From: Conexibacter woesei Iso977N
Lineage (GTDB): Bacteria; Actinomycetota; Thermoleophilia; Solirubrobacterales; Solirubrobacteraceae
Assembly (NCBI RefSeq): GCF_000424625.1
Contig: NZ_AUKG01000003.1
Coordinates: 310,001-374,000 of the forward strand
Direction: 5' to 3'
Length of the DNA stretch: 64,000 nt
Shown piece after piece: positions 1 through 64,000 of this stretch. The translations under genes were made by a program, and so were the position numbers. The notes beneath the pieces are model-generated. The model was given only the letters and a program-made list of their open reading frames with translations. It ran no database searches and was not told the origin of the DNA. Numbering within the stretch: position 1 is the stretch's first letter; each line of letters starts with the position of its first letter.

Positions 1-15
1 TGTTGGTCGCAAGCA

Positions 16-35
16 GTGCTTCAAATTCGAAGCAC
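16..35. promoter_or_regulatory. Inverted repeat upstream of the quinone oxidoreductase gene
   Basis: A 7-bp perfect inverted repeat (GTGCTTC, 6-bp spacer, GAAGCAC) ends 31 bp before the oxidoreductase start codon. Its position suits a repressor operator. The regulator is not identifiable and would lie to the left of the window or elsewhere. Confidence 0.4.
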
Positions 36-66
36 CAACACCACCAAGAACGAGAGAACGATCACC

Positions 67-1002
67 ATGAAGGCAGTGCGGTTCCACGAGTACGGCGACG
101 CCGATGTCCTGCGCTACGAGGACGTCGAGCTCCCGGTCCCCGGCGCCGGCGAGGTCCGGATCCGGGTGGCCGCGTCGGCGTTCAACCCGGTCGACGACGG
201 CATCCGCGGCGGCTACCTGCAGGGCCCGTTCCCGGTGACCCTGCCGCACACGCCGGGCATCGAGGTGTCCGGGACGGTCGACGCAGTCGGCGAGGGTGTC
301 GCGAACGTCGCGGTCGGCGACGCGGTCGTCGGGTTCCTGCCGATGACGGCGCCGGGCGCGGCGGCGGAGTACGTGATCGCGCCGGCCGAGGGGCTGGCGG
401 CGGCGCCCGCGAAGGTCCCGCTCGCCGACGCGGCGGCGCTGCCGATGGTCGCGCTGACCGCGTGGCAGGCGCTGTTCGACGACGCCGGGCTGCAGGCCGG
501 CCAGCGCGTCCTGATCAACGGCGCGGGCGGGGCGGTCGGTGGCTACGCCGTCCAGCTGGCCAAGCATGTCCATGCCCTTGTGATCGCCACGGCGAGCCCG
601 CGCAGCGCCGACCGCCTCCGGGCCGCGGGCGCCGACGAGGTCATCGACCACACCAACAACGCCGTGGCAGACGCGGTCGCCGAGCCGGTCGACGTCCTCC
701 TCAACCTCGCGCGCATCGCGCCCGAGGAGCTGGAGGCGATGGCCGCGCTGGTCCGCGACGGCGGTGTCGTCGTCAACACGGTCCCCACGATCGCGACGCC
801 GACCGACGAGGCGCGCGGCGTGCGCGGCATCGGCGTCTTCGTCCGCAGCGACGCCGCGCAGCTGTCGCACCTGGTCGAGCTGGTCGACCGCGGCGTGCTG
901 AGCATCGGCGTCGACGAGCGCCTCCCGCTCGCCGAGCTGCCCGCCGTCCACGCCCGCGCGGCCGCCGGCGAGCTGCGCGGCAAGGTGATCCTGCTGCCGT
1001 GA
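67..1002 (+). CDS. NADP-dependent MDR-family oxidoreductase (quinone oxidoreductase type)
   Basis: A 311-residue cytoplasmic medium-chain dehydrogenase/reductase of the zinc-free quinone oxidoreductase group, which transfers hydride from NADPH to quinones or enones. The N-terminal GroES-like fold (about residues 1-125) contains the typical LPHTPGIEVSG segment. The nucleotide-binding Rossmann motif INGAGGAVG lies near residue 148. No structural or catalytic zinc cysteines are seen, which fits the quinone reductase branch. I chose the ATG at 67 because the protein then begins MKAVRFHEYG as the family does; the longer frame would start inside a palindrome. The gene converges with the LacI gene 3 nt away. 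The substrate cannot be told. Confidence 0.88.
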   Translation: MKAVRFHEYGDADVLRYEDVELPVPGAGEVRIRVAASAFNPVDDGIRGGYLQGPFPVTLPHTPGIEVSGTVDAVGEGVANVAVGDAVVGFLPMTAPGAAAEYVIAPAEGLAAAPAKVPLADAAALPMVALTAWQALFDDAGLQAGQRVLINGAGGAVGGYAVQLAKHVHALVIATASPRSADRLRAAGADEVIDHTNNAVADAVAEPVDVLLNLARIAPEELEAMAALVRDGGVVVNTVPTIATPTDEARGVRGIGVFVRSDAAQLSHLVELVDRGVLSIGVDERLPLAELPAVHARAAAGELRGKVILLP

Positions 1003-1005
1003 GGC

Positions 1006-2052
1006 TCAGGCCGGCGGCGGCGCCGCCGCGGCGACCGGCCGCGTCGACCCGCGCTCGACCAGGACCCCCTGCACCGGCGGCTCGCTCGGCGCCACGGTGC
1101 TCGACTGCTCAGCGGCGAGCACACCGACGAGCAGGCGGACGGCGGCGGCGCCGAGCTCAGACGGGCGTTCGTCGATCGTCGTGAGGTCGTGGGCGCGGGC
1201 GACGTCGCTGTCGCTGAACGTGACGAGCTGGAGCTCGTCCGGGATCGCGATCGAGCGGTGCAGCGCCTCGGTCGCGACGGCGGCCGAGAGCTTGTCGAAC
1301 GTCGCGTAGATCGCCCGCGGGCGCGCGTCCAGCGCCTTGGCCGCCGCGGTCGCGATCGCGTCCGGCCCCGGGTTGCGCGCGACGACGATCGACGGCGCGA
1401 CGTCGTGGCGCTCGCACCAGGCGCGGTAGGCGCGCTCGGTGTCGGCCTCGATCGACTGGCGCGGCTGGGCGTACATCAACATGATGTCCTTGTCGCCACC
1501 GGCGGCGAGGCGGTCGAGCGCCGTGCGCGTCATCGCCGCGATGTCGTTGTCGACGTGCGGCACCGCGTCGTCGCCCATCGCGTGCCCGATCGTCACGATC
1601 GGGATCCCGCGCGCGCCGAGCGCGGCCAGGACCGGCTCGTCCTCGACCGGGTCGACGACGATCGCGCCGTCGAACAGCACGCGGTTCCACGCGGGGCTGT
1701 CGACGCCGCCGGGCGCGACGACGAGCGCGTGGTCGAGCTCCAGCGCCGCGCCGGCCGCGCCGCCGAGCACGCCGAGGAAATGCCGGACCTCGCCTGCGAG
1801 CTCCGGGAAGTGCTCGATCTCGGGCATGCTCAGCGCCAGGACCTGCGAGCGTCCGAGCACCAGCGCGCTCGCACCCGGGTTGGGGCGGTAGCCGAGCCGC
1901 TCGGCGGCGTCGAGGATCCGGTTGCGCGTCGCGGGCGCGAGGCGGCCCTTGCCGTTGAGCGCCTGCGAGACCGCGGCCACGGAGACGCCGGCGTCGAGCG
2001 CGACGTCCTTGAGTCCGACGGGCCGGGGCATGAGGTCGTGGAGCGTAGCCAT
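1006..2052 (-). CDS. LacI-family transcriptional regulator
   Basis: A 348-residue LacI/GalR repressor. The N-terminal helix-turn-helix (about residues 12-60) has the typical order VGLKDVALDAGVSVAAVSQ, then ALNGKGRL, and a hinge helix region with AERLGYRPNP. The rest is a periplasmic-binding-protein-like effector domain. It is divergent from the secreted amidohydrolase, and a LacI-type palindrome with a central CG lies between them at 2107-2124. The parsimonious reading is that it represses itself and the amidohydrolase. The effector is unknown. Confidence 0.9.
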   Translation of the reverse strand: MATLHDLMPRPVGLKDVALDAGVSVAAVSQALNGKGRLAPATRNRILDAAERLGYRPNPGASALVLGRSQVLALSMPEIEHFPELAGEVRHFLGVLGGAAGAALELDHALVVAPGGVDSPAWNRVLFDGAIVVDPVEDEPVLAALGARGIPIVTIGHAMGDDAVPHVDNDIAAMTRTALDRLAAGGDKDIMLMYAQPRQSIEADTERAYRAWCERHDVAPSIVVARNPGPDAIATAAAKALDARPRAIYATFDKLSAAVATEALHRSIAIPDELQLVTFSDSDVARAHDLTTIDERPSELGAAAVRLLVGVLAAEQSSTVAPSEPPVQGVLVERGSTRPVAAAAPPPA

Positions 2053-2106
2053 CCGAGGGCGCAGACCAGCGACGCAGGCAGACCTCGCCCGCGTGGACAG
2101 AAGCGG

Positions 2107-2124
2107 TGGTTAAGCGTTATACCA
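2107..2124. promoter_or_regulatory. Putative LacI-family operator
   Basis: An imperfect 18-bp palindrome (TGGTTAAGCGTTATACCA) with outer TGGT/ACCA arms and a central CG, as LacI-family operators usually have. It lies 55 bp upstream of the lacI-type start and 99 bp upstream of the amidohydrolase start, so it can control both. Confidence 0.6.
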
Positions 2125-2222
2125 CGTGGCGATTGCGGTCCGGGAGCTCGACCGCGAGGCTCGGGACGAGGCCCGTCCCACCGTCCGGGGCGGGCCGTCC
2201 AATCCTGAGGAGGAGCTGCAAG

Positions 2223-4088
2223 ATGAGACGACGATCGCTCGCTGAGCCGAGTCGCGCGGTGCCGAACCGCGCCGTGCCGAGTCGCGCCCTCGCCCTGCCG
2301 CGCAGCGCCGCGATGGCCCGCGCGCTTGCCGTCGCAGGCTGCGCCGCGGTGGCGCTGCCGGGCGCCGCGCAGGCGGCCGCGCCGAAGCCGGCCGACACCG
2401 TCCTGCGCCACGGCTACGTGGCGACGGTCGACCACACCAACTCGGTCGCGCAGGCCGTCGCGATCCGCAACGGGCGGATCGCCTACGTCGGCAGCGACCG
2501 CGGCGTCAAGGCCTACATCTCGCACCAGACCAAGGTCATCGACTTGAAGGGCCGGATGGTCATGCCGGGCCTCGTCGACGCCCACGACCACGCGATCGAC
2601 GGCGGCACGCAGCTGCTCGCGTGCGACCTCGACTACGCGCCGCTGACCGTCGCGCAGTTCCAGCAGCGGATCCAGGCCTGCCTGGACAGGACCAAGGACA
2701 AGGAGCCCGACGGCTACCTCCAGGTCACCAACTGGTACCGCCAGGCGATGCGGCCGTCGGGCACGCAGGTCAGCAAGACCGACCTGGACGCGCTCAGCAC
2801 GAAGCGGCCGATCGTCGTGATGTCGACCGACGGCCACACGCAGCTGCTGAACTCGCGCGCGCTGGCCGACGCGAAGATCACCGCCGCGACCCCGGACCCG
2901 GTCAGCGGCAGGGTCATCAAGGGCGCCGACGGGCAGCCGACCGGCATCCTCGAGGACGCCGCGGGCGGCCTCGTCGCCACGCCGGCGCCGACGGCGGCCG
3001 ACACGCTCAGCTCCGCGACCGCCTCGCTGACCGCGATGCGCGCACAGGGGCTGACGACGGTCTCGCCGCAGTCGATCAACACGGCCGGCATCAAGGCCTA
3101 TGACACGCTCGCCAAGGACGACAAGTTGACGACGCGCATGTTCATGGCGCCGGACATCGAGACGTCGGCGGCCAACGATCCGGCCAAGGCGGTCCGGAGC
3201 GTCCTGGCGATCCGCAGGCAGTTCGACGACGGCCCGCTGGCGCCGCGCGCGGGCATCACGGTGCACGACTCCGGCGAGATCTTCCAGGACGGCGTCCTGC
3301 AGTGGCCGGCGCAGACCGCGAGCCTGCTGAAGCCCTACCTGGTCAACAAGGGCACCGACGCGGCGCCCGACTGGCAGCCCGGCCCGAGCAGCGGACCCGA
3401 CCCCTACATCAAGCTGCCCGTGTTGAAGAAGTTGGTCCTGGCCCTTGCGAAGGCGGGGATCTCGCCCGAGATCCACGCGATCGGCGACCGCGCCGTCCGC
3501 CACACGCTCGACGCCTACGCCTACGTGCGCAGGTTCCCCAAGTACGACGGCGTCCGGCTGCAGATCGCGCACGCCGAGATGGTCGACCCGGCCGACTACG
3601 ACCGCTTCAAGCAGCTCGACGTCACCGCCGACATGGGCTTCCAGTGGGCCAAGCCGGCGTTCGACTCGATCGACGCGGCCAAGGACTACCTCGGCCCGGC
3701 GCGCTTCAACCGCATGGAGCCCGAGGGGACCCTCTACCGCCACGGCGCGATCGTCGCGCAGGGCAGCGACTGGCCGGTCGACAAGCTCGACCAGTTCTTC
3801 TCGATGGAGGTCCTGGTCACCCGCCGCGGCGACCTCGGCGGCCAGTACGCCGGGCCGCTCGGCAAGGTCCCGGGCGTCCCGATCAAGGCGGCGCTGCGCA
3901 TGTTCACCATCAACGGCGCCTACGCGCTGGGCGCCGACCGGGAGACCGGCTCGCTGGAGCGCGGCAAGCTCGCCGACATGGTGGTGTTGAGCCAGAACCT
4001 CCTGAAGATCCCGTCGAGCAGGATCTCCGACACCAAGGTGCTGCGCACGATCGTCGGCGGCAGGACGGTGTACACGGCCGCCCGCTGA
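2223..4088 (+). CDS. Secreted amidohydrolase family protein (YtcJ-like)
   Basis: A 621-residue metal-dependent hydrolase of the amidohydrolase superfamily, YtcJ/AepA-like branch. An N-terminal export signal (hydrophobic stretch about residues 31-50 ending ALPGAAQAAA) suggests a secreted or cell-wall protein. The metal-binding HxH is in VDAHDHAIDGG (near residue 120); HAIGDRAV, IAHAEMV and a late aspartate in QGSDWPVD (near residue 515) are the other family ligand motifs. AGGAGGAG stands 8 nt before the ATG at 2223 and fixes the start. The signal region carries a short internal repeat (SRAVP twice). The LacI operator upstream suggests carbon-source control. The substrate is unknown. Confidence 0.85.
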   Translation: MRRRSLAEPSRAVPNRAVPSRALALPRSAAMARALAVAGCAAVALPGAAQAAAPKPADTVLRHGYVATVDHTNSVAQAVAIRNGRIAYVGSDRGVKAYISHQTKVIDLKGRMVMPGLVDAHDHAIDGGTQLLACDLDYAPLTVAQFQQRIQACLDRTKDKEPDGYLQVTNWYRQAMRPSGTQVSKTDLDALSTKRPIVVMSTDGHTQLLNSRALADAKITAATPDPVSGRVIKGADGQPTGILEDAAGGLVATPAPTAADTLSSATASLTAMRAQGLTTVSPQSINTAGIKAYDTLAKDDKLTTRMFMAPDIETSAANDPAKAVRSVLAIRRQFDDGPLAPRAGITVHDSGEIFQDGVLQWPAQTASLLKPYLVNKGTDAAPDWQPGPSSGPDPYIKLPVLKKLVLALAKAGISPEIHAIGDRAVRHTLDAYAYVRRFPKYDGVRLQIAHAEMVDPADYDRFKQLDVTADMGFQWAKPAFDSIDAAKDYLGPARFNRMEPEGTLYRHGAIVAQGSDWPVDKLDQFFSMEVLVTRRGDLGGQYAGPLGKVPGVPIKAALRMFTINGAYALGADRETGSLERGKLADMVVLSQNLLKIPSSRISDTKVLRTIVGGRTVYTAAR

Positions 4089-4094
4089 GCGTGA

Positions 4095-4673
4095 TCAGGG
4101 CGCGTCGGCGGCGGGACCGGCGTCGTCGACGCGCTCGATCGTCCCTTCGGGCGGCGGGTCGGTCTCCAGCCGGATCTCCTCGCGGCGGACCGGCACGGTC
4201 TTCCTGACGTGGTCGGTGACGAGGACCTTGCGCAGCCGCACGCGCTCGGCCGGCCGCATCTCGGTCGTGCCCGTCACGACCTCCTCCTCGGAGCGGACCA
4301 TCTCCGCGCCGTCGTCGCCGTCGCCGTCGTCGCCGGCGTCTTCCGGTGGCGCGGCGCGGGCGGTCCCGTAGTGGCGGGCGAGGCGCTCCTGCTCGGCATC
4401 GTCCAGGCTCGCGTCGGGGTCGATGTTCGGCGCGTCGCGGACGAGCTCGGAGTCGTAGGGGACGACGAGGTCGCCGTCGCGCTCGGTCACGCGGGCCAGC
4501 GGGACGATCGACTCGTAGCGGCCGAAGAGGCCGGTGCGCACGCCGGCGTATGCCGCCTGGTCGGTGGCCTCGTCGAGGTAGAGGTCGCCGAGCTTGCCGA
4601 TGGTCTCGCCCTTGCGGTCCAGGACGGTGCGGCCGCGCCAGTCGAGCAGGGTCGTGAGGTCGTGGTCGGCCAT
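4095..4673 (-). CDS. PRC-barrel / DUF2382 (YsnF/AvaK-type) protein
   Basis: A 192-residue soluble acidic protein. Residues 1-80 form a PRC-barrel domain (LDWRGRTVLDRKGETIG, then LYLDEAT and GVRTGLFGRY). After an Asp/Gly-rich linker, the C-terminus has the DUF2382 pattern (MVRSEEEVVTGT, VRLRKVLVTDHVRKTVPV). Family members are stress-associated and of unknown biochemical function. The start is the ATG at 4673, 1 nt after the stop of the small membrane protein upstream, so the two are probably cotranscribed with the YihY gene. It is a paralogue of the protein at 6244-7035. Confidence 0.85.
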   Translation of the reverse strand: MADHDLTTLLDWRGRTVLDRKGETIGKLGDLYLDEATDQAAYAGVRTGLFGRYESIVPLARVTERDGDLVVPYDSELVRDAPNIDPDASLDDAEQERLARHYGTARAAPPEDAGDDGDGDDGAEMVRSEEEVVTGTTEMRPAERVRLRKVLVTDHVRKTVPVRREEIRLETDPPPEGTIERVDDAGPAADAP

Positions 4674-4674
4674 C

Positions 4675-5025
4675 TCAGCGCTCGGGGTCGATCTTCTCGG
4701 CGCGTGCGCGGTGGGTGGTGGCCTGGCGCGTCGCGTCCTCGGCGGCGTCGCGGTGGGCCTCGGCCTCCTTCGCGGCGCGGCGCGAGCGGCGCAGGTGCTC
4801 GTCGGCCTCCCTGCGCTCGTCGGCGGCGAGCCTATCGGCGCGCTTGGCCTGCTCCTGCTCGGTGCCGGCGACCTGCTGCAGCCGCCCGGCCTCCGAGACG
4901 CGGGCCCGCGCCTCGACATGGTGCTGGCGGCGGCGATCGTCGAGCCTGCGGCGCACGGCGAGGATCGCCATCACGAGCAGCGCGAGGACGATGACGGCGA
5001 TGATGATGTAGGCGATGGTGCTCAT
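4675..5025 (-). CDS. Small membrane-anchored coiled-coil protein
   Basis: A 116-residue protein with one N-terminal transmembrane helix (about residues 4-24, IAYIIIAVIVLALLVMAIL). A long charged helix rich in Arg, Glu, Ala and Gln follows, probably a coiled coil. I do not recognise the family. It sits 3 nt after the YihY stop and 1 nt before the PRC-barrel start, so it belongs to that operon and may have an envelope role. Confidence 0.75.
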   Translation of the reverse strand: MSTIAYIIIAVIVLALLVMAILAVRRRLDDRRRQHHVEARARVSEAGRLQQVAGTEQEQAKRADRLAADERREADEHLRRSRRAAKEAEAHRDAAEDATRQATTHRARAEKIDPER

Positions 5026-5028
5026 GTT

Positions 5029-6048
5029 CTAGTCCTTGATCTTGCGGTCGTCACGGAGCTCGGCCTGCAGCTCGTCGTGGGCGGGCAGGCCGGCTTCCAG
5101 CTCGCGGCCGCGCTCCAGCTCGGCGTTGAGCTCGGCGCCGAGCAGCACGGAGATGTTGGCGATCCACAACCACACCAAGAACGCGATGACGCCGCCCAGC
5201 GCGCCGTAGGTCTTGTTGTAGGAGCTGAAGCTCGCCACGTAGACGGCGAAGAGGGCGGAGGCGACGAGCAGGATCACCAGCGCGACGACGCCGCCGATCG
5301 TGATCCACTTGAAGCCCGGCTGCTTGACGTTGGGCGAGGCGTAATAGAGGACCGACAGCATCAGGGTGACGACCAGCGCGATGATCGGCCACTTGGCGAT
5401 GTCCCACGCGGTGACGGCGGCCGAGCCGGCGCCGACGACGTCGCCGAGCTGCTTTGCGACCGGGCCGGTCACGACGACGGCGATCGCGCACGCGGCGAGC
5501 AGGAAGATCATCACGGTGGTGACGATCAGCTGCATCGGGCGCAGCTTCCAGAACGGCCGGCCCTCGGGCACCTCGTAGATCGCGTTGGAGGCGCGCGCGA
5601 AGGCGCCGACGTACCCGGACGCGCTCCAGATCGCCAGCGCGATGCCCACGATGAACGCCACCGAGGCACCTCCGCGCGAGCCGGCGACCTGCTTGACGGC
5701 GCCCGACAGGATGTCGTTGGCCGGGCCGGGCGTGAGCCTGGCGAGGTTGTCGAGGATCGGCTGGGTCGCCGACGGGCCGATCAGGCCGATGATCGAGACC
5801 AGCGCGATGATGGCCGGGAAGATCGCCAGCACGCCGTAGTAGGTCAGCGCCGCGGCCCAGTCGGTGATGTTGTCGCGCTTGAACTCCTTGAGCGTGCGCT
5901 TGAGCACGGCCCACCACGTGCGGCCCGACAGGTCGGTCGGGTCGTCGGGCGCGTCGCGTCGCTCGTTCCGGTCCGCGTCCTCGCGGTCGTTCGCGTCGAT
6001 GGAGGCGCTGCCGCGCGCGAAGCGCTGCTCGGAGATCTCTCGTCCCAT
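5029..6048 (-). CDS. YihY/BrkB-family integral membrane protein
   Basis: A 339-residue protein of the YihY/virulence factor BrkB family (formerly annotated as RNase BN). The N-terminus is hydrophilic; the family signature WAAALTYYGVLAIFPAII marks the first helix (about residues 62-85), and about six transmembrane segments follow. The ATG at 6048 was preferred over the one at 6144: it has AGGA just upstream, and the protein then starts as homologues do. The C-terminal 35 residues are charged. It is first gene of a three-gene operon with a coiled-coil membrane protein and a PRC-barrel protein. The molecular function of the family is unsettled. Confidence 0.85.
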   Translation of the reverse strand: MGREISEQRFARGSASIDANDREDADRNERRDAPDDPTDLSGRTWWAVLKRTLKEFKRDNITDWAAALTYYGVLAIFPAIIALVSIIGLIGPSATQPILDNLARLTPGPANDILSGAVKQVAGSRGGASVAFIVGIALAIWSASGYVGAFARASNAIYEVPEGRPFWKLRPMQLIVTTVMIFLLAACAIAVVVTGPVAKQLGDVVGAGSAAVTAWDIAKWPIIALVVTLMLSVLYYASPNVKQPGFKWITIGGVVALVILLVASALFAVYVASFSSYNKTYGALGGVIAFLVWLWIANISVLLGAELNAELERGRELEAGLPAHDELQAELRDDRKIKD

Positions 6049-6243
6049 GTCCTGTTTGATGCCCGATCGGAGCGATCGAGTACCACGGATGTCTTGCTTT
6101 CCAATCCGCGTTAATTCAGGCGAAATGGACATCAAGGAGGACATTGTGTCTCACTTCACGTAGTTGGCGCATATGTCTCGTTTCGTTCCGCAGCGCCGCG
6201 GCTAGCCCTCGGAAACAGCAAACGATTTCGAGGAGCGAGAGCA

Positions 6244-7035
6244 ATGCGTACGACCACGGATGTCCAGGCCTGGCGCGGCCAGCAGCTCGTCAGCGGCGAC
6301 GGCGGCGGCAAGATCGGCAAGATCGACGAGATCTACGCCGACCGCGAGACCGGCGAGCCGAAGTTCCTGGCGATCAAGACGGGCCTGTTCGGGTCCAACG
6401 TCTCGTTCGTCCCGATCGAGCAGGCCCAGGGCGCCGGAGACGACGTCTCGGTCCCGTACACCAAGGACCAGGTCAAGGACGCGCCCAACGTCGATGCCGA
6501 CGGCGAGCTCTCGCCCGAGGAGGAGCGGCGCATCTTCGAGCACTACCAGCTGAGCTACTCGGAGTACGACGGCCAGGACCACGAGAGCCTCATGGGCGGC
6601 ACCGATCGCGAGGCCCGCTTCGACCGCGAGGGTGCCGGCCACGACACGTCCGGTCCGGACACCGACGACGCGATGACGCGCTCGGAGGAGGAGCTGCGGG
6701 TCGGGACGACGTCCCGCGAGAGCGGCCGTGCGCGCCTGCGCAAGTACGTCGTCACCGAGGACGTCGAGACGACCGTCCCCGTTCAGCGCGAGGAGGTCCG
6801 CGTCGAGCGCGAGCCGATCACGGAGGCCAACGCCGATCAGGCCCTCGACGGCCCGGAGATCTCCGAGGAGGAGCACGAGGTCGTCCTCCACGCCGAGGAG
6901 CCCGTCGTGGAGACGCGCGCCGTCGCCAAGGAGCGCGTGCGCATGTCGAAGGACACCGTCACCGACGAGGAGACCGTGTCCGGCAAGGTCCGCAAGGAGC
7001 GCATCGACACCGAAGGCGCCGACGAAGAGCGCTAG
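6244..7035 (+). CDS. PRC-barrel / DUF2382 (YsnF/AvaK-type) protein, longer paralogue
   Basis: A 263-residue acidic soluble protein. Residues 1-85 are a PRC-barrel (LVSGDGGGKIGKIDEIYAD, then AIKTGLFGSN). After a polar linker come two DUF2382-type stretches: LRKYVVTEDVETTVPVQREE near residue 165, and a second ending VSGKVRKERID. Start ATG 6244 follows GAGGAGCGAG at good spacing. It is divergent from the YihY operon, whose last gene encodes a shorter protein of the same architecture. A stress role is known for the family only in general terms. The last 4 nt overlap the convergent FAD-reductase stop. Confidence 0.85.
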   Translation: MRTTTDVQAWRGQQLVSGDGGGKIGKIDEIYADRETGEPKFLAIKTGLFGSNVSFVPIEQAQGAGDDVSVPYTKDQVKDAPNVDADGELSPEEERRIFEHYQLSYSEYDGQDHESLMGGTDREARFDREGAGHDTSGPDTDDAMTRSEEELRVGTTSRESGRARLRKYVVTEDVETTVPVQREEVRVEREPITEANADQALDGPEISEEEHEVVLHAEEPVVETRAVAKERVRMSKDTVTDEETVSGKVRKERIDTEGADEER

Positions 7036-8189
7036 AGCGGGTGCGGCCCGGGCGACGCCCGCCGCGCGCTGAGCTTGGGCGCGGCGGCGGCCGCCGCGGG
7101 ATGCGCCTGGCGCAGGTACCAGCCGAACGCGCGGTCGACCAGCGGCTGCGCGCCGATGGCGCGCAGCGCGAGCGCCAGGACGGGCGGCGGCAGCGCCGGG
7201 ATCAGCCGTTGCAGCCGCGCGGCGCGGCGGAAGGCCGGCCGGTGGTCCTCGTGGAAGGCGGCGTAGCGGCGCAGGGCGGCGTCGCGATCCTGGCGCCCGT
7301 CGAGCACGGCGGCCAGCTCGCGGCCGCAGGCGATCCCGAAGTAGAAGGCGGTCCGGATGCCCTCGCCCGAGAGCGGGAAGCAGTGCCCGGCGCTGTCGCC
7401 GACGCAGAACGCGCCGTCGATCGTGGCCTCGCGCAGCGCGTGCGGGAACCAGTTGCCCTGGTAGCGCACGGTCTCCACGCCGAGGTCGCGCGCCAGCGCG
7501 CGGGTCGGCTCCTTGACGTGGTCGTGCGGGTTGTAGGACAACGTCCCGACGCGGCGCTCGCCGGCGGCGGGGACGCTCCAGCCGTAGCCGCGGCGGATCA
7601 GGTCGCGGTCCAGCCAGACGTCGAGGTCGGTGCCGCCGGCGTCGTGCGGATGGACCTCGAGGCCGCGGCTCAGCGTCGCCTCCGGCGGCTGGACGTGCGG
7701 GTCGCCGAGGACGCGGCGCCAACCCGCGGCGTCGACGAGCAGCGGCGCGCTCACGTCCCCGCGGTCGGTGTGGACCGTGTCGCCGGTGCGGCCCGTCACG
7801 ACCGCGGTCTCGAAGCGCGCGCTCCCGCACTGCGCCCACAGCAGGCGGCAGAGCTCCGGGTAGTCGAAGGCCGTCCAGGACCACGGCAGCCGGTAGCGGA
7901 CGCGGCCGCCGCGGGGCGTCGTGAACGACATGCCCGGCAGCTCCTGGCGCGCGGCGTCCTGCACGCCCATCGCCGCCATCCACGGCGTCGGGATCGCGCA
8001 CGCCGACGTCGCGCGCTCGCCGATCGCGTAGCGATCGAGGACCAGGACGTCGGCGGCGCCTCCGGCGCTCCGCGCCAGCTCGCGCGCGACGGCGAGCCCG
8101 GCGAAGCTCGCGCCGCAGACGATCACGTCGGCGCGCTCGCCGTCCAGCGACGTGCGCTGCGCGCCGCGGGCGGTGGCGCGCGTCGTCAC
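7032..8189 (-). CDS. FAD-dependent oxidoreductase (geranylgeranyl reductase-like)
   Basis: A 385-residue flavoprotein. The N-terminal dinucleotide fold (ADVIVCGASFAGLAVARELA, about residues 19-38) and the FAD-contacting motif FCVGDSAGHCFPLSGEG (about residues 270-286) place it with the geranylgeranyl reductase/halogenase-type FAD monooxygenase group. The GTG start at 8189 overlaps the synthase stop by 4 nt (GTGA), so it is translationally coupled to the phytoene/squalene synthase. Given that partner, it probably reduces or oxidises an isoprenoid chain. The exact reaction is inference. Confidence 0.82.
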   Translation of the reverse strand: MTTRATARGAQRTSLDGERADVIVCGASFAGLAVARELARSAGGAADVLVLDRYAIGERATSACAIPTPWMAAMGVQDAARQELPGMSFTTPRGGRVRYRLPWSWTAFDYPELCRLLWAQCGSARFETAVVTGRTGDTVHTDRGDVSAPLLVDAAGWRRVLGDPHVQPPEATLSRGLEVHPHDAGGTDLDVWLDRDLIRRGYGWSVPAAGERRVGTLSYNPHDHVKEPTRALARDLGVETVRYQGNWFPHALREATIDGAFCVGDSAGHCFPLSGEGIRTAFYFGIACGRELAAVLDGRQDRDAALRRYAAFHEDHRPAFRRAARLQRLIPALPPPVLALALRAIGAQPLVDRAFGWYLRQAHPAAAAAAPKLSARRASPGPHPL

Positions 8190-8968
8190 GGCGCGACGAG
8201 GCCGTGGCGCTGGATGCGGGCGAGGTGGACGCGACGGTAGAACGTCGTCGCCAGCGCGATCCCGGGCCGCGCCCGCGGCGTGCAGGCGCCGAGGACGGCG
8301 CGCGCCGAGTCCCGGAACAGCTCGCCGGCGCGGCGGACCTCGTCGCCCGGCGCGGCCAGCGGCCGGCCCTCCGCGAGCGCCTCCTCGTCCAGGCCCGGGA
8401 GGTAGACGCGGTCCATCGCGAAGTCCTCGTGGGCGTCGCGCAGGAAGTTCGTCAGCTGGAAGGCGACGCCCAGCCGCGCGACGTCCTCGCGCTGGGCGGC
8501 GGGCACGCCGATCAGCGGGGCCATGACGCGCCCGACCGCGGCGGCGCTGCCGTTCATGTAGGTGTCGAGCGCGCCGCGGGTCTGCAGCCGCACGTGGGGC
8601 TCGCAGTCGACGCGCATCGAGTCCATGTAGACGTCGAGCTCGCCGAGCGGGAGGTCGTGGCGCCGGCCCGCGTCGACCAGCGCGCCGATCACCGGGTGGT
8701 CGCTGGCGCCGGCCGCGACACCGTCGGCCAGCGCGCGCTGCCACGCCGACAGGGCGGCGCGCCGCTCGTCGGGCGTCTCGTCCAGCGCCGCCGGTCCGTC
8801 GACCAGCTCGTCGGCGCCGCGCAGGAATCCGTAGAGGGCGTAGACGGCCGGGCGCACGTCGGGGCCCAAGGCCCGCGTGGCCAGGTTGAACGTCGGGTCG
8901 TGGCGGCGCTGAAGCACCGCGCACCGCTTGTACGCCGCTGCCGTGTCCGTGCTCTCCGTGCTCCCCAC
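8186..8968 (-). CDS. Phytoene/squalene synthase family protein
   Basis: A 260-residue head-to-head prenyl synthase. The first aspartate-rich motif is RGADELVD (D53 and D57), and the second is LTNFLRDAHEDFAMDR (D178 and D182) followed by VYLPG. These bind the Mg-diphosphate of two prenyl diphosphates. Length is slightly below the usual 280-300 residues. It overlaps the FAD-reductase gene downstream by 4 nt, which suggests a two-step isoprenoid route (carotenoid, squalene or hopanoid precursor). Phytoene and squalene synthases cannot be separated from sequence reading alone. It is divergent from the ArsA-like gene with only 32 nt between starts. Confidence 0.88.
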   Translation of the reverse strand: MGSTESTDTAAAYKRCAVLQRRHDPTFNLATRALGPDVRPAVYALYGFLRGADELVDGPAALDETPDERRAALSAWQRALADGVAAGASDHPVIGALVDAGRRHDLPLGELDVYMDSMRVDCEPHVRLQTRGALDTYMNGSAAAVGRVMAPLIGVPAAQREDVARLGVAFQLTNFLRDAHEDFAMDRVYLPGLDEEALAEGRPLAAPGDEVRRAGELFRDSARAVLGACTPRARPGIALATTFYRRVHLARIQRHGLVAP

Positions 8969-9000
8969 TGTGTCCTGCTACGTACCCTTCGCGTGAACGG

Positions 9001-9924
9001 ATGAGCGAACGCTACGCCAGCGAGCTGGTCGTGGTCATGGGCAAGGGCGGAACCGGTCGCACGACCGTGGCCGCCGCGCTGGCGCTGGGCGCCGCACGGC
9101 AGGGCCGGCGGACGATCGTCTGCGAGGTCGGCGGCCAGGCGCAGATCCCGCGCGTGCTGGAACCGGGCGCGCAGGCGGTCGCCGCCGGGACCGTGCGTCA
9201 GGTCGCGCCCGGCCTTTGGGCGACGTCGATCGACCCGGACGCCGCGCTGCGCGAGTGGCTCGAGGCGCAGGTCCCGCGAGCGATCGCCGCGCCGCTGGTG
9301 CGCTCGGGCGCGTTCTCGGCGTTCGTGGGCGCCGCGCCGGGGGCGCGCGAGCTGGTGGCGATCACGAAGGCGTGGGAGCTCGGCGCGGCGAAGCGCTGGC
9401 GGCGCGGGGAGCGTCCGTACGACACCGTCGTGCTCGACGCGCCCGCGTCCGGCCACGGCCTCGGGATGCTGCGCGTGCCGGGCACGTACGCCGGGCTCGC
9501 GCGAATCGGGCCGATCGCGTCGCAGGCGCGGGCCGTCGCCGCGGCGCTCGGCGATCCCGCGCGCACGCGGCTCGTGGCCGTCGCGCTGGCCGCCGAGCTG
9601 CCGGTCAACGAGACGCTCGAGCTCGAGGCGGCGCTGGCCGCGGACCTCGGCCGCGACCTCGACGCGATCGTCGTCAACGGCCTGTGGTCGCGCCGGTTGA
9701 CGACCGCCGAGGCCGGTCGCATCGACGATCTCGACGGCGCCGCGCCGTCGGTCCGCCGGGCCGCGGCGGCCGCGACCGAGGGCGTCCGGACCCAGCAGCG
9801 CCACCTCGCGCGCCTGCGGCGTGACGCCCGCGCGCGGATCGCGACGCTGCCGTTCGTGTTCGGTCCGGAGCTGCGCAGCGAGGACGTCGGCGCGTTCGCC
9901 ACGCGCCTCGCCGCGCTGGGCTAG
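9001..9924 (+). CDS. ArsA-family ATPase
   Basis: A 307-residue P-loop ATPase of the ArsA/GET3-like family. The deviant Walker A is GKGGTGRTT (residues 14-22), followed by the family segments DTVVLDAPASGHGLGML and LPVNETLELE. Actinobacteria often have two such genes in tandem; only one is here. The family handles tail-anchored proteins or arsenite in characterised members. No arsenic genes are nearby, so the role is open. Starts ATG 9001 with no strong Shine-Dalgarno sequence, divergent from the synthase operon. Confidence 0.85.
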   Translation: MSERYASELVVVMGKGGTGRTTVAAALALGAARQGRRTIVCEVGGQAQIPRVLEPGAQAVAAGTVRQVAPGLWATSIDPDAALREWLEAQVPRAIAAPLVRSGAFSAFVGAAPGARELVAITKAWELGAAKRWRRGERPYDTVVLDAPASGHGLGMLRVPGTYAGLARIGPIASQARAVAAALGDPARTRLVAVALAAELPVNETLELEAALAADLGRDLDAIVVNGLWSRRLTTAEAGRIDDLDGAAPSVRRAAAAATEGVRTQQRHLARLRRDARARIATLPFVFGPELRSEDVGAFATRLAALG

Positions 9925-9934
9925 CGGCGCAGGC

Positions 9935-10237
9935 TCACGAGGTGGCGCGCGTCGTCTTCTCGCCTTCACCGGCTTGGCGGGCGACGGCGGCGCGGCCCGG
10001 ATGGCCCTTGGGCAGGTCGTGCTCGGTGATCTCGTCGTGGGCCTCGGCGGTGTCGCCGAGCGGCACGTCGTCGTCGGGCGTCAGCGGCCCGAGCGGCTCC
10101 TTCGAGCCACGGTCGCGCGGCCCGCCGTCATGCTCGGCCTGGCGGTCTTCGGCATACCCGCCGGCGCTCTCGGACTCTGTCCCCGCGCCGTAGATCGGAT
10201 CGTCGCGGTGGTCGTCGTCGCGCTGTTCGCTGTTCAT
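9935..10237 (-). CDS. Small acidic hydrophilic protein
   Basis: A 100-residue protein with no membrane segment and many Asp, Glu, Gly and Pro residues. It contains PLGDTAEAHDEITEHDLPKG, a pattern I associate with small hypothetical actinobacterial proteins. Probably intrinsically disordered. Function unknown. It converges with the ArsA-like gene 10 nt away. Confidence 0.65.
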   Translation of the reverse strand: MNSEQRDDDHRDDPIYGAGTESESAGGYAEDRQAEHDGGPRDRGSKEPLGPLTPDDDVPLGDTAEAHDEITEHDLPKGHPGRAAVARQAGEGEKTTRATS

Positions 10238-10306
10238 GTAGGAGTACCGGCGCCCGGCGCCGTGGAGATCACGCCGTGGTCGGGTGGTGGTCCGGGGCTG
10301 GGCGGC

Positions 10307-10810
10307 TCAGTCGGCGGTCTCGGCGAGCCGGCTGCGGGTCGTGACGGTCGCGTCGATGATGTCCTGGATGAACGCCGCGACGATCCGCAGGTCCTTGGCC
10401 GAGTAGCGCCTCATGGCCTGCTCGTAGGCGGCGCCCAGCGGGCCGAAGAACGCGGCGGCGAGCTCGGAGGCGGCGGGCTGGAGCTCCACGGTCGTGCGGC
10501 GCCGGTCGGTGGGGTCGGGGCGCCGGACGATGTGGCCGGCGTGCTCGAGGCGGTCCAGCAGCGCGGTGGTGGCGGGACGGCTGAGGTGCAGGGTGCCGGC
10601 CAGCGCCGCGGGGCCGAGCGGCGCGTCGGCCGCTGCGGCCTGGGCGATCGCGGCCAGCGCGGCGACGTCGGTCTGGTGCAGGCCGTGGCGCTCTCCGAAG
10701 ACCGCGGAGAAGCGGATCGCCTCCTCGGATTGCTGGCGCAGGAGCTGCAGAAGGGCCGGGTGATCGGCGTCGTTGGCGCGTGCGGGCACCCGTGAAGTGT
10801 CGTCGTTCAT
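10307..10810 (-). CDS. MarR-family transcriptional regulator
   Basis: A 167-residue winged-helix regulator. The recognition region is LGPAALAGTLHLSRPATTALLDRLEHAGH with the wing RRPDPTDRRRTTVEL (about residues 65-110), both typical of MarR. It is divergent from the MMPL exporter, and the 52-bp gap holds a near-perfect palindrome at 10839-10857. It therefore probably represses both genes and releases on binding a small ligand exported by the pump. Confidence 0.9.
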   Translation of the reverse strand: MNDDTSRVPARANDADHPALLQLLRQQSEEAIRFSAVFGERHGLHQTDVAALAAIAQAAAADAPLGPAALAGTLHLSRPATTALLDRLEHAGHIVRRPDPTDRRRTTVELQPAASELAAAFFGPLGAAYEQAMRRYSAKDLRIVAAFIQDIIDATVTTRSRLAETAD

Positions 10811-10838
10811 GCTGGCGCGTGGAAGTTCGAAGGTAGAA

Positions 10839-10857
10839 TAGTTCTATGGTAGAACTA
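10839..10857. promoter_or_regulatory. MarR operator palindrome
   Basis: Perfect 8-bp arms TAGTTCTA and TAGAACTA around a 3-bp TGG spacer, flanked by AGGTAGAA and CCT. It lies between the divergent MarR and MMPL genes, only 5 bp before the MMPL start codon, and is A/T-rich in a very G/C-rich region. Confidence 0.75.
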
Positions 10858-10862
10858 CCTGG

Positions 10863-12980
10863 ATGCTCCAGTCCAGCCGCATGTCGCTGCCCGCACCGCT
10901 CGCCGCCGTGGTGGCCGCTCTGACCGGGAGGCGCAGCAAGCTGATCCCGCTGGGGGTCGGGATCGTGGTCTCGGCGATCCTGCTCGGGCTGGGTGGTGCG
11001 GCGGCGTCGAGCGACGACCCGACGTCCGGCATGCCGTCGGGCGCGGAGTCGACCGCGGTCGTGCGGCTCCAGGAGCGCCTGCCGCAGGCGCGCCAGCAGC
11101 CGGCGATCGTGGTCTACAGCCGCTCCGACGGTGCGCTGGGTGGGGCTGAGCGCAGGAAGATCGACCAGGATCGCCGCGCGCTCGCGAGGATCGCCGAGGG
11201 CGGGAAGGTCGCCGCCCCGGTCTTCGCGCCGGGCGACAGGGCGGCGCTGCTGAGCGTCCCGTTGCCCTCGGTGCCCAGCGGGGCCGACGGCCCGGCCGCC
11301 GATCGCCTGAACCAGCAGGTCAAGGCGATCCGCAGGCAGGTCACCGACGACCTGCCCGACGGTGCGCGCGCCCAGGTCACCGGCCCGGCCGGCTTCCAGG
11401 TCGACCTCGCCAACGTCTTCGACGGCGCCGACGGCCTGCTGCTGGGGGTGACCGCGCTGGTCGTCGCGTTGTTGTTGTTGATCACCTACCGCAGCCCGTG
11501 GCTGTGGCTGGTGCCGCTGACCGTCATCGCGCTCGCCGACCGCGTGGTCTCCGCGCTGCTGGCGATCCTCAGCCGTGAGGCCGGCCTGGTCGCCGACGGC
11601 GCCACCACCGGCATCGTCTCGGTCCTGGTCTTCGGGGCGGGCACGAACTACGCACTGCTGCTGATCGCTCGCTATCGCGAAGAGCTGCGCCGCCACGAGG
11701 AGCGCCACGAGGCGATGCGCGCCGCGCTCGGGCACGCCGCGCCGGCGATCCTGGCCAGCTCGAGCACGGTGGCGCTGAGCCTGTCGACGCTGGCGCTCGC
11801 CCACCTGCCCTTCGATCGCAACATCGGCCTGGCCGGCGCGCTGGGCATCGTCACCGCCGTCGTCTTCGTCCTCGGCCTGCTGCCGCCTGCGCTGCTGCTC
11901 TTCGGCCGCAGGCTGTTCTGGCCGCTGGTCCCGGAGTACGGCGATCCCGACCCGGCGCGCACCGGCTTCTGGGCCCGGATCGGCACGGCGGTCACGGGCC
12001 GGCCGGTGCCCGTCACGATCGCCAGCGTCGCGCTGCTCGTCGTGCTCGCCCTCGGCAGCATCGGCGCGAGCACCGGGCTGTCGCAGTCCCAGCAGCTGCG
12101 CGACCGTCCCGACTCGGTGCGCGGGCAGGAGACGATCGCCCGCACGTTCGGCCCCGGCTCCAGCGAGCCGGCGGCGATCGTCGTCCGGGCCGACGCCGTC
12201 CAGGACGTGACGCGCGTCGCGCGCCAGACGCCGGGCGTCGCCCGGGTCAGCCCCGGCGCCCAGGGCGGCGGGCTGGCGCAGCTCGACGCCCAGCTGAAGG
12301 CCGAGCCGGGCAGTGCCGCGGCGTTCTCCACCATCAAGGACCTGCGCCATCGCCTCGGCGCCGCTCCCGGCGACGGCAGGGTCGGCGGCCAGGACGCGTC
12401 GGACCTCGACAAGAAGGACGCCGCCGCGGCCGATCGCCTGCTGATCGTCCCGCTCGTCCTGGCCGTGGTCCTGCTGGTGCTCGTCGCGCTGCTGCGCTCG
12501 ATCGTCGCCGCCGTGCTCCTGACGCTGTCGAACATCATCAGCTGGGCCGCGGCGCTCGGCGCCTCCACGTGGGCGTTCGACCACGTCTTCGGCTTCCCCG
12601 GGATCGATCTGCCCGTGCCATTGTTGAGCTTCCTGTTCCTGGTGGCCTTGGGCGTGGACTACAACATCTTCCTCATCACCCGCACGCGGGAGGAGGCCCG
12701 GACCGAGTCCACGCGCGGGTCGGTCGTCACCGCCCTGGCGAGCACCGGCGGCGTGATCACCAGCGCCGGGATCCTGCTCGCCGCGGTCTTCACCGTGCTC
12801 GGCGTCCTGCCGATCATCACGCTGACCCAGCTGGGGATCGTCGTCGGCTTCGGCATCCTCCTGGACACCCTGCTCGTCCGCACCGTGCTGGTGCCGGCGA
12901 TGGTCACCCTCGTCGGGCACCGGTTCTGGTGGCCAAGCTCGCCCCGGGTCGGCGTTGCAGTTGAGGGCGCGGAGCGCTGA
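10863..12980 (+). CDS. MMPL-family RND transporter
   Basis: A 705-residue inner-membrane exporter of the MMPL/SSD group, proton-driven, exporting lipids or drugs. It has the two-repeat architecture: a helix at about 25-45, a periplasmic loop, five clustered helices at about 190-360, then the second repeat with its loop and helices at about 550-690. Repeat signatures GAGTNYALLLIARYREEL and LGVDYNIFLITRTREEA are present in the respective halves. Start ATG 10863 sits 5 bp from the MarR operator with no Shine-Dalgarno sequence, so the mRNA may be leaderless; ATG 10881 is an alternative. Confidence 0.9.
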   Translation: MLQSSRMSLPAPLAAVVAALTGRRSKLIPLGVGIVVSAILLGLGGAAASSDDPTSGMPSGAESTAVVRLQERLPQARQQPAIVVYSRSDGALGGAERRKIDQDRRALARIAEGGKVAAPVFAPGDRAALLSVPLPSVPSGADGPAADRLNQQVKAIRRQVTDDLPDGARAQVTGPAGFQVDLANVFDGADGLLLGVTALVVALLLLITYRSPWLWLVPLTVIALADRVVSALLAILSREAGLVADGATTGIVSVLVFGAGTNYALLLIARYREELRRHEERHEAMRAALGHAAPAILASSSTVALSLSTLALAHLPFDRNIGLAGALGIVTAVVFVLGLLPPALLLFGRRLFWPLVPEYGDPDPARTGFWARIGTAVTGRPVPVTIASVALLVVLALGSIGASTGLSQSQQLRDRPDSVRGQETIARTFGPGSSEPAAIVVRADAVQDVTRVARQTPGVARVSPGAQGGGLAQLDAQLKAEPGSAAAFSTIKDLRHRLGAAPGDGRVGGQDASDLDKKDAAAADRLLIVPLVLAVVLLVLVALLRSIVAAVLLTLSNIISWAAALGASTWAFDHVFGFPGIDLPVPLLSFLFLVALGVDYNIFLITRTREEARTESTRGSVVTALASTGGVITSAGILLAAVFTVLGVLPIITLTQLGIVVGFGILLDTLLVRTVLVPAMVTLVGHRFWWPSSPRVGVAVEGAER

Positions 12981-13004
12981 TGATCACCCAGCGGTCAACC
13001 GTGC

Positions 13005-13523
13005 GTGGCCGGTGGCTATAGCGCGGGGCAGGCCGGGCTCGGGAACCTGCCGCTGGCCGTCGGCACGATGATCGGCGGTGGTCTGTCCGGGGCGGTGCTG
13101 GCCGAACGCGTCGGGCGCCCGGTCCTGCAGGTCGGCGCGCTCGTCCAGCTCGCCGGCGCCGCGGCGATCTGGATCGGGCTCGACCGCGACGGCGCCTTCT
13201 CGATCTGGTCGCTCGTGCCCGGCGCCGTGCTCTCCGGGATCGGCGCGGGCCTCGTCATCGCGGCGCTGTTCACCTTCATCCTGGCCGCCGTCGACGACGA
13301 CGAGGTCGGCTCAGCCTCCGGCGTGCTCTCCGCCGTCCAGTCGATCGGCGGCTCGGTCGGCGTCGCGGCCGTCGGCTCGGCCTTCTTCGGCGCGATCAAG
13401 ACCGGCACCGCCACCGCCGGCTACCACCACGCCCTCCTCATCCAAGCCCCACTGCTCCTAGCCTTCCTCGCCCTCACGTTCCTGCTGCCCCGCAAGGCCC
13501 GCGAGGACGAGTTCGCCGAGTGA
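13005..13523 (+). pseudogene. C-terminal remnant of an MFS drug transporter
   Basis: The frame encodes about 172 residues matching only the last four to five helices of a 14-helix DHA2/EmrB-type transporter (GYSAGQAGLGNLPLAVGT, then VGSASGVLSAVQSIGGSVG). The open frame begins right after a TGA at 12981-12983, has only a GTG without ribosome site, and lacks roughly 300 N-terminal residues. I read it as a truncated pseudogene next to the MMPL gene, not a working transporter. Confidence 0.7.
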
Positions 13524-13560
13524 GCCGCTGCGTCCCCGCGACGCGCGGCCCCGGAACGAC

Positions 13561-13586
13561 GGAAGCCCCGCATCTGCGGGGCTTCC
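13561..13586. terminator. Strong hairpin terminator at the island's left edge
   Basis: A perfect 12-bp stem (GGAAGCCCCGCA / TGCGGGGCTTCC) with a 2-nt loop. The same kind of hairpin follows the intact tRNA-Val at 23653-23675. This copy was probably the original tRNA-Val terminator, separated from its gene by the insertion. Confidence 0.7.
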
Positions 13587-13591
13587 GGATG

Positions 13592-13635
13592 ATGGGCGCG
13601 GCGGGTTTCGAACCTGCGACCTCTCGCGTGTGAAG
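13592..13635. repeat. attL: duplicated 3' end of tRNA-Val
   Basis: These 44 bp are identical to 23682-23725, the 3' part of tRNA-Val (acceptor, T arm and part of the anticodon arm, minus strand). Similarity continues imperfectly leftward through the hairpin. No D arm or 5' half follows, so this is an attachment-site copy and not a tRNA gene. Confidence 0.85.
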
Positions 13636-13741
13636 AGGGGGCAGGCGCCTGCGTTGTACTGCGTTCTGCCTCTCAGGCCTGAGAACAGTGGGGATTGGGG
13701 GTGCGCCGGTGATGTCCTGCTGCGCGCTGATGCGGTCCGTT

Positions 13742-13759
13742 GCTTCCAAATTGCTTCCA
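13742..13759. repeat. Left copy of an 18-bp subterminal repeat
   Basis: GCTTCCAAATTGCTTCCA occurs here, about 105 bp inside the left att core, and again at 23591-23608, about 75 bp inside the right att core, in the same orientation. It contains two GCTTCCA units. It could be an integrase arm-type site, or a remnant of the integrase C-terminal codons; I cannot separate these. Confidence 0.6.
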
Positions 13760-13813
13760 CGCCTGGTCTGCGAGTGGCAGTTGTCGTCTTGGTCCGCCAT
13801 GCTGCCGAGGTAG

Positions 13814-14951
13814 ATGCATCGGGTCCTCTCTGATGGCCGGATTGCCGAGACCGCGCGCCGCGGACCCGGCACGCTACGGGTCCTTCGCGAGAAGTTCCTT
13901 CTGCCCGGCTCGCCGGACCCCGCCGGGTTCGCGAATGCGCTCATCAGCCACGCGGTGATCGTTCGCGAGTTCGACACCGACGAAGCGGTCCTACGCGGCC
14001 GCCACCTCACCTACGCCGAGGCTGCGTCGCTGTCTGAAGCGGATCGCGCGGTGATGTTGACCATGCTTGCGGAGACATCCGGAGTCCCAGCGGCGGACGC
14101 TGCGCAGATCACAACGAGCGACGCGCTCGCGCGGGCGTTGGAGCGTCACGAGGTCTTCCGCGAACAAGAACCCGCACAAGGCTTCTTTGGGTTCGTGCGG
14201 TCGCTCTTCGATGGCTCTGAGAGCCTGAACGCACGTGTCCACCATGCCGTGGGTGGGGCAGACATCGTTGATGTCGTCAGCGCCGTAGGCGAGACCGTCG
14301 AGGAGACCCTCAGGGATCTCCGGCGCGAGCTTGACGACCTCGCGCAGCGGCCCGAGTTCTTCGTTCTGAGAGACCTCCCCGTCTCGACTGTCCGGATGCT
14401 GATGCACGAGCGTCCGATAGACATCGAGCCGCTCGTTGCCGCGTGCGTGATGAACGACAAACTCGCTCGTCGGTCTCGCGTCAGAGGCGGTCGCGAGCGC
14501 TCCTCACCTGGGCGGACCTCAACGGGAGGACCTCGCCCGCGGCTTTGCCGGGGTCCAGCGTGGCGATGTGTACGCCTGCCGTCATCTACTTGCCGGTCTC
14601 GAAGGAGCGTTGTGGCCGACCGCCAGTCAAGCGGGCGTCATCAACGCGGAGCGCCAGCTCGTCAACTCCAAGCGGCCGCCGGGGTTGCATGCGAAAGGCG
14701 TCAACGTCCTTCTGCGGCCAGATGGTGGCTTGGAGGTCGGTACCAGCTTCAGCATCTTCCTGCTCGCAGGAGTCTTCAACGACACCGGCAACGACATCCG
14801 GCACGGACGCGCCGAGAGCGGCCACACGTCCCACACGCTGTGGTCGTACATCGGCGTCCTTGGCTGGCTCGACCGCTTCGCCGGGACGGCACTCATGCGG
14901 CGCGTTCGCGAGCGCCTCCACGACGAACTCCGGAAGCCGTCAGGGGGCTAG
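13814..14951 (+). pseudogene. Unknown island gene split by a +1 frame break
   Basis: Two codon-like frames join at about 14453-14465. The first, from ATG 13814, encodes about 215 residues ending in VAACVMND; the second continues one base later as SLVGLASEAVASAPHLGG and ends at the TAG at 14949-14951, for about 378 residues in total. The C-terminal part contains NDIRHGRAESGH, which holds an Rx4H spacing as in HEPN nucleases, but this is weak. I do not recognise the family. The break could be a mutation or a sequencing error in a short A run; nothing resembles a classical slippery site. Confidence 0.6.
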
Positions 14952-15266
14952 GTCGGAGGAAGTTGGGGCATGACGCAGTGCCGTGCGACTCCCGCTCCGA
15001 GATCTCGCACGGCCACGCGGATGAGACACCTAAAGTCCAGGCGGCCGATGGCCGCAGCGTAGAGACTCCGGCAGTAGTCACCGGTTCTCAACGCGAGACG
15101 CTCGAATTCTGGCGTGCGCGGACGCCTTCATCGTGCAGCTCGGTTCAGCCGGAGTGGTCGCCAGAGCCGGCGACGCGTTGGGTGGAGGCGGGGCAGAACG
15201 ACGAGGAGATGAAGCGGCGGAGCGCGGACGCTGACGAACGACCGCCCCGAGCGCAAGACTCCGCGT
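14952..15266. other. Island intergenic stretch without recognisable gene
   Basis: About 315 bp between the unknown split gene and the YaaC-like gene. Frames on both strands are antisense shadows with no family resemblance. A promoter for the YaaC-like gene presumably lies here, but I see no clear boxes. Confidence 0.4.
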
Positions 15267-16364
15267 GTGACTTCGCTTACACCGGCTCAGGCTTACCGTC
15301 TGGATATTCGCAAGACTCGTGCAGTCAAGCCAGGTCGGGCCGGTGAGGATCCAGAGCGTGGTGTCTTGTACTCGGCGGCGCTTCGACAGTTCGAGGATCT
15401 CCTGACATCTTCGGAGGCTGCGGGACACGCAGGACGCCCTGTCCCGCTGTTCTACGCGCTGAGCCAGGCCGGCCGCGCGCTTGTGGCGGCTTTTGGCGAT
15501 ACCCCAATCGTCAACGGTCACGGTCTCGGCGAGCATCGCAGCGGCGACGCAACCGTTGGACTACTCGATCGCCGGATTCGCCGAGTTGCCACCAAACATG
15601 GTGATGATGCGTTTGGCGCTGTCGCCGCGGCGCTCGGCTCTCCCGCATTCACCGGCTCCGCGTCGCTCGGCTCGATCTGGACTTCCACACCCGGGGCGAG
15701 TGATCTCCTCGACCATGACCTAGACAGCTCTTGGTGTCCCCCACTGCTGGCGTGCCTTGGAGTCCACGATAAGCGGGTCGGCATGTCGCTTTATTCGACC
15801 GCTCGTCGGCCGCGCAGATCGGTGGACCCTAAGGAGATAAGTGGTTCTCGTTATCCGCGCGTTCCCGACGCGGCCAGCATCGATGATTCTTGGGGCTTCG
15901 GCCACTTCGAGAATGTGAAGCACGTTGCGACCGCGTCCTGGGATCCTGCCGGCAACCAAGTCGAAGATGAGCTAAGAGGGCGGCTGTCGCGGACCCGGGG
16001 TGACCTGTATGACGACGCCTTGCTGCTCTCGTCGGTGAATGAGGACAGCGATGCGATGCACCCGCTGATGTCGTGGTGGGCGTTGCTATTCGCCCTTTCC
16101 ATCTTCGCTCGATACCACCCGACGCTTTGGGTTAGCTCGCTTGATCCGGACCGCTCACGACTCGCCGTGCCCATACAAGCGCTGCTTGATGTCGCACCGG
16201 ATGCCGTCGCCGCGCTCGTGTGGGAAGCCGTCTTCCCGGAGAAGCCGAAATCGCTGCCGATCCTCACGTCGTACTGGTCACGGCTCTCCGCCGAGGAACT
16301 CGCCGAATTCGATCGAGTTCGGAGTAAGCGTGGCGACGATTTTTGCGCCCTGAGAACGACTTGA
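15267..16364 (+). CDS. YaaC-like protein
   Basis: A 365-residue soluble protein resembling the YaaC family. Signs are the N-terminal helix SAALRQFEDLL, the conserved PLFYALSQAGRALVAAF (about residues 64-80), the short VNGHGLGEH segment, and the C-terminal MSWWALLFALSIFARYHP (about residues 260-280), all in family order. The function of YaaC is not established; actinobacterial versions occur in variable regions. GTG 15267 is the start because homologous N-termini begin a short distance before the conserved helix. It is the only cargo gene besides the RHS gene and its neighbour that appears intact. Confidence 0.65.
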   Translation: MTSLTPAQAYRLDIRKTRAVKPGRAGEDPERGVLYSAALRQFEDLLTSSEAAGHAGRPVPLFYALSQAGRALVAAFGDTPIVNGHGLGEHRSGDATVGLLDRRIRRVATKHGDDAFGAVAAALGSPAFTGSASLGSIWTSTPGASDLLDHDLDSSWCPPLLACLGVHDKRVGMSLYSTARRPRRSVDPKEISGSRYPRVPDAASIDDSWGFGHFENVKHVATASWDPAGNQVEDELRGRLSRTRGDLYDDALLLSSVNEDSDAMHPLMSWWALLFALSIFARYHPTLWVSSLDPDRSRLAVPIQALLDVAPDAVAALVWEAVFPEKPKSLPILTSYWSRLSAEELAEFDRVRSKRGDDFCALRTT

Positions 16365-16590
16365 CCCGGTGTCTGCGGCGGTGGCGGTGCGCCACCGCAT
16401 TGGCTCATCCCACGCGATCAATCCGGACCATCCACCCGCTGTGTCTGTGCTCCAGGAGCCGCGAGTCTCAGCTGGACGCCAGTAGTCATCGTCGGTCGGC
16501 GCTCTCGATGCGGGTGACCCGGAGCTCCTAATAGGAGCGACTAGCCGCGAAGCGACGGGCGCGAGACTTCCGATGCTCTGAGTCGTCGAA

Positions 16591-17762
16591 TCAGCTTGAT
16601 GGTGCGATGGGGAGCGGCCAGTTGCGATGGTGGCGTTGCATCAGCCGTTCGGTTTGGCGTGGTCCGAAGCCGAGCTCGCGGAGCAGGCACGCTTGCATGA
16701 GCGCGTGGGCGTGGCGGGTGGTGTCGAGGATCGCTGCCTCGGTGTCGGAGTGGAGGTAGTGGTTGGAGTTGAGGTGCGAGAAGTAGTCGCGGGTGGCGCC
16801 GACCAATGCGAGGGTCCTGTTTGTACAGCCGTGGGCGCTGACGTTCACGGCTGCGTAGTCGCGCATGAGGCGGAAGTCTTTCTTCCCAAAGCGGGCGCGG
16901 CAGTAGCCCTCCATCGCTGCGTGGAGTGTCAGGAACCGCGACGAGGAGTACGTCGAGCCTTGGACGATGTGATCCGCAAAGACGCCTACAGCGGGCCAGA
17001 CGTCCTGGTGGAGCTTCCACCATCGCGTCAGCATCGCGGATACGGAGGAGCGCTCCTTGGCTAGGAGCAGGAAACCGCGTCGCGGCCGCGCTTCTGCCGC
17101 GTATCGAGGGCCGCTGCGTAGGAGCTCGATGCGCTCGGTGGTTCCGGGATTCAGGAGGATCTCTTCGGTCACGCTGTCGAGGCGGTCGGCAGCGAAGGCG
17201 GAGAGCGACACCAGCGGGATCGCGTAGCGCGAATACAAGACGCTGGCGGTTGCACGACGCCGGAGGTTGAGGACGAGCCGTTGCCCGGTAGTTACCGACC
17301 ATGATGGTGGCCCAGATGGACCGAAGTCGGCAAACCCGGAAATGGTGGCCACGGCTCGCGGTAGGTTCAACTTGACGGGCGCAGGGCGGCGCCACAGCAT
17401 CCCTCTCGGGTCGTCTGGCGCACCGGGACGCACAGTCTCTAGACCTGTGTTGCCGATCCATTCTGCGAGGTTGATGGTGGAGTAGATCGCGCGTGCCCAG
17501 CGGGTTGTTTCGTCGACGTGGGCACCGAGCCCGAGCGTCCCGGCACTGAACGTTGTCGGTCGGTTGCCGAGAGCGACGCTGCGTGTCATGGCGTCCAAGA
17601 GCGTCACGTCGTCGCGGCCGTCGATGAGGCCGTGGATCACGTGACGTGACCCGAAGTCACTCGGCCAGCCCCGCGTGTCGCCGATCAGTTCGAGTCTTGG
17701 GTCCAGGTCAGCGTGCCTGCTACGACGAGGTCGCTGTTCGCCGGCGCGAACTCTCCGCGCAT
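16591..17762 (-). pseudogene. ApeA-like anti-phage HEPN gene with N-terminal frame break
   Basis: The main frame (16591-17640) gives 349 residues. Its N-terminal part reads like the ApeA N-terminal domain (HGLIDGRDDVTLLDAM). Its C-terminal part reads like an ApeA HEPN domain with the Rx4-6H motif in ATRDYFSH (near residue 283). Upstream, another frame from ATG 17762, preceded by GGAGAGG, encodes MRGEFAPANSDLVVAGTLTW, exactly the expected domain start. It is joined to LELIGDTRGW by a one-base shift near 17695-17715. ApeA proteins are abortive-infection nucleases. Broken here, unless the base is a sequencing error. Confidence 0.6.
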
Positions 17763-18295
17763 CACCTCTCCGGCGTGCGTGGCTGCTCTGGTGCGATCAG
17801 TGACCATCATCCGCTAGATGATGGCCACCTGAGCCGACATGACACCCGCTACGAAGAATCAGCGCAGAGCAGCGTGGACGACGTGACCGCCAATGGTGAC
17901 GGTCAATGAGCGTCAACCTTGATCGCTAGACCGAGTCCGACCGGGGCGATTCGCCGAGCGAATCGGTGAAGACGACTGGTGATCCTCGGTGCTCAGATCT
18001 GACGTGCGCCACTCGTGCGATGGGCGGCACAAGCGTTCTCGGCGAACGTCTGGGCTTGCGGGCAATTGGTCGCTGTTGGTTGTTGTCTGGCAACTCGTGC
18101 GAGGCGACGCGCACTACTACCCGGTATTCGTTCGCTCAAACCTCCTGTATTCGCTAGACGGTCCTCGGTAGTACATAGCGTCGTCTGTTGCTTGACGAAG
18201 GTCGCTTGTTTGCTGTTGGGTGCTGACCGGTGCCTGTGGGGGGGGCTCTCGGGGCTGCTCCGGCCCTCTGGTTCAATCAATCGTGCGGGGTTCTT
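17763..18295. other. Island intergenic region upstream of the RHS gene
   Basis: About 530 bp without a convincing gene. It holds a perfect 7-bp inverted repeat GATTCGC-CGA-GCGAATC at 17948-17964 and a TTGACG hexamer at 18192-18197 that could be a -35 box, though no good -10 follows at the right distance. The composition is notably less G+C-rich than the flanks. Confidence 0.4.
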
Positions 18296-21200
18296 GTGAG
18301 CGTTGGTTCGTCGCGGTTTGTGCTGCTCGTGTCCTTGTTGGGTGCGGTGGCGGCGTTGTTGGTGGCGTTGGTCGTCGGGGCGGCGTCAAACGCCGATACG
18401 TCGTCTCCTGCCGTGACATCGACGGTCGCTACGCCTGCGCCGGTGGCGTGGGAGGAGGCGCCGGATCCGGGCACCGAGGTGGTCGATCGGCGTACTGCCG
18501 ATACCGAGACCTTCGAGCGAACTGACGGGTCCTTCGTCACGCGGGTCTATCCCGAGCCGGTGCACTTCCGCGATGGCAGCAGCTGGCGGTCGTTCGACAG
18601 CGAGCTGGTCGCGGCCAGCGCCGATGGCTACCTGCACCCGAGGGCCAATGACGGCGATGCGCTGATTCCCCGTGACCTGTCAGATCCGTTTGCTCTCAGG
18701 CACGACGGCGACTGGATCAGGTTCACGCTGGACGGCGCCGACGAGGCCTCCAGCGCGCAGGTCGACGGCGACACCGCCAGCTTTGACGGCGTCGCCGAGG
18801 ACACCGACGCGGCCTATCAGGCGGTCAACGATGGGCTGAGGGAGACGCTGACGCTGGCTTCGCCTGATGCGCCGTCGTCAATTACCTACAGCTTCGCGGC
18901 CAGCGCCGACCTGACTCCGAACGAGCAGGACGACGGCTCGATCGCCTTCGCAGGCGACGACGGTGCGGTGGCCTTCCGGATTGCGGCGCCGGTGGTGTGG
19001 GACAGCACCGAGGCCGTGTCGCACGCGGCGTCGCTGAGGATCGTCCCGGCCGGGGACGGCTGGAAGTTGACGTTGGCCGTCGACCAAGCCTGGCTCGCCG
19101 ATCCCGCTCGCAGGTTCCCGGTGACGGTCGATCCGGACATCTACTGGTCGGGCAGCAACCTGCGCCACCACGGCGCGACGCAGGACTGCACGTTGGCCAG
19201 CGGCACCCCGACGACCAGCCAATGCACCAACGCGCAGCTGAGGGTCGGCTCCGACGCGTCCAACACCTACAAGAGCTTGCTGTCCTTCGACGTGCGGTCG
19301 GCGATCCCGCAGGACTCGACGGTCTATGACAGCACGCTGCTGCTGTATCAGCCGGGGACCAGGAGCCAGAGCGCGTCGAATCTGGCGGTGCGTCCGGTGA
19401 ACTCGTCGTGGACGAACGCGGCGACCTGGAACACCCGCGACGGGAGCACCGCCTGGGTGACGCCCGGCGGCGACACCGGCACGCCGGTCGGGCCAGCGAC
19501 GTCGGTGGGTAGCCAGGGTTACTGGTACTACCTCGGCGTGCCCGCCGACACGATCACGGCTTGGGTGCAGGGCACTCAGCCCAACAACGGCCTCCAGCTG
19601 GCGGCTAACACCGGTTCGCCGAGGGTCACCTACAGCTTCGTCTCGACCGACGGCTCCGCCAACCAGTGGCCGGCTCTGGACGTCTACTGGGAAGAGGACG
19701 GCGGCGCCCGCGCCGCCTACACCGAGGACACCCAGCGCCTGGACGACCACACCCAGGTCTCGGTCAACGTCGCCAACGGCAACCTGACCTACACCACCCG
19801 CGACGCGACCCTAGCCGGTAGCAGCGGCGACCTCGACATCGCCGTGAATCGACTCTGGCAGTCGTCGGCCTCCAACGACTACGCCAGTTTCGGTCGCGGT
19901 TGGTACCAGAACTTCGAGCAGACCAACCTGCGCGAGAACACCGACGGCTCGGTGCTGGTCCGCGACGAGACCGGCGCCGCCTATCGCTTCGCGCCCGGCA
20001 ACAGCGCCGGCACATTTACGCCGCCTGCTGGGCTCGACGCAACGCTCTGCGTGATCCAAGACACCGGTACCAGCTGTCCACGTGATGGCGTGGCCGATGT
20101 CAAGTACCGCCTGACGTACAACGCCACCGGGCGGCGATACTACTTCTACAACTCGGGGCTGCTGCGGGCCATCCGTGATACGGCCGGTCACCAGTTGACC
20201 TACGCCATCTCCGGTCAGACGGCAAGGATCTCTGGCAGCGGCAGCCGTCAGGTCACGCTGACCAACAACGTGGTCAATGACATGGCCACCTCACTGAGCG
20301 ACGGCACCAGTGTCTCTACCTATCTCCAGGGCGGCCCGAACAACGATTGGCTGGCGCAGAGCACCGATGCCAATAACAACGTCACCAGGTACGAGTACAA
20401 CACCAACGGCTACCTGACGCGCGTCAGCGACAGCCAGGGCCACGACACGCGCATCGAGTGGCAGTCGGTCCCCGACTACGGCGCTTGGCGGGCCACGAAG
20501 ATCACCCGGGTGCTCGACACCGCTCACCCGGCCGACCCGACAAGGAACCCGACCACCACCTACACCTACAGCCCCACTACGCGCACCACAGTCGTGACCG
20601 ACGCGGCCGGGAACGCCACGGCCACGCCGACCGACGACGGCCAAACCACCTACACCTACGACAACGCGCTGCACGTCACCAGCGCCAGCCCGCGCACCTC
20701 AGCGCTGCCTCCAGCACCGGCCTGGTCACCGGCCGACAGCCAAGGCGACACCACCCGCCCGACTAGCACCCCGTCCGGCGACCTCTACAACGACGGCCTC
20801 TACGTCGACGGCAGGGGCACCACCAACATCACGCTCGGCGCCACCGACCCCGCCGCCAGCTCCGGCGGCACCATCTCGGGCATCCGCCGCGTCGCCCTCG
20901 AGGAAGGCGACAACGCCAGCCAGCCGACCGCCTCGCAGTCGACCTGCAGCGACCCGACCTCGCCACCGCGTACCTGCCCGGCCAGCGTGTCACCGACGTT
21001 GGCGGTCGATGAATCCGGCCTCAGCGAGGGCGCCCACCACTTCCGTCAGGTCACCCAAGACCTCGCGGGTAACACCTCGGTCAGCCCGCCGTGGGCTGTC
21101 AACGTCGACCGAACGGGCCCTGGCATCGTGCCGTGGTTCTTTGACGACTACGACGACGAAACCGGGACGACGTTTATCTCGTGGCTGCCCGTCGCTGACC

Positions 21201-21865
21201 CGGCGCTTTCCGGTGGTATCCCAGGCTCGGGCTTGCAGTCCTACACCTATCAGTACGCGGTCGATGGCGGGACGTGGTCGACGCCGGTGACCACAACGCA
21301 ACCGTCGTTTGCCATTGCCGGCCTGGTGTCCACCAGCAGGGTGTCGCTGCAGATCAGCACCGTTGACAACGCCGGCAACGCTGGAGCCGTATCGACAGCG
21401 ACGATCGCCGCTGCCAAATACGGGTTCGACCCGACCGTAGACGACGACACCGACGACGGTGACGGTCCGGCGCCTGCCGCCGTGTCCGGAGGCTTCTCGC
21501 CGTTTGCGGCTCCGCTGAGCGCCTACAGGATTCACACAACGTGGCACTGCTCGAATGGCGACGACTTCGTGATGCGAGAGGGGTATCAGAACAGCGACGG
21601 CCGCGGTTTCGGTTATCAGCACATCAGGGCGCGGCGCGGCTACACCAGCACGACCGACGCCGCGATCAGGGAGACGCTCTGCAACCCCAACCATGCTGTC
21701 AAGCATGATGGCGGCTCCAGCTACACCTACTTGTACTACTACGGATCAACGGCCTGGCGTGTGACCTACTCGCGTCAGGTGACTAGGTACGACGGCCACT
21801 CGAAGGGCGTGATCACCGCGGTGCCGATCGACAGCCCTGATGACGTGATCGTCGGAACCCCTTAG
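18296..21865 (+). CDS. Secreted RHS/YD-repeat protein with C-terminal toxin-like domain
   Basis: A 1189-residue exported protein. Order: signal or anchor helix (residues 5-33), long beta-rich N-terminal region, DNRLRE-type domain (about 300-460), RHS N-terminal segment with VNVANGNLTY (about 490), only one or two YD repeats (NNVTRYEYNTNGYLTRV near 690; TTYTYDN), an Ig-like region (about 840-1040), and a distinct C-terminal domain (1073-1189). The RHS core with its cleavage motif is absent. The last domain has GFGYQHIRARRG, a nP-x-x-V-like turn and KGVITAVP, the order seen in BECR-fold RNase toxins. The GTG at 18296 follows GGGG and precedes the hydrophobic segment. A small gene follows 10 nt later. 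Confidence 0.8.
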   Translation: MSVGSSRFVLLVSLLGAVAALLVALVVGAASNADTSSPAVTSTVATPAPVAWEEAPDPGTEVVDRRTADTETFERTDGSFVTRVYPEPVHFRDGSSWRSFDSELVAASADGYLHPRANDGDALIPRDLSDPFALRHDGDWIRFTLDGADEASSAQVDGDTASFDGVAEDTDAAYQAVNDGLRETLTLASPDAPSSITYSFAASADLTPNEQDDGSIAFAGDDGAVAFRIAAPVVWDSTEAVSHAASLRIVPAGDGWKLTLAVDQAWLADPARRFPVTVDPDIYWSGSNLRHHGATQDCTLASGTPTTSQCTNAQLRVGSDASNTYKSLLSFDVRSAIPQDSTVYDSTLLLYQPGTRSQSASNLAVRPVNSSWTNAATWNTRDGSTAWVTPGGDTGTPVGPATSVGSQGYWYYLGVPADTITAWVQGTQPNNGLQLAANTGSPRVTYSFVSTDGSANQWPALDVYWEEDGGARAAYTEDTQRLDDHTQVSVNVANGNLTYTTRDATLAGSSGDLDIAVNRLWQSSASNDYASFGRGWYQNFEQTNLRENTDGSVLVRDETGAAYRFAPGNSAGTFTPPAGLDATLCVIQDTGTSCPRDGVADVKYRLTYNATGRRYYFYNSGLLRAIRDTAGHQLTYAISGQTARISGSGSRQVTLTNNVVNDMATSLSDGTSVSTYLQGGPNNDWLAQSTDANNNVTRYEYNTNGYLTRVSDSQGHDTRIEWQSVPDYGAWRATKITRVLDTAHPADPTRNPTTTYTYSPTTRTTVVTDAAGNATATPTDDGQTTYTYDNALHVTSASPRTSALPPAPAWSPADSQGDTTRPTSTPSGDLYNDGLYVDGRGTTNITLGATDPAASSGGTISGIRRVALEEGDNASQPTASQSTCSDPTSPPRTCPASVSPTLAVDESGLSEGAHHFRQVTQDLAGNTSVSPPWAVNVDRTGPGIVPWFFDDYDDETGTTFISWLPVADPALSGGIPGSGLQSYTYQYAVDGGTWSTPVTTTQPSFAIAGLVSTSRVSLQISTVDNAGNAGAVSTATIAAAKYGFDPTVDDDTDDGDGPAPAAVSGGFSPFAAPLSAYRIHTTWHCSNGDDFVMREGYQNSDGRGFGYQHIRARRGYTSTTDAAIRETLCNPNHAVKHDGGSSYTYLYYYGSTAWRVTYSRQVTRYDGHSKGVITAVPIDSPDDVIVGTP

Positions 21866-21875
21866 CATCCGAACG

Positions 21876-22241
21876 ATGAAAGCCGATCTGCCAGCAGACG
21901 ACGATCGGCCCCTCGACTTCGCTGGCGTTCTCAAGACGCTGTGTCTGCTCCAGGGCGAGACGGTGCTTGTGAGCGCCGGCGATTTTCGAGGTCACACGCG
22001 TCTCACGAGCGTTGGCACGATCACGCCACTCGCTCTCCCGCACGCCAGCGGATTTCGAGTCGGTTCAGAGACCACGCTCACGCTGGACGCCGCCGACTTC
22101 GAAGCTGCGCAACTCAAGACATTCGATGGCACGGATTTCTTCCTCTTGAAAGTGCAGTTGCGCGGCGGATTACTGCTGATCGGCGATCCGGACCTTCTCG
22201 CGACCGACTATGAGGAACAGCCGCCTAATTCGGGGGCTTGA
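21876..22241 (+). CDS. Candidate immunity protein for the RHS toxin
   Basis: A 121-residue soluble, mildly acidic protein (MKADLPADDDRPLDFAG at the start) starting 10 nt after the RHS stop codon. I know of no family for it. Size, position immediately downstream and lack of a signal peptide fit a polymorphic-toxin immunity protein that would bind the C-terminal domain in the cytoplasm. This is context-based inference. Its 3' end overlaps the convergent XRE fragment by 17 nt. Confidence 0.65.
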   Translation: MKADLPADDDRPLDFAGVLKTLCLLQGETVLVSAGDFRGHTRLTSVGTITPLALPHASGFRVGSETTLTLDAADFEAAQLKTFDGTDFFLLKVQLRGGLLLIGDPDLLATDYEEQPPNSGA

Positions 22242-22395
22242 GCCCGGCGACCAATTCGCCTGGATCGACGCCGAGGCCGGCGGCGACCTTGAGCAGGTTG
22301 TGGAGGCTGACGTTGCGCCGGCCGCGTTCCAGCTGACCCACGAAGGTCCAGTGGACGCCGCTGCGATCGGCCAAGTTCGTTCTGGCTGATGATGA
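22225..22395 (-). pseudogene. XRE-family helix-turn-helix fragment
   Basis: The frame LADRSGVHWTFVGQLERGRR, continuing NVSLHNLLKVAAGLGVDPGE and ending LVAGLKPPN, is the C-terminal two-thirds of a Cro/C1-type helix-turn-helix. The expected preceding residues ISQNEL are present in another frame at about 22376-22393, so a one-base shift breaks the domain. No start codon or complete N-terminus can be found. A remnant of a small regulator. Confidence 0.6.
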
Positions 22396-22951
22396 GTACC
22401 GGGTGCAGTTCTGGCCGCGGACTGAGAGCGGCGGTGTGCTCGCGTTGCCGTTGCTTTCGCTCCGGTTGGAGGCGCCCACGTCCATGGCCGACTCTGCATT
22501 CGTCGCACAGCGGAGATCCTCCCCCTGGCGGTGTCCTCGACGGTAAGTGACGACATGATCGGGACCGCGTGGGTGGCGGCGCTTTGCGCCTACACCCAGT
22601 ACATGACGAGCGCTGGCGCCAACACCGGTGACCGCGTGGAAATGCCGGAACATGAGAGCCTGCTCCAGTCGCAGCGAAGCGGAAGCAACGCGCGCGTCGG
22701 CGCGCACATGCGACGACTGCAGCCCGGCAGAAGGCCAGCCCGGAGGCACAGCAGAAGGCCGCCCGCCTTCACGTCACGCTCCCAGAAGGTCGTACCTGGG
22801 TTCCCGAGCACGATCGCGGTGCGTCCAGCGACGAGCGGCTCATCGTCGCGCACTGGAAGCACGCCGTACCACTGGCACGGCTCTCAGAGCGCCAGGAGCG
22901 CGCTGCGTAGCTCCGCGCTGAACGCCTGACAGCGCCGAGGGCTGGGGTGTC
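22396..22951. other. Degraded coding remnants in the island
   Basis: No intact gene. On the plus strand a frame without a start codon (about 22658-22911) reads like real protein near its end (RLHVTLPEGRTWVPEHDRG and RLIVAHWKHAV), and another frame near 22375-22480 (LADDEYRVQFWPRT) also looks coding. I recognise neither. Probably leftovers of deleted genes. Confidence 0.35.
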
Positions 22952-23027
22952 GAGTTTGGCCCGCAGCGCCTCCCGGCGCGGGCGCTACTGGCGGGCGTTG
23001 AGCTTGGCTCGCAGTGCCTCCCGGCGC
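22952..23027. repeat. Tandem 28-bp near-repeat at the integrase 3' end
   Basis: Units at 22952-22979 and 23000-23027 match at 25 of 28 positions. The unit encodes RREALRAKL on the minus strand, so the integrase C-terminal codons are present twice, once beyond the stop codon. This points to a small duplication during decay or recombination of the element end. Confidence 0.65.
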
Positions 23028-23535
23028 TTCTCCGAGAAGTGGGGCGGTAGACGGCGTTCGTGACGTTGGTGTTCTTGTGCCGTAGGAGGTCGCGCGCTTC
23101 TTCCGCGTCCTCGCAGTTCATCGCCGCGCCGTGGCGCAGCGAGTGGAAGTGCGGGAGGTTGAGCTCCCGGCGGGGCGTCCCGTTCAGCACGTAGGCGCCC
23201 TCGGCGTCCACGACCAGCTCATCGCCGTCGTGCTCGAACAGCTCCGGGAACGTCGGCCTCCCGTCCGGCTTTCGGGCCTCTTCCTGGGCGCGGTACAGCG
23301 CCCGTAGGACATTGCGTTGGTGGAGCGGCCCGCCATGGTCGGTGCAGAGCACGTAGTCCTTGGGGCGGGTGTGCTCGCTGGCGGCCTTGTGCTTGCGCAG
23401 CAGGATCACAGCGGCCCGCGACAGCGGGACGCGGGACTTGCTCTCTTCGGTCTTGAGGCGCACGCGCTCGCCGTCGCGGTCCACCTGGAACTTGAAGTCG
23501 GCCGCGGCCGTGTCCAAGTGCTCCCGCGCGGTTTC
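22985..23535 (-). pseudogene. Tyrosine recombinase (integrase) remnant
   Basis: The frame preserves the second half of the catalytic domain: the beta-hairpin lysine region (RLKTEESKSRVPLSRA), the HxxR box as HFHSLRHG, the LRHKNTNVT histidine box and the nucleophile region NAVY. The N-terminal DNA-binding domain and the box I arginine region are missing. Just after the tyrosine a one-base shift is needed to reach the expected end (HFSEKRREALRAKLNARQ, stop at 22985). It lies at the right end of the island close to attR, as the integrase of a tRNA-targeting element should. Not functional as it stands. Confidence 0.75.
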
Positions 23536-23590
23536 AGAGCTCGCCGAACGAGCGGTGCCCAGTCTCAGGTCGGCGTCCTGGAGGTGTATC

Positions 23591-23608
23591 GCTTCCAAAT
23601 TGCTTCCA
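23591..23608. repeat. Right copy of an 18-bp subterminal repeat
   Basis: GCTTCCAAATTGCTTCCA, identical to 13742-13759 and in the same orientation. In the circular form the two copies would flank the att core on both sides, as arm-type integrase sites do. Confidence 0.6.
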
Positions 23609-23652
23609 AACCGCCGGTCCCGAGCGACCGAGGTTGCGGCCCGAAACGACGA

Positions 23653-23675
23653 AAGCCCCGCGGTTGCGGGGCTTC
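23653..23675 (-). terminator. Terminator of tRNA-Val
   Basis: A 9-bp G/C-rich stem (AAGCCCCGC / GCGGGGCTT) with a GGTT loop lies 8 nt beyond the 3' end of tRNA-Val on its transcribed strand. The copy adjoining the tRNA was brought in by the element. Confidence 0.65.
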
Positions 23676-23681
23676 CGGACC

Positions 23682-23725
23682 ATGGGCGCGGCGGGTTTCG
23701 AACCTGCGACCTCTCGCGTGTGAAG
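23682..23725. repeat. attR within tRNA-Val
   Basis: 44 bp identical to 13592-13635. It covers the 3' half of tRNA-Val, so insertion restored a complete gene at this end. Confidence 0.85.
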
Positions 23726-23754
23726 CGAGCGCTCTCCCACTGAGCTACGCGCCC
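23683..23754 (-). tRNA. tRNA-Val (anticodon CAC)
   Basis: A 72-nt cloverleaf on the minus strand: acceptor GGGCGCG/CGCGCCC with discriminator A, D arm GCTC-AGTGGGA-GAGC, anticodon arm CTCGC-TTCACAC-GCGAG with CAC at positions 34-36, and T arm GCAGG-TTCGAAA-CCCGC with one A-C mismatch. CCA is not encoded. Its 3' part is the integration target of the adjacent island. Confidence 0.93.
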
Positions 23755-23812
23755 GAGGCGGCGGATTCTAGCGGGAGGGCGGTTCGGGTAGGCCTGTCCT
23801 ATCGTGACGCAG

Positions 23813-24739
23813 ATGTCCGGGAAGCCCCAGTTCGAGAAGGAAGCCGACGAGGACGGACGGTTCGTCCGCCAGGAGTCGCGCTTCCGCGAGCTGGTCATGG
23901 AGCGGCCGGAGGCCGGGCGATACCACCTGTACGTGTCGCTCGCGTGCCCGTGGGCGTCGCGCACGGCGATCGTGCGGCAGATCATGGGCCTCGAGGAGCT
24001 CCTCCCGATGACGGTCGTCGACCCGATCCGCGACGACAAGGGCTGGCGCTTCACCGACGAGGAGCCGGACCCCGTCAACGGGTTCGCCTACCTCAAGGAG
24101 GCGTACCTCCTCACCGACCCGTCGTTCGACGACCGCGTCACGGTCCCGGTCCTGTTCGACATCCAGAACAACCGGATCGTCAACAACGAGTCGGCCGAGA
24201 TCATCCGGATGCTCAACGCCTGGGCGCCGAACTGCCACGACCTCTACCCGCCGGATCTGCGCACCGCGATCGACGAGGTCAACGACCGCGTCTACAACTC
24301 GGTCAACAACGGCGTGTACCGCGCAGGCTTCGCGACTTCTCAGCATGCCTACGAGGAGGCGTTCGACGAGCTCTTCCAGACGCTCGACTGGCTCGACGAC
24401 CGCCTCGCGACCAACCGCTACCTGCTCGGCGACGAGATCACCGAGGCGGACTGGCGCCTGTTCGTGACGCTCGTGCGCTTCGACGCCGTCTACGTCGGCC
24501 ACTTCAAGTGCAACCGGCGCCGGATCGCCGACTACGACCACCTCTCCGGCTACCTGCGCGACCTCTACCAGGAGCCGGGCATCGCCGACACGGTCGACTT
24601 CGACCACATCAAGCGCCACTACTACATGACGCACCCGGAGCTGAACCCGACGCGGATCGTCCCGAAGGGGCCGGAGTTGGACCTCTGGGCCTCGCACGAC
24701 CGGGACCGCCTCGAGCTGCGCCGCGGCACCGCCGCGTAG
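23813..24739 (+). CDS. Glutathione S-transferase family protein (glutathionyl-hydroquinone reductase type)
   Basis: About 308 residues, cytoplasmic. An N-terminal thioredoxin-like domain holds the redox cysteine in YVSLACPWASR (near residue 45), and PVLFD, NNESAEIIRMLN and the C-terminal helical domain with YLLGDEITEADWRLF fit the ECM4/YqjG group, which reduces S-conjugated hydroquinones with a thiol. Actinobacteria usually lack glutathione, so the thiol may be mycothiol or another. The ATG at 23813 is chosen; a GTG three codons earlier is possible. Immediately outside the island, next to tRNA-Val. Confidence 0.88.
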   Translation: MSGKPQFEKEADEDGRFVRQESRFRELVMERPEAGRYHLYVSLACPWASRTAIVRQIMGLEELLPMTVVDPIRDDKGWRFTDEEPDPVNGFAYLKEAYLLTDPSFDDRVTVPVLFDIQNNRIVNNESAEIIRMLNAWAPNCHDLYPPDLRTAIDEVNDRVYNSVNNGVYRAGFATSQHAYEEAFDELFQTLDWLDDRLATNRYLLGDEITEADWRLFVTLVRFDAVYVGHFKCNRRRIADYDHLSGYLRDLYQEPGIADTVDFDHIKRHYYMTHPELNPTRIVPKGPELDLWASHDRDRLELRRGTAA

Positions 24740-24835
24740 TCGCCGCGCGCGAACGCGCCCCAAAAACCCCTCCAAACGGTGGGTCTGTGACGGGCGCGAC
24801 ACTAAATGACGCCCCCGTCAGGAATACTCCGGTGC

Positions 24836-24985
24836 ATGTCCGCTGCATCGACCACCCCGCCGGCCGTCGCGACGACCACCGCGCCCGGCGGCAACGTCTA
24901 CGTCGGCCCCTCGTTGGCCTCGTCGCTCTTCCGCTTCGCCGCCGCACTGGCGACCGCGCAGCCGGAGCCCGCCCCGCAGCGGTAG
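24836..24985 (+). CDS. Possible 49-residue Ala/Thr/Pro-rich protein
   Basis: A short frame starting MSAASTTPPAVATTTAPGGN and ending before the SRP RNA gene, with AGGAA about 10 nt before the ATG. No domain is recognised. The composition is low-complexity, so it could be chance; the SRP promoter may lie inside it. Confidence 0.35.
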   Translation: MSAASTTPPAVATTTAPGGNVYVGPSLASSLFRFAAALATAQPEPAPQR

Positions 24986-24995
24986 AATCCGTCGC

Positions 24996-25268
24996 GGACC
25001 GTGCTAGGCGGGGAGGTAGCGGTGCCCTATCGCTCGCAATCCGCTCTAGCGAGGCCGAATCCCCGATCGAGGGGTGTGGTCAACGGGGCTGCGCGCCGTG
25101 GTGGCGTTGAAGGCCCGGGTCCCGCGCGGCGTCGGCTCGTGAACCAGGTCAGGTCCGGAAGGAAGCAGCCTTAAGCGATCACCGGCGGGCGCAGCGGGAG
25201 CTCCCGAGCCGGAGCCACCCTCCGGCGTGGCGCCCGGGGACCGCATTTCGATTTCGGGTGCACGGTCC
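24996..25268 (+). ncRNA. ffs: Signal recognition particle RNA, large bacterial type
   Basis: The conserved apical hairpin GTCAGGTCCGGAAGGAAGCA lies around 25148-25167. The 5' Alu-like part GTGCTAGGCGGGGAGGTAGC starts at 25001. The ends pair: GGACCGTGC (24996-25004) with GCACGGTCC (25260-25268). The length of about 273 nt matches the long SRP RNA with an Alu domain found in Bacillus-like bacteria rather than the short 4.5S form. It works with Ffh to deliver membrane and secreted proteins. A strong terminator follows. Confidence 0.92.
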
Positions 25269-25279
25269 ACTGAACTGCA

Positions 25280-25305
25280 GAAGGCCCCGCCACTGGCGGG
25301 GCCTT
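25280..25305 (+). terminator. Terminator after SRP RNA
   Basis: A perfect stem GAAGGCCCCGCC / GGCGGGGCCTTC with a short loop, beginning 12 nt after the SRP RNA. It also lies 29 nt beyond the 3' end of the convergent MFS gene, so it may serve both. Confidence 0.8.
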
Positions 25306-25333
25306 CTCTGCGTTCCGGGGGAGGGGAGAGGAG

Positions 25334-26773
25334 CTACGCGGCTTCGACCAGCGCGGTGGCCGGAGCCTCGGCGCCCTCGGTCTCGTCCGCGCGCCGCAGG
25401 CGCGGGATCAGCAGCGCGATCAGCGCGCCGGCGCCCAGGACGGCTGCGCCGATCGGCAGCGCCGCCGTCATGCCGTCCACGAAGGACTGCGGGGAGCTGT
25501 AGCCGCCGTTGGCGTTGAACACGCTCGCCAGGACCGCGACGCCGAGGACGCCGCCGAGCTCGCGGATCGCGTTGGTCGCGCCGCTCGCCTGGCCGGCCTC
25601 CTCCGGCCGGACCGACCCGAGCACCGAGTTCGCCGCCGGCGCGAAGACCAGCGCCATGCCCGTCCCGGCCAGCACGAACGGGACCAGGACCGCGCTGTAG
25701 GCGACCGTCGGCGTGACCACCGCGGCCAGCCAGGCGATCGCGATCGCCTGCAGCGCCAGGCCGGACGCCATCAGCGGCCGCGCGCCGATCCGGTCGGACA
25801 AGATGCCCGCGACCGGCGCCACGAACATCGGCATGATCGTCCACGGCAGCACCCGCAGCCCGGACTGCAGCGGCGACAGCCCCTGCGTCGTCTGGAAGAA
25901 CTGCGAGAGCAGGAAGATCGAGCCGAACACGCCGAAGAACATCGCCAGCGACGTCGCGTTGGTGGCGGTGAAGGCGCGGCTCTTGAAGAACCGCAGCGGC
26001 AGCATCGGCGCCGGGGCGCGGTGCTCCCAGACCACGAAGGCCACCAACAACGCGGCACCCGCGGCCAGCGCGCCGAGGATCGAGGCGCTCGTCCAGCCCA
26101 GCGCCTCGCCGCGCACGATCCCGAACACGATGCCCAGCAGGCCGAGCCCGGCGAGCCCGATGCCCGGCAGGTCGAGCTTGTCAGCGGGGCCGTGCGACTC
26201 GGTCAGGAAGCGGCGCGACAGCGGCACGAGGCCGATCCCGATCGGGACGTTCAGCCAGAAGATCCAGTGCCACGAGATCCCGTCGACGACCGCGCCGCCG
26301 ACGACCGGGCCGAGCGCGACGCCGAGGCCGGAGATCCCGGACCACGCGCCGATCGCCAGCCCGCGCCTCTCGACCGGGATCGCCTCGGACAGCAGCGTCA
26401 GCGTGAGCGGCAGGACCATCGCCGCGCCCACGCCCTGGATCGCACGCGCGGCGACCAGCGCATCGGCGGACGGCGCGAGTGCCGCTGCCGCGCTCGCCAG
26501 CGTGAACAGCCCGATGCCGATCCCGAACATGCGCTTGCGGCCGAAGCGGTCGCCGAGGGCAGCACCGGTCAGCAACAGGACGGCGAACGCCAAGGTGTAG
26601 GCGTTGACCGTCCACTCCAGCGACTCCAGCGACGCGCCGAGGTCGACGCGGATCGTCGGCAGCGCGGTGCTGACGACGAGGTTGTCGAGCGTGACCATGA
26701 ACAGGGCCACGCTGACGATCACGAACGTCCAGCCGGCACGCGGCTTCGTGGACGCGGATGGGGAGAGGGTCAT
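25334..26773 (-). CDS. MFS multidrug transporter (DHA2/EmrB-QacA type)
   Basis: A 479-residue proton antiporter with about 14 helices. Motif A GDRFGRKRM (near residue 68) and the antiporter motif C in LGPVVGGAVVDG (near residue 145) are present, with ARAIQGVGAAMVLP between them. ATG 26773 is preferred, since GAGGA lies about 10 nt upstream. The TetR-family gene lies directly upstream in the same direction, and a palindrome of the TetR type (26793-26808) sits between them. Probably drug- or metabolite-induced efflux. Confidence 0.9.
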   Translation of the reverse strand: MTLSPSASTKPRAGWTFVIVSVALFMVTLDNLVVSTALPTIRVDLGASLESLEWTVNAYTLAFAVLLLTGAALGDRFGRKRMFGIGIGLFTLASAAAALAPSADALVAARAIQGVGAAMVLPLTLTLLSEAIPVERRGLAIGAWSGISGLGVALGPVVGGAVVDGISWHWIFWLNVPIGIGLVPLSRRFLTESHGPADKLDLPGIGLAGLGLLGIVFGIVRGEALGWTSASILGALAAGAALLVAFVVWEHRAPAPMLPLRFFKSRAFTATNATSLAMFFGVFGSIFLLSQFFQTTQGLSPLQSGLRVLPWTIMPMFVAPVAGILSDRIGARPLMASGLALQAIAIAWLAAVVTPTVAYSAVLVPFVLAGTGMALVFAPAANSVLGSVRPEEAGQASGATNAIRELGGVLGVAVLASVFNANGGYSSPQSFVDGMTAALPIGAAVLGAGALIALLIPRLRRADETEGAEAPATALVEAA

Positions 26774-26792
26774 CTCGTCAGTCCTCAAGAAA

Positions 26793-26808
26793 GAGTGAGC
26801 ACTCACTC
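26793..26808. promoter_or_regulatory. TetR operator in front of the MFS gene
   Basis: Perfect 7-bp arms GAGTGAG-CA-CTCACTC, 20 bp before the MFS start. The half-site GTGAG/CTCAC recurs upstream of the TetR gene at 27416-27431. Confidence 0.65.
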
Positions 26809-26845
26809 ACTCGATGGGCAAAAAAGGGGGAGCACGGCATGGCCA

Positions 26846-27409
26846 TCAGCAGACCCGCAGGACCTTGGCCCAGTCGCCGTGCTCGTCGGTGACGCCGATC
26901 GCCGCCATGACGTTCAGCAGCATGCCGGTGGCGAAGAACCGGTGGATCTCCTCCTCCGTCATGTCCGTCACGCGCTCCACGAGCGCGTACAGCTGCGCGA
27001 ACCACTCGCGCGACGCCTCGGCGACCTCGGGCATCGAGGCGGCCGCGGCGTGCTGATGGACCTGCGTCATCAGCATCGTCCGGTCCTGCAGCAACACGCT
27101 GTAGGAGTTGGCCATCGCCTCGAACGGGTCGGTTCCCTCGGCATGGGCGCGCGCGGCCGCAGCCTCGAACGCCTCGTAGATCCGCTCGTTGGAGCGGCGC
27201 ACCACGGCGACCACGAGGTCGCTCTTGGTCGGGAACAGGCGGAACAGGTACGCCTGCGAGATGCCGGCCGCCCTGGCGACCTCCGTCGTCGGGGTCCCGA
27301 GGAACCCGCGCTCGGCGAACACGGCCATCCCGGCCTCGAGCACGGCCTCGCGCCGCGCCTCGGCGGTCGAGAGGGTGCGCTTCGTGGAGGTGGTGGCCGT
27401 GGGCGTCAT
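26846..27409 (-). CDS. TetR-family transcriptional regulator
   Basis: About 187 residues. N-terminal helix-turn-helix of TetR type: AVLEAGMAVFAERGFLGTPT followed by VARAAGISQAYLFRLFPTKS (about residues 20-62); the C-terminal ligand domain is variable. The ATG at 27409 is chosen; a GTG at 27427 inside the operator is the alternative. Palindromes with shared half-sites in front of this gene and of the MFS gene indicate autorepression and control of the pump. Confidence 0.88.
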   Translation of the reverse strand: MTPTATTSTKRTLSTAEARREAVLEAGMAVFAERGFLGTPTTEVARAAGISQAYLFRLFPTKSDLVVAVVRRSNERIYEAFEAAAARAHAEGTDPFEAMANSYSVLLQDRTMLMTQVHQHAAAASMPEVAEASREWFAQLYALVERVTDMTEEEIHRFFATGMLLNVMAAIGVTDEHGDWAKVLRVC

Positions 27410-27415
27410 GCAGGT

Positions 27416-27431
27416 GTGAGTATGCACTCAC
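27416..27431. promoter_or_regulatory. TetR operator in front of the TetR gene
   Basis: Arms GTGAGT and ACTCAC around ATGC, embedded in a longer run of GTGAG/CTCAC half-sites. It abuts the start codon, so repression by blocking transcription start is likely and the transcript may be nearly leaderless. Confidence 0.6.
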
Positions 27432-27443
27432 TCACACTTGGTG

Positions 27444-28901
27444 TCAAGGGACGACGACGATGTCGGGGCCGATGTCCGGATGCAGCGCGCAGCGGTCGGT
27501 CGACGCCTCTGGGCCGAACAGGGTCCAGTACCGGCCCTCCAGCGCGGTGTAGCTCTCCGGCGCGGGCGGGAGGGCCTTGTCGACGTCGCTCTGGTCGAGG
27601 ATGAATTGCTTCGCGATCGCGCGCGTCCGCGGCGCGAACCCCGGCAGCGTGTAGCGGCCGTCTTCCTGGGCGCTGCGGATCTGCGACGGGCGGCGGTCGG
27701 TCCAGAGGGCGAGCTGGGGCACGGCGCGCCGGTTGGGCACCGAGATCGCGCAATGCGCCGGTGGGAGGTGCGCGACGGCCATGTCGTGCAGCTCGTCCAG
27801 GATGTGCGTCTGGGCGATCAGCGCGTGGCGCGTGTTCCTCAGCCGCGTGAGCTGGGACGGGATGAACACCAACAACCCGACGACCGTCAGCGCGCCGAGC
27901 GCCATCCAGCGGTTGCGCCATGGGTCCTCGCGCGGCAGCTCGACCCACGCGCAGATCCCGGCGGCGGCGAAGATCGCCAGCAGCGTCGCGGGGAAGAGGA
28001 GGTAGCGCGTCAGGATCGACAGGCCCGCGGTCGCGAGCAGCGCGAAGGCGACGATCGCCAGGACGCCCGCCGCCGCGCCGGTCAGGATGCCGCGGGTCCG
28101 CAGCTTCCACAGCGACAGGACGCCGCCGACCGCCGCGCCGAACAGCACCGGCTCGCGCAGGATCTCGCCGAGCCGGCGCGGCGTCGCCGTCGGGACGTGC
28201 TGCAGGCCGGTGACGCGGCCGAGCGACTCGGCGGTCGAGCGCGTGCCGGTCAGCGAGTGCAGCGGGTCGCCGGTGATGACGAGGTCGCTCAACGCCCACA
28301 ACAACGGCGCGCCGACGACCAAGGCAATGTGTAGGGGTCGCAAAACGCCCCCGCGCCACAGCCACCACGCGTAGACGACCGCGAACAGCCACGCCTCCGG
28401 GCGCAGCAGCCCCGCGAAGGCCAGCAGCACGAGCGGCACGGTCCCGGCCCGCGAGCGCTTCGTCTCCGCCAGCAACGCCCCCAACAACAGGCAGATGTAG
28501 GGGATGTCGACGTACGCGCGGACGCCGTAGGACAGCACCGGCTCGCGCGTCAACACCAACAACGCGGCGACCACGCCCGTCAGCGGCGTGAACCACGCCC
28601 GCCCCAGCGCGTAGACCAACCACCCCAACATGCCCAGCGCGAAGAACCCGAGCACGATGAGCAGGTCCTCGCCGAAGCGCGTCCCGAAGATCGAGCCAAT
28701 GGCACCAACCAGCGTCGCCAGCGGGTGCGGCGTCGGCGCGAACGGCACGTCGTAGTCGGGCGTGCGCCCGTGGACGATGTCGTTGCCCCACAGCAGCGCG
28801 TACTCGCTGTCGTAGTTGACGAACCACGTCGGCGCGCACGCCAGCGCGATCAGCGCGCCGAGTGCCGCGGCGACCCCTACAGGAACGCCGAAGCGCTTCA
28901 G
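27444..28901 (-). CDS. Polytopic membrane protein, GT-C glycosyltransferase-like
   Basis: About 485 residues with an N-terminal helix (VGVAAALGALIALACAPTW), then an extracytoplasmic loop NYDSEYALLWGNDIVHG containing acidic residues as in GT-C enzymes, and about ten more helices up to residue 330. The C-terminal 130 residues are soluble. A sugar or mannosyl transfer role from a lipid donor is inferred only from topology. The start is uncertain: no ATG or GTG is near, and CTG 28901 overlaps the peptidase stop (CTGA), suggesting coupling to it. Confidence 0.65.
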   Translation of the reverse strand: MKRFGVPVGVAAALGALIALACAPTWFVNYDSEYALLWGNDIVHGRTPDYDVPFAPTPHPLATLVGAIGSIFGTRFGEDLLIVLGFFALGMLGWLVYALGRAWFTPLTGVVAALLVLTREPVLSYGVRAYVDIPYICLLLGALLAETKRSRAGTVPLVLLAFAGLLRPEAWLFAVVYAWWLWRGGVLRPLHIALVVGAPLLWALSDLVITGDPLHSLTGTRSTAESLGRVTGLQHVPTATPRRLGEILREPVLFGAAVGGVLSLWKLRTRGILTGAAAGVLAIVAFALLATAGLSILTRYLLFPATLLAIFAAAGICAWVELPREDPWRNRWMALGALTVVGLLVFIPSQLTRLRNTRHALIAQTHILDELHDMAVAHLPPAHCAISVPNRRAVPQLALWTDRRPSQIRSAQEDGRYTLPGFAPRTRAIAKQFILDQSDVDKALPPAPESYTALEGRYWTLFGPEASTDRCALHPDIGPDIVVVP

Positions 28902-30226
28902 GACCCCAGCTCCGCCAGGCCCGTCAGCAGCTCGCGCGCGGACTTGTACCCCAACTCGAGACCGCGCAGCGAGAACGACTCGTCCGGTGCGTGGAACGGG
29001 TCGTCGGGCAGCACGAAGCCGGTGACGATCGTCGGGATCCCCTTCTCGGACAGGTCTGCGACGAACGGGATCGCGCCGCCGGAGCGCGTGAACGCCGGCG
29101 CGACGCCCGCGGCGCGCTCGATCGCGCGGCCCGCGATCTGCAGCACCGGCGAGTCGGCCGGGAAGTGCGCGGGCGGCGCGGTGTGCGCCGACACGACGGT
29201 CATCTCGGCGCCGGCCGGGAGCGCCTCGCGGATCAGCCGCTCCAGCTCGGCGCCGATCGCCACGACGTCCTGGCCGGGCGCGACGCGGATCGACACGGTC
29301 GCGCGCGCGACCGCCGGGATCACCGTGCGCGCGTCGCCCGCGACGATCTGGTCGACGTCGACCGCGGTGTCCGAGCCGTTGCGCTCGATGAACTCGTCGG
29401 CGGCGCCCGGGTAGGCGGGCCGCGCGCCCGCGGCGTCGAGCGACTCCTGGCCCGACGGCAGCTCGGCCCACGACGCGCGCTCCTCGTCGGTCGGCGGCGC
29501 GATCCCGGCGCGCAGCTCCTCGCGGACCCTGCCGTCCGGGCCCGGGATGACCGCGGCCAGCCCCTGGTGCAGCGCGTGCAGGGCGTTCAGCGCGCTGCCG
29601 CCGTACATCCCGGAGTGCAGGTCGCGGTCGGCCGCGCGGACGTCGAAGGTCACCAGGTGGACGCCGCGCAGGCCGACGGTGATCGCCGGCAGCTCGGGCG
29701 AGACCATCCCGGAGTCGTAGACGATCGCGGCATCGGCGCCGCGCGGGTCGTCCTTCAGCCACTGCGAGATCGACTCGCCGCCGGCCTCCTCCTCGCCCTC
29801 GACCGCGACGCGCACGTTGACCGGCAGCGCGCCCTCGGTCGCCAGGTCGCAGGCGGCGGCCAGCAGCGGCAGGAAGTTGCCCTTGTCGTCGGCGGCCCCG
29901 CGCGCGAAGACGCGGCCGTCGCGGACGACCGGCTCGAACGGCGGCGTCGTCCAGAGGTCGAGCGGCTCGGCGCCCTGGACGTCGTAGTGGCCGTAGATCA
30001 GGACGGTGGGGGCGGAGTCCGCGTCCTTCGACGCGCGCAGCTCGCCGATGACCAGCGGGTTGCCGCCCTCGCGGACCGTCAGCAGCTCGGCCTCGCCGCC
30101 CGCCGCGCGGACCTTGGCCGCCGCCCACTCCGCCGCCTTCTCGATCTCGGCCGGATCACCGCCGCCCGTGGAGATGCTGGGGATGCGCAGCCAGTGGAAG
30201 AGCTCGTCGAGAAGGGTGTCGGCCAT
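28898..30226 (-). CDS. M20-family metallopeptidase (dipeptidase type)
   Basis: A 442-residue zinc exopeptidase. Metal ligands appear in YGHYDVQ, ARGAADDKGN, the catalytic EGEEEAGG, YDSGMV and near the C-terminus FHAPDE. The lid domain with VRAADRDLHSGMYGG fits the M20 dipeptidase/CNDP-like group. Cytoplasmic (no signal). ATG 30226 is the start. The membrane protein gene downstream overlaps its stop codon. It is divergent from dnaX. Confidence 0.9.
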   Translation of the reverse strand: MADTLLDELFHWLRIPSISTGGGDPAEIEKAAEWAAAKVRAAGGEAELLTVREGGNPLVIGELRASKDADSAPTVLIYGHYDVQGAEPLDLWTTPPFEPVVRDGRVFARGAADDKGNFLPLLAAACDLATEGALPVNVRVAVEGEEEAGGESISQWLKDDPRGADAAIVYDSGMVSPELPAITVGLRGVHLVTFDVRAADRDLHSGMYGGSALNALHALHQGLAAVIPGPDGRVREELRAGIAPPTDEERASWAELPSGQESLDAAGARPAYPGAADEFIERNGSDTAVDVDQIVAGDARTVIPAVARATVSIRVAPGQDVVAIGAELERLIREALPAGAEMTVVSAHTAPPAHFPADSPVLQIAGRAIERAAGVAPAFTRSGGAIPFVADLSEKGIPTIVTGFVLPDDPFHAPDESFSLRGLELGYKSARELLTGLAELGS

Positions 30227-30273
30227 GGCGCCACAGCCTATGGGGCCGCCGTCCGGGACCGCTCTACACTCAC

Positions 30274-32064
30274 GTGTCCGTGTCTGCCGGACCTTCGCTC
30301 TACCGCCGCCATCGCCCGCGGACGTTCGCCGACGTCATCGGCCAGGAGCACGTCGTGCGCACGCTCCGCAACGCCGTCGAACGCGGCCAGGTGCACCACG
30401 CCTACCTGTTCGTCGGCTCGCGCGGGACGGGCAAGACGTCGATGGCCAAGATGCTCGCCGCGTGCCTGAACTGCGTCAACGGCCCGACCACCGAGCCGTG
30501 CGGCGTCTGCGAGTCGTGCGTGACGATCGCCAGCGCGACGTCGATGGACGTCATCGAGATGGACGCCGCGTCCAACAACTCGGTCGACGACATCCGCGAG
30601 CTGCGCGACTCGGTCCAGTACGCCCCGGTCAGCGGCCGGTACAAGGTGTACATCTTGGACGAGGCGCACATGCTGTCCAACGCGGCGTGGAACGCGTTCC
30701 TGAAGACGCTCGAGGAGCCGCCGCCGTCGACGGTCTTCGTCCTGGCGACGACCGAGGCCAACAAGGTGATGCCGACGGTCGTCGACCGCTGCCACCGCTT
30801 CGACTTCCGCCGGCCGACGGTCGAGCAGCTCGCGACGGTCGTCCAGCGCGTCGCGCAGAAGGAGACGATCACGATCGCGCCCGAGGCGGTCGCGCTGGTC
30901 GCCCGCAACGCGACGGGGTCCTACCGCGACGCGCTCGGCACGCTCGAGCAGCTCGTCACGTACAGCGGGTCGTCGATCGCGACCGAGGACGTCCTGGCCG
31001 TGCTCGGCGTCGCCGACGACGAGCTGCTGTTCGGCGCTTTGGATGCCGTCGGCGCGCGCGACGCGAAGACCGCGTGGCAGATCACCGCGCGCCTGGCGGA
31101 GTCCGGGCGCGACGCGGCGCAGTTCCTGCGCGACCTCGAGGCGCACACGCGCGACGTGCTGGTCGTCCAGACGCTCGGCGAGATCCCGCCGCAGCTGACG
31201 ATGACCACCGAGCGCGACGCGCGGCTGGCCGACCAGGCGCGGCGGCTGACCGGCGCGGACTCGGTGCGCCTGCTCGACCTGCTCGCCGCCGGGATGCGGC
31301 TGGCGAAGGACGGCGCCGACGCCCAGACCCAGCTGGAGATCGCGCTCGTGAAGGCCGCGCAGCCGGAGGTCGACGCGACGACCCGCGCGCTGCTGGCGCG
31401 CCTGGAGCGGATGGAGGCCGCGCTGCGCGGCGGCGCGCCCGTCGCTCCGGCGCCCGCTGCTGTCGCGCCGCCGGCGCCGGCCGCGGCGACGCCTCCGCCG
31501 GCCGCCGCCGCTCCGCAGCCGCCCGCTCCGGCGCCCGCCGCCCCGGCTCCGCAGGCCGCCGCTCCGACACCTCCGCCGCCGCCCGCACCGGCGGCTGCGC
31601 AGCCGCCCGCTCCGACGCCGGAGCCCGAGCCCGTCGCTCCGCCCGCGCCCGTCGCGGTCGCCGAGCCGCTCGGCGCCCTCGACCTCGGGACGGTCCAGGA
31701 GCTCTGGCCCGCGGTCCTGCAGAGCGTCGAGGAGCAGAACCAGATGGTCGCGATGTCCCTCGCCAAGGGGCAGCTCGTGAGCGTCGTCGGCAAGGAGCTG
31801 ACGATCGCGTTCACGCCCGACTGCGGCTTCCAGAAGAGGAAGGCCGAGGACCAGAACGGGCGCGAGCTGGTCATCACGGCGTTCCGCGAGCTGGCCGGCA
31901 TGGCGCCGGTGCTGATCTTCGAGACGCGCGAGGCCGAGGAGCTCGGTGCCGAGCCCGAGGTCATCAGCGAGGATGACTTCATCGCCCGGTTGCGGGCAGA
32001 ATTCGACGCCGTCGACCACGAGCCCGGTTCCGAGGGCCAGACCACCGAGCAGGAGCAGGCCTGA
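30274..32064 (+). CDS. dnaX: DNA polymerase III subunits gamma/tau
   Basis: A 596-residue clamp-loader ATPase. Walker A GSRGTGKTS (residues 48-56), a zinc module with cysteines 64, 67, 76, 79 and 82, Walker B YILDEAHML, and the sensor VDRCHRFDF are all visible. A Pro/Ala-rich linker (about 395-460) leads to a tau-like C-terminal domain. Starts at GTG 30274. No A-rich slippery sequence is seen, so probably only the full-length form is made. TGATG overlap with ybaB: the classical dnaX-ybaB-recR cluster. Confidence 0.95.
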   Translation: MSVSAGPSLYRRHRPRTFADVIGQEHVVRTLRNAVERGQVHHAYLFVGSRGTGKTSMAKMLAACLNCVNGPTTEPCGVCESCVTIASATSMDVIEMDAASNNSVDDIRELRDSVQYAPVSGRYKVYILDEAHMLSNAAWNAFLKTLEEPPPSTVFVLATTEANKVMPTVVDRCHRFDFRRPTVEQLATVVQRVAQKETITIAPEAVALVARNATGSYRDALGTLEQLVTYSGSSIATEDVLAVLGVADDELLFGALDAVGARDAKTAWQITARLAESGRDAAQFLRDLEAHTRDVLVVQTLGEIPPQLTMTTERDARLADQARRLTGADSVRLLDLLAAGMRLAKDGADAQTQLEIALVKAAQPEVDATTRALLARLERMEAALRGGAPVAPAPAAVAPPAPAAATPPPAAAAPQPPAPAPAAPAPQAAAPTPPPPPAPAAAQPPAPTPEPEPVAPPAPVAVAEPLGALDLGTVQELWPAVLQSVEEQNQMVAMSLAKGQLVSVVGKELTIAFTPDCGFQKRKAEDQNGRELVITAFRELAGMAPVLIFETREAEELGAEPEVISEDDFIARLRAEFDAVDHEPGSEGQTTEQEQA

Positions 32065-32522
32065 TGCCGCAGCCCAACATCCAGAACATGCTGAAGCAGG
32101 CCCAGGAGGTCATGGCCGCCCAGCAGGAGGCGCAGGAAGCGCTCAAGGAGCAGAAGGTCGAGGCCTCCGCCGGCGGCGGCATGGTCAAGGTCGTCGTCTC
32201 CGGCGAGCTCAAGTTGGAGTCCTTGACGATCGACCCCGACGCGGTCGATCCCGAGGACGTCGAGATGCTGCAGGACCTGGTCCTGGCCGCGACCAACGAG
32301 GCGCTGCGCCAGGCCGTCGACCTGCAGGAGAAGGCGATGCAGGCCGCGTCCGGCCCCGGCGGCTTCGACCCGATGTCGGCGCTCGAGGGCCTCGGCCTGG
32401 GCGACGCGCTCGGCGGCCTCGGCGGTGGCGGCGGTGGCGGTGGCGGGCTTCCGGGTGGCGGCGCTCCCGGCGGCGGGATGAACCGCGCGGCCCGCCGGGC
32501 TGCCGCGAAGAAGAACCGCTAG
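32064..32522 (+). CDS. YbaB/EbfC nucleoid-associated protein
   Basis: A 152-residue DNA-binding protein. The core MLKQAQEVMAAQQEAQEALK, then GGGMVKVVVSGELKLESL and DPEDVEMLQDLVLAATNEAL, is typical of the family. The C-terminal 45 residues form a Gly-rich tail ending in a basic RRAAAKKNR patch, longer than the usual 100-110-residue protein. Its start codon shares one base with the dnaX stop. It accompanies recR in recombination-related clusters. Confidence 0.93.
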   Translation: MPQPNIQNMLKQAQEVMAAQQEAQEALKEQKVEASAGGGMVKVVVSGELKLESLTIDPDAVDPEDVEMLQDLVLAATNEALRQAVDLQEKAMQAASGPGGFDPMSALEGLGLGDALGGLGGGGGGGGGLPGGGAPGGGMNRAARRAAAKKNR

Positions 32523-32525
32523 GAC

Positions 32526-33128
32526 TTGTTCGCTCCGCCCGTCCAACGCCTGGTCACCGAGCTGGGCAAGCTGCCCGGCATCGGCCAGCGCACGGCGCAG
32601 CGGCTCGCGTTCCACATCCTGCGGGTCGACCCGGAGGACGCCAACGCGCTCGCCGACGCGATCCGCGAGGTCAAGGAGAAGATCCGGCCCTGCGAGGTCT
32701 GCTTCAACCTGGCCGACGAGGCGCGCTGCCGGATCTGCCAGGACGAGCGGCGCGACACCGCGATCATCTGCGTGGTCGAGGAGCCGGGCGACATCGTCCC
32801 GATCGAGCGCACCCACGAGTTCCGCGGCCGCTACCACGTCCTCGGCGGCGCGCTGTCGCCGATCGACGGGGTCGACCCGGAGGACCTCAAGGTCGCCGAG
32901 CTGTACCGCCGCGTCGAGGGCGGCGAGGTCCGCGAGGTCGTCATCGCGACCAACCCGACGACGACCGGCGAGGCGACCGCGCACCACATCGCGGCCGCGC
33001 TGCGCGAGCGCACCCCCGACGTCGCGGTCACCCGCCTCGCCTCCGGCCTGCCGGTCGGCGGCGACCTCGAGTACGCCGACGAGGTCACGCTCGGCCGCGC
33101 GTTCGCCGGCCGACGCGAGATCGCGTAG
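32526..33128 (+). CDS. recR: Recombination mediator RecR
   Basis: A 200-residue protein, full family length. Helix-hairpin-helix LPGIGQRTAQRLAFH (residues 16-30), the Cys4 zinc finger CEVC...CRIC (56, 59, 68, 71), and a Toprim domain with VVEEPGD, IATNPTTTGEATA and RLASGLPVGGDLEYAD. It acts with RecFO to load RecA on gapped DNA. The start is TTG at 32526, 3 nt after the ybaB stop, with AGGA overlapping that stop region. Confidence 0.95.
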   Translation: MFAPPVQRLVTELGKLPGIGQRTAQRLAFHILRVDPEDANALADAIREVKEKIRPCEVCFNLADEARCRICQDERRDTAIICVVEEPGDIVPIERTHEFRGRYHVLGGALSPIDGVDPEDLKVAELYRRVEGGEVREVVIATNPTTTGEATAHHIAAALRERTPDVAVTRLASGLPVGGDLEYADEVTLGRAFAGRREIA

Positions 33129-33177
33129 AACGACCCTGAGCGGTCCTCACCGGCGCGCGCCCGCGTAGGGTCGAGCC

Positions 33178-33606
33178 ATGGCTGAGACCACCGACGTCGC
33201 CTTCACGACCATCAACTCCAACATCAGCGACCGGTTCCAGTCGCTGCGGCGGGAGCTGGGGGTCGAGGCGTTCGGGATCAACGCGATCGCGCTCGCTCCG
33301 CGCCAGCGCGGCCGGATCCACGACCACGCCGAGCAGGAGGAGGTCTTCCTCGTGCTCGACGGCGAGCTGACGATCGCGATCGAGGGCGAGGAGAGCAGGG
33401 TCGCCAAGAACGGCCTCGTCCGCGTCCCGTCCGGCGTCCGCCGCCAGCTCATCAACCGCGGGCCGGCGAACCTCCTGATGGTCGCGCTCGGCGCGGCGGG
33501 CGCGCACGTCGGCCGCGACGCCAGCGCCTGGGAGTCCTGGGACGAGGACCGCGACGCGGGCCGCACGCCCCAGGAGGTCCCGCTGCCCGCCGACCTGCCG
33601 GTCTAG
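33178..33606 (+). CDS. Cupin-domain protein
   Basis: A 142-residue single-domain beta-barrel. The metal-binding motif 1 reads GRIHDHAEQEEVFLVLDGEL and motif 2 follows with VRVPSGVRRQLINRGP. Two His and a Glu suit a divalent metal site; motif 2 lacks the usual His, having Arg in its place. The function is not predictable. ATG 33178 lies 49 nt after recR. Confidence 0.82.
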   Translation: MAETTDVAFTTINSNISDRFQSLRRELGVEAFGINAIALAPRQRGRIHDHAEQEEVFLVLDGELTIAIEGEESRVAKNGLVRVPSGVRRQLINRGPANLLMVALGAAGAHVGRDASAWESWDEDRDAGRTPQEVPLPADLPV

Positions 33607-33622
33607 CGGGCGGCCGCGGGCG

Positions 33623-34804
33623 TCACTTCACGCCGTACTGCGCGCGCAGCGCGTCGACGCGCCGCAGCGCGTCGGCCACGCGCGCGGTCGACAGCTTGCC
33701 GTCGCGCATCGCCTTGGCGATCGCCCGGACCGCGTCGGCCTGGTCGGCCGCGTCGCCCGGGATCCACACGAGGTCGCAGCCGGCGCGGATCGCCTGGACG
33801 GCGAGCTGCGCCGGGGACGCGCCGCCCGACAGCGACGCCGCCTGCAGGTCGCCGGAGACGACGACGCCGCCGAACCTCAGCCTCTCGCGCAGCAGCCTGA
33901 CCACGCCCGGCAGCAGCGTCGCGGGCGTCACGCCGTCCCACGCCACGTAGGTCGCCGACGACAGCTGGATCGCCGGCGCGTGGCCCGCGACCGCCGCGAA
34001 CGGCTTGAGGTCGCGCGCCTCCAGCTCCGGCAGCGACAGGCCGACCGTCGCGGCCTCCAGCGCCGGGTCGCCCGACGCCGCGCCCTCGCCCGGGAAGTGC
34101 CCCGGGACCGGCGCGACCTCGCCGTCCTTCCAGCCCGACACCGCCGCGGCCGCGTCGGCGCCGACGGTCGCCGCGTCGTCGGCGTAGGCGACGCCCTCCC
34201 ACGGCCCGCCCGCGAAGCCGATGTCGGCGTCCGGGCCCAGGACCATCCGGATCCCGAGCGGGTGCAGCGCCTTGGCCTCGGCCAGCGCGGCGGCGCGCGC
34301 GGCGCCCGCGCTGCGGGCGTCGGCCTGCGGCCTGCCCTCGACGGGGACCGCGTCGAGCTGGCCGCCGAGCTGCGAGGCGGCGATCAGCGGCGCCTGGTGC
34401 CCCGCGCCGGTCGCGGCGCCGCGCAGCGCGCCGGCGACGTCGGCGACCTGCTGGGGCGAGACGCCGTTGCCCGGCTCCAGCACGACGCCGCCCCACTCCT
34501 GCGCGGCGACGCGCCTGAGCAGGTCCGGCGACGCGGTCGGCCCGCCGAAGCCGATCAGCAGCAGCCGCGCCGCGGCGCGGGCGGCGGTCGTCGGCAGCCC
34601 GCCGGACGGGCGCGTGGTCGTCACGGAGGATGCGGGCGCCGTCGTGCTCGCCGGGACCGCCGTGCTTGCCGGTCCGGCAACGGTCGCGGTCGCCCTGCCG
34701 GAGGCCTTGTCCGACGTCCCGCAGCCGCTCAGGAGCACGGCGAGCAGCGCCGCCATGACGATCGTCAACGACCCGCCCGGGCCGATCCGGGTCGGTCTGG
34801 TCAT
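33623..34804 (-). CDS. Glycoside hydrolase family 3-like lipoprotein, catalytic residues apparently lost
   Basis: About 393 residues. A signal peptide with lipobox LLSGC (near residue 27) indicates a lipid-anchored protein, followed by a Ser/Thr/Ala linker and a GH3 N-terminal-like barrel. Family landmarks are altered: the usual KHFPGHG...DSH loop reads GHFPGEG...GDP, and the nucleophile segment SDDL or TDAL reads SGDL. The His/Asp dyad and the nucleophile are therefore missing. It may be a binding protein rather than a beta-N-acetylhexosaminidase. ATG 34804 is chosen; 34816 is possible. Confidence 0.75.
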   Translation of the reverse strand: MTRPTRIGPGGSLTIVMAALLAVLLSGCGTSDKASGRATATVAGPASTAVPASTTAPASSVTTTRPSGGLPTTAARAAARLLLIGFGGPTASPDLLRRVAAQEWGGVVLEPGNGVSPQQVADVAGALRGAATGAGHQAPLIAASQLGGQLDAVPVEGRPQADARSAGAARAAALAEAKALHPLGIRMVLGPDADIGFAGGPWEGVAYADDAATVGADAAAAVSGWKDGEVAPVPGHFPGEGAASGDPALEAATVGLSLPELEARDLKPFAAVAGHAPAIQLSSATYVAWDGVTPATLLPGVVRLLRERLRFGGVVVSGDLQAASLSGGASPAQLAVQAIRAGCDLVWIPGDAADQADAVRAIAKAMRDGKLSTARVADALRRVDALRAQYGVK

Positions 34805-34839
34805 GGCTTCACCCATCGACCATCTAGCATTGCGCGTCC

Positions 34840-36117
34840 ATGCCGGGCACCGTCGTCATGAAGTTCGGAGGCACATCCGTCGCGGACGCCGCGCGCCTCA
34901 AGCGCGCTGCGCAGCGCATCGTCGCCAAGCGGGAGGAAGGTACCCGCGTCGTGGCGGTCTTGAGCGCGCGCGGCAAGGAGACCGATCGCCTCATCGCCGA
35001 CGCGTTCGAGGTCAGTTCGACCCCCGACCCGCGTGAGATGGACATGCTCCTCTCGACGGGCGAGCGTGTGTCGTGCGCGCTGTGTGCCATGGCGATCAAC
35101 GATCTCGGTCATCGTGCGATCTCCCTGACGGGATCGCAGGCGGGCATCGTCACAGATACGAGCCACACGAAGGCCCGCATCCTCGAAGTCCGCGCCGATC
35201 GCATCAGGGCCGCGCTCGACGAGGACAACATCGTCCTGGTCGCCGGCTTCCAGGGCGTCAGCACCGCCAAGGACGTCACGACGCTCGGCCGCGGCGGCTC
35301 CGACACGACCGCGGTCGCGCTGGCCGCCGCGATCGGCGCCGACGCCTGCGAGATCTACACCGACGTGCCCGGCGTCTTCACCAGCGACCCGCGGATCGTG
35401 CCCGACGCCCGCAAGCTCGACGTCGTCACCTTCGACGAGATGCTCGAGATGGCCGCCTCCGGCGCCGGCGTGCTGCAGCTGCGCTCCGTCGAGTACGCCC
35501 GCAACCACGGCGTGCGCATCCACTGCCGTTCCAGCTTCGACGACTCCGAGGGGACGTTCGTCGTCTCCGATGAAGAGGCCAAGGACAAGAACATGGAGAA
35601 CCCCCTCATCACCGCCGTCACCCACTCGCGTGGCGAGGCGCGGGTGACGCTCATCGGCCTGCCCGACTCGCCCGGCATCGCGGGGCGCGTCACGACGGCG
35701 CTGGCCGACGCCAACGTCAACATCGACATGATCATCCAGAACGACCCGCGGTCGGCGGGCGCGAAGGCGGAGCTGTCGTTCACGGTCCCCAAGGAGGACG
35801 TGGACACGGCGCGGCGCGCGCTGGACCCGATCGCGAGCGAGCTGGGCATCGAGGTCCAGACCGACGACGGCATGGGCAAGGTCTCGATCGTCGGCGCCGG
35901 GATGAAGTCGCACCCGGGCGTCGCCGCGAAGGTGTTCAGCGTGCTGGGCGCCAACGGCATCAACATCGAGATGATCTCGACGTCGCCGATCCGCATCTCG
36001 TGCGTGATCCCCGTCGAGGAGGTCGAGCCGGCCGTCAAGGCGCTGCACACGGCGTTCGACCTGCAGGGGGCGGACACGATCCGCCCGGAGCAGCCGTTCG
36101 GAGAGTTCGCAAGCTGA
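34840..36117 (+). CDS. lysC: Aspartate kinase
   Basis: A 425-residue enzyme making aspartyl phosphate, first step to lysine, threonine and methionine. KFGGTS (residues 8-13), GFQGVSTAKDVTTLGRGGSD and the DVPGVFTSDPR segment mark the kinase domain. Two C-terminal ACT domains (about 265-425) carry the feedback-inhibition site. An in-frame ATG at 35593 with AAGGA 8 nt upstream could start a separate 174-residue regulatory subunit, as in Corynebacterium and Bacillus. TGATG overlap couples it to asd. Confidence 0.95.
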   Translation: MPGTVVMKFGGTSVADAARLKRAAQRIVAKREEGTRVVAVLSARGKETDRLIADAFEVSSTPDPREMDMLLSTGERVSCALCAMAINDLGHRAISLTGSQAGIVTDTSHTKARILEVRADRIRAALDEDNIVLVAGFQGVSTAKDVTTLGRGGSDTTAVALAAAIGADACEIYTDVPGVFTSDPRIVPDARKLDVVTFDEMLEMAASGAGVLQLRSVEYARNHGVRIHCRSSFDDSEGTFVVSDEEAKDKNMENPLITAVTHSRGEARVTLIGLPDSPGIAGRVTTALADANVNIDMIIQNDPRSAGAKAELSFTVPKEDVDTARRALDPIASELGIEVQTDDGMGKVSIVGAGMKSHPGVAAKVFSVLGANGINIEMISTSPIRISCVIPVEEVEPAVKALHTAFDLQGADTIRPEQPFGEFAS

Positions 36118-37166
36118 TGTCCTTGTATCGAGTTGCAGTGGTCGGTGCCACCGGCGCCGTCGGCACCCGCATGCGCAGCCTCCTGCGCGAGCGCAACTAC
36201 CCGTTCTCCGAGCTGGTCCCGTTCGCCTCCGAGCGCAGCGCCGGCAAGGTCCTCGAGGACGGCCTGACCGTCGTCGGCCTCGCCGACGACGAGCGCCTCG
36301 ACGGCTTCGACGTCGCGATCTTCAGCGCCGGCGGCGGCGTCTCGAAGGAGTGGGCGCCGAAGTTCGCCGCGCGCGGCGCGATCGTGGTCGACAACTCGTC
36401 GGCGTTCCGCATGGACCCCGACGTCCCGCTCGTCGTCTCCGAGGTCAACGGCGACGCGCTCGACCACATCAACAAGGGCATCGTCGCCAACCCGAACTGC
36501 ACGACGATGGCGATCATGCCGCCGCTGCACGCGCTCCACGAGGAGTTCGGCCTGACCGGGCTCGTCGCGACGTCGTTCCAGGCCGCGGGCGGCGCCGGGC
36601 AGAAGGGCATGGACGAGCTGCTGGAGCAGGTCCCCGGCCTGCTCGCCGACCCGGACGCGCTCGCCGACCGCGGCGCCGAGGCGGCCGCGACCGTCGGCGC
36701 GACGCCGGTCTTCGGCAAGCCGCTGGCCTTCAACGTCGTGCCGCTGCTGGGCAAGGACACCGGCAACGGCTACACCGACGAGGAGATGAAGCTCCAGAAC
36801 GAGTCGCGCAAGATCCTGGACATCCCGGGCCTCGCCGTCTCCCCGACCTGCGTGCGCGTGCCGGTCATGGTCGGCCACGCGATCGAGGTCAAGGCGACGT
36901 TCGAGCGCGAGCCGTCCGTCGCGCGCGCGCTGGAGGTCATGGGCGCCCACGCCGGCGTCGAGCTCGACGACGTCCCGACGCCGCTGGAGTGGGCCGGCAA
37001 GGACCCGGTCGCCGTCGGCCGCGTCCGCCAGGACCTCGCGGACCCGAAGTCGCTGAACCTCTTCGTCGTCGGCGACAACCTGCTCAAGGGCGCCGCGCTG
37101 AACACCGTCCAGATCGCCGAGCTCCTGCACGAGCGCGGCCTCCTGAAGACCCGCGCCGCAGCCTAG
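36117..37166 (+). CDS. asd: Aspartate-semialdehyde dehydrogenase
   Basis: A 349-residue NADPH-dependent enzyme reducing aspartyl phosphate. GATGAVG (residues 10-16) binds the nucleotide, C128 in NPNCTTM is the catalytic cysteine, and RVPVMVGHAI contains the conserved His. The start ATG shares one base with the lysC stop, so the two pathway enzymes are translated together. It converges with the RHH/GAF gene by 4 nt. Confidence 0.95.
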   Translation: MSLYRVAVVGATGAVGTRMRSLLRERNYPFSELVPFASERSAGKVLEDGLTVVGLADDERLDGFDVAIFSAGGGVSKEWAPKFAARGAIVVDNSSAFRMDPDVPLVVSEVNGDALDHINKGIVANPNCTTMAIMPPLHALHEEFGLTGLVATSFQAAGGAGQKGMDELLEQVPGLLADPDALADRGAEAAATVGATPVFGKPLAFNVVPLLGKDTGNGYTDEEMKLQNESRKILDIPGLAVSPTCVRVPVMVGHAIEVKATFEREPSVARALEVMGAHAGVELDDVPTPLEWAGKDPVAVGRVRQDLADPKSLNLFVVGDNLLKGAALNTVQIAELLHERGLLKTRAAA

Positions 37167-37879
37167 GCTGCGGCGCGCTCGTCGCGCGTGCGCTCCAGCT
37201 CGGTCACGACCGACTGGGCGATCGAGAGCAGCAGCGTGACGTCGTCGTCGCTCCACACGCGCGGCGCGTGGTCGATCGCGGCGATCGCGCCGAGCGCGTG
37301 GCCGTCGTCGGTGATCAGCGGCGCGCCGACGTAGGCGACGATCGCCAGCGGCGGCTCGGCCAGCGCGGCGAGCCGCTCGTCGGCGCGGGTGTCGCCGATC
37401 ACCAGCGGCTGGCGCGCCTCGACGACGTCGCGGCAGATCGAGCGCTCGACGCCGAACGGCCCCGGGCGGGTCGCCACGCCCGCGCACGACAGCGGGTGCT
37501 GGAGCTCGTCGCCGATCAGCGAGATCATCGCGACCGGCGCGTCCAGCGACTGGCGCGCCAACTCGCCGAGGCGGTCGATCGCCGCGCGCTCGCGCGGGCC
37601 CAGCCCGTCGTGGGCGGCGCGGGCGGCGGCGACGCGCGCCGGGTCGCCGAGCGCGGCGGCGGCACGGCGCGCCGGCGCCCTGCGCGACGGGCGCGCGGCG
37701 AGGTCGTCGAGCGTCGCCAGCGTGATCTCGTCGCCGCGGCGCGCGGCCAGCGTCGCGACGCGCAGCAGCGCGGCGTCGCGCACGAACTGGGCGACCGAGA
37801 CGCCCTCACGGGCGGCCTCGCGCTCGATCTCGGCCCAGAGGTCGCCGCCGAAGCGGACGGTGCTGGCGTGCATGCTCAT
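37163..37879 (-). CDS. Ribbon-helix-helix / GAF domain fusion protein
   Basis: A 238-residue soluble protein. Residues 5-50 ([18 protein letters not shown], then [17 protein letters not shown]) look like a CopG/Arc-type ribbon-helix-helix. After a basic linker, residues 95-238 form a GAF domain ([57 protein letters not shown]). A small-molecule sensor directly fused to this DNA-binding fold is unusual. ATG 37879 starts it. It is divergent from the soluble chemoreceptor 142 bp away; a regulatory link is possible. Confidence 0.75.
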
Positions 37880-38021
37880 CGTCACAGATGGTCGGCCGCG
37901 GTCGCGGATCCGCCACCGCTTCATGGACAGGTGTCCAGCTCTCACCACGTCCTCACCAGAACACGCGAAAAAGGACGCAGACGCACCACTTCCCCGCCTG
38001 ACCCCTCTGGAGAGACTCCCC

Positions 38022-39215
38022 ATGCCCCTGACCTTCCGCCGCACCGCCACCACCACCGAGCCCGCCCCGATCGCCGGCGTCGCCGAGCTGACCGCCGCGC
38101 TGCAGTCGCTGGACGCCAACTGCCTCGCCGGCCTGGTCGACGGCCTGCGCGCGATGGAGGACGGCGACCTCACCCGCGCCGCGGTCCCGGTCACCAAGCC
38201 GGTCGACGTCACCACGTTCGACCCGCAGGTCGTGGCGCTCGGCGAGCTGTTCAACGCGATGCTCGGCAAGGCCCAGGGCGCGCTCGAGGCCTACAACTCG
38301 ATGCGCGAGGAGCTGCGCGCCGCGCTCGGCGACCGCTCGTCGCTGACCGACCTCCAGCAGCGCCTGGACTCGCTCAGCGATCGCTGCCTCACCGGCCTCG
38401 GCGCGGGCCTGGACGCGATGGCCCACGGCGACCTCACGGTCGACGTCGTCCCGGTCACGCAGCCGCTGGTCGCCGCCCACGGCGCCCAGGTCGGCGCGCT
38501 GGGCGAGCGGTTCAACATCATGTTGGGCCAGGCCCAGGCGGGACTCAACTCCTACAACAACACGCGCGAGCACCTCGCGGGCACGCTCGGCGAGATCGCC
38601 GCGACCTCCGCGGCCGTCGCCCGCGCGTCGCAGGAGATGACCGACACCGCCGAGCAGACCGCGCAGGCGATCGACGAGATCGCGCGCGCCTCGACCGAGG
38701 TCGCCGCCGGCGCCGAGCAGCAGGTCGCCGCGGTCATCGAGTCCCAGGACCTGGCGCGCGAGGCCTTCGGCGTCGCGGGCGGCACCGCGTCCGCGGTCGA
38801 GGACGGCGTCGCGATGGCCGCCCGGATCGCCGCGATCGCCGACCAGACCAACCTGTTGGCCTTGAACGCCGCGATCGAGGCGGCCCGCGCCGGCGAGGCC
38901 GGGCGCGGCTTCGCGGTCGTCGCCGACGAGGTCCGCAAGCTCGCCGAGTCCGCCTCGGCCGCGGTCAAGGAGACCGAGAAGGCCTTCGGCGGCGTCACGA
39001 CGAGCGTCGACCAGGTCACGGCGGTGATCGCCAGGATGGCCGACGCGACCGACGAGGTCCGCCAGGTCGCCGAGTCGGCCTCGGCCGCGACCGAGCAGGT
39101 CTCCGCCTCGGCCGAGCAGTCCAGCGCCTCGACCGCGCAGGTGACCGCGGCGGCGAGCGCGCTGGCCGACCGGGCCCGCGCGCTCGACGCCTTGGTCGGT
39201 GCGTTCACCGTCTAG
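38022..39215 (+). CDS. Soluble methyl-accepting chemotaxis protein with tandem HAMP-like repeats
   Basis: A 397-residue receptor without transmembrane helices. Two similar modules of about 70 residues ([18 protein letters not shown] near 35 and [18 protein letters not shown] near 125) resemble HAMP domains. The C-terminal signalling coiled coil has the conserved tip [20 protein letters not shown] (near 275) and [16 protein letters not shown]. No obvious input domain and no che genes are nearby, so it may sense internal signals or act outside motility. ATG 38022. Confidence 0.88.
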
Positions 39216-40042
39216 GGCAGGGCGACCAGGAACCCGGCCTTGCTGGCCGTCGTGGTCATCGTCGTGAAGTCGCAGTTGATGCGACCCTGGACCGTCGTGC
39301 TGGCGCCCGAGCCGCTGCCGGGCAGGAAGCCTGCGTGCCAGGTCGTGACCGTCCAGCGTGTCGGCACGTTGCTCGCCGCGGTGATCGAGAGGCCCGAGCC
39401 GCCGCTGGCCGAGATGATGCCGCTGTTGACCTGCGGGTTGGTGCCGCTCTCCTCCTCGGAGATCATGAACTCCACGTTGGTCGTGTCGGAGACGACGTGG
39501 AGGCTCGGGACGTTGCTCGCCGAGCAGCTCATGACCAGGTGCGCGGCCGAGCCGAGGCTGGCGAGCGTCGTGTCGCCCGTGCTGGTGGCGAGGTCGAGGT
39601 GGCCGATGCCCTGGGCGCCGGTGCCCTGGACGAAGCCGGAGCTGTCGATGCCGTCGAGCTTGTCGGCGTCGGCGGCCCTGTCGGCCCTGCCCAGGAACGC
39701 GGCGTTGGCCTCGTCCTTGGTGTAGCCGTTGGGCGTGCCCGCCGGGCCCTGCGGGCCGGCCGGCCCGGTGGCGCCCGTCGCGCCGGTCGCGCCCCTCGCG
39801 CCGGCGGCGCCGGCAGCGCCGGCCGCGCCCGCGGCGCCCCTGAGCTTGGCGCGCTCGGCGGCCTTGAAGTCGGCGAGCGTCAAGGACCCGTTCTTGACCT
39901 CGCGCGAGGTGACCGAGTTCTTGCCGAGCTTGGCGGCGACGGCGGTGACGCCGTCGGCGATCGCGTTGCCGCCGGTGGCGGCGATCAGTGCGATGACGGC
40001 GATCACGAGGGCCGGCGAAGGCCGGTGGAACCACTTGCGCAT
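39212..40042 (-). CDS. Secreted collagen-like repeat protein
   Basis: 276 residues. Signal peptide ([20 protein letters not shown]), a conserved actinobacterial stalk ([20 protein letters not shown]), then about 30 residues of Gly-X-Y repeats ([16 protein letters not shown]) and a C-terminal beta-rich globular domain of about 150 residues. It probably lies on the cell surface or in the medium as trimers. The protein at 57030 carries a similar collagen-like linker on an unrelated body. The stop overlaps the chemoreceptor stop by 4 nt. Confidence 0.8.
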
Positions 40043-40138
40043 TCGGGTGCGTCTCCCTGTTGTACGTGTTGGACCTGGTGCTCCTGCGCAGGCCTCAACG
40101 GGCGGAGGACGTGCCGCTTACGCGACGAAGGTCCAGGA

Positions 40139-40957
40139 TCAGCCGGGGACGTAGCGCGAGGCGATCACTCGGCGCGCGGTCGGGCTGCGCCTGACCCAGC
40201 TCAGGAACCGGCCCAGCGCGCCCCTCGGCGCGCCCTTTGTGACGATCGCGAGTGGGCGGCTCGCGGGGTAGCTGCCGTCGGCGATCGTCCTGCGCGTGCA
40301 GCCGACGCCCTCGTAGGCGATCACGTGCAGCGGGGCGGTCAGCGCGAGGTCGGCGTAGCCGAACGCGCCCGGCGTCTGCTCGATGTAGTCGCGTGCCTGG
40401 GTGCTGCTGATCAGCGTCACCGCCTGCCAGGCGACCGGCGTGGCGTCGTCGACGAACACGCTCTGGAAGACGCGGCCGCCGCCGACCGTCGGCGCGAGCG
40501 TGACCGGCGTGATCGCGTCGGTGCGCCGCGACCCGGCGAAGCCGGTCCAGTTGGTCACGCGCCCGGCGACGAGGTCCTGCAGCTGCGCGCGGGAGATCGA
40601 CGCGATCGGGTTGGCGCGGTTGGTGGCCAGGCAGAGACCGCTGCGCGCCAGCCGCGTGAGGACCAGGCCGGGCGGGTCGCCGGGCGCCAGCGCGCGCGAG
40701 ACCATCCCGCCGTCGGCGATCCCGCGCGCGGTGTCGGCCATCCCGGCGCTGGTGCCGCCCGCGGTCAGCGAGAAGCGCGGGGCGCCGGGGACGGCGTGGC
40801 GGTAGAAGTAGGCGAGGTCGGCGACGAGCGAGACGACGATGTCCTGCCCGTTCAAGGTGATGGTGTTGGTCTGCGCCGCGGCCACCGCGCCGCCGCCCGG
40901 CGCGGCGAGCAGCCCGGCGGTCAGCAGCAGCGCCAGCGCGCCGCTCGCGCGCTTCAT
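40139..40957 (-). CDS. PstS-like solute-binding protein
   Basis: A 272-residue exported protein. Signal peptide (residues 8-27), then the phosphate-binding-type fold: the anion-loop equivalent LTAGGTSAGMADTARGIADG, SRAQLQDLVAGRVTNWTG, TVGGGRVFQSVFV and ARDYIEQTPGAFGYADLAL. No lipobox is seen, so it is secreted rather than anchored. No permease or ATPase gene is near. Its ATG overlaps the stop of the subtilase gene by 4 nt, so the two are made together and may cooperate. Confidence 0.82.
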   Translation of the reverse strand: MKRASGALALLLTAGLLAAPGGGAVAAAQTNTITLNGQDIVVSLVADLAYFYRHAVPGAPRFSLTAGGTSAGMADTARGIADGGMVSRALAPGDPPGLVLTRLARSGLCLATNRANPIASISRAQLQDLVAGRVTNWTGFAGSRRTDAITPVTLAPTVGGGRVFQSVFVDDATPVAWQAVTLISSTQARDYIEQTPGAFGYADLALTAPLHVIAYEGVGCTRRTIADGSYPASRPLAIVTKGAPRGALGRFLSWVRRSPTARRVIASRYVPG

Positions 40958-43128
40958 GTCCCGACCGGGCTTCCGCGGCCGACGTCGCCCTTGCCCTTGC
41001 GCAGCCCGGCGACGGTGCTCTGCGCGGCGGTCACCGGGCGCCCGGCGCGGTTCAGCGCGGCGAGCTTGACGCGCTTCGACGTCCCGGCGAGCTTGACCGT
41101 GAACGGCGACGGGCGCGGCGCCAGGTCGGCGGTCCTGCCGCCGAGCGTGAGCCGGTAGCGGCGGATGCTCGTCGTCGAGCCGAGCACGGCCGCCTGGACC
41201 TGCGTGCGCCCGTTCTTGACGGTCGCCGACAGGATCTTCAGCCGCGGCGGCTGGGTCGTGTCGTAGCTGGCGCTGCTCGCGGCCACGACGGTCTGCAGCG
41301 CGTCGACGTAGCCCGCGGTGACCGGCAGGCCCGACCTCGTCGCGTTCTGCATCAACAACGCGCGCAGGTCCGGCGCGGTCAGCCTCGGGTTGACCGACGC
41401 GGCGAGCGCCGCGACGCCGCTGACCGCGGGCGCCGCCATCGACGTCCCGCTCATCAGCACCCAACCGCCGTCCTTGGCCGTCGACAGGATCTGGCCGCCC
41501 GGCGCCGCGACCTGGACGTCGAGCCTGCCGAAGTTCGAGAAGCCGCTGAGGTTCCTGCCCGCCTCCGGGTCGGTCGAGGCGACCGTGATCAGGTTCGGCT
41601 CGGCCAGCGACGCGGGGTAGCTCGGCTGCTGGTCGATGTCGCGGTCGCTGTTGCCGGCCGAGGTGACGACCAGCGCGCCGGCCGCGCCCGCCTCCTGGAT
41701 CGCGGACTGCAGCGACGTGTCGAGGCGGTCGCCGCCCAAGGACAGGTTGATGATCCTGGCGCCGTTGGCCGCCGCGTAACGGACGCCCTCGGCGATCGCG
41801 CCGGTCGTGCCCGCGCCGCCGGAGTCGAGCACCTTGACGATCATCAGCTTGGCCTGCGGCGCGACGCCGACGACGCCCTTGCCGTTGGCCGCGGCGGCGA
41901 CGATCCCGGCGACGTGCGTCCCGTGGCCGTTGCCGTCGGTGAGGTCCTGGCCCGACGTCCTCGACGTCAGGTCGATGCCGTGGACGTCGTCGATGTAGCC
42001 GTTGTGGTCGTCGTCGATCCCGTTGCCGGGGATCTCGTCGAAGTTGGTCCAGATGTTGGGCGCGAGGTCGGGGTGGTCGATCTTCGCCCCGGTGTCGACG
42101 ATCGCGACCGTCACGCCGCGCCCGCGCGACAGCGCCCATGCGGCGGGCAGGTTGAGCATGCTGTCGGGGCCGACCGCCCACTGCTCGCTCTGGCGCGGGT
42201 CGCTGGACGCGGGGGCCTGCGCGGCGCTGGCACGCGCGGTCTGGGCGGGCGTGCCCCAGTATCTCCTGAGGTCCGACAGCTTCGAGACCCCGAGCGTCTT
42301 GGCGACGTCGCGCCTCATCGCGAAGCCGTTGCGGTCCTGGGCGGGGGAGAACGCCAGCGCCTGCGCGCCGATCCTCGCCAGCGCGCGGCCCAGGTCGCCG
42401 CCGCCGAGGTAGCCGCGCAGCGATCCTGAGTATCCGGGCCAGAGGTCGATCCTGCCGTTCCGCATCCCGTTGACGACCGCGGGGCGCAGGCCGCCGGCAG
42501 ACCTGACCGTGACCCGGATCCCGGCGCCGCGCAGCGCCTCGGCGTACATGTAGGCCAACGTCTTGTTCTCGTCGAAGTCCTGGTAGGCGATCCGGACCGC
42601 CGGGCCCGCCACCCGGCGCCCCGTCCCGCCGAGCCCGTTGGTGTCGGCGAACTCGCCGCCGACGGCCTCCGGCAGGCGGCCGTCGAAGACCTCCTGGTTC
42701 AGCCCACGCAGCTCGAGCGTCGAGAGCAGCTTCGAGGCGTCGTCGAGCGCGCGCCGCAGGCGCCTGCCGTAGCGGCGCACGACGCTGGACCGGACCACCG
42801 GGACGACGTGGTCGGCGCTGATCATGTGGCGGTCGTCGGCCAGCTCGACGATGTCGGGCCGCGACAGCTGCGGGTTGGACGAGAACGCCAGCGCGACCTC
42901 GGCACGGCCGTCGTCCAGCGCCTGGAGGCCGGCGTCGGCGACCTTCAGGCTGACGAACTGCGGCGTCGGGTCCATCGCGTAGACGCGCTTGAAGCCCGGG
43001 ATGCAGTTGACGTTCCTCGCGCAGTCGGCCGCGGCGGCGAGCCGGACCCTCGGCGGGACCTGCGCGCGCGCCGTGCCGGCGACCGCCAAGGCCATGAGGA
43101 CCGCAAGGCAGGTGATCGTCCGGCGCAT
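40954..43128 (-). CDS. Secreted S8 serine protease with permuted OpuAC-like solute-binding domain
   Basis: 724 residues. Signal peptide (1-23). Residues 30-170 match the second half of an OpuAC betaine-binding domain (NCIPGFKRVYAMDP, ELADDRHMISADHVVPVVR). Residues 185-300 match its first half (AYMYAEALRGAGIRVTV, MRNGRIDLWPGYSG). The halves are thus in swapped order. A subtilase follows with D about 343 (VAIVDTG), H about 403 (GNGHGTHVAG), oxyanion Asn (SAGNSD) and S about 561 (SGTSMAAP), then an Ig-like tail. The protease looks active. The start ATG 43128 gives a clean signal peptide. Overlaps the PstS-like gene by 4 nt. Confidence 0.85.
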   Translation of the reverse strand: MRRTITCLAVLMALAVAGTARAQVPPRVRLAAAADCARNVNCIPGFKRVYAMDPTPQFVSLKVADAGLQALDDGRAEVALAFSSNPQLSRPDIVELADDRHMISADHVVPVVRSSVVRRYGRRLRRALDDASKLLSTLELRGLNQEVFDGRLPEAVGGEFADTNGLGGTGRRVAGPAVRIAYQDFDENKTLAYMYAEALRGAGIRVTVRSAGGLRPAVVNGMRNGRIDLWPGYSGSLRGYLGGGDLGRALARIGAQALAFSPAQDRNGFAMRRDVAKTLGVSKLSDLRRYWGTPAQTARASAAQAPASSDPRQSEQWAVGPDSMLNLPAAWALSRGRGVTVAIVDTGAKIDHPDLAPNIWTNFDEIPGNGIDDDHNGYIDDVHGIDLTSRTSGQDLTDGNGHGTHVAGIVAAAANGKGVVGVAPQAKLMIVKVLDSGGAGTTGAIAEGVRYAAANGARIINLSLGGDRLDTSLQSAIQEAGAAGALVVTSAGNSDRDIDQQPSYPASLAEPNLITVASTDPEAGRNLSGFSNFGRLDVQVAAPGGQILSTAKDGGWVLMSGTSMAAPAVSGVAALAASVNPRLTAPDLRALLMQNATRSGLPVTAGYVDALQTVVAASSASYDTTQPPRLKILSATVKNGRTQVQAAVLGSTTSIRRYRLTLGGRTADLAPRPSPFTVKLAGTSKRVKLAALNRAGRPVTAAQSTVAGLRKGKGDVGRGSPVGT

Positions 43129-43224
43129 GCCCAGGATTCGAGCACCCCGGCGGCGGGCCGTCATCACCCGCCACGGGTGAGTAACGCAAACCGGCGCTCC
43201 GGGCGCCGGTGCATCAGGCGCCGC

Positions 43225-43479
43225 CTAGTGGTCGTCTTCGACCGGCGGGATCTGCCTACGCAGGCGCTCGCGCGCCGCGTCGAGATCCAGCGCCAGGGGC
43301 GACGCGGGCCGCTTGGCGGCCGTGGGCACGTCGGTGTGCAGCCAGGACGGCGTCTCGCCGTCGCCGACGACCGGGACGATCGTGGTCGGCGCGTCGGGGC
43401 GCACGCGGCGCCGGCGGCGGCGGGGCTGGGAGCCCTCGCCGGTCGCCGGCGCCTCGCGGCGGAACTTCGGGACCTTCAA
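43225..43479 (-). CDS. Small basic protein downstream of the succinate dehydrogenase genes
   Basis: An 84-residue protein with a basic arginine cluster (PRRRRRRVRPD) and a C-terminal helix (LALDLDAARERLRRQI). Starts at TTG 43479 with GAGG upstream, 15 nt after the HdrB-like stop, so it is probably the last gene of the sdh operon. No family is recognised. Confidence 0.55.
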   Translation of the reverse strand: MKVPKFRREAPATGEGSQPRRRRRRVRPDAPTTIVPVVGDGETPSWLHTDVPTAAKRPASPLALDLDAARERLRRQIPPVEDDH

Positions 43480-43494
43480 CGACCTCGTGCCCTG

Positions 43495-44406
43495 CTACGC
43501 CGGAGCGCCGACGCCGGCGATGACCGACGTCGTCCAGTCGACGACCGCGGTCGGCTTGACCACGTGGCGCTGCATGCCCAGCTCGTTGGGGTCCAGGCCG
43601 AGGGCCAGGCCGACGAGCTGCGGGAGGTGCAGCACCGGGAGGTTCAGCTCACGGCCGGCGGAGCGCTCGGCCAGCGGCTGCTGGAGATCCAGGTTGAGGT
43701 GGCACAGCGGGCAGGGCGTCACCAGGCAGTCGGCGTCGGCGTCGACCGCGTCGCCGATGTGGCGGGCGGCCTGCCTCAGCGAGACGTCCTTGTTCATGGT
43801 GATGATCGGGAAGCCGCAGCACTTGTGCGAGCCGGCGTAGTCGATCACGGTGCCGCCCAGCGCCTCGATGACGAGGCCCAGGTACGTGTCGCGCGGGTTC
43901 TCGTCGTCGATGCCCAGACGGTCGGTCGGGCGGACGATGTAGCAGCCGTAGAACGGGCCGACCTTGAGGTTGGTCAGCGGCCGCACGACGCGCTCGCGCA
44001 GCTTGTCCAGCCCGAGCTCCTCGACGAGCACCCACAAGAAGTTCTTGTTGGCGAGGCCCGCGCGGTACTCCAGGTTGTGCCTGGCCAGCGTCTGGTTGAC
44101 GACGCCGCGGTACTCGGCCGAGGCGTCCAGGCGCTCCTGGCACTCGCCCTGCGCGCCCTGGCAGGTCGAGCAGATGTTCATCATCATCTCGGCGCCTTCG
44201 ACCTGCTGGGCCAGGGCGAACGTGCGCGCGTTGAGCGTGTCCGCCAGCTCCTGGCTGTGCTCGGCGATGACGCCCGCGCCGGTGCAGCAGGCGCGGTCGA
44301 GCTCGACGAGCTCGATGTCGAGCTTCGGCGCGACCTTGGCCATGGCGCCGTGCAGCTCAGGGGTGAAGCCGCGGCTCACACAGCCGGGCCAGTAGGCGAC
44401 CTTCAT
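43495..44406 (-). CDS. HdrB-like CCG-domain subunit of succinate dehydrogenase (SdhE type)
   Basis: A 303-residue iron-sulfur protein with two CCG motifs. The first uses C9, C40-C41 and NICSTC; the second uses the GCYIV cysteine, HKCCGFP and TPCPLC. These are the heterodisulfide-reductase HdrB signature, which binds an unusual 4Fe-4S cluster. In type E succinate:quinone reductases this subunit replaces the haem membrane anchor. It follows sdhA and sdhB here, and no SdhC/SdhD anchor is found, so it probably attaches the enzyme to the membrane and passes electrons to quinone. Confidence 0.85.
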
Positions 44407-44446
44407 CAGGCGAACCTGATCCCGGATTCGTTGTGGTAGCTGTTCA

Positions 44447-45631
44447 TCAGGCGTTGTCCTCCGCGTTCGCGTCGCCGGTGGCTTCGACGCGCTCCTCGGG
44501 ACCGCCGTTGTTGTTCTCGTCGGTCCCCGAGATGTACAGGTTGAACTCGATCCGCTCGTCGCGGCCCTCGACCTCGGCGTAGATCTCCTTGACCTCGTCG
44601 AGCGCGTCCTTCGGGATCTTGTGCCCGAAGAGCGCCTTGCCCGGCGTCACCTTCCGGCGCAGGATCGCGCGGGTGATGACGGGCAGCGAGTCGAGCAGCT
44701 CCTGGCCCGCGGCCGGGTGGAACTTGCCGAACCACGAGTTGCCGCCGTAGGAGCGCGGCAGCATCTCGGCCTCGTGCAGCAGGCCGAAGTCGTGGATCAG
44801 GGTGACGATCGTCCGCTCGTGGCGATTGCCGTTGTTGCGGTCGTTGATGTGGTGATCGTCACCGGCGCGGCGGCGCAGGCGCATGATCTGGTTCATCGGG
44901 GCGACGCCCTTCGGGCACGCCTCGATGCACTTGAAGCAGTGGGTGCAGTCGTAGATGCCGTGCGGGTCCTCGGCGAGGTCCTTGAGGCGCTCGAACTGCT
45001 GGGCGTCACGCGGGTCGCCGACGAAGCGGTAGGCCTTCGCGAGGGCGGCCGGGCCGATGAACAGCGGGTCGACCTCCATCGCGAGGCAGTCCGACACGCA
45101 GGCGCCGCACTGGATGCAGGCCATCGTCTGCGTGATGTCCACCATCGACTCGCGGTCGACGATGTACTCGCGCTCGGGGATCGGCTCCTTGTTGATGAGC
45201 CACGGCGTGACGCGCTGGACCTTCTTCCAGTGGACGGCGTCCATGTCCACGATCAAGTCCTTGATGACGGGCATGTTGCCCATCGGCTCGATCTCGATGA
45301 CGCCGTCCTTGGACGTGCGCTTGGCCTTGTCGAGGTGCGTGTGGCACGCGAGCCCCGGCTGGCCGTTGATCCGCACGCCGCAGGAGCCGCAGATCGCGGC
45401 CTTGCAGGAGCAGCGGATGCCGATCGAGCCGTCGAAGCGGCCCTTGGCCTGGAGGATGCCCTCGAGCACGGAGCGGTGGGGCTCCAGCTCGATGGTGTGC
45501 TCGACCCAGTACGGCGCGTCGCCGGTCTCCGGGTCGTAGCGGCGGATCCGCAGCGTGAACGGCTCGGAGTGGTCCGAGTGCTCGGGCTTGCTCTGGATGT
45601 CTTCGGTGGGGCTGAGGGGTTCAGCGGCCAT
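44447..45631 (-). CDS. sdhB: Succinate dehydrogenase iron-sulfur subunit, type E-like
   Basis: A 394-residue protein, longer than the usual 240. The 2Fe-2S ligands are in [12 protein letters not shown] plus a later Cys. The first 4Fe-4S cluster has [11 protein letters not shown]. The third site reads [14 protein letters not shown], with an additional cysteine where classical SdhB has a hydrophobic residue, so a 4Fe-4S cluster probably replaces the 3Fe-4S one. A 130-residue C-terminal extension follows. It starts 3 nt after the sdhA stop and precedes the HdrB-like subunit. Confidence 0.92.
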
Positions 45632-45634
45632 GGC

Positions 45635-47332
45635 CTAGTACTTCCGTTCTTCGGGTTGCCACTGGGTGATGGTCACCGGGGAGTACCCGACGACCGGTGT
45701 TCCGTCCCCGTCGCGCGACAGGGTGATGTGCTTCTGCCACTCGTCGTCGTTGCGGTCGGGGAAGTCCACGCGGAACTGGGCCCCGCGCGACTCCTTGCGC
45801 TCGATCGCGCCGATGACGGTGCACTCCGCGCAGTCGAGCATGTAGCCGAGCTCGAGGGCGCCGAGGACGTCCTGGTTGAAGACCGTGCCCTTGTCGTCGA
45901 CGTAGGCGGTCTTCGCCTCCTCCTTCAGGCGGCGGACGACGTCGAGCGCGTGCTCGAGGCCGTCCTGCGTCCGGAAGACGGCGACGTTCTTGTTCATCTC
46001 GGTGCCGAGCTCGTCCTTGATCTCGGAGATCCGGCGGCCGGTCTTCTCGCGGGCGATGATCCCGTCGATCATGCCCTGCTCGTCGTTCAGGCGGGCCTGA
46101 CCTTGAGCCTTGGGCATCGGCATGCCGGCCGCGCGGGCGGCGGCGTGCTCGCCGGCGCGGCGGCCGAAGATGAGCGTGTCGAGGAGGCTGTTGGCGCCGA
46201 GGCGGTTGCCGCCGTGGACCGAGACGCAGGCGACCTCGCCCGCGGCGTAGAGGCCCGAGATCGGGGTCGCGCCGTCGACGTCGGTCTTGACGCCGCCCAT
46301 GATGTAGTGCTGGCCCGGGCGGATCAGGATCGGCTCGCGCGTGATGTCGACGCCGGCGAAGTCCTTGCCGATGTTGACGATCTCGCGCAGCGCCTCGAGC
46401 GTACGCTTGCGCGGCACGACCGTGACGTCGAGGTAGATGCCGACGCCGCCGGGGCCGACGCCGCGGCCCTCGTTGATCTCGGTCTGCTCGGCGCGGGAGA
46501 CGACGTCGCGGGACGCCAGCTCCATCTTGTTCGGCGCGTACTTCTCCATGAAGCGCTCGCCGTTGGAGTTCAGGAGGTGCGCGCCCTCGCCGCGGGCGCC
46601 CTCGGTGATGAGGAAGCCGTTCTCGACCAGGCACGTGGGGTGGTACTGGACCATCTCCATGTCCATGAGCGGCGCGCCGAGGCGGAAGGCCTGGGCGATG
46701 CCGTCACCGGTGCAGATCAGGCCGTTGGTGGTCGGCTTGAACGCTTGACCGACACCGCCGGTCGCGAGGATCACGTTCTTGGCCGTGAACTCCTGGAGCT
46801 CGCCGGTGCGGATGTCGCGCGCGATGCAGCCGGAGACGGCGCCGGACTCGTCCTGGAGGAGGTGGGTGGTGAACCACTCCTCGTAGCGGTCGACGGTCTC
46901 GTGGTGCTTCATCAGCTGCTCGTACAGGACGTGCAGGATCGCCTGGCCGGTGATGTCGGCGACGTAGGCGGTGCGCTTCATCGACGCGCCACCGAACGCC
47001 CGGAGGTCCATCTGACCGGTCTCGTTGCGGTGGAACGTGACGCCGATGTGCTCGAGGTGCATGACCTCGTGGGGCGCTTCGCGGCACATGACCTCGATCG
47101 CGTCCTGGTCACCGATGAAGTCGGAGCCCTTGACGGTGTCGTAGGCGTGCGAGCGCCAGTCGTCGGCGGGGTTGATGGCGGCGTTGATGCCACCGGCGGC
47201 GGCGACCGAGTGCGAGCGGACCGGGTGGACCTTGCTCATGATCGCCACCGACGCTCCGGCCTCGGCGGCGGCCAGTGCGGCCCGCTGGCCGGCGAGGCCG
47301 GCGCCGAGGATGAGGACGTCGTGTGCAGGCAT
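45635..47332 (-). CDS. sdhA: Succinate dehydrogenase flavoprotein subunit
   Basis: A 565-residue FAD subunit oxidising succinate to fumarate. FAD fold LILGAGLAGQRAALAAAEAG (residues 6-25), the flavin-attachment His in VRSHSVAAAGG, the substrate loop HPTCLVENGFLITEGARGEG, and HYIMGGVKTD and GEVACVSVHGGNRLGANSL are all present. ATG 47332 gives the standard N-terminus; the longer frame has no homology. First gene of the sdhA-sdhB-HdrB-like operon; the 73-bp gap upstream holds a TATAGA box on the minus strand. Confidence 0.95.
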   Translation of the reverse strand: MPAHDVLILGAGLAGQRAALAAAEAGASVAIMSKVHPVRSHSVAAAGGINAAINPADDWRSHAYDTVKGSDFIGDQDAIEVMCREAPHEVMHLEHIGVTFHRNETGQMDLRAFGGASMKRTAYVADITGQAILHVLYEQLMKHHETVDRYEEWFTTHLLQDESGAVSGCIARDIRTGELQEFTAKNVILATGGVGQAFKPTTNGLICTGDGIAQAFRLGAPLMDMEMVQYHPTCLVENGFLITEGARGEGAHLLNSNGERFMEKYAPNKMELASRDVVSRAEQTEINEGRGVGPGGVGIYLDVTVVPRKRTLEALREIVNIGKDFAGVDITREPILIRPGQHYIMGGVKTDVDGATPISGLYAAGEVACVSVHGGNRLGANSLLDTLIFGRRAGEHAAARAAGMPMPKAQGQARLNDEQGMIDGIIAREKTGRRISEIKDELGTEMNKNVAVFRTQDGLEHALDVVRRLKEEAKTAYVDDKGTVFNQDVLGALELGYMLDCAECTVIGAIERKESRGAQFRVDFPDRNDDEWQKHITLSRDGDGTPVVGYSPVTITQWQPEERKY

Positions 47333-47405
47333 GTATGCGGCTCTTCGTTCTCGAAAGTTCGGGGCCCGGGACTCTATAGGTCGAGGGTGTTCGGGCTCCC
47401 TTACG

Positions 47406-48806
47406 TCATGGGGTACGCGCCAGCGCGCGGACGAGAGCACGTACAGCGTGAGGCGCGGAGGGCTCCGGGAGGTTGGCGTAGCCGAGCACGAGGCCGGTGC
47501 GGCCGGGGGCGCGGAGGGGTTCGCAGGCGACGCCTTCGTGCGCGGCGCGTTGTGCGATGTCGTCCTCGTGCGCGCCGGGCGGGAGGGCGAGCACGGCGAA
47601 GAGGCCCGCCGCTGCGCCGCGTACCTGCAGGGCGGGGAGCTGTTCTTCGAGCTGCGCGAGCAGCGCGGCGCGGCGCTTGGCGTAGCGCAGGCGCTGCCGG
47701 CGGAGGTGGCGGTCGACCTCGCCGCGCTCGATCAGGTCGGCGAGCGCGAGCTGGTCCAGCGTGGGGGGTGTTCCGGCCGGCGAGGCGGGGTCGTCGTCCT
47801 GCAATTCCGCTGTCAGGCCGGACGGAAGGACGAGCCAGCCGAGCCGGAGCGCGGGGGCCAGCGACTTGCTCGCCGAGCCCGCGTGGATCGTGAGGTCCGG
47901 CGCGAGGCCCTGGATCGACCCGATCGGCTGGCGGTCGTAGCGGAACTCGGCGTCGTAGTCGTCCTCGAGCAGGTACGCGCCGTGCGCGCGGGCGTACGCG
48001 ACGAGCGCCGCTCGGCGCTCCGGGTGAAGCACGGCGCCCGTCGGGAACTGGTGGGCGGGGGTGACGGCGACCACGTCGACGTCGCGGAGCCGGTCCGGGC
48101 GCAGCCCGTCGTCGTCGGTGGGCGTCGGGACCGCCTCCAACCCCGCGGCCTCGGCGCTCCGGGCGATCCGCCACCAGCCCGGATCCTCGACCGCGACGCG
48201 CCGCGCGCCGCGCGCCCGCAGCATCCGCCAGACCAGCGGCAGCGCGTCGCGCAAGCCGCCCGTGATCAGCACCTGCTCCGGTCCGGCGACGACGCCTCGG
48301 CGCCGCGCCAGCCAGCCCACGAGCGCGGTGCGCAGCTCTTGCTCGCCCCGGCGGTCGCCGTACCCCAGCCGCTCGTCGGGGAGCGTCCGCAGAACGCGGG
48401 TGAGCGCCTGCAGCCAGGCCTGCCGCGGGAACCCGTCGGTGCTGGGGAGCGACGGGCGCATGTCATACAACAACCCGTCCATCTCGCCGCTGCCGCCGGC
48501 GCGCGAGCGGTGCAGCGGGCGGTCGCCGGGGAGCGGGCGTGGCTGGTCGGCCGCGGTCGCTCCGCCCGCCGCGACGCGGGTCCCGCCGCCGCGGCGGGTG
48601 TCGAGGTAGCCCTCGGCGGCGAGCTGGGCGTAGGCCTCGACGACGACGCCGCGGGACACGCCGAGCTCGGTCGCCAGCGCGCGGGTGGCGGGCAGGCGGG
48701 TTCCGGGGGCGAGGCGGCCGGAGCGGACCGCGTCCCGCAGCGCGTGCTCGGCGCGGGCGCGCAGCGAGCGGCCCGGGGCGGTGTCGAGGTCGAGGTGCAG
48801 GTCCAT
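47406..48806 (-). CDS. MocR/PdxR-type GntR regulator with aminotransferase domain
   Basis: 466 residues. The N-terminal GntR winged helix (ALRDAVRSGRLAPGTRLPAT, then LGVSRGVVVEAYAQL) is followed by a fold-type I aminotransferase domain with the PLP lysine in GSASKSLAPALRLGW. Such regulators sense pyridoxal phosphate or bind an amino-group ligand. It is divergent from an FMN/PPOX-type oxidase gene, a common pairing in B6-related control. ATG 48806 is chosen since the protein then starts MDLHLDLD. Confidence 0.9.
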   Translation of the reverse strand: MDLHLDLDTAPGRSLRARAEHALRDAVRSGRLAPGTRLPATRALATELGVSRGVVVEAYAQLAAEGYLDTRRGGGTRVAAGGATAADQPRPLPGDRPLHRSRAGGSGEMDGLLYDMRPSLPSTDGFPRQAWLQALTRVLRTLPDERLGYGDRRGEQELRTALVGWLARRRGVVAGPEQVLITGGLRDALPLVWRMLRARGARRVAVEDPGWWRIARSAEAAGLEAVPTPTDDDGLRPDRLRDVDVVAVTPAHQFPTGAVLHPERRAALVAYARAHGAYLLEDDYDAEFRYDRQPIGSIQGLAPDLTIHAGSASKSLAPALRLGWLVLPSGLTAELQDDDPASPAGTPPTLDQLALADLIERGEVDRHLRRQRLRYAKRRAALLAQLEEQLPALQVRGAAAGLFAVLALPPGAHEDDIAQRAAHEGVACEPLRAPGRTGLVLGYANLPEPSAPHAVRALVRALARTP

Positions 48807-48853
48807 TTGGCCCCATCTTGGCACACCATGTTGGTCCTGGATCAAGGGCCAAA
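48806..48853. promoter_or_regulatory. Inverted repeat between MocR and PPOX genes
   Basis: TTTGGCCC at 48806-48813 and GGGCCAAA at 48846-48853, 32 bp apart, overlap both divergent promoters. TTGG also recurs between them (TTGGCAC, TTGGTCC). A MocR dimer with domain-swapped wings could bridge such spaced sites. Confidence 0.5.
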
Positions 48854-48874
48854 TCGGTCTTACGGTCTGGGGCC

Positions 48875-49546
48875 ATGGCCCGCTCCTTCTCCCCAGCTCC
48901 GTCCGACCGCGTCCGGGTCCGGCGTGCGCCGGCGCGCGCGGACTACGACCGCGCGACGATCGACGCGATCCTCGACGAGGCGCTCGTCGCGCACCTCGGG
49001 TTCGCGGTCGACGGCCAGCCCTACGTCATCCCGACGCTGCACGCGCGGGTCGGCGACGAGGTCTACATCCACGGCTCGACCGCGTCGCGGATGGTCCGGA
49101 CGACCGGTGCCGGCGTCGGCTGCTGCCTGACCGCGACGCTGATCGATGGCCTCGTCCTCGCACGCTCGGCGTTCAACCACTCCATGAACTACCGGTCGGC
49201 CGTCGTGCTCGGCGAGGCGCGGTTGGTCGAGGGCGACGACGAGCGCATGGCCGCGCTGGAGGCCTTCACCGAGCGCCTGATCCCCGGCCGCTGGTCCGAA
49301 TGCCGCCCACCATCACGCCAGGAGCTCAAAGGCACCCAGATCCTGGCCCTCCACCTCGACGAGTCCTCCGCGAAGGTCCGCGACGGCGGCCCCAACGACG
49401 AACCCGAGGACTACACCTTGGACCACTGGGCCGGCGTCCTCCCACTCCGCCTGGTCCCAGGCGAGCTGGAGCCCGACACCAAGCTCCGCCCCGGCATCCC
49501 GGTCCCCGAGTCCGTGATCGACTGGACCGCCGCCCGTCGCCCCTAG
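48875..49546 (+). CDS. Pyridoxamine 5'-phosphate oxidase family protein (FMN split barrel)
   Basis: A 223-residue flavin-binding split-barrel protein. Sequence features: LVAHLGFAVDGQPYVIPTLH near residue 40, DEVYIHGSTASRM, and FNHSMNYRSAVVLGEARLVE. The length and C-terminal tail (WAGVLPLRLVPGE) match the large actinobacterial PPOX-like group rather than PdxH. It is probably the target of the divergent MocR regulator. The actual substrate is unknown. Confidence 0.85.
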   Translation: MARSFSPAPSDRVRVRRAPARADYDRATIDAILDEALVAHLGFAVDGQPYVIPTLHARVGDEVYIHGSTASRMVRTTGAGVGCCLTATLIDGLVLARSAFNHSMNYRSAVVLGEARLVEGDDERMAALEAFTERLIPGRWSECRPPSRQELKGTQILALHLDESSAKVRDGGPNDEPEDYTLDHWAGVLPLRLVPGELEPDTKLRPGIPVPESVIDWTAARRP

Positions 49547-49602
49547 GCACCGGCGGCCAGCTGGCTCTTGAGCAGCGCAGAGCGCTACGCGATGCTCAGC
49601 GC

Positions 49603-50163
49603 ATGCGATCCCTGCGCCCCGTCATCCTCGCCGCCGCGCTGCTCGTCGTCGCCGCGCCCGGCGCGACCGCGCTGCAATGGAATCCTCAGAGCACCGTGAC
49701 GGGGCCGTTCTCCGGCGTCAAGACGCTGTCGGTCGGCGGCATCTCGGTCAGCTGCACGATCGGCGGGAACATCGTCGCGAGCGGCGCCATCGCGGTCACG
49801 ACCGACGCGACCGGCAGGAACGCGCCGCCGACGTGGAGCGCCTGCAGCAGCACGATCGCGGGGTCGAGCTGCGCCACGTCGTCGTCGCCCTGGACCTTCA
49901 CGGCGACGAGCACGACGACGGTCACCGAGTCGCCGGTCAACTTCGTCATGAAGGTCGGCGGTTGCACGACGCCGCTGTGCACGATCACCGTCAGCGGCGC
50001 GTCGATCGCCGGCAACGGCTGGAGCAACACGACGCACGCGATCACCGAGAGTCCCACGGCGAGGGTGACGGTCTCCGTCTCCGGCAGCATCCTCTGCCCG
50101 AGGGCGACGAGCGGGACGCTCACCGGGACGATCGCGTTCCCCGCGACCGTGACGATCACCTAG
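49603..50163 (+). CDS. Secreted Thr/Ser-rich protein
   Basis: A 186-residue exported protein: signal peptide (ILAAALLVVAAPGATA) followed by a small beta-rich body rich in Thr and Ser with about seven cysteines that could form disulfides. No recognised family. The ATG at 49603 is the only start giving a signal peptide. It converges with the M50 protease gene, overlapping by 4 nt. Confidence 0.65.
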   Translation: MRSLRPVILAAALLVVAAPGATALQWNPQSTVTGPFSGVKTLSVGGISVSCTIGGNIVASGAIAVTTDATGRNAPPTWSACSSTIAGSSCATSSSPWTFTATSTTTVTESPVNFVMKVGGCTTPLCTITVSGASIAGNGWSNTTHAITESPTARVTVSVSGSILCPRATSGTLTGTIAFPATVTIT

Positions 50164-51317
50164 ACGCTGGCGGCGAGCGCGCGGCGGACGCGGTCCAGCG
50201 TCAGCAGGCCGCAGAGGCGGCCTTCGGCGTCCACCACCGCCAGCGCGCCGAAGGAGCGCAGCGGCTCGGACGCGAGCAGCGACTCGAGCGGTGCGTCGCG
50301 GGCGACCGAGACGAGGTCGCCTTCGCCGGTCTTCAGCAGCTCGTCGGCGCGCAGCGCGGGGTGGCCGCCGGCGACGGCGGACTCCACCATGTCCTGGCGC
50401 AGCAACCCCACCAACAACCCGGCGGTGTCGATGACCGGGAACCACGGGAGCCGGTAGCGCAGGAAGAACTCGTCCTGGGCGGCGAGCGCGGTCGTGTCGC
50501 GCGGCACGGCGACCGGGTCGTTGTCCATCAGGTCGCCCGCGGTCACGCCCTCGATCCGCTCGGCGAACTGCGAGGACACGACCGCGCTGCTCGCGCCCTG
50601 CGACAGGAACCACCCGAGGATCCCGAGCCAGAGCCCGTCGGCGGCGTCGCCGGTCGCCAGCAGGTAGACGCCGAAGCCGATCAAGATGTATGAGAAGCCC
50701 TGCCCGAGGCGGCCGGCGAAGCGGGTGGCGCGGTTGCGGTCGCCGGTGATCTTCCAGGCGATCGAGCGGGCGATCCGCCCGCCGTCGAGCGGGAAGCCTG
50801 GCACGAGGTTGAACACCAACAACCCGAAGTTCACGAGCGCCAGCCACGCGGCGAGCGCCAACCCCGGGGAGGAGTCGACGACGTCGCCCGCCAGGTTGTC
50901 GCCCAGGTTCGCGTGCGAGAAGATCGCCACGGCGACCACGCCGATCACGGTCAGGACCAAGGTCACGAACGGCCCGGCGGCGGCGATCCGGAACTCCTCA
51001 CCCGGCGACTCGCTGTCGCGCGAGAGCTTCGCGAGGCCGCCGAAGACCCACAGGTCGATGCCGAGCACCTCGATGCCGTTGCGCCGCGCGACGACCGCGT
51101 GGCCCAGCTCGTGCAGGGCGATCGAGAGGAAGAACAGCACCGCGCCGGCGACGGCCGTCGCGTAGGTGGTGGTGTCGCTCGCGCCGGGCAGCTCGTCGGT
51201 GAAGCGCGCCGACAGCCACCAGATCATCAGGAACAGGAAGATGAACCAGCCGGGGCTGGCACCGATCCGGATTCCGAAGACGCGGGCGAGTTGCGTCGAT
51301 CCACCTGAGCGGAACAT
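50160..51317 (-). CDS. Site-2 (M50) zinc metalloprotease with CBS domains
   Basis: A 385-residue intramembrane protease. Zinc ligands H69, E70 and H73 in HELGH, and the distal Asp in LVPGFPLDGGRI. About six helices fill residues 20-240. The C-terminal 130 residues are two CBS modules (VTAGDLMDNDPVAVPRD, ALRADELLKTGEGDLV), which in relatives bind adenosine nucleotides. The target is unknown. ATG 51317 is preferred (51326 possible). Its start is only 17 bp from the divergent aat start. Confidence 0.9.
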   Translation of the reverse strand: MFRSGGSTQLARVFGIRIGASPGWFIFLFLMIWWLSARFTDELPGASDTTTYATAVAGAVLFFLSIALHELGHAVVARRNGIEVLGIDLWVFGGLAKLSRDSESPGEEFRIAAAGPFVTLVLTVIGVVAVAIFSHANLGDNLAGDVVDSSPGLALAAWLALVNFGLLVFNLVPGFPLDGGRIARSIAWKITGDRNRATRFAGRLGQGFSYILIGFGVYLLATGDAADGLWLGILGWFLSQGASSAVVSSQFAERIEGVTAGDLMDNDPVAVPRDTTALAAQDEFFLRYRLPWFPVIDTAGLLVGLLRQDMVESAVAGGHPALRADELLKTGEGDLVSVARDAPLESLLASEPLRSFGALAVVDAEGRLCGLLTLDRVRRALAASV

Positions 51318-51334
51318 CCGGCACATTGTGACGC

Positions 51335-51913
51335 GTGGACCACCACGCCATCCTCGGTCTCTACGCGCAGGGCCTGTTCCCGATGGACGACGACGACTCC
51401 GCGGAGCTTCCGTGGTGGGTCGCGGACCCGCGGACGGTGCTCCCGCTGGACGACGCGTCCCGGGCCGCGCTGCGGCGCCGCGTGCGCCGTTCGCTGCGCG
51501 CCCGCGACGACTGGGAGCTGCGGATCTCCGCGGCGTTCGACGAGGTGATCGAGCACTGCGGGCGCCCGCGCGCGCCCGGCGACGGCGTGTGGCTGACGCC
51601 GCGGATGCACCAGCTGTACCGGGTGCTGCACGCGGCCGGGCACGCGCAGACGTTCGAGATCTGGGCCGACGGGAGGCTCGCCGCCGGGCTGATCGCGGTG
51701 ACGCTGGGGCGTGCCGCGATGCTCGAGTCGATGTGGCACCGCGTGCCGCACGCCGGGAACGTGCTGGTGAGCGCGACGCTCGACGCGCTCGCGCGGGCCG
51801 GCGCCACGCTGTGCGACATCCAGACCTCGACGCCGCACACGCTGCGCCTCGGCGCCGTCGAGATCCCGCGCGAGGAGTACGAGCGGCGCCTCGCCGACGC
51901 GCTCCGGTGGTGA
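51335..51913 (+). CDS. aat: Leucyl/phenylalanyl-tRNA-protein transferase
   Basis: A 192-residue enzyme that adds Leu or Phe to proteins with N-terminal Lys or Arg, marking them for ClpAP-type degradation. GLYAQGLFPMDD, WWVADPRTVLPLD, DGVWLTPRMHQLY, HAQTFEIWADGRLAAGL, MLESMWHRV and DIQTSTPHTLRLGAVEIPRE follow the family in order. It starts with GTG 51335, without a Shine-Dalgarno sequence, so leaderless translation is likely. Confidence 0.93.
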   Translation: MDHHAILGLYAQGLFPMDDDDSAELPWWVADPRTVLPLDDASRAALRRRVRRSLRARDDWELRISAAFDEVIEHCGRPRAPGDGVWLTPRMHQLYRVLHAAGHAQTFEIWADGRLAAGLIAVTLGRAAMLESMWHRVPHAGNVLVSATLDALARAGATLCDIQTSTPHTLRLGAVEIPREEYERRLADALRW

Positions 51914-51962
51914 CGTATCTCACAAGTTGAGCACGGATGTGCCGACTACACTTAGTGAAGTC

Positions 51963-52217
51963 ATGGACACCGGCGACCGCCTCACCTGGACGCAGCGCCG
52001 CGAGCTGGAGCGCGAGCTCTGGCTCGACGACCACCTGCGCGCGCTCGCCGAGGTCCAGCCGGAGGACCTCGACGACCCCGAGCTCCTCCGCGCGATCGAA
52101 GACCGCGCCCGCTCGCTGGCCGAGACGATCGCCAAGCTGCGCCAGATGCGCGGCGACGAGCTGGCAGTGGAACGCGAAGTGATGGCGTTCCGCGGCGAGC
52201 TCGAAGCCCTCGGCTAG
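51963..52217 (+). CDS. Small alpha-helical acidic protein
   Basis: An 84-residue highly charged protein, predicted all-helical (TWTQRRELERELWLDDHLRA, then RSLAETIAKLRQMRG). No family recognised. The ATG at 51963 is chosen; a TTG at 51927 is possible. It is 49 nt after aat in the same direction. Confidence 0.6.
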   Translation: MDTGDRLTWTQRRELERELWLDDHLRALAEVQPEDLDDPELLRAIEDRARSLAETIAKLRQMRGDELAVEREVMAFRGELEALG

Positions 52218-52269
52218 AGCGAGGCGACGCCGCGATCGCCGATGGCGACCGCGGCGGTTCGGCGTGTGG

Positions 52270-53058
52270 CTAGCCCTGCGTCGTCGGGACGACGATGAGC
52301 TCTGCCACGTTCATGCGCGGCGGGGCTGCGACGGACCAGGCGATCGCGTCGGCGAGGTCGGTGGGTTGGAGGGCTTGGAGGCCGGCGAACTGCTCCAGCG
52401 AGGCGCGGCCGGCGGGGTGGACCATGTGGTCGCCGAGCTCGGTGGCGACGAGGCCGGGTTCGACGGTCTTGACGCGCACGCCGCGCGGGCCGAGCTCGAC
52501 GCGGAGGTTGCGGGTCAGGTGCGCGACCGCTGCCTTCGTCGCGCAGTAGACGGCGTAGTTGGGGAACTTCTCGTGCCCGCCGACGGACCCCACGTGGACG
52601 AGGTCGGCCGGGAGGCCCTCGGCGGCCGCCGCCAGAAGGTCGTCCGCGAAGGCGCGGCCCACCCGCAAGAGCCCGCGCACGTTGACGTCGAGCATCCGGT
52701 CCCACTCGTCGACGTCCTGGTCCTCGAACGGCCCGGCCAGCATCTGCCCGGCGTTCGCGACGACGAGGTCGACGCGGCCCAGCTGCGCCCGGATCTCCTC
52801 CGCGGCGCGCGCGACCGCCGCGGCATCCGACACATCCAAAGCGACCGGGATCACGCCGCCGTCGGCATCCAGCTCCCCGGCCAGCGCCTCCAGCCGGTCG
52901 GCGCGCCGGCCGACCAGCGCGACCGCCGCGCCGTCGGCGGCCAGGCGCGCCGCGGTCGCGGCGCCGATCCCCGACGTGGCGCCGGTCACGACCGCCACGC
53001 GGCCGCACAGCGGCTTGTTGTCGTTCTTGCTCACAGACTCGGTTGCGGGGGTGCTCAT
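52270..53058 (-). CDS. SDR-family oxidoreductase
   Basis: 262 residues, classical short-chain dehydrogenase. Cofactor motif TGATSGIG (near residue 25), VANAGQM, catalytic Ser in VHVGSVGG and the YxxxK motif as YCATK (near residue 163). An Arg-containing GRRADR after beta-2 suggests NADP. The start is ATG 53058, within 120 bp of the divergent XRE regulator, which probably controls it. Substrate unknown. Confidence 0.9.
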   Translation of the reverse strand: MSTPATESVSKNDNKPLCGRVAVVTGATSGIGAATAARLAADGAAVALVGRRADRLEALAGELDADGGVIPVALDVSDAAAVARAAEEIRAQLGRVDLVVANAGQMLAGPFEDQDVDEWDRMLDVNVRGLLRVGRAFADDLLAAAAEGLPADLVHVGSVGGHEKFPNYAVYCATKAAVAHLTRNLRVELGPRGVRVKTVEPGLVATELGDHMVHPAGRASLEQFAGLQALQPTDLADAIAWSVAAPPRMNVAELIVVPTTQG

Positions 53059-53177
53059 GACCACCATGTTGCGCGCCGCACCGCCCGCTAGCCAGAGCCC
53101 CCCGAACCCCGGGAGTCCCAACCCTGGTAGTGCCAGGGCCACTCAGCAACCGCCCCACGCGGGGTACCGTGGAACCC

Positions 53178-54083
53178 ATGGCAGGCTCCAGCGGCAGCGC
53201 CGACAACCCCATCGGCTCCTTCCTCCGGGCCCGGCGCGAGCAGGTCCGCCCAGAAGATGTAGGCCTACCGGACTACGGCCGCCGCCGCGTCCCCGGCCTG
53301 CGCCGCGAGGAGCTGGCGATGCTCGCCGGCGTCTCGGCCGACTACTACGTCCGCCTCGAGCAGGGCCGCGACCAGCACCCGTCCGAGCAGGTCGTCGACG
53401 CGCTCGCCCGCGCGCTCCAGCTCGACGACGACGCGGCCGCGCACCTCCACGAGCTGACGCGCCCCGCGCCGCGCAGCCGTCGCCGCAGGCCCGCGCGCGT
53501 CGAGCGCGTCCGCCCGGGCCTGGTCGCGATGATGGCCCAGTTCACCAACAACCCCGCCTTCATCCTGGGCCGCCGGATGGACGTCCTGGCGGCCAACGAG
53601 CTGTCGCTCGCCCTGAACCCGCGCTGCGCGCCGCCGACCAACCTGGTGCGGTCGCTCTTCCTCGAGGAGACCTACGCGCGCGAGCTGTACCCCGAATACG
53701 AGGACGTCGCGGTCGAGACCGTGGCGACGCTGCGCGCGTCGGTCGGCGCCGACCTCGACGACCCCGCGCTGACCGACCTGATCGGCGAGCTCTCGCTGAA
53801 GTCCGAGCGCTTCCGCAAGCTGTGGGCGCGCCACGACGTCAGGGACAAGACCGACGGGACCAAGTCCTACATGCACCCGCTCGTCGGCCCGCTGGAGCTG
53901 CACTACGAGACGTTCTCCATCAACGGCGCCGACGGCCAGATGCTCGCGGTGTACCACGCGGAGCCCGGGTCGCCGTCGGCCCAGGCCCTCGCGTTGTTGT
54001 CGTCGATGGCGGCTAGCCCGCCTTCAGACCCGCGGCCTCGACCTTCGGACCGAGCGTCTGCGCCAGCGCGACCAGACCGCTGA
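53178..54083 (+). CDS. XRE-family regulator with MmyB-like ligand domain
   Basis: 301 residues. The N-terminal helix-turn-helix (VPGLRREELAMLAGVSADYY, VRLEQGRDQHPSEQVVDALA; about 35-75) is followed by a MmyB-type sensor domain (NNPAFILGRRMDVLAANELS; HPLVGPLELHYETF). This family in actinobacteria usually controls an adjacent SDR gene, as here. ATG 53178. Its last 71 nt overlap the convergent NTF2-like gene; the final 25 residues (SPPSDPRPRPSDRA) are low-complexity and may be read-through extension. Confidence 0.9.
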   Translation: MAGSSGSADNPIGSFLRARREQVRPEDVGLPDYGRRRVPGLRREELAMLAGVSADYYVRLEQGRDQHPSEQVVDALARALQLDDDAAAHLHELTRPAPRSRRRRPARVERVRPGLVAMMAQFTNNPAFILGRRMDVLAANELSLALNPRCAPPTNLVRSLFLEETYARELYPEYEDVAVETVATLRASVGADLDDPALTDLIGELSLKSERFRKLWARHDVRDKTDGTKSYMHPLVGPLELHYETFSINGADGQMLAVYHAEPGSPSAQALALLSSMAASPPSDPRPRPSDRASAPARPDR

Positions 54084-54411
54084 GCGGCCGGATCATCACC
54101 GTGAAGTCGTCGATCAGCCCGTCGGCGCCGATCCGGACCAGGTCCATGCCCTCGAGCTCCCGGTCGCCCACGCGGGCCCGGAAGATCAGCGCGTGCACCG
54201 GCGCGTCGGCGTCGCCGGACAGCTGGTCGGTGTAGCGGAAGTCCTCGAACGTCTCGAAGACGATCCGCAGCAGCGCGCTCACCGTCTCCTTGCCGCTGTA
54301 GGGCTTGAAGACCGCCGGCGAGTGGAAGACGACGTCCGGCGAGAGCGCGCCGAGCGCCGCCTCGATGTCGGCGTTCTCGACGGCGGTGCGGAAGTTGATT
54401 GCAGCGCTCAT
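54013..54411 (-). CDS. NTF2-like / SnoaL-type protein
   Basis: A 132-residue cone-shaped single-domain protein (FRTAVENADIEAALGALSPD, VVFHSPAVFKPYSG, DGLIDDFTVMIRPLSGL). Family members range from polyketide cyclases to binding proteins, so no function is given. It is 4 nt after the acyl-CoA dehydrogenase gene's region and overlaps the XRE gene convergently. Confidence 0.82.
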   Translation of the reverse strand: MSAAINFRTAVENADIEAALGALSPDVVFHSPAVFKPYSGKETVSALLRIVFETFEDFRYTDQLSGDADAPVHALIFRARVGDRELEGMDLVRIGADGLIDDFTVMIRPLSGLVALAQTLGPKVEAAGLKAG

Positions 54412-54415
54412 GCGT

Positions 54416-56089
54416 TCAGTTCACCTGCGGCTGGTGGCGGTTGATGATGGTGTCGACGTCCGTGCCCGGCGGCAGCGTGCCGTAGTGCAGGCCGCCGCCG
54501 TCGCCGAGCCGGGTCGCCAGGAAGGCGTCGGACACGGCGGCGGGAGCATGTTGGAGGAGTTGGGACGCCTGCAGCGCGAGCGCCATGCGCTCGACGACCA
54601 GCCGCGCGCGGTGCTCCAGCTCGGCGGGCCGCGAGAACTCGGAGCGCACGGTCGCGACGTAGGCGTCGTAGCGCGTGTCGCTGCCGGTGGCGGTGTCCAG
54701 CTCGCTGAGGAAGACGTCCAGCGCCTCCGGCGTCCGGGCCAGCGCGCGCAGGACGTCCAAAGCCATCACGTTGCCCGAGCCCTCCCAGATCGAGCACAGC
54801 GGCGCCTCGCGGTACAGCCGCGGCAGCCCCGAGTTCTCGACGTAGCCGTTGCCGCCGAGGCACTCCAGCGCCTCGAACGCGTGGTTCGGGACGCGCTTGC
54901 ACACGTGGTACTTGGCCACCGCGGTCGCGAGGCGCTTGAAGTGGTCGGCGCGCTCGTCGCCGGCCATGGCCTCGTCGTAGGCGCGGCACAGCCGCAGCGA
55001 CACCGCGGTCGCGGCCTCGCTCTCGACCATCAGGTCGGCCAGGACGTTGCGCATCAGCGGCTGGTCGATCAGCGTCTTGCCGAACGCTGAGCGATGCATC
55101 GCATGCCACGTCGCGAGCGAGACCGCGGCGCGCATGCCGCCGGCGCTGCCCATCACGCAGTCCAGGCGGGTGTGGCCGACCATCTCGATGATCGTCGGGA
55201 CGCCGCGGCCCGGCTGGCCGAGCATCCGGCCCCAGGCGTTCTTGAACTCGATCTCCGACGACGCGTTGGACTTGTTCCCCAACTTGTCCTTCAGCCGCTG
55301 GAGCTGGAACCCGTAGTTCTTGGTCCCGTCAGGCAGGAAGCGCGGGACGACGAAGCACGACAGGCCCTCGTCGGTCTGGGCCAACACCAGGAAGACGTCG
55401 CTCATCGGCGCGCTGCAGAACCACTTGTGGCCGACGAGCAGGTACTCCTCGCCCTCGCCCGCGGCGCCGATCGGGGTGGCGTGGGTGGTGTTGGCGCGGA
55501 CGTCGGAGCCGCCCTGCTTCTCGGTCATCGCCATGCCGCAGATCGCGCCGGGCTTCTCGGTCGTCGGCTTCAGGGCGCCGTCATAGCCGGTGGCGGTCAG
55601 CCGCGGGATCCACTCCTCGGCCAGCGCCGGCGTCACCTCCAGTGCGGGCACCGCCGCGAAGGTCATGGTGATCGGGCAGCCGAAGCCGGCCTCGGCCTGG
55701 GTGCCGGACATGTAGAGCGCCGCGCGGGCGACGTGCGCGCCCGGCTGGTCGGTGTTCCACGGCAGCGCGTGCATCTCGTCGGCGACGCCGCGCGCCATCA
55801 GCTGGTGCCACGCGGGGTGGAAGGTGACCGAGTCCAGGCGGTTGCCGTAGCGGTCGTGGGTCTGCAGGACCGGCGGGTTCTCGTTGGCCTCGAAGCCCCA
55901 GCGCATCGGGTCGCCGGCCCAGAACGCGCCGACCTCGACCGCGCGCTCGTGCGCCCAGCCGCCGCCCTCACGTTGTAGGCCTTCGACGAGCGGCGTGTTG
56001 TCCAGGAACAGGTTGCGCCCGTCGAGCGGCGGGACCTGGTTGAGGACCTCGTGGGTGGTGAAGTCGTAGGGGTTGGTCGTCGTGCTCAT
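54416..56089 (-). CDS. AidB-like acyl-CoA dehydrogenase
   Basis: A 557-residue flavoprotein. GMAMTEKQGGSDVRANTT is the FAD/substrate segment, DVFLVLAQ and KLGNKSNASSEIEF follow, and ECLGGNGYVENSGLPRLYRE with CSIWEGSGNVMALDVLRAL is the C-terminal signature of AidB and related enzymes. AidB in E. coli responds to alkylation damage; the role here is unknown. ATG 56089 overlaps the TetR stop by 4 nt, so regulator and enzyme form one operon. Confidence 0.92.
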   Translation of the reverse strand: MSTTTNPYDFTTHEVLNQVPPLDGRNLFLDNTPLVEGLQREGGGWAHERAVEVGAFWAGDPMRWGFEANENPPVLQTHDRYGNRLDSVTFHPAWHQLMARGVADEMHALPWNTDQPGAHVARAALYMSGTQAEAGFGCPITMTFAAVPALEVTPALAEEWIPRLTATGYDGALKPTTEKPGAICGMAMTEKQGGSDVRANTTHATPIGAAGEGEEYLLVGHKWFCSAPMSDVFLVLAQTDEGLSCFVVPRFLPDGTKNYGFQLQRLKDKLGNKSNASSEIEFKNAWGRMLGQPGRGVPTIIEMVGHTRLDCVMGSAGGMRAAVSLATWHAMHRSAFGKTLIDQPLMRNVLADLMVESEAATAVSLRLCRAYDEAMAGDERADHFKRLATAVAKYHVCKRVPNHAFEALECLGGNGYVENSGLPRLYREAPLCSIWEGSGNVMALDVLRALARTPEALDVFLSELDTATGSDTRYDAYVATVRSEFSRPAELEHRARLVVERMALALQASQLLQHAPAAVSDAFLATRLGDGGGLHYGTLPPGTDVDTIINRHQPQVN

Positions 56090-56691
56090 GTGGTCGCTCG
56101 CAGGCAGAAGGTGGTCAGGTGGGCGATGAGCGCGTCCGCGTCGGCGGGCGCGTGGGTGGGGGAGAGCGGGCCGACGAGCGCCTCGCCGATCGCGCCGACG
56201 AGCGCGGTGGCGGTGAACCCGGCGTCCTGCTCGGGAAGTTGATGGTGTTGGATGCCGTCCTCGATGATCTGCTGGAAGACAGCGGCGTAGGCGCGCCGGA
56301 ACTGCAGGCGCTCGGCCTCGACGGCCGGGTCGACCGGCTCGGCGAGCAGCGCCCACGCCAGGCGCCGGCCCTGGAGGGCGCGCGCCGCGAACGTCGACAC
56401 GGCGCGCTCGATCCGCTCGGCGGCGGCGCTCTGCCCGGCGGTTCCGGCCGCCTCCGCGACCGCGTCGACCTCGCGTTGCGACGCGACCCGGAAGACCTCG
56501 GTGAACAGGTCGGCCTTCGACGGGAAGTGCCGGTAGACGGTCCCGGTCGCGACCCCGGCGCGCCGCGCCACCTCGGCGACCTGCGCCTCCCGGTAGCCGC
56601 CGCGGGCGACGAGCTCGCCGGCCGCGCGCACGATCTGCGCGCGCGTCTGCGCCCGCTTCGCCTCGGTGCGCTCTGTTGGCCGATACGCCAT
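56086..56691 (-). CDS. TetR-family regulator of the AidB-like gene
   Basis: 201 residues. Helix-turn-helix IVRAAGELVARGGYREAQVA then RRAGVATGTVYRHFPSKADL (about 20-62). The C-terminal ligand domain has RRLAWALLAEPVDPAVE, common in acyl-CoA-linked TetR proteins. The ATG at 56691 follows a palindrome (56702-56717) by 10 bp, suggesting autorepression of the two-gene operon. Confidence 0.9.
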   Translation of the reverse strand: MAYRPTERTEAKRAQTRAQIVRAAGELVARGGYREAQVAEVARRAGVATGTVYRHFPSKADLFTEVFRVASQREVDAVAEAAGTAGQSAAAERIERAVSTFAARALQGRRLAWALLAEPVDPAVEAERLQFRRAYAAVFQQIIEDGIQHHQLPEQDAGFTATALVGAIGEALVGPLSPTHAPADADALIAHLTTFCLRATT

Positions 56692-56701
56692 CCACGAAGA
56701 A

Positions 56702-56717
56702 GTGAACCACGATTCAC
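56702..56717. promoter_or_regulatory. TetR-type operator
   Basis: GTGAA-CCACGA-TTCAC, perfect 5-bp arms with a 6-bp spacer, 10 bp upstream of the TetR start codon on the minus strand. Confidence 0.6.
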
Positions 56718-56792
56718 GCCTTCGGGCAAACCGCTGGACGAGCAGCCAGCAATGCTTGCGAGGAATATCGCGGTGTGCTTTCCTGCGCGATC

Positions 56793-56972
56793 GTGAAGAA
56801 GCAGCAGGATCGGAGCCGGTGTCCGAAGTGCCGGGAGCGGGTCTCGCCGTTCGCGGCGGGGTGCGCGGTGTGCGGCACGGAGCTGGACTTCCGGCGCTGG
56901 GACGCGGGCCCGAGCATCGGGCAGCGCGCGGCGTCGTGGGTCCGGGCGTTGACGTCGGGCAAGCGCCTCTGA
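56793..56972 (+). CDS. Small zinc-ribbon protein
   Basis: A 59-residue protein with two CxxC knuckles (CPKC and CAVCG) spaced for one zinc ion, followed by an amphipathic helix (SIGQRAASWVRALTSGK). GTG 56793 is chosen; a GTG at 56775 would add six residues. It may bind nucleic acid or protein; no function is known. Confidence 0.6.
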   Translation: MKKQQDRSRCPKCRERVSPFAAGCAVCGTELDFRRWDAGPSIGQRAASWVRALTSGKRL

Positions 56973-57029
56973 GACGAGCAGCGGGCAAGCGCCGGAGCGC
57001 CTGCCCGCCGCCGCCTCTTCAGGCGCGCG

Positions 57030-59573
57030 CTACTTCGTGACGTAGTAGAGCGTGTGCGTCCGGTGCCCGGACGCGCTGATCGTCACCTTGATCAGCGTGT
57101 TCTTGGCCAGGAGCTTGCCCTGGACCGTCTTCGTCGTGACGAGGTTGACCGAGGTGCCCCTGGCCCTGACCGACGTCGCCCTCGCGCTGCCGCAGCCGAC
57201 GCCGTCGCAGGCGACCTTCACGGTCGACCCGGAGGCCAGGCCGCTCACCGACAGCCGCGTGAGCTTGGCCCGCGTGACCTTCCGGCCACCGGACCTGACC
57301 GTCACGTGCTTGACCGTGACCGCCAGCCTGCCCGGCGCGTCCGACGCGGGGCCGACCGGGCCGACCGGGCCGGTGGCGCCCGTCGGTCCGACAGGACCCG
57401 CCGGACCCGCGGGGCCGGCCGGACCCGCCGGACCGGTGTCGCCCTTCGGCCCCGTCGTGTCGGCAGCCGGGTAGTCGGACGCGACCGGGAAGTCCCGGAT
57501 CCGCGCCGTCGCGCCGTGGCCGGCGACGTCCGAGTAGGGCCACGCCGACGTCCCGCCCCACGGGCCGGTCGAGAACGGCACGCTCGCCGAGACCCCGTCC
57601 AGGTTCACGAGGTTGAACGCCCCGCCGACCGTGGCGCCCGTGGGCGTCGTACCCGCGGGCGTCGAGCCGAGGATCTCACCGGTGAACAACGCGTGGAGCC
57701 TGACGTCCGGCTTGACCGGCGTCGTGATCACGCTCGTGACGTTGCAGTAGCAGCCGTTCCCGAGCCGGCTCCAGGACTGGAAGCCGTGCAGCGAGAAGTG
57801 GTCGACGGCCGGCGCGATCGCCAGGGTCGGGTACCCGTCGAAGTTGTCGTTCATCTTCCACACGTGCGGCTGCTGGCCGATCTCGCCCGGGTTGTCGTAC
57901 GGGACGGTCAGCGGGCGCTCGTTCTGCAGGAACGTCACGTTGCCGTACTCGCCGTTCCAGGTGATCTGGGTCTTCTTGAAGTGCTCGAGCCAGATGCCCT
58001 GCCACGTGATGTGGTCGCCGTTGACGATCGCGCCGGTGTCGCTGCTCGACGCGGCCGTCCAGTTGGTGGTGGTGTAGCCGTCGCCCGAGTTGTTGTTGCT
58101 CTGGATCTGGCCCTGGTTGAGGATCGTGTAGTCCTGGTTGATCAGGTACAGGTTGGTCGAGCCGCTCTGCGAGCTGACGTCGTTGAGCGTCGTCGGGTCG
58201 TTCGAGGAGCCACCGCCGTGCGGTGTCTCACCGATCACGATCTGGTTGTCGGCGAACGGCACCTGGCCGACGTCGTTGGCGTCGAACGCGCGGCCGTCCG
58301 CGTTGAACTTGGAGAACACCGAGCCCGCCGCGGAGTCCTTGACCAGCAGCGTCGTCGTGTTGTCGGCGCGCAGGATCGGGTCGCCGAGGCCCATCACCAC
58401 CGTGTCGGGGTGGGTCACGGTCAGCGGCGCGTTCAACACGTAGGTGCCCGGACCCATGATGAGGTTCCTGCCCGCCGCCAGCGCCGCGTTCAGCGTCGTG
58501 GCGTCGTCGCTCGCCGCGGTGGCGAGGTAGAACGAGCTCAGCGGCAGCGACGCGCCCTGCGCCGCGGCCGTGCTCCAGTTGGGCCCGCGCACGTCGAACT
58601 GCGCGGCCGGGCTGAAGACCTGGAACGCGCTGCCGTCGTAGTAGACGAACGGCGCCTCGCGGATCACCGGCGCGCGCGTGACGTTGGTGATGTGCCCGGG
58701 CGCGGCGTAGGGCGAGATCGTGCCGGGGCCGAAGTCGTCGCTCGGCGCGCCGAGCGTGCCGTTGAACACCATGTCGGACCCGAAGCCGGTGTAGCCGCCG
58801 ATGTCGTCCTGCTGGAAGTAGATGTCGGAGTTGCCGCCGTTGCCTTCCAGGCTCGGGCGGTTCAACCCGTCGTTGTTGATGACCCTGCCGGTGACCACCG
58901 AGTTGGCGATCACGAAGCCGTTGGCGACGCCAAAGATGATGTTGATCTGCAGGCCCTGGGTGATCGGGTCGCACGGGTTCTGGCAGGCGCCCGCGGTCGG
59001 CGTGACCGTCGACACGTACAGGTTGCCGAGGATGTTGACCCGCCGCAGCGTCGCGGTCTGCGACGTGTACCAGAGCATCCCGCCCGCCGGGACGCCGGAC
59101 TGGATCGGGTTGATCGTCAGGTTCGACATCTGGCTCGGCCGGATCGCGAGGCTGCCGTTGTTGATGGACAACGCGCCGTTGATGACCACGTCGCACGGGC
59201 CGGACCCGAGGCCCGCGACGACCGTGCCGCTGGCGACCTGCGCCTGGATGACGTTGCTCGTGGTCGCCGTGGACGGCGTGACCGACGGGTCGCCGTAGGT
59301 GCCCGGCAGGAAGTAGAACTGCCGCCGGCCGCCGCCGGCGGGCGGGGCGGCGTTGAGCGCGGCGTTGATCGTGCTCACCGACATCGACGGGTCGAAGATC
59401 GTGACGTTCGCGCCGAACGGGTTGGCCGGCGGTGAGCCGACCGGCGTCGGTGCGGTCGTGCAGGGGTTTGTGGCGGCCGACGCCGTCGCGGCGCCTCCGC
59501 CCAGCAGCGCGAGCGCGACGCACGCGATGACGACCAGCGCGGGGCGCGCGGGCCAGGACCTCAGGGACAGCAT
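57030..59573 (-). CDS. Secreted right-handed beta-helix protein with collagen-like linker
   Basis: 847 residues. Signal peptide (LVVIACVALALLGGGAATAS); a long repetitive beta region (about 60-690) with pectate-lyase-like features (RQFYFLPGTYGDPS, NLIMGPGTYVLNAPLTVTHP); Gly-X-Y repeats at about 708-743 (GPKGDTGPAGPAGPAG); and a C-terminal beta domain ending HTLYYVTK. Probably binds or cuts an extracellular polysaccharide. AGGAG stands 8-10 nt before the ATG at 59573. The divergent LysR gene and a 25-bp palindrome point to induced expression. Confidence 0.85.
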   Translation of the reverse strand: MLSLRSWPARPALVVIACVALALLGGGAATASAATNPCTTAPTPVGSPPANPFGANVTIFDPSMSVSTINAALNAAPPAGGGRRQFYFLPGTYGDPSVTPSTATTSNVIQAQVASGTVVAGLGSGPCDVVINGALSINNGSLAIRPSQMSNLTINPIQSGVPAGGMLWYTSQTATLRRVNILGNLYVSTVTPTAGACQNPCDPITQGLQINIIFGVANGFVIANSVVTGRVINNDGLNRPSLEGNGGNSDIYFQQDDIGGYTGFGSDMVFNGTLGAPSDDFGPGTISPYAAPGHITNVTRAPVIREAPFVYYDGSAFQVFSPAAQFDVRGPNWSTAAAQGASLPLSSFYLATAASDDATTLNAALAAGRNLIMGPGTYVLNAPLTVTHPDTVVMGLGDPILRADNTTTLLVKDSAAGSVFSKFNADGRAFDANDVGQVPFADNQIVIGETPHGGGSSNDPTTLNDVSSQSGSTNLYLINQDYTILNQGQIQSNNNSGDGYTTTNWTAASSSDTGAIVNGDHITWQGIWLEHFKKTQITWNGEYGNVTFLQNERPLTVPYDNPGEIGQQPHVWKMNDNFDGYPTLAIAPAVDHFSLHGFQSWSRLGNGCYCNVTSVITTPVKPDVRLHALFTGEILGSTPAGTTPTGATVGGAFNLVNLDGVSASVPFSTGPWGGTSAWPYSDVAGHGATARIRDFPVASDYPAADTTGPKGDTGPAGPAGPAGPAGPVGPTGATGPVGPVGPASDAPGRLAVTVKHVTVRSGGRKVTRAKLTRLSVSGLASGSTVKVACDGVGCGSARATSVRARGTSVNLVTTKTVQGKLLAKNTLIKVTISASGHRTHTLYYVTK

Positions 59574-59598
59574 GGTTCGTCTCCTCCGAATTGAGACT

Positions 59599-59623
59599 GC
59601 ATACAACTCGCGCGACTGTATGC
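59599..59623. promoter_or_regulatory. LysR-type binding palindrome
   Basis: GCATACA at 59599-59605 and TGTATGC at 59617-59623 with an 11-bp spacer, fitting the T-N11-A core of LysR sites. It lies 26 bp from the beta-helix gene start and 48 bp from the LysR start. Confidence 0.72.
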
Positions 59624-59670
59624 TCATCCCGAAGACGTCGGCAAATCACAATTTCGACGCACGACCATCG

Positions 59671-60612
59671 ATGACATCTATGGCTCCGCCCGGGAACACG
59701 CTGCGCGGCATCGACCTCAACCTCCTGAAGGCGTTCGACGCGCTGATGCAGGAGCGCAACGTCACGCGCGCGAGCGAGCGCCTCGGCGTGACGCAGCCCT
59801 CGGCGAGCGCCGCGCTGGCGCGCCTGCGGCTCCTCTTCGGCGACGAGCTGCTCGTCAAGTCCGGGCGCGCGATGCGCCCGACGCCGTTCGCCGAGCGCCT
59901 GGCCGAGCGCGTCCACACGATCCTGTCCGAGGTCGAGGACATCGTCACCTCGCACGCAGTCTTCGACCCGCGCCAGGACCAGCAGACGTTCCGCGTGATG
60001 GTCACCGACTACACGGCGCTCGTCCTGATGGCGCCGGTGGTCCGGACGCTGGCCGACGAGGCGCCGGGCATCAACCTGGTGCTCGTGGCCCAGGGCATGG
60101 GCGACCACGCGGGTCGGCTGCAGTCGGGCGAGGTCGACCTCGCGGTCGTCCCGGACCGGCTCAGCCGCCACAGCGGGCTGCCGCGCGAGGTGCTGTTCGA
60201 GGACGAGTTCGTGCTCGCCGGCTGGCGCGGGAACCCGGCGGTCACCGACGCGATGACGGTCGCGGACGTCGCCGCGGCGCCCTACCTCAGCTTCAGCGTC
60301 GGCTCCGAGCCGTCGATGGTCGACGCGCTGTTGACCGAGCTCGGGCACGACACGCGGGCTGACGTGCTCGCGCAGAGCTTCGTCACCGGGCCGCTGCTGC
60401 TGCGCGGGACGCGGCTCGTCGCGTTCGTCCAGCGCCGGCTCGCCGGCCTGCTCGCCGAGGCGGCCGAGCTGCGCGTCGTCGCGCCGCCGTTCGCGATCCC
60501 GCCGCTGGTCGAGACGCTCACGTGGCACCCGCGGTCGACCAGCGACCCGGGCCACCGCTGGCTGCGCGGCCGGATCCTCGCGGCGGCCGCCGCGCTGCCG
60601 CCGCGGGGCTAG
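59671..60612 (+). CDS. LysR-family regulator (NodD/LinR-like branch)
   Basis: 313 residues. Winged helix LLKAFDALMQERNVTRASER and LGVTQPSASAALARLR (about 12-60), then the substrate-binding co-inducer domain with VMVTDYTALVLMAPVVR. The N-terminal wording (GIDLNLLKAFDALM) is that of the NodD/aromatic-catabolism subgroup. ATG 59671 or 59680 may start. It is divergent from the beta-helix protein gene, with the palindrome between them. Confidence 0.9.
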   Translation: MTSMAPPGNTLRGIDLNLLKAFDALMQERNVTRASERLGVTQPSASAALARLRLLFGDELLVKSGRAMRPTPFAERLAERVHTILSEVEDIVTSHAVFDPRQDQQTFRVMVTDYTALVLMAPVVRTLADEAPGINLVLVAQGMGDHAGRLQSGEVDLAVVPDRLSRHSGLPREVLFEDEFVLAGWRGNPAVTDAMTVADVAAAPYLSFSVGSEPSMVDALLTELGHDTRADVLAQSFVTGPLLLRGTRLVAFVQRRLAGLLAEAAELRVVAPPFAIPPLVETLTWHPRSTSDPGHRWLRGRILAAAAALPPRG

Positions 60613-61025
60613 CGGTTGGCGGCGCGCCGGCGCCGCAGGCCGGTGAGCGCCATGCCGACGAAGCCCGTGGACGTCGCGATGAACGACGCGCCCGCGAGCG
60701 AGCGGTAGACCGGGTGCCTGTCGGACTCCGGCATGAACGCGAGCGGCAGGAAGGCCATGGCGTTGGTCCAGGCGCCGACGCCGAGCGGGACCGACGCCCA
60801 CTTCGGCGCGTCCGGGACCGCGGTGCCGACCGCGACGGTCAGGCCGCCGAGCATCGCGAGGTCCAGGTGCCACTGGCGGATCCGGGCGCCGGACTTGATC
60901 CCGAGCCTGCGCGCGGCCTCCGGGTCCTGGCGGACGAGCGTGTACGGCCAGCCCGCCATCGCCCCCGCGGCGACCTCGAGCAGGCCGGAGACGACGAGCG
61001 CGGAGGGCACGGAGCGCGAAGACAT
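60609..61025 (-). CDS. Small integral membrane protein
   Basis: 138 residues with about four transmembrane helices (PSALVVSGLLEVAAGAMAG; LAMLGGLTVAVGTAV; AWTNAMAFLPLAFM; GASFIATSTGFVGMALTGL). No family is assigned. AGGA lies 8 nt before the ATG at 61025. It overlaps the convergent LysR stop by 4 nt. Confidence 0.7.
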   Translation of the reverse strand: MSSRSVPSALVVSGLLEVAAGAMAGWPYTLVRQDPEAARRLGIKSGARIRQWHLDLAMLGGLTVAVGTAVPDAPKWASVPLGVGAWTNAMAFLPLAFMPESDRHPVYRSLAGASFIATSTGFVGMALTGLRRRRAANR

Positions 61026-61063
61026 GCGGCGCATCCTGCCAGGCGCGGAGCGGCGGAGCCGCG

Positions 61064-61116
61064 GAGGTGAACGGCAGGCAGGCGTTCCATGCGAACACCG
61101 AACTGCCGTTCACCTC
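61064..61116. repeat. Extended nested inverted repeat
   Basis: Perfect 14-bp arms GAGGTGAACGGCAG (61064-61077) and CTGCCGTTCACCTC (61103-61116) enclose a 25-nt loop that itself contains GTTC-CATGC-GAAC. It sits between the NmrA-like stop and the small membrane protein start. No T tract follows. It could be a terminator, a two-dimer operator or an RNA structure. Confidence 0.75.
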
Positions 61117-61129
61117 TTCACGCGGTGGC

Positions 61130-61984
61130 TCAGGCGGCGGCGAGCACGTCGCGCAGCGCGACCGGCGCGCGGCCGGTCAGGTCCTGCACGGCGGTCGAGA
61201 CCTGGTTGAGCTGGCCCTCGCGGATCGCGCGGCCGAACGAGGCGATCAGCTGCGCGGCAGGCGCCGGGATCCCGTGGGCCTCCAGGCCGGCAACGAACGC
61301 CGCGTCGTCGACCGGCGCGGCTGCCACCGGCCTGCCGCTGACCGACGCGTACAACTCGGCCAGCTGCGCGCCCGTGAACGACTCCGCGCCGGTGATGTCA
61401 TAGGCCTTGCCGGCGTGCTCGTCGCCGCCCAGTAGGACCGCGACCGCGGCGGCCGCGCAGTCCTCACGCGACACGTAGGCGCTCGCGCCGTCGCCCGAGT
61501 TGTAGGCGAACGTCCCGGACGCCGCGGCGCCCTGGAACTCCGGGATCCGGTACTCGCTGTACAGCGCGTTGCGCAGGAACGTCCAGCCCGCGCCCGAGTC
61601 CCGCAGCGCCTGCTCGGTCGCCGCGTGGTCGGGGACGACCGCGGCGGGGTTCGACGGCGCCGGGTTCGGGATCGACGTGTAGGCGATCAGCGACGCGCCC
61701 GCCGCGACGGCGGCGTCGATCGCCGCGCTGTGGCCCTCGACGCGCTCGCCGACGACGTCGGTCGAGATCAGCAGGACGCGCGTCGCGCCCGCGAACGCGG
61801 CCGGCAGCGACGCCGGGTCCCCGAAGTCGGCGCGCCGCACGTCGGCGCCGCGGGCGGCGAAGTCGGCCAGCCCGTCCGGGTTGCGGGTCAGCAGCACGAC
61901 GTCGGACGGGTCGTGCTGCTCCAACAGGAGGTCTGCGGCGCGGCGGCCCAGCTGGCCGCTCGCACCGGTGATGACGAGGCTCAT
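61130..61984 (-). CDS. NmrA-like NAD(P)H-dependent oxidoreductase (QOR2 type)
   Basis: A 284-residue atypical SDR. Cofactor motif TGASGQLG (residues 6-13), TRNP after beta-2 suggesting NADP, then STDVVGERVEGHSAAIDAA and LRNALYSEYRIPEFQGAAAS as in quinone oxidoreductase 2. It probably reduces quinones or senses redox state. It is divergent from the Rrf2-type regulator, and a 25-bp palindrome separates them. Confidence 0.9.
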   Translation of the reverse strand: MSLVITGASGQLGRRAADLLLEQHDPSDVVLLTRNPDGLADFAARGADVRRADFGDPASLPAAFAGATRVLLISTDVVGERVEGHSAAIDAAVAAGASLIAYTSIPNPAPSNPAAVVPDHAATEQALRDSGAGWTFLRNALYSEYRIPEFQGAAASGTFAYNSGDGASAYVSREDCAAAAVAVLLGGDEHAGKAYDITGAESFTGAQLAELYASVSGRPVAAAPVDDAAFVAGLEAHGIPAPAAQLIASFGRAIREGQLNQVSTAVQDLTGRAPVALRDVLAAA

Positions 61985-61987
61985 ATC

Positions 61988-62012
61988 TGTAACCGTAGCA
62001 GTTGCGGTTACA
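61988..62012. promoter_or_regulatory. Rrf2-family operator palindrome
   Basis: TGTAACCG and CGGTTACA with a 9-bp spacer, 4 bp from the NmrA-like start and 8 bp from the Rrf2 start. Such tight placement implies that binding shuts off both genes. Confidence 0.72.
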
Positions 62013-62020
62013 ATTCCAGC

Positions 62021-62461
62021 GTGGCCACGAACACCCAGTTCGCCCTCGGCGTCCACATGCTGACGCTGCTCGCGGGGTCCGCTCCCGCGATCCTCTCCTC
62101 CGAGGAGATGGCGGGCAGCGCGAGCTCCAACCCGGTCCACGTCCGCCGCGTCCTGGGCACCCTGCGCACCGCCGGCCTCGTCACGTCCCGCTCCGGCGCC
62201 CGCGGCGGCTGGTCGCTGAACCGGGACCCTGCGGACATCACGCTCGCCGACGTCTGGCGCGTCGTCCACGGCCCGGACCAGGAGGTCCTCGGCTTGCGCG
62301 AGGTCAACCCCGACTGCCCGGTCGGCCGCTCGGTCCAGGGTCTCCTGACCGACATCGACAAGCGCGCCCAGCGGGCGATCGCCGCCGAGCTGGAAGCAAC
62401 GACCATCGCCGAGCTGCAGGGCAGGGCGAAGGCCGGGGCGGACCTGCGCGCGCTCGCCTAG
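62021..62461 (+). CDS. Rrf2-family transcriptional regulator
   Basis: 146 residues. The winged helix with [20 protein letters not shown] and [19 protein letters not shown] (about 25-70) is typical. Only one cysteine is present (NPDCPVG), so an iron-sulfur cluster as in IscR or NsrR is unlikely; it resembles the YwnA/redox-thiol group. GTG 62021 starts. It probably represses itself and the divergent quinone reductase. Confidence 0.88.
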
Positions 62462-62514
62462 ATAACGTCCGCGGCGCTTCACCCGACCGCGAACCAGAGG
62501 GATCGACCGACCCC

Positions 62515-64000
<1,486 letters not shown>

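What the first reader, a model, noticed from the sequence alone, without database searches (positions are those of the whole stretch)
33623..34804. GH3-family lipoprotein without catalytic residues
Compared with NagZ-type enzymes, the KHFPGHG...DSH loop has become GHFPGEG...GDP and the nucleophile Asp (SDDL/TDAL) is Gly in SGDL. Both catalytic elements are lost while the fold landmarks remain, so this is a likely pseudoenzyme, perhaps a surface peptidoglycan or sugar sensor.
Basis: partly seen in the sequence, partly recalled or inferred. Interest (0 to 1): 0.5.

Follow-up and report, generated by a model that had tools for sequence, protein, structure and literature searches.

The report
Membrane-anchored dead NagZ-like sugar hydrolase
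A cell-surface protein has kept the shape of a wall-recycling enzyme but lost its cutting residues, and its relatives at the same place in related genomes show the loss happening in steps while a new conserved site took the old one's place.

Summary
Window 33623-34804(-) encodes a 393-residue anchored GH3 N-terminal barrel (PF00933, E 1.8e-27; predicted fold 1.8 A from 6k5j over 322 residues). The nucleophile Asp is Gly318. The Lys of KHFPG and the Asp of (V/I)DQEGG are also gone. The missing DSH His is weak evidence: only 4 of 76 nucleophile-bearing relatives have it.

The gene belongs to a 43-protein clade (bootstrap 100), divergent from lysC in all 41 loci showing both genes. The clade branches by family. 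Its f3 and f2 members lack the DQEGG Asp (0 of 19) but mostly keep the nucleophile (17 of 19). The window's family, f1, lacks the nucleophile in 24 of 24, and in 23 of 24 the old acid/base loop reads GxGxASxDP.

The lipoprotein label fits the window but few orthologs: 4 of 23 have a lipobox. Most have a plain membrane helix, many with juxtamembrane motifs not seen in 74 canonical relatives.

Best reading: a membrane-tethered pseudoenzyme turned binding or scaffold protein. Its ligand is unknown and no activity was tested.

The parts
33623..34804 (-). CDS of the pseudo-NagZ protein (393 aa, P0001)
   Evidence: Pfam PF00933 E 1.8e-27
34721..34732 (-). lipobox-like L-S-G-C (residues 25-28), end of the signal/membrane segment
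   Evidence: sequence; 4 of 23 readable f1 proteins, this one included, have such a Cys after the segment
34595..34720 (-). low-complexity linker (residues 29-70); in many orthologs it carries E/Q[AG]GSxF and LLDALAPVL-like motifs, absent here
   Evidence: residues 1-67 have pLDDT under 50
33626..34591 (-). complete predicted TIM barrel (residues 72-393)
   Evidence: AlphaFold mean pLDDT 85.8 for the whole protein; 6k5j Z 45.9, rmsd 1.8 over 322 residues
34373..34375 (-). Ser144 in place of the Asp of (V/I)DQEGG
   Evidence: Asp in 74 of 76 canonical, 0 of 19 f2+f3, 2 of 24 f1
34190..34192 (-). Val205 in place of the conserved Arg
   Evidence: Arg in 76 of 76 canonical, 16 of 19 f2+f3, 17 of 24 f1
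34040..34102 (-). remodelled strand-5 loop, residues 235-255, GHFPGEGAASGDPALEAATVG
   Evidence: 10 of 21 positions conserved at 95% or more in f1 against 43 of 299 elsewhere
34064..34069 (-). Asp246-Pro247, invariant in f1
   Evidence: D and P each in 24 of 24 f1 proteins
33851..33853 (-). Gly318 at the nucleophile position
   Evidence: Asp in 76 of 76 canonical, 17 of 19 f2+f3, 0 of 24 f1
34840..36117 (+). lysC (aspartokinase), divergent neighbour whose position is conserved
   Evidence: opposite strand in 41 of 41 loci that show both genes, 43 loci given
32526..33128 (+). recR, the neighbour on the other side (with dnaX and ybaB upstream)
   Evidence: in view in 33 of 42 ortholog loci

Best explanation
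The gene encodes an envelope protein held at the outer face of the cytoplasmic membrane, by a lipid here and by a membrane helix in most orthologs. It carries an intact NagZ-type GH3 barrel that can no longer cleave a glycoside: the nucleophile is Gly, and the Asp, Lys and Arg that (recalled) hold the sugar in active NagZ are gone.

Shown: homology, predicted fold, the losses, their distribution along the tree, the fixed place beside lysC, and dN/dS below 1.

Inferred: an ancestor in this order carried a NagZ copy beside lysC. It first lost the DQEGG Asp (and mostly the Lys), so productive GlcNAc binding went first. In the window's family it then lost the nucleophile. The old acid/base loop became a new conserved site (GxGxASxDP) that binds a ligand or partner protein, so the protein now works as a tethered binder or scaffold in the cell envelope. 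In many relatives juxtamembrane motifs may give it a second contact. The ligand is unknown; muropeptide-like material or an envelope protein are the likeliest guesses.
For: Residue table over 119 proteins, P0001 included: nucleophile Asp in 76 of 76 canonical, 17 of 19 f2+f3, 0 of 24 f1; DQEGG Asp in 74 of 76, 0 of 19 and 2 of 24; Lys in 74 of 76, 4 of 19 and 0 of 24. The tree, built without those columns, gives a 43-protein clade (100/99) with f1, f2 and f3 each one group and f1+f2 together (99/95) (wider tree). The nucleophile changes three times, all inside that clade. Position: divergent from lysC in 41 of 41 loci that show both. Fold intact. Strand-5 loop conserved beyond the rest. dN/dS 0.60 for window against L006, 0.62 for a nucleophile-bearing pair at 62% identity. 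Juxtamembrane motifs: SFLxx(hydrophobic)2P in 12 of 14 f2, E/Q[AG]GSxF in 15 of 23 f1, none in 74 canonical relatives. In 6 of 30 genomes holding the gene it is the only PF00933 match, so it does not depend on an active GH3 partner there.
Against: No activity or binding was measured. The window protein lacks the linker motifs, and none of five f3 proteins has them. His236 of the old KH pair remains here and in 10 of 24 f1 (this one included). Ten sampled genera of the family show recR and lysC without the gene, so it is dispensable. Constraint looks relaxed beside f2: two f2 pairs give dN/dS 0.27 at 68-73% identity, whereas f1 pairs at 67-70% give 0.43-0.60. L023 (f1) reads out of frame over part of its N-terminal half. 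The linker motif was not placed on the barrel with confidence (pLDDT 50-70). Model coordinates could not be read, so pocket geometry was not checked.
Confidence: 0.6

Rival explanations
1. It is an enzyme with a relocated or new mechanism: Asp246 and Asp319 at the mouth of the barrel catalyse a different reaction.
For: Asp246 is in 24 of 24 f1, and position 319 is Asp in 20 and Asn in 4 of 24. The strand-5 loop is highly conserved.
Against: Position 319 is also Asp in 39 of 76 canonical relatives beside an intact nucleophile, so it is not a substitute. Other conserved polar residues (Ser282, Tyr286, Asp290, Asp344) are shared with many canonical proteins.
Confidence: 0.13
2. It is a decaying gene with little or no function left.
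For: Catalytic residues are lost. None of 18 recR-lysC gaps examined in genomes without the gene holds a recognisable GH3 ORF (5 of the 18 gaps are under 150 bases). dN/dS is higher in f1 than in two f2 pairs. L023 looks frameshifted in its N-terminal half.
Against: Apart from L023 and L020 (cut by a contig end) the f1 reading frames run through the domain without stops. The barrel is predicted intact. The strand-5 loop is more conserved than the rest. dN/dS is 0.29-0.67 in 11 f1 pairs, under 1. The clade spans three families.
Confidence: 0.09
3. It is a sugar or peptidoglycan sensor in the first reader's sense: it binds GlcNAc-containing fragments in the old -1 site and signals.
For: The barrel and anchor are kept. 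Related lipoprotein NagZ enzymes such as LpqI act on muropeptides (PMC6572805, passages).
Against: Residues thought to hold GlcNAc are lost together with the nucleophile. Pfam shows no fused signalling domain in the window protein.
Confidence: 0.15
4. It regulates an active GH3 paralog in the same cell, as a dead partner.
For: The window genome has three other PF00933 proteins; the closest paralog, L069, keeps the nucleophile. The other two were not checked for it.
Against: In 6 of 30 genomes searched (three f1 genomes at 96-98% completeness, one f1 at 82%, two f2) the syntenic protein is the only PF00933 match. Draft genomes can miss genes.
Confidence: 0.06

Closest known systems
NagZ / GH3 beta-N-acetylglucosaminidase (6k5j Paenibacillus, 3bmx B. 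subtilis YbbD)
   Same: Complete barrel, rmsd 1.8 A over 322 and 320 residues; FPGxG loop frame; LR and GxD landmarks.
   Different: No nucleophile, none of the Lys/Arg/Asp of the sugar site, no DSH. Scores 65.5 bits against NCBIfam's NagZ cut-off of 207.
LpqI, lipoprotein NagZ of mycobacteria (6gfv)
   Same: Actinobacterial envelope-anchored GH3 domain; Z 38.7, rmsd 2.2 A over 312 residues.
   Different: LpqI is an active GlcNAc hydrolase (PMC6572805, passages). The loop letters of LpqI itself could not be brought into view.
5bu9, beta-N-acetylhexosaminidase of Beutenbergia cavernae
   Same: Same barrel, Z 40.1. Like most canonical relatives here it has NTD where NagZ has DSH.
   Different: Keeps KH and the TDD nucleophile motif. 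Its activity was not looked up.
Pseudoglycosidases of other families (for example GH18 narbonin and chitinase-like lectins; recalled, from no call)
   Same: A glycosidase barrel that lost catalysis and became a binding protein.
   Different: Another family. None of my literature listings showed a described GH3 case of this kind (open-licence papers only).

Membership tests
GH3 N-terminal domain (PF00933) | Profile match above the curated cut-off | tested here: met
   97.1 bits against cut-off 27
GH3 N-terminal domain (PF00933) | Complete barrel superposing on GH3 structures | tested here: met
   predicted model; 6k5j Z 45.9, rmsd 1.8 over 322 residues
NagZ beta-N-acetylglucosaminidase | Asp nucleophile after strand 7 | tested here: not met
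   Gly318; 0 of 24 f1 proteins have Asp
NagZ beta-N-acetylglucosaminidase | Acid/base His in the strand-5 loop (DSH) | tested here: not met
   Ala248. His is also absent in 72 of 76 nucleophile-bearing relatives, so weak as a test
NagZ beta-N-acetylglucosaminidase | Asp of DQEGG, Arg and Lys that hold GlcNAc (roles recalled) | tested here: not met
   Ser144, Val205, Gly235
NagZ beta-N-acetylglucosaminidase | Score above NCBIfam NF003740 cut-off | tested here: not met
   65.5 bits against 207
NagZ beta-N-acetylglucosaminidase | Hydrolysis of GlcNAc-anhydroMurNAc | not testable with these tools
   no assay
Pseudoenzyme | Homologous to an enzyme family with its catalytic residues lost in a whole lineage | tested here: met
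Pseudoenzyme | Kept by purifying selection | tested here: met
   dN/dS 0.29-0.67 in 11 f1 pairs, 0.24-0.62 in 3 canonical pairs, 0.27 in both f2 pairs; moderate, not strong, constraint
Pseudoenzyme | No activity when measured | not testable with these tools
   no assay
Lipoprotein | Lipobox with Cys after the signal segment | tested here: met
   LLSGC in the window protein by sequence; 4 of 23 readable f1 proteins

The most novel reading that the evidence does not exclude
A NagZ copy fixed beside lysC turned, step by step, into a new class of membrane-tethered envelope adaptor. The glycosidase pocket was rebuilt around a conserved GxGxASxDP loop that binds a new ligand or partner. In many members a short juxtamembrane motif (SFLxx-hydrophobic-P in one family, LLDALAPVL with EAGSxF in another) docks to a second partner, linking wall state to a membrane machine.
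Probability: 0.3. Interest if true: 0.72.

Novelty: new variant of a known kind. Interest (0 to 1): 0.5.

Why it matters
Loss of catalysis is usually seen as an endpoint. Here one position-conserved gene keeps intermediate stages in living families: sugar-site residues lost with the nucleophile kept, then the nucleophile lost and a new conserved loop gained. That lets the order of events in enzyme-to-pseudoenzyme evolution be tested by expressing f3, f2 and f1 orthologs side by side. It also warns annotation pipelines: the family matches the GH3 profile well above its cut-off, yet the window's family should not be counted as NagZ activity. In 6 of 30 genomes holding the gene it is the only GH3 match, so inferring muropeptide recycling from it could be wrong.

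Tried and rejected
Rejected: (a) that the Asp in SGDL is a displaced nucleophile; it aligns to the next residue, and canonical relatives often have both. (b) That the absent DSH His proves inactivity; it is absent in most nucleophile-bearing relatives too. (c) That a diverged GH3 hides in the recR-lysC gap of genomes lacking the gene: no ORF in 18 gaps reached whole-sequence E 0.1 with profiles of the clade or of all rows, best 0.11; five of the gaps are under 150 bases and could hold none. (d) That the linker motif docks on the barrel in cis: the L006 model gives a short helix at pLDDT 50-70, inconclusive. (e) An obligate active GH3 partner.

Led nowhere: the genome-contig scan found one distant Chloroflexi relative. 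The promoter and terminator scan found nothing. The LpqI loop letters could not be brought into view. I ran two structure jobs, one Foldseek search and one VIA search; coordinates are not readable, so distances in the pocket were not measured.

Rows left out: L003, L004 and L005 as duplicates of L069 or of the window gene; L001 and L002 had no match to P0001 (93 of 95 loci matched). Of the 110 matches listed, 90 are in the alignment (the window's own included); 20 short, partial or weak ones are not. Of the list, which was itself cut, 28 further matches were used. One more row (L035) came. The canonical set is therefore a sample by similarity, not a census. Of the 28 genomes with lysC, 20 were fetched and two more.

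Full report
What is there. The minus-strand ORF 33623-34804 encodes 393 residues. A signal or membrane segment ends in LLSGC, a low-complexity linker follows, and residues 72-393 form a GH3 N-terminal domain. Pfam PF00933 matches at 1.8e-27, 97.1 bits against a cut-off of 27. NCBIfam's NagZ model scores 65.5, far below its cut-off of 207. Solved GH3 enzymes are the best sequence matches (4zm6, 6k5j, 3tev). The AlphaFold model has mean pLDDT 85.8, with low confidence in residues 1-67. Foldseek puts 6k5j first at 4.5e-23, and VIA-align gives it Z 45.9 with 1.8 A over 322 residues.

The active site. In the printed alignments the nucleophile Asp is opposite Gly318, and Asp319 is the residue after it. 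The KH pair is Gly235-His236. Where NagZ has DSH the protein has Asp246-Pro247-Ala248. The Asp of (V/I)DQEGG is Ser144. The roles of that Asp, the Arg and the Lys in holding GlcNAc are recalled from NagZ work; the Asp-His dyad of NagZ is stated in PMC6572805 (passages).

Relatives. Of 101 near genomes (the window's own included), 66 have a match at 1e-5. Of 399 genomes of the class, 215 have a match at 1e-20 with the profile of 19 close relatives. I aligned 119 proteins (the window protein and 118 loci) and read the key columns. They fall into 24 proteins of the window's family (f1), 14 of f2, 5 of f3, and 76 others called canonical here because all 76 have the nucleophile.

Counts. Nucleophile Asp: canonical 76 of 76, f3 4 of 5, f2 13 of 14, f1 0 of 24 (Ala 14, Gly 9, Ser 1). 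Asp of DQEGG: 74 of 76, 0 of 5, 0 of 14, 2 of 24; the two (L012, L022) stand beside an alignment gap, L020 has no letter there, and L023 reads out of frame in that region. Lys of KHFPG: 74 of 76, 0 of 5, 4 of 14, 0 of 24. His of KHFPG: 75 of 76, 2 of 5, 11 of 14, 10 of 24. Arg: 76 of 76, 5 of 5, 11 of 14, 17 of 24. The DSH His position holds His in only 4 of 76 canonical proteins (Asp 64, Glu 8), so its loss is no mark of this family; 5bu9 also has NTD there.

Tree. With the trait columns left out, f1 is one side of a branch in both trees. In the 119-row quick tree it sits with f2 and f3 in a 43-row group (SH-aLRT 99). In the careful tree of 72 rows (the 43 plus 29 of the 76 canonical) the 43-row group has 100/99, f1 100/99, f2 100/98, f3 100/99, and f1+f2 99/95. 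The branching follows the families, as expected for vertical descent. On the quick tree the nucleophile needs three changes, the DQEGG Asp five, the Lys five and the Asp at 246 eleven. The three nucleophile changes are f1 as a whole, L030 (f3, Ser) and L116 (f2, Glu); none falls among the 76 canonical proteins. Since f2 and f3 lack the DQEGG Asp but mostly keep the nucleophile, the sugar site went first. That order assumes the root lies among the canonical proteins.

Place in the genome. For all 42 clade members besides the window I looked at the neighbours. One search was given 43 stretches (those 42 plus L222, a partial copy not in the tree): 41 show both lysC and GH3, and in all 41 they are divergent on opposite strands; in the other two the contig ends first. 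One (L169) has about 2 kb more between them. recR was in view in 33 of the 42. In L147, L148, L149, L163 and L164 it was not found in the stretch taken, so lysC is the firmer neighbour. None of six canonical loci looked at (L176-L181) showed lysC or recR. In the window the two start codons are 23-35 bases apart, depending on the GH3 start chosen. Of 21 stretches from genomes without the gene there, 18 show both recR and lysC, with other genes or little between them and no GH3 ORF; ten f1 genera are sampled only in that state. Whether they lost the gene or never had it was not worked out.

What replaced the site. In f1 the strand-5 loop reads GxGxASxDP in 23 of 24 (L021 has Ala for Ser): Gly239, Gly241, Ala243, Asp246 and Pro247 are each in 24 of 24. 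Residues 235-255, a range I chose after seeing the alignment, hold 10 of 21 positions at 95% or more against 43 of 299 elsewhere (Fisher p 0.0006); the whole upper face of the barrel shows a weaker excess (16 of 56 against 37 of 264, p 0.016). Part of this (FPGxG) is inherited from NagZ. Asp-Pro together is typical of f1: position 246 is mostly Ser in f2+f3 and Asn in canonical proteins, 247 mostly Thr in both.

Selection (a simple counting method). Eleven f1 pairs give dN/dS 0.29-0.67 (window against L006 0.60). Three canonical pairs give 0.24-0.62. Two f2 pairs give 0.27, lower than f1 pairs of like identity. The gene is under constraint, comparable with the canonical pairs, but relaxed beside f2.

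Anchor and linker. Of 23 f1 proteins with a readable N-terminus, 4 have a lipobox Cys after the hydrophobic segment (window, L021, L022, L112). L006 and L007 have a Cys at its start, which is doubtful. The other 17 have a plain hydrophobic segment. Just outside the membrane, 15 of 23 f1 carry E/Q[AG]GSxF and 10 of 23 a LLDALAPVL-like motif, while 12 of 14 f2 carry SFLxx(hydrophobic)2P. None of 5 f3 and none of 74 canonical relatives with enough N-terminus has any of the three. The patterns were written after seeing the f1 and f2 sequences, so for those the counts describe and do not test. The window protein and L007 lack the motifs; the window's nearest relative L006 has both f1 motifs. The L006 model makes the second motif a short helix at pLDDT 50-70.

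Dependence on active enzymes. PF00933 was searched in 30 genomes holding the gene. In six the syntenic protein is the only match: G013, G016, G023 and G350 of f1, G064 and G374 of f2. A strict role as partner of an active GH3 is therefore unlikely, with the caution that drafts can miss genes.

Literature. Searches for pseudoenzyme with GH3 or glycoside hydrolase, and for catalytically inactive GH3 or NagZ, gave no listing that describes a GH3 pseudoenzyme of this kind; two of them found no paper at all. Only open-licence papers are held. PMC6572805 was read in passages; all other papers were seen only as listings.

Verdict. The relatives show that the loss is old, stepwise and kept, and that the lipid anchor and the DSH argument are secondary. 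What it binds is open.

Noticed in passing
L030 (f3) and L116 (f2): Two further orthologs have lost the nucleophile independently (Ser and Glu at that column), so loss recurs in this gene lineage.
   Followed up: partly
L006, L009-L013, L016-L019, L023, L105, L106, L109, L113: Juxtamembrane motif E/Q[AG]GSxF, in 10 followed by a LLDALAPVL-like motif; 12 of 14 f2 orthologs have SFLxx(hydrophobic)2P in the same place. Partner unknown.
   Followed up: partly
L126, L129, L143 (family f9): In another family of the class some GH3 proteins with an intact nucleophile have also lost the KHFPG Lys or His, or the DQEGG Asp, perhaps a separate start of decay.
   Followed up: no
L023 (f1): Part of the N-terminal half of this ortholog reads out of frame against its relatives: a frameshift or an assembly error.
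   Followed up: no
window 33178-33606 (+): A small cupin-like ORF (named by eye, no family search) lies between recR and the GH3 gene; a similar one was found only in L146 among the loci.
   Followed up: no
window 34804-34840: The GH3 and lysC start codons are only 23-35 bases apart, head to head; no sigma-70-type promoter match was found in 33500-35100.
   Followed up: no

What the first reader, a model, noticed from the sequence alone, without database searches (positions are those of the whole stretch)
40139..43128. Subtilase fused to a circularly permuted OpuAC solute-binding domain, coupled to a PstS-like protein
Residues about 30-170 resemble the C-terminal half of OpuAC/YehZ-type betaine-binding proteins, and residues about 185-300 resemble the N-terminal half. 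The order is therefore reversed in front of an apparently active S8 protease. The next gene, overlapping by 4 nt, is a second, unrelated exported solute-binding protein. No ABC permease is present. A secreted protease gated by a small ligand, or a two-sensor extracellular system, is one reading. I know of no described system of this form.
Basis: partly seen in the sequence, partly recalled or inferred. Interest (0 to 1): 0.75.

Follow-up and report, generated by a model that had tools for sequence, protein, structure and literature searches.

The report
Secreted protease fused to binding protein
A soil actinobacterium encodes a secreted protein-cutting enzyme joined to a small-molecule-binding domain whose two halves are in swapped order; the swap is a known arrangement, but the pairing with a protease, kept in about six related species, has no described function.

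Summary
The 724-aa gene (40954-43128, minus) encodes a Sec signal, an OpuAC-type binding domain with its halves in reverse order, an apparently active S8 subtilase and a small beta-rich tail. A PstS-like secreted protein overlaps it by 4 nt. The swap is not new: B. subtilis OpuAC has the same order, the predicted domain superposes on it end to end (Z 19.4), and this circular permutation within betaine-binding proteins was published in 2008. It also recurs in ordinary actinobacterial ABC transporters. What appears new is the partnership. Solirubrobacter soli carries the same fusion plus PstS-like gene, so it is not an assembly artefact; four other Solirubrobacter genomes encode the binding protein as a separate gene divergent from the protease. 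I found no membrane anchor or ABC partner. Only two of four betaine-cage positions are aromatic, and the phosphate-binding motifs of the PstS-like protein are gone, so a betaine or phosphate sensor is not supported. Most likely the binding domain is a tethered recognition or targeting partner of a secreted protease; ligand gating is possible but untested. New variant of a known kind.

The parts
40954..43128 (-). Fusion gene, 724 aa: signal peptide + circularly permuted OpuAC domain + S8 subtilase + beta-rich tail
   Evidence: full-length relative with the same architecture in L046
43063..43128 (-). Sec-type signal peptide, about residues 1-22, no lipobox cysteine
   Evidence: sequence MRRTITCLAVLMALAVAGTARAQ; only hydrophobic segment of note
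42631..43050 (-). OpuAC C-terminal half, residues about 27-166 (placed first)
   Evidence: PF04069 profile 140-254; PDB 5uve/4nd9 C-halves
42226..42600 (-). OpuAC N-terminal half, residues about 177-301 (placed second)
   Evidence: PF04069 profile 2-126
42175..42252 (-). Ala/Pro-rich linker, residues about 293-318, between binding domain and protease
   Evidence: sequence; alignment with the separate proteins, whose binding protein stops here and whose protease starts here
41332..42123 (-). Peptidase S8 catalytic domain, residues 336-599; Asp345, His402, Asn493, Ser563
   Evidence: PF00082 E 2.4e-58; residue numbers; best PDB match deseasin MCP-01 3vv3
40957..41247 (-). C-terminal tail with a beta-rich region (about residues 628-708), no Pfam match, no transmembrane segment
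40139..40957 (-). PstS-like secreted protein, 272 aa, 4-nt overlap with the fusion gene
   Evidence: PF12849 E 5e-20, TIGR02136 below its cut-off; phosphate motifs not conserved

Best explanation
This is a small secreted-protease cassette of Solirubrobacter and a related genus. An OpuAC-type circularly permuted binding protein, an S8 subtilase without a recognisable propeptide and a degenerate PstS-like protein are exported together; in the window genome and S. soli the binding protein and protease have become one polypeptide joined by a flexible linker. It is not a transporter. The most likely mechanism (inferred) is that the binding domain, and perhaps the PstS-like protein, act as recognition or targeting partners that hold the protease at a particular small ligand, peptide or surface. 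Shown: domain order and fold, intact catalytic residues, conserved cassette, lack of anchor and of an adjacent ABC partner. Inferred: secretion, physical partnership in the unfused species, targeting role. The ligand is unknown and is probably not betaine in the ordinary pocket.
For: The same parts occur in the window genome, S. soli (fused) and four Solirubrobacter genomes (binding protein divergent from the protease), with the PstS-like gene next to the protease except in S. phytolaccae, whose contig ends before it. Fusion of proteins that are separate elsewhere is a usual sign of a partnership (established reasoning, not a test). The cassette proteases form one clade (support 100). The linker is about 25 residues, Ala/Pro-rich, and both parts are complete alone. 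All cassette binding proteins have a plain signal peptide, whereas the ABC-type permuted relatives examined have a lipobox. S8 catalytic residues complete.
Against: No direct evidence of interaction, ligand or substrate. S. soli has a second stand-alone binding protein with no protease nearby (L047), so the binding protein may have a role of its own. The full-length model is unreliable (pLDDT 49.5), so the relative placement of domains is unknown.
Confidence: 0.4

Rival explanations
1. Ligand-gated secreted protease: closing of the binding domain on a small molecule switches the S8 domain on or off.
For: A complete two-lobed binding fold sits directly before an intact protease; two aromatic positions and an invariant Asp and Asn at cage positions are fixed across all six cassette binding proteins aligned, so some pocket is under constraint.
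Against: The linker is long and flexible, and the pair exists as separate proteins in four genomes, so covalent allosteric coupling is not required.
Confidence: 0.2
2. The binding domain has replaced the missing propeptide and works as an intramolecular (or, when separate, trans) chaperone or inhibitor of the subtilase.
For: It occupies the position of a propeptide, and no I9 propeptide domain is found in the protein.
Against: A related subtilase of the same genome without the binding domain also lacks a recognisable propeptide by inspection (L002), so there is no gap to fill; PBP domains are not known to do this (own knowledge).
Confidence: 0.12
3. Fortuitous fusion of two co-regulated secreted proteins with unrelated jobs; the binding domain is a drifting former transport protein.
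For: Betaine cage only half kept, phosphate motifs of the neighbour lost, no adjacent ABC partner; an unlinked copy exists (L047).
Against: Binding domains are 54-67% identical across species and their association with the protease is preserved, which is not what decay looks like.
Confidence: 0.25

Closest known systems
Bacillus subtilis OpuAC (PDB 2b4l, 3chg, 5nxx)
   Same: Same swapped order of the two OpuAC halves, cut at the hinge; the predicted window domain aligns end to end, Z 19.4 over 246 residues.
   Different: Lipoprotein of an ABC transporter with a Trp cage (own knowledge); not fused to a protease; about 15% identical to the model.
OsmF/YehZ-type betaine-binding proteins (PDB 5uve, 5teu, 4nd9, 4wep)
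   Same: Closest in sequence, both halves.
   Different: Normal order; part of ABC transporters.
Actinobacterial permuted OpuAC lipoproteins (Patulibacter, Streptacidiphilus, Aeromicrobium and others)
   Same: Same C-N order of halves.
   Different: Nearly all next to an ATPase and permeases; the N-termini examined have a lipobox; about 24-32% identical.
S8 subtilases: deseasin MCP-01, mycosins
   Same: Catalytic domain and catalytic residues.
   Different: Below the mycosin cut-off (174.7 against 278.75 bits); no C-terminal membrane helix.
PstS family (PDB 4gd5, 4h1x)
   Same: PBP_like_2 family.
   Different: GSTS and SGT phosphate motifs not conserved; no pst transporter genes alongside.

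Membership tests
OpuAC substrate-binding domain (PF04069) | Sequence match above Pfam cut-off over both halves | tested here: met
   61.4 and 38.4 bits for the two halves, cut-off 21.2
OpuAC substrate-binding domain (PF04069) | Two-lobed PBP fold | tested here: met
   model pLDDT 94.6; 2b4l Z 19.4
OpuAC substrate-binding domain (PF04069) | Aromatic cage for quaternary ammonium (AfProX Tyr63, 111, 190, 214 equivalents) | tested here: inconclusive
   Tyr233, Asn267, Phe82, Asp106: two of four aromatic, fixed in all cassette members; positions mapped through the EgtUC alignment, cage numbering from own knowledge
Glycine betaine ABC transporter | Permease and ATPase genes alongside, lipobox anchor | tested here: not met
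   no ABC genes next to the pair; no lipobox
Peptidase S8 | Catalytic Asp/His/Ser and oxyanion Asn in their motifs | tested here: met
   D345, H402, S563, N493
Type VII mycosin (TIGR03921) | Score above curated cut-off | tested here: not met
   174.7 bits against 278.75
PstS phosphate-binding protein | Phosphate-binding Ser/Thr and R-x-SGT residues | tested here: not met
   GQDI/GDQV/GASP and no SGT in the cassette proteins against 4gd5

The most novel reading that the evidence does not exclude
A new type of extracellular sensor-effector: a secreted protease whose activity is set by a small molecule bound in a Venus-flytrap domain that was recruited from transport, with a second binding protein as a co-factor.
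Probability: 0.15. Interest if true: 0.75.

Novelty: new variant of a known kind. Interest (0 to 1): 0.42.

Why it matters
Binding proteins of ABC transporters are known to be recruited as sensor domains of receptors, but I found no described case of one joined to a secreted protease. If the domain controls or targets the enzyme, it would be a natural template for ligand-dependent proteases. The survey also suggests that circular permutation has happened repeatedly, at several cut points, in one binding-protein family.

Tried and rejected
Assembly artefact: rejected, same fusion in S. soli. Two unrelated half-domains: rejected, one confident PBP fold. Inheritance of the permutation from the ABC-type permuted proteins: not favoured, since the cassette clade groups with normal-order Thermoleophilia proteins (support 100), though on long branches. 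Betaine or phosphate sensor: not supported. Full-length structure: poor model, not used for domain placement. Literature searches for a described fusion found nothing in the held library, which lacks most subscription papers. A first S8 tree with duplicated rows placed S. soli apart from the window; the corrected tree joins the two fusions with moderate support, 72.

Full report
What is there. On the minus strand, a 724-aa ORF (43128-40954) is followed, with a 4-nt ATGA overlap, by a 272-aa ORF (40957-40139). The first has a Sec-type signal peptide, two OpuAC stretches in reversed order, an Ala/Pro-rich linker, a Peptidase_S8 domain with Asp345, His402, Asn493 and Ser563, and a beta-rich tail without a Pfam match. 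The second is a PBP_like_2/PstS-like exported protein. Neither has a transmembrane segment beyond its signal peptide by a hydropathy scan. The neighbours are a collagen-like protein downstream and a succinate dehydrogenase/fumarate reductase-like set upstream (named from the sequence by inspection), with no ABC genes.

Is the permutation real and is it new? The binding region predicted alone gives one confident fold (pLDDT 94.6, pTM 0.89). Its best structural match is B. subtilis OpuAC, end to end and colinear (model 1-267 on chain 6-272, Z 19.4), far above the next fold (Z 10.5). B. subtilis OpuAC itself shows Pfam profile 114-256 first, and aligns in two swapped pieces with Lactococcus OpuAC. 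The permuted relationship among 2b4l, 1r9l and 1sw1 was reported in 2008 (PMC2395249). The permutation is therefore a known state of this family.

How widespread is it? In 399 Thermoleophilia genomes, 179 had a match to the binding-domain profile, and only about a dozen showed matches running the full permuted length; some of these are tandem N-C-N-C proteins fused to a permease domain. In 396 Actinomycetota genomes, 207 had a match and about 15 besides the window were permuted. Nearly all permuted relatives outside the cassette lie next to ABC permeases. In a tree of halves put into one order, the cassette proteins group with normal-order Thermoleophilia proteins, apart from the ABC-type permuted set, which suggests an independent permutation; branches are long and this is not firm.

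The cassette. Solirubrobacter soli DSM 22325 has the same fusion followed by the same PstS-like gene with a 4-nt overlap (L046). The cassette proteases form a clade (100) and the two fused ones pair with support 72. No other genome of the window's own genus among those held has it. S. soli also has a second, stand-alone copy of the binding protein (L047).

Function. Export without anchor and without an adjacent transporter argues against uptake. The four betaine-cage positions read Tyr, Asn, Phe, Asp in every cassette member (cage numbering from own knowledge, mapped through EgtUC). The PstS-like proteins have lost the GSTS and SGT phosphate motifs. The recurring association of the binding protein with the protease, fused or divergent, points to a partnership; the long linker and the existence of separate versions favour tethering or targeting over rigid gating. 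That mechanism is inference and nothing here tests it.

Verdict. Observation confirmed; the permutation is ordinary for the family; the protease-binding-protein cassette is a variant for which I found no description, confined to a few related species in the data searched.

Noticed in passing
L141, L145 (cut about 36 residues into the C-half); L081, L147 (cut about 65 residues in): Actinobacterial OpuAC-type proteins with two further circular-permutation cut points: the end of the C-half, then the N-half, then the start of the C-half. With the hinge cut this makes three permutation sites in one family; the smaller fragments of L141 and L145 are short and weak by score but carry the GGPPECP motif.
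   Followed up: partly
L092-L095: Thermoleophilia proteins with a permease domain followed by tandem OpuAC-OpuAC (N-C-N-C), a plausible duplication route to circular permutation.
   Followed up: partly
L056 6746-8721, L057 6806-8932: Two permuted OpuAC-type genes in tandem beside one ABC transporter (Allobranchiibius, Patulibacter).
   Followed up: no
window 39215-40042, minus: Collagen-like protein directly downstream (Pfam match just below cut-off); the protease's best PDB match is deseasin MCP-01, a collagenolytic enzyme (own knowledge). The collagen-like gene is not next to the cassette in S. soli, so probably coincidence.
   Followed up: partly
L046 9905-11707, minus: Alkaline-phosphatase-like gene converging on the PstS-like gene in S. 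soli; not seen in the other cassette loci.
   Followed up: no
window 24999-25265, plus: Bacterial large SRP RNA, 166 bits.
   Followed up: no
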